Assembly (NCBI GenBank): GCA_947631675.1
Contig: CANRMG010000111.1
Coordinates: 1 to 6,262 of the forward strand
Reading direction: 5' to 3'
Source: an uncultured Oscillospiraceae bacterium
GTDB lineage: Bacteria > Bacillota_A > Clostridia > Oscillospirales > Oscillospiraceae
Length of the DNA stretch: 6,262 nt
Below, in pieces: positions 1 to 6,262 of this stretch (positions are counted from its first letter, which is position 1; every line of letters begins with the position of its first letter). The notes beneath the pieces are model-generated. The model did not search any database. It was not told the origin of the DNA and saw nothing but the letters and a program-made list of their open reading frames with translations. The position numbers and the translations under genes were made by a program.

Positions 1-547
1 CCCGGCCGATCACCGGGTCCAGTTCGTTATCCCGGGCCCGCTGGACCAGGTCGGTGCCGTACTTTTGAAGGGCGTCGTAGGTGTCCTCCGGGCTGTCGGT
101 GGTGACGTGGCCGGTCTTGACTTTGGCAAGCTCCGCGGTGAAGCCGTCCTTCGTCACATTATACTGCCGCAGGATGTCCCGGATGGCGGGGGTGGGGTGG
201 GCGAAGATGCCCAGCATCAGGTGTTCCACGGACACGTACTCATCTTTGAGCTGGGCCGCCACCTTCTGGGCGAAGTCTATAATTTTGCCGAACTCGTTGG
301 AGGGGTACACGCTCTGGGCCCCCTGGACCTTGGGCAGCTTGCTTATGGCGCTGTCCAGGGCCGCGAGAACGCCGTCGCAGTCCACGCCCATGCGGCCGAA
401 GAGGGTGGGGATGAGCCCCCCGTCCGCGTCCAACAGGGCGTAAAAGAGGTGCTCCGCCGTAACGTACTGGTTGTCGTTCTCCCGGGCCATGGCGGTGGCG
501 TTGTTGATGGTCTCTATGGTCTTCTGTGTCAGCTTGTCGCTGTTCAT
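1..547 (-). CDS. clpB: ClpB disaggregase, N-terminal part (cut by window edge)
   Basis: This is the first 182 codons of the Hsp100 ATP-dependent disaggregase ClpB, which with DnaK/DnaJ rescues aggregated cytoplasmic proteins. The translation starts MNSDKLTQKTIETINNA and shows the two Clp N-terminal repeats: one around residues 10-70 with the motif YVTAEHLFYALL, the second around 85-145 with YVSVEHLMLGIF. It then reaches the linker and the family signature ALQKYGTDLVQRARDNELDP before running off the window just ahead of the first Walker A motif. The ATG at 545-547 is chosen because AAGGAAG (557-563) lies 9 nt upstream and the protein start aligns with the family. No CIRCE operator or CtsR tandem heptad is visible upstream. 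A 257-bp inverted-repeat element begins 43 bp upstream of the start codon. Identity is very secure; the C-terminal two-thirds, including both ATPase domains, lies outside. Confidence 0.96.
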   Translation of the reverse strand, partial: MNSDKLTQKTIETINNATAMARENDNQYVTAEHLFYALLDADGGLIPTLFGRMGVDCDGVLAALDSAISKLPKVQGAQSVYPSNEFGKIIDFAQKVAAQLKDEYVSVEHLMLGIFAHPTPAIRDILRQYNVTKDGFTAELAKVKTGHVTTDSPEDTYDALQKYGTDLVQRARDNELDPVIGR

Positions 548-658
548 GACAGGTCACTTCCTTTTGAAAAATACTTCTCGCTATGCTATGGCGCTCCCTG
601 CGTCGACAGCAAAGCGCGGCCGGCCATTCCAGTGTTGGCATAGCGCGGCACAGCCCGA

Positions 659-714
659 CAGTACACCTGCGCACCGTTTCGCTTCGCTCAACAATGTGCC
701 AAGCAGGCGCACTG
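659..714 (-). other. Hairpin inside the element, stable only in minus-strand RNA
   Basis: The segments 659-670 and 703-714 form a 12-bp stem. Ten pairs are Watson-Crick. The other two (663 with 710, 665 with 708) are G-U wobbles in the minus-strand transcript but A-C mismatches in a plus-strand transcript. Inside the stem, 671-674 can pair with 696-699 and 676-678 with 690-692, leaving a purine-rich loop. The asymmetry suggests that the RNA read in the same direction as the genes is the one that folds. A function is not shown. Confidence 0.55.
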
Positions 715-779
715 CCGGTTCTGTCCGCGCGTCAGGCTGGTGAGGGCCGCCCGCCGACGGCGCTCCAAGGAGGCAGCGT

Positions 780-823
780 CCCCGAGCAAATATTGCTGAG
801 CGCAGCGAAGACGTTTGCCGGGG
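780..823 (-). other. Second hairpin inside the element
   Basis: The segments 780-790 and 814-823 pair over ten bases (CCCCGGCAAA with TTTGC and CGGGG on the minus strand) with a single bulged base at 785. The loop holds a small nested hairpin, 795-798 with 803-806. The loop sequence at 797-809 is complementary to the loop of the neighbouring hairpin at 678-690. There is no T-tract, so this is not an intrinsic terminator. Confidence 0.55.
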
Positions 824-870
824 ATGCTGTCGACGCAGGGAGCGCCTTATCCAGCCGCACGTTAGGCGCA

Positions 871-1521
871 TTACAATATCACATTCCCCGCCCGGAGCCA
901 GGCGATATACTCGCCCTCCACGTCCCGGGGGGCCATGTTCCCGGCCAGATACCCCTTCATGAGCCTATCAAAAAGCTGCACGTAGGCGCTGATGGCCGCG
1001 GCCACGTCGGCGGTGGCGTAATCCCGCCGACCCGGCAGATCCAGGGTGCGGGTGAACCGGCCGGGGTACAGGGCGTATTCCACCGGCACGGGGTGATAGG
1101 CCGCCACCAGCTCGTCCTCCACCTCTTTCCACAGCCGGAAGAAATCGCCCATGGCGTCCAGAAGCTCCTGGGACTGGGTGCGGAACACCACCGCCAGCTC
1201 TCCCATGGCGCCCTCCCGGTCCCGGTACAGCTCCACGGAGTACTTCACCGTGGGCCGGTAGCGGTACTGGAGGCTGGATTTCATGCTCATGGTCATGGCG
1301 TTGGGGGCCACGAAGGGCACCAGGTCCGTGTCCGCGCCCAATATCTCTCCGATCTGGCGGAAGATATCCTGGACCCGGCGCTCCGGCGTCACCATATCCG
1401 TGTACTCGGCCAGGATCTGGTTCACCAGGGCCGAGCGGTTGGTGCCCATCCGATGGGCCAGGGCATCCACGGCCCGGACCACGTCGTCGGAGAGCATCAG
1501 GCTGTACAGGGTCTTTTTCAT
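871..1521 (-). CDS. Ribbon-helix-helix domain protein with unknown C-terminal region
   Basis: This is a 216-residue protein. Residues 1-43 fit a CopG/Arc-type ribbon-helix-helix DNA-binding fold: a short basic strand (MKKTLYSLML), a helix with acidic cap (SDDVVRAVDALAHRMG), then TNRSALVNQILAEY as the second helix. Such domains dimerise and insert the paired strands into the major groove. Residues about 45-216 are a mixed alpha/beta region with a conserved-looking stretch near 67-100 (LVPFVAPNAMTMSMKSSLQY) that I do not recognise; it is far longer than a plain antitoxin tail. The ATG at 1519-1521 has GAGGTGAG (1527-1534) 5 nt upstream and its own strong promoter. No toxin-like partner gene adjoins it, which argues against a simple toxin-antitoxin role. 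A transcriptional regulator, possibly autoregulated, is likely; the target is unknown. Confidence 0.85.
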   Translation of the reverse strand: MKKTLYSLMLSDDVVRAVDALAHRMGTNRSALVNQILAEYTDMVTPERRVQDIFRQIGEILGADTDLVPFVAPNAMTMSMKSSLQYRYRPTVKYSVELYRDREGAMGELAVVFRTQSQELLDAMGDFFRLWKEVEDELVAAYHPVPVEYALYPGRFTRTLDLPGRRDYATADVAAAISAYVQLFDRLMKGYLAGNMAPRDVEGEYIAWLRAGNVIL

Positions 1522-1541
1522 TGTCTCTCACCTCGCATAAC

Positions 1542-1570
1542 ATTCTACCGCTCTATATAAACTTTGTCAA
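1542..1570 (-). promoter_or_regulatory. Sigma-A-type promoter of the ribbon-helix-helix gene
   Basis: On the minus strand a perfect -35 TTGACA (1565-1570) is followed by exactly 17 bp and a -10 TAGAAT (1542-1547). Transcription would begin near 1535, giving a leader of only about 14 nt that is essentially the ribosome binding site. It is the clearest promoter in the window and lies downstream of the terminator of the preceding operon, so this gene is its own transcription unit. Confidence 0.85.
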
Positions 1571-1585
1571 GCGATTTATATAAAT
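1554..1585. promoter_or_regulatory. Candidate operator: AT-rich palindrome plus repeated half site at the promoter
   Basis: ATTTATATAAAT (1574-1585) is a perfect 12-bp palindrome just upstream of the -35 hexamer. Its core TATATAAA recurs at 1554-1561 inside the promoter spacer, 23 bp away. Paired short palindromic sites flanking a promoter are typical for ribbon-helix-helix autoregulators, but AT-rich upstream sequence could also be a simple UP-like element. The repeat is seen; the binding role is inferred. Confidence 0.4.
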
Positions 1586-1614
1586 TTCTTGCACGTATTT
1601 TTAGTTTTCCCGCG

Positions 1615-1647
1615 AAAAACCCGCCCCATCCTCTCGGACAGGGCGGG
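1615..1647 (-). terminator. Intrinsic terminator of the glycosyltransferase-rpiB-hydrolase operon
   Basis: In the minus-strand RNA, CCCGCCC (1641-1647) pairs with GGGCGGG (1620-1626). The stem continues inward through two wobble pairs and three Watson-Crick pairs to a GAGA (GNRA) tetraloop at 1632-1635. This gives an uninterrupted 12-bp stem followed directly by five U residues (1615-1619). It begins 16 bp past the stop codon of the hydrolase-like gene. Confidence 0.93.
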
Positions 1648-1662
1648 CGCCTGTTTCTCTTT

Positions 1663-2778
1663 TCAGCCCGCGATCACACAGGAGTCGCACACGTCGGGGA
1701 TGGCGTAGGTGACGGGCACGAAGCGCACGTCCTTATCGCCGTCGTTCATCTTATCGATGGCCAGCTCCATGTCGTTGGCCAGCACATCCGGGCCGGTGGG
1801 GCAATAGAGCCGGGCGAACAGCCGCCAGAAGATGGAGATGTCCTGGCCCGTCTGGGCCCCCAGCCCCTGGCGGAGGCTGGTATCGTTCAGGCGCACGGAC
1901 ACCGCCGCGCCCGTGCCCTCCAGGGCCGCCGCCACACGCCGGCCCATCTGGCACACCGCCACCACGGGATCGGGGCTGGTGCGAAGCTCCGTGGTGTAGG
2001 TAAAGGGGGCGTCCCCGTCGGCCACCGGGTGCTCCAGGTCCGCCAGGACGATCTCGTCGAAGCCCATGTTCGCCAGCTCCACGGCCAGGTCCGTGATATA
2101 GGTCCGGACGGTCTGGTTATAGGGGTCCACCCAGGACCGGCCGTTCCCGTCCTGATAGGACACGCCGTTCCTTACCAGCGCCACGGTCCAGTTCCGCTGG
2201 GCGAGCAGCGCGTCGGTAAAGCAGCTGATCTGGGCGATGGCGGTCTTCCCCGCCCCGTGCAGGGCCTCGATGGCGCCGGTCAGATCCGTGGCGCCGTAGG
2301 TGCCGTAGGAGAGGGCCGTGGCCGTGCCGGAGTTCCAGGCAAGCTGCCCGGCGCTGTCCTTCACCTGCAGCACGGCGGCGTTATAGTAGGCGTCGTTGAC
2401 CACGGAGGAAACGGCCCCCTCCAGGCCGCTGACCACCTCGCTGTAGGAGATGAACCGGCCCTGGATGGGCTTTAGATCCTCCCAGCCGCCCATGTCCACG
2501 TCCTCGAAGTCCGGGTCCTCCCAGATGATCTCCACCGCCACCGGCTCAAAGGTGGCCTGGGGCGTGGGTCCCACTGCCTCCTCCGGGGCGGGCTCGTCCT
2601 TTTTCCCGAAGGGCAGCTCCAAGTGGGCCCCGTCCGTGTCGTAGACCGCGTACTGCTGCAAAAAATAGAACAGCGCCACGGCGCTGACCAAAATCAGCGC
2701 CACCACGAACAGGAATATGTTCAGGGGCACCTTGAATTTACGGCGGCCCCTGTATATGTCCTTGGGACGGTAGGGCAT
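1663..2778 (-). CDS. Membrane-anchored putative glycoside hydrolase (DUF4015/PF13200-like)
   Basis: This is a 371-residue protein with a short basic cytoplasmic N-terminus (residues 1-18), one membrane segment (about 19-41, no lipobox or clear cleavage site) and a Pro/Glu-rich linker (about 42-85). An extracytoplasmic domain of about 270 residues follows. It resembles the putative glycosyl hydrolase family DUF4015 (PF13200), a predicted TIM barrel: the stretch 215-251 (SWVDPYNQTVRTYITDLAVE, then GFDEIVLADLEHP) matches that family's conserved pattern of an extracellular chain ending in an acidic strand. The substrate is unknown; a cell-wall or surface polysaccharide is a reasonable guess. Its ATG abuts the TAA of rpiB (no gap), with GGAG in the last rpiB codons as ribosome binding site, implying translational coupling. 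A strong terminator follows. Family assignment is from memory of motifs and is fairly, not fully, sure. Confidence 0.78.
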   Translation of the reverse strand: MPYRPKDIYRGRRKFKVPLNIFLFVVALILVSAVALFYFLQQYAVYDTDGAHLELPFGKKDEPAPEEAVGPTPQATFEPVAVEIIWEDPDFEDVDMGGWEDLKPIQGRFISYSEVVSGLEGAVSSVVNDAYYNAAVLQVKDSAGQLAWNSGTATALSYGTYGATDLTGAIEALHGAGKTAIAQISCFTDALLAQRNWTVALVRNGVSYQDGNGRSWVDPYNQTVRTYITDLAVELANMGFDEIVLADLEHPVADGDAPFTYTTELRTSPDPVVAVCQMGRRVAAALEGTGAAVSVRLNDTSLRQGLGAQTGQDISIFWRLFARLYCPTGPDVLANDMELAIDKMNDGDKDVRFVPVTYAIPDVCDSCVIAG

Positions 2779-3213
2779 TTATTTCTCCAGATCTTTTATC
2801 ATGGCGATGCGCCGGGTATGGCTCTCCCCGTGGGAGAAGCCGGTGTCCAGATAGGTGTCCACGATGCGCAGGGCAAGCTCCGGGCCCACCACGCGCCCGC
2901 CCAGGCAGAGGACATTGGCGTCGTTGTGCTGGCGGCTCATCTCCGCGGAGAAGCAGTCCCCGCACAGGGCCGCCCGGATGCCGGGGATTTTGTTGGCGGC
3001 GATGGACATGCCGATGCCCGTGCCGCAGACCAGGATGCCCCGTTCATACGTGCCCTCCACCACGGCCCGGCAGAGCTTCTCGGCGTAGGCGGGGTAATCC
3101 ACCCGCTCGCCACCGCAGCCCAGGTCCTCCACGGGGATGTCCCGCTCCTTCAGATGGTCGATGATGAGCTGTTTCAGGGTATAGCCCGCGTGGTCCGATG
3201 CGATAGCGATCAT
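2779..3213 (-). CDS. rpiB: Ribose-5-phosphate isomerase B
   Basis: This 144-residue cytoplasmic enzyme interconverts ribose-5-phosphate and ribulose-5-phosphate in the pentose phosphate pathway; some members act on allose- or galactose-6-phosphate. Full family length is present. It shows SDHAG at the start (Asp7, His8), the phosphate-binding and catalytic loop CGTGIGMSIAANK with Cys63 and Thr65, and SRQHNDANVLCLGGR with His96, equivalents of the Cys/His pair used for ring opening and proton transfer in RpiB. AAGGAG (3223-3228) lies 9 nt before the ATG. The gene sits 65 bp downstream of the membrane glycosyltransferase with no promoter visible between, so it is probably co-transcribed, and its stop codon is flush with the next start. 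The similar LacA/LacB subunits are less likely because the gene is single and lacks lac context. Confidence 0.95.
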   Translation of the reverse strand: MIAIASDHAGYTLKQLIIDHLKERDIPVEDLGCGGERVDYPAYAEKLCRAVVEGTYERGILVCGTGIGMSIAANKIPGIRAALCGDCFSAEMSRQHNDANVLCLGGRVVGPELALRIVDTYLDTGFSHGESHTRRIAMIKDLEK

Positions 3214-3253
3214 GGTATCGTTCTCCTTTTCAGATGGGGATAGTATCTTTCAT

Positions 3254-3278
3254 CCGGCCCCGCAGCCGCGGCGGCCGG
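3254..3278 (-). other. GC-rich intercistronic hairpin after the glycosyltransferase stop
   Basis: CCGGCC (3273-3278) pairs with GGCCGG (3254-3259). After one bulged base (3272) the stem continues as CCGC with GCGG around a four-base loop (3264-3267), ten pairs in all. It begins at the base after the TGA stop of the glycosyltransferase. It lacks a T-tract, so it is not a standard terminator. It may stabilise the upstream mRNA or tune expression of rpiB relative to the membrane protein. Confidence 0.6.
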
Positions 3279-5144
3279 TCAAAACGGCCATGCGTCGGTG
3301 AACCACTTCAGGAACACCTGGCAGTATCGGATGCTCACCTCAGTGCCGGCCAGCACCGGATAGAACAGGCAGAAAAGTCCCACGGACGCGCCGGTGAAGC
3401 CGCCCACCGATGTGAGCCAGCGCTCGTCCCGGCGGTACAGGTCCGCGAAGATATGGCTGACGGCCAGGACCAAAAACACCGTGCTGGGGAAATAGTGGTA
3501 GGCGAAGGTGAGCCGGCTCACCAGCACCCAGGGAAGGAGGTTGGCCAGGTAGCCGATCAGGATGAACACGGCCCTCTCGTCCTTCTCCTTCACCGCCAGC
3601 CAGATCATGCCCGCCATGGCGGCCAGGCCGCCCCAGGCGACCATGGGGTTATTGAACGCGGCGAAGCGGACCGTGGTGCCCGCGCCGGGATTCTCCATGT
3701 AGTAGAGGATGGGCCGGACGTCGAACAGCCACTGGTACCACCTGGAGGCATAGGGATGGGTGGCCACCAGGTCGGAGTGGTAATTCCACATATAGGTCTG
3801 GTTGTCCAGCACCACCTTCAGGTACGTGGGGGAGAACCAGCGCCAGGGCCCGTCCGCCCCCTGGCTGGGGCCGTAAGCCCAGTAGCTGCAGTAGTACACG
3901 GCGCAGGGCACCAGCACGAAGAGGATGAGGCACCAGCCCACGTTGTGAAGAAACTCCCGCAGGACAGCCTTCCTCTCCCGGACGAAGCGGACGGCCCAGT
4001 ACGTGAGCCACACCGCGCCCAGGCCCGCTCCCGCGTAGATGCACACCCACTTGGTGGCCGCGCCGAAGCCGAAGCTCAGGCCCGCCAGGCCCAGCCACAG
4101 AAGGCGCTTTCTCTCCCGCGCCGGCGGCTCTGTCAGCCACATGTACATGAACAGGTTCATCAGGAGGATGAAGAACACCGCGTAGGAGTCGATGGTGGCG
4201 ATCCTGGACTGGGTGAAGTGCATGAAGTCGAAGGCGAACAGGGTGCTGCCCGCCAGGGCCACGGGCAGATACCCGAACATGCGCTTTAAGAGCAGGTACA
4301 AAAGCGGCAGCATCAGCACGCCGAACAATGTGCCCATGAACCGCCAGCCGAAGGGGGTCATGCCGAACAGCCGGATGCCCAGGGACAGGATCATCTTGCC
4401 CATGGGCGGGTGGGTGATCTCATAGGGCCAGCGCTCCTGGATGTGCTCCAGGGCCGTGCGGGCGAAGTATATCTCGTCGAAGTAGGTGCCGTTTTTGTAG
4501 CTGTAGGCGCCGGGTATCACGTCCTGCTCGTCCAGGAGCCCCTCGCAGCCCGGGGCGGCGATGATGTCCGCGGCGTCTATGAGCCGGCCGTCCTCCCCGT
4601 ATATGGCCACCTCGCCCAGGTATTCCTCCCCGCCGGAGATGATGCGGATATACCGGACCTGGCCCCGGTCGGCGTTGAGGATGGCGTCGTTCCAGCGGAA
4701 GAGCTGGGTGTACTGCTGGGTCATGCCGGAGGTGCCGTCCTCCTTCACCTGGTCGATCCAGTTCTCCCCGTCCATGGAAAACTGCAGCTGATAGTCCGCC
4801 GTGCACAGGCCCGAGTAATACCGGATGCCGGTGACATACTGGGGCTGGGCCAGTTCCAGCTGGGCGTAGGTGTTGCCCTGCTCATAGTGGAGGAAGCTCT
4901 GGGGCGCCTTGGTGGAGCCCAGGCCCACGAAGGCCACCACTGCATAGACCGCCGTCAGGACGCCCAGGGCGATCCAATCCGCCTTCCTCATGGCCCGGTC
5001 CGGGGCGGGAAGGCCCTCCCGGGGGCCGGTCAGTTTTGTTCTGTTGTGTATGCTCACCCACCGCCAGCACCAGAGCAGGATGCCCAGGGCCACTGCCAGC
5101 GGGAAAATGATCGTAAGGTTGGAAAACATGTCGCGTACCGTCAT
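3279..5144 (-). CDS. GT39/PMT-family membrane glycosyltransferase with inserted discoidin-like domain
   Basis: This is a 621-residue polytopic protein of the dolichyl-phosphate-mannose protein mannosyltransferase type (GT-C fold), which transfers a sugar from a polyprenyl-phosphate carrier outside the membrane. Membrane segments lie near 10-29 and 57-76, with many more from about 250 to 600. The signature Asp-Glu pair is at 223-224 (TYFDEIYFARTA), followed by THPPMGK (244-250), ATKWVCIY (363-370) and HPYASRWYQW (463-472), all typical of PMT-like enzymes. Residues about 84-186, between the second membrane segment and the Asp-Glu pair, resemble an F5/8 type C (discoidin) beta-sandwich: LQFSMDGENWI, then VRYIRIIS and LGEVAIYGEDG. 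This could bind the glycan or acceptor. The ATG has AAGGAA (5152-5157) 7 nt upstream. It is first in an operon with rpiB and a surface hydrolase-like gene. Donor sugar and acceptor cannot be read from sequence. Confidence 0.88.
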   Translation of the reverse strand: MTVRDMFSNLTIIFPLAVALGILLWCWRWVSIHNRTKLTGPREGLPAPDRAMRKADWIALGVLTAVYAVVAFVGLGSTKAPQSFLHYEQGNTYAQLELAQPQYVTGIRYYSGLCTADYQLQFSMDGENWIDQVKEDGTSGMTQQYTQLFRWNDAILNADRGQVRYIRIISGGEEYLGEVAIYGEDGRLIDAADIIAAPGCEGLLDEQDVIPGAYSYKNGTYFDEIYFARTALEHIQERWPYEITHPPMGKMILSLGIRLFGMTPFGWRFMGTLFGVLMLPLLYLLLKRMFGYLPVALAGSTLFAFDFMHFTQSRIATIDSYAVFFILLMNLFMYMWLTEPPARERKRLLWLGLAGLSFGFGAATKWVCIYAGAGLGAVWLTYWAVRFVRERKAVLREFLHNVGWCLILFVLVPCAVYYCSYWAYGPSQGADGPWRWFSPTYLKVVLDNQTYMWNYHSDLVATHPYASRWYQWLFDVRPILYYMENPGAGTTVRFAAFNNPMVAWGGLAAMAGMIWLAVKEKDERAVFILIGYLANLLPWVLVSRLTFAYHYFPSTVFLVLAVSHIFADLYRRDERWLTSVGGFTGASVGLFCLFYPVLAGTEVSIRYCQVFLKWFTDAWPF

Positions 5145-5182
5145 AAGGCGTTTCCTTTTTCCGTGCGTGAACGTACATAGTT

Positions 5183-5211
5183 ATTATATACCAAAACCGG
5201 GAGCATCGCAA
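5183..5211 (-). promoter_or_regulatory. Promoter of the glycosyltransferase operon, embedded in the dnaJ terminator
   Basis: A perfect -10 TATAAT lies at 5183-5188 on the minus strand. At 17 bp upstream sits TTGCGA (5206-5211), four of six matches to TTGACA, lying across the loop and stem of the preceding hairpin. Transcription would start near 5176, giving a leader of about 32 nt before the ATG. The -10 is strong; the -35 assignment is moderate. Confidence 0.65.
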
Positions 5212-5220
5212 TGCTCCCGG
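5193..5220 (-). terminator. Probable intrinsic terminator of dnaJ
   Basis: A perfect 10-bp stem, CCGGGAGCAT (5211-5220 on the minus strand) with ATGCTCCCGG (5197-5206), encloses a four-base loop TGCG. It is followed by four U residues (5193-5196). It begins 22 bp after the dnaJ stop. The U-tract is short, so some readthrough into the glycosyltransferase operon is possible. Confidence 0.8.
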
Positions 5221-5242
5221 TAAAAATCAAGCGAATGTTTCC

Positions 5243-6262
5243 TTAAAACCGCTTTTTCCGCTTGCCGCCGGCCTTCTCCCCGGCCAGCTCCGCAAACTCC
5301 TGCAAAAGCTCCTTCTGCCGGTGGCTCATGTTCTTGGGGGTGGTCAGCTCCACGGTCACGAACTGGTCGCCCTTGAGCCCCGTGCGCAGGCTGGGCACGC
5401 CCTTGCCCCGCAGGCGGAACACGCTGCCGGTCTGGGTGCCCTCGGGTATGTTCAGCGATACCTGGCCGTCCAGGGTGGGCACCTGGATCTCCGTTCCCAG
5501 GGCCGCTTGGACGAAGCTGATGGAAGCGGTGGTGTAGATGTTGGTGCCCTCCCGCTGGAAGGTGGGGCTGGGCCGCACCTGCACCGTCACCAGCAGATCC
5601 CCGGCGGGGCCGCCGTTGGCTCCGGCATTGCCCTGGCCCTTCAGGGAGACGGTCTCCCCGTCGTCGATGCCCGCGGGGATGGTCACGTTCAGCTTCTTCT
5701 GGGCCCGGATGGAGCCCGCCCCCCGGCACTTGGCGCAGGGGGAGTGGATGATCCGGCCGGAGCCGCCGCACTTGGGGCAGGGGCCGGAGGACTGCATCAT
5801 GCCGAAGGGGGTCCGCTGCTGGCGCATCACCGTGCCGGTGCCCCGGCAGTCGGGGCATATCTCCGGCGTGGTGCCGGCGGCGCAGCCGGTGCCCTTGCAG
5901 TCCGGGCACTGGTCCACCCGGGTGATGTTGATGTCCTTCTTGCAGCCGAAGGCCGCCTCCTCGAAGGAGATGGCCAGCCGGGCCCGCAGGCTCTCGCCCC
6001 GGCGGGGACCGGTGCGGCTGGCCTGCCGGGCTCCGCCGAAGCCGCCAAAGCCCCCGAAGCCGCCGAAAATGTCCCCGAAGATGTCGCCCAGGTCCCCGAA
6101 GTCCCCGGTGAAGCCGCCGGCATTGGCAGCGAAGTTGGGGTCCACGCCGGCGAAGCCGAACTGGTCATACTTGGCCTTCTTGTCCGGGTCGGACAGCACG
6201 GCGTAGGCCTCGTTGGCCTCCTTGAAGCGGGCCTCCGCCTCCTTGTCGCCGGGGTGCAGGTC
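5243..6262 (-). CDS. dnaJ: DnaJ (Hsp40, type I) co-chaperone, missing its first residues
   Basis: 339 codons of DnaJ are present; the start lies beyond the right edge. DnaJ delivers unfolded clients to DnaK and stimulates its ATPase. The visible part begins DLHPGDKEAEARFKEANEAY, so the first base is the Asp codon of the J-domain HPD motif, and roughly 35 residues are missing. Then follow VLSDPDKKAKYDQFG (J-domain helix IV), a Gly/Phe-rich linker (visible residues about 35-77, with repeated FGG), and four CxxCxGxG zinc motifs: CPDCKGTG, CPDCRGTG, CPKCGGSG and CAKCRGAG, with cysteines at visible positions 119/122, 136/139, 162/165 and 176/179. The C-terminal client-binding domains and a basic tail (GGKRKKRF) follow. 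All four zinc motifs make it type I and intact. It is usually last in hrcA-grpE-dnaK-dnaJ, and the terminator just after it fits. A GTG at 6197-6199 is an internal Val codon, not the start. Confidence 0.97.
   Translation of the reverse strand, partial: DLHPGDKEAEARFKEANEAYAVLSDPDKKAKYDQFGFAGVDPNFAANAGGFTGDFGDLGDIFGDIFGGFGGFGGFGGARQASRTGPRRGESLRARLAISFEEAAFGCKKDINITRVDQCPDCKGTGCAAGTTPEICPDCRGTGTVMRQQRTPFGMMQSSGPCPKCGGSGRIIHSPCAKCRGAGSIRAQKKLNVTIPAGIDDGETVSLKGQGNAGANGGPAGDLLVTVQVRPSPTFQREGTNIYTTASISFVQAALGTEIQVPTLDGQVSLNIPEGTQTGSVFRLRGKGVPSLRTGLKGDQFVTVELTTPKNMSHRQKELLQEFAELAGEKAGGKRKKRF

Follow-up and report, generated by a model that had tools for sequence, protein, structure and literature searches.

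The inverted-repeat block before clpB in an Oscillospiraceae bacterium: most probably one insertion of a mobile family of long extragenic palindromic repeats

What is the long inverted repeat that separates clpB from its upstream neighbour in an uncultured Oscillospiraceae bacterium, and does it do anything for clpB? The stretch of DNA analysed here (the window; 6,262 nucleotides) carries six genes, all on the minus strand: the N-terminal part of clpB, a gene for a ribbon-helix-helix (RHH) protein, a DUF4015 gene, rpiB, a gene for a PMT-type membrane protein and dnaJ. The RHH gene lies directly before clpB, both in the window and at all 30 loci of relatives that were examined (L063-L092). An earlier note on this DNA proposed that the block between the two genes is either a MITE-like element or a structured RNA switch in the clpB leader. 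The evidence assembled below points with good confidence to one insertion of a mobile family of long extragenic palindromic repeats, akin to REP/BIME and ERIC sequences, and not to a dedicated clpB switch. The features concerned are collected in Table 1.

Table 1. Features of the window around the inverted-repeat block
Feature	Position	Strand	Basis
clpB, N-terminal part, truncated at the edge of the window	2..547	-	NCBIfam and PDB matches
clpB leader adjoining the block, with ribosome-binding region AAAAGGAAGTGACC	548..589	-	
Whole inverted-repeat block, A-B-A′ composite between RHH gene and clpB	590..846	-	arms, fold, missing in 15 of 30 relatives
A′, the first 22 nt of A in inverted copy	590..611	+	arm match
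Module B, palindrome of about 100 nt	634..737	-	19-copy alignment, covariation, model R2
Module A, palindrome of 88 bp, ends GGCGCTCC/GGAGCGCC	759..846	-	22-copy alignment, covariation, model R1
22-nt arm, start of module A	825..846	-	first 20 nt exact in 18 Oscillospiraceae loci
RHH protein gene, upstream neighbour of clpB	871..1521	-	PF01402
Promoter-like site TTGACA-17-TAGAAT before the RHH gene	1542..1570	-	consensus match only

The lower end of the RHH gene (871) and the clpB start (547) are 323 bp apart. The identity of clpB is based on its N-terminal 182 amino acids, which are all of it that the window holds; the best NCBIfam match is TIGR03346 (ClpB), which scores 134 bits where a full-length protein would need 1232, and the best PDB matches are ClpB chains. 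The two arms of the block (590-611 and 825-846) are identical over 22 bp in inverted orientation and are separated by 213 nt; extended to 587-611 and 825-849, they match at 24 of 25 positions. A first-order Markov model of the window was used to simulate 200 sequences; among their perfect inverted repeats with arms within 400 bases of each other, the longest measured 16 bp. One long hairpin is predicted from either strand of the block (z = -8.0 for plus and -7.55 for minus), and none of 200 shuffled sequences folds as stably. The block is crossed by open frames, among them one of 96 amino acids at 581-871 on the minus strand, but a codon-score gene finder that recovered all six real genes of the window calls none there. 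A search of the window against Rfam with E-values up to 1 gave nothing in the block and one sub-threshold match elsewhere (5336-5374). Plasmid and phage collections contain no match to the block, and the exact 20-nt arm is absent from IMG/VR. The earlier description is therefore accurate in its arms, its ends at 590 and 846, its interior of about 213 bp, its 323-bp gap and, as far as the N-terminal part goes, its downstream gene. It is also right about the wealth of hairpin structure and, in substance, about the lack of a reading frame; its remark that no named element has these ends stands within Rfam, the plasmid and phage collections and, for the exact arm, IMG/VR.

The layout of copies in other genomes reveals that the block is modular. 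It consists of two hairpin modules, A and B, together with a 22-nt inverted copy of the end of A, here called A′. Module A measures 88-89 bp across its copies; B follows A in some copies and occurs without A in others. A′ is probably the leftover of a second, inverted A. Beside the A copies at the 18 other Oscillospiraceae loci no second exact arm is present (one copy, in L010, continues up to the end of its stretch), which makes the window the only known case of the A-B-A′ composite so far. In seven instances a match to the B model coincides with an A copy on the other strand, which suggests that the reverse of A is probably a diverged form of B; the A and B of the window would then themselves form an inverted pair.

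The first 20 nt of the arm occur in 19 stretches of genome_contigs, of which 18 come from five Oscillospiraceae MAGs (Lapin-001, -008, -022, -028 and -033) and one from an Acidobacteria MAG that has the arm in common and little else. Covariance models find A (model R1) in 11 and B (model R2) in 13 of the 35 genomes of one Oscillospiraceae genus, at E-values up to 1e-5. Matches to B number at least 55 in G222, at least 21 in G300 and at least 18 in G418; the census scored 125 candidates for A and 117 for B per genome, and its counts can be lower bounds. All these copies were counted in the genomes of relatives, the host being represented by the window. Beyond the genus, a DNA search of 400 genomes of the family (two candidates scored per genome) and a search of 300 with the B model (stricter filters, 13 candidates scored per genome) each matched three genomes; only G001, G222 and G300 were matched in these samples, and all belong to the genus, to which the A/B family is confined as far as found so far. 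Copy number varies, and one genome counts against a repeat family: G002, of which 2.14 Mb were read, has only seven A and three B matches by sequence profile, with one of the B matches overlapping an A.

Some copies of A and B are solitary. B also forms inverted pairs with 5-6 bp between the units, ten in all (eight in G222, one in G300 and one in G001); in G427, three B units follow one another in direct tandem. On contigs C11, C12, C16, C19 and C32 of G418, B-like units that have diverged make up alternating arrays in which neighbours are about 20-160 bp apart.

The dispersed copies make it easy to dispose of the most trivial explanation, namely that the block is a chance inverted repeat or a fold-back artefact of assembly. 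The A-B-A′ arrangement has indeed been seen in the window only, but the arms are far beyond chance (22 bp, against the 16-bp maximum in 200 Markov sequences), and A and B are multi-copy, with conserved structure, in the assemblies of other genomes. G001 also has both modules at the same clpB site. For A and B the other copies exclude an artefact, and this explanation as a whole is left with next to no probability.

The hairpins themselves have been kept while their sequences changed. Two-sided changes affect 12 of 29 pairs in the 22 copies of A (30 alignment cells, against 7.2 in shuffles) and 10 of 29 pairs in the 19 copies of B (47 cells against 16.6). For both modules, none of 500 shuffles is as high in cell count or covariation score, a significance that is overstated, since the copies share ancestry and the structures were derived from those same alignments. 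If the partner is shifted by 1-3 columns, only 0-7 two-sided cells remain. Other measures are less clear-cut: 34 of 500 shuffles had as many changed pairs as B, and as many pair types were seen in 58 of 500 for A and 32 of 500 for B. The size of the covariation effect nevertheless makes it likely that the hairpins of A and B are under upkeep. Covariation among copies, which the earlier note had suggested looking for, is thus strong in both modules, in copies that stand beside many different genes.

Where these copies lie is equally informative. None of 74 unique copies (26 of A and 48 of B) falls inside a gene as called by the codon-score gene finder. Merging them gives 57 sites, and with four at stretch edges left out, 53 could be placed: 31 in tandem, 19 in convergent and three in divergent gaps. 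The baseline is a single genome, G002, with 864 gaps of at least 60 bp (527 tandem, 136 convergent and 201 divergent). Relative to it, divergent gaps are depleted (binomial P 6e-4) and convergent gaps enriched (P 3e-4), both P values being computed over sites from related genomes that are not independent. In tandem gaps there is no strand bias, with 23 copies running with transcription and 19 against it.

The clpB spacer can be compared across the genus. The RHH gene was found in 33 of the 35 genomes; three of those gave no locus, and 30 spacers were read. In 15 of these relatives the spacer is only 16-60 bp long and free of any element. The spacer of G001 has A and B; that of G002 has B only, A apparently having been lost between GCGCTCCC repeats. 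In G004, G005 and G423, B is reversed. Nine of the 30 hold another palindromic family, C (assigned by eye), and G410 has something other than A, B or C. On a tree of the two flanking proteins from 29 relatives and the window (L085, in which clpB is cut, was omitted; 10 of 27 inner branches are weak), the six spacer states require 10 changes by parsimony, two of them to reversed B and both forced by well-supported branches. The clpB spacer is one slot whose content has changed repeatedly. The mobility proposed in the earlier note therefore holds up: rather than being single-copy and conserved at this locus, the modules are multi-copy and the clpB site is variable. Its expectation of an empty clpB site with a target duplication is borne out in the first part, by the 15 relatives with empty sites, and not in the second, there being no general duplication over 55 sites.

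Other slots behave similarly. The flanks of 19 A copies from other genomes were sought in G002, where 11 could be compared, corresponding to nine distinct places. Seven of these places hold C (by eye, one of them a half copy), one another hairpin and one a gap of 33 bp; certain A copies have a counterpart in G002, L012 with L194 being an example. Among 13 joined sites of G222 and G300, B is common to some and reversed at one (L257 versus L314), C replaces B at three (L315, L316 and L323), and a further palindrome, D, interrupts B at L317. The L257 site is empty in G425.

Families C and D can be outlined as follows. C reads GCCTCCCTCTGACGAGGGAGG...CGGAGGGAGAG...CTCTCCCCCAGTC...GACAGCCCCCTCGTCAGAGGGGGC and was recognised by eye in the same slots of related genomes (L065, L067, L072-L074, L076, L078, L079 and L085; in G002, L161, L171, L100 and L209). 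Element D is palindromic and about 115 bp long, with examples in L317, L323, L210, L148, L146, L170, L155 and L193. By eye, 18 of 31 D copies lie within C palindromes and two within B, near the hairpin tip; a scripted stem test did not bear out a place in loops, with a mean of 4.65 against 4.54 for mismatched flanks and none of the 31 reaching nine pairs.

How do the repeats move? One possibility is a classical MITE, that is, a non-autonomous remnant of a DDE-type insertion sequence that moves by cut-and-paste and duplicates its target. Terminal inverted repeats, size, lack of a coding gene and dispersed copies all agree with this. A B copy in G300 (L257:1456-1625) has CCAGCCGTAA on both sides, and G425 (L286) has CAGCCGTAA once; the flanking CCAGCCGTAA may be a target duplication of 10 bp. 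Direct repeats of at least 10 bases are shared at three of 55 sites, where about one is expected; these three form an outlying minority. Over all 55 sites, however, the longest shared direct repeat averages 6.49 bases against 6.15 for mismatched flanks, which gives no general signal of duplication. Nor has a transposase-bearing parent element been seen among the exact-arm matches in five genomes, all of which fall in A hairpins, and B occurs in inverted pairs and alternating arrays, an unusual layout for MITEs. A classical MITE is thus distinctly improbable. The proposal of a MITE-like element stands in so far as the repeats are short, multi-copy, mobile and gene-free with terminal inverted repeats; they fall outside the strict definition because no general target-site duplication was found over 55 sites.

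A Y1 transposase (PF01797) was also considered as the mover. No match is present in G001, G222, G300 or G418, the four genomes richest in B matches. PF01797 occurs in 12 of the 35 genus genomes, five of which are among the 13 that bear B; of its 14 matches, two had their flanks checked, and A, B and D are absent beside both. With the domain missing from the B-richest genomes and no repeats beside the two checked matches, this candidate is unsupported.

Mobile extragenic repeats are the better comparison. REP, BIME and REPIN sequences are described as extragenic imperfect palindromes in many copies, with preserved palindromy, that form inverted pairs and arrays and are located mostly in tandem and convergent gaps, close to the 3′ ends of genes (PMC3116915, PMC2817692, PMC3733652); A and B resemble them in all these respects. 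For REPINs, the loss of copies has been recorded as three excision reads and one excision that was population-wide (PMC3116915). REPs, however, are 20-40 bp long and in most families studied are accompanied by a RAYT (Y1) transposase (PMC3116915, PMC2817692, PMC3733652), whereas the A and B units measure 88-100 nt and the four B-richest genomes have no Y1 match. The repeats are not REPINs in the strict sense, since the units exceed 20-40 bp and no linked Y1 transposase was found. A missing transposase would by itself be compatible with the CGTC class of REPs, which likewise has no dedicated one, but the stems of that class are 8-9 bp long (PMC3733652). The ERIC/IRU/RU-1 repeats of enterobacteria are similar in having a unit of 127 bp, folded transcripts and intercistronic copies that can be co-transcribed; they differ in TA ends, target duplications and enterobacterial hosts, a separation made by description (PMC2229807). 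A and B, by comparison, form inverted doublets, and no general duplication was found for them. Correia/NEMIS and RUP, which are MITEs, are also small and non-coding, with terminal inverted repeats and folded transcripts, but they are listed with TA target duplications, and RUP with a proposed parent IS (PMC2229807, PMC10969869), neither of which was found for A and B. A and B are thus a variant of small palindromic mobile repeats outside the named families, with ERIC compared by description. On such repeats in gut Clostridia, nothing fitting was found in the literature covered, which lay outside preprints and most subscription journals.

This leaves the question of what the block means for clpB. 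A scan of positions 500-1700 for consensus promoters found none on the minus strand inside the RHH-clpB gap; the site before the RHH gene is the sole minus-strand candidate in that range. Because the two genes are 16-60 bp apart when the slot is empty and the only promoter-like site precedes the RHH gene, the block is probably part of a message that spans RHH gene and clpB. Such a position would suit a leader RNA whose structure acts as a clpB switch, with heat as one conceivable trigger, as would the strong fold, the covarying modules and the G-U pairs kept on the clpB-sense strand at two positions of B (in 15 of 19 and 14 of 19 copies). On the other hand, the covariation derives from copies beside many different genes and in both orientations, and at the clpB site itself half of the relatives (15 of 30) lack the block, three have B reversed and nine have C. 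Leaving the block out of the prediction hardly alters the openness of the clpB ribosome site (0.71, against 0.73 when it is present) and leaves that of the start region at 0.52, and no Rfam family matches the block. A clpB leader switch, as raised in the earlier note, is therefore very unlikely.

The dispersed copies, the variable content of the clpB site and its 10 parsimony changes argue for a mobile repeat rather than a conserved clpB switch. On this reading, units of about 88-100 nt disperse across the genome and come to rest at the 3′ ends of genes; the gap between the RHH gene and clpB received one A, one B and an inverted A end. In the RHH-clpB message the block would fold into one large hairpin that at most alters how the message is processed or decays between its cistrons, and it would persist mainly as a selfish repeat. 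In Yersinia, ERIC sequences are reported to affect processing or decay between cistrons, with an influence of their orientation (PMC2229807). By analogy, a hairpin of the size of the block could have an effect of this kind.

A broader reading, which is speculative and on balance doubtful, is that the palindromic families A/B, C and D are a community that colonises the same gene-end slots, replacing one another between sister species, inserting in either orientation and nesting in hairpin tips. If so, their copying would recognise extruded or single-stranded hairpins, without target duplication and without a Y1 transposase.

The repeats add a REP/BIME-like family from gut Clostridia, with units two to four times the length of REPs and with the usual transposase missing from the genomes that have most copies. 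Across species, empty, single, inverted and composite forms of the clpB spacer make up a natural series, through which both the movement of the repeat and the effect of an intercistronic hairpin on a chaperone gene become testable. It also carries a warning: a strongly covarying leader may be misread as a riboswitch when the covariation stems from a dispersed repeat.

Two minor observations concern possible protein-binding sites. Beside the promoter-like site of the RHH gene are TTTATATAAA/TATATAAA repeats; as they adjoin this site, the RHH protein may repress its own gene and control clpB as well. In module A, the unpaired sides of the internal loop, CTGCGTCGA and CCTCCTT (columns 9-17 and 75-81 of alignment A1), are near-invariant in 22 copies and could be bound by a protein. 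CCTCCTT is the anti-Shine-Dalgarno sequence, and a corresponding role was considered and dropped since the copies face both ways relative to genes. This internal loop also has a conserved CGTC, and the 5′ end of B a GACG, either of which might relate to the tag of the CGTC class of REPs; the A copies in L004, L010 (the second), L011 and L012 have loop inserts.
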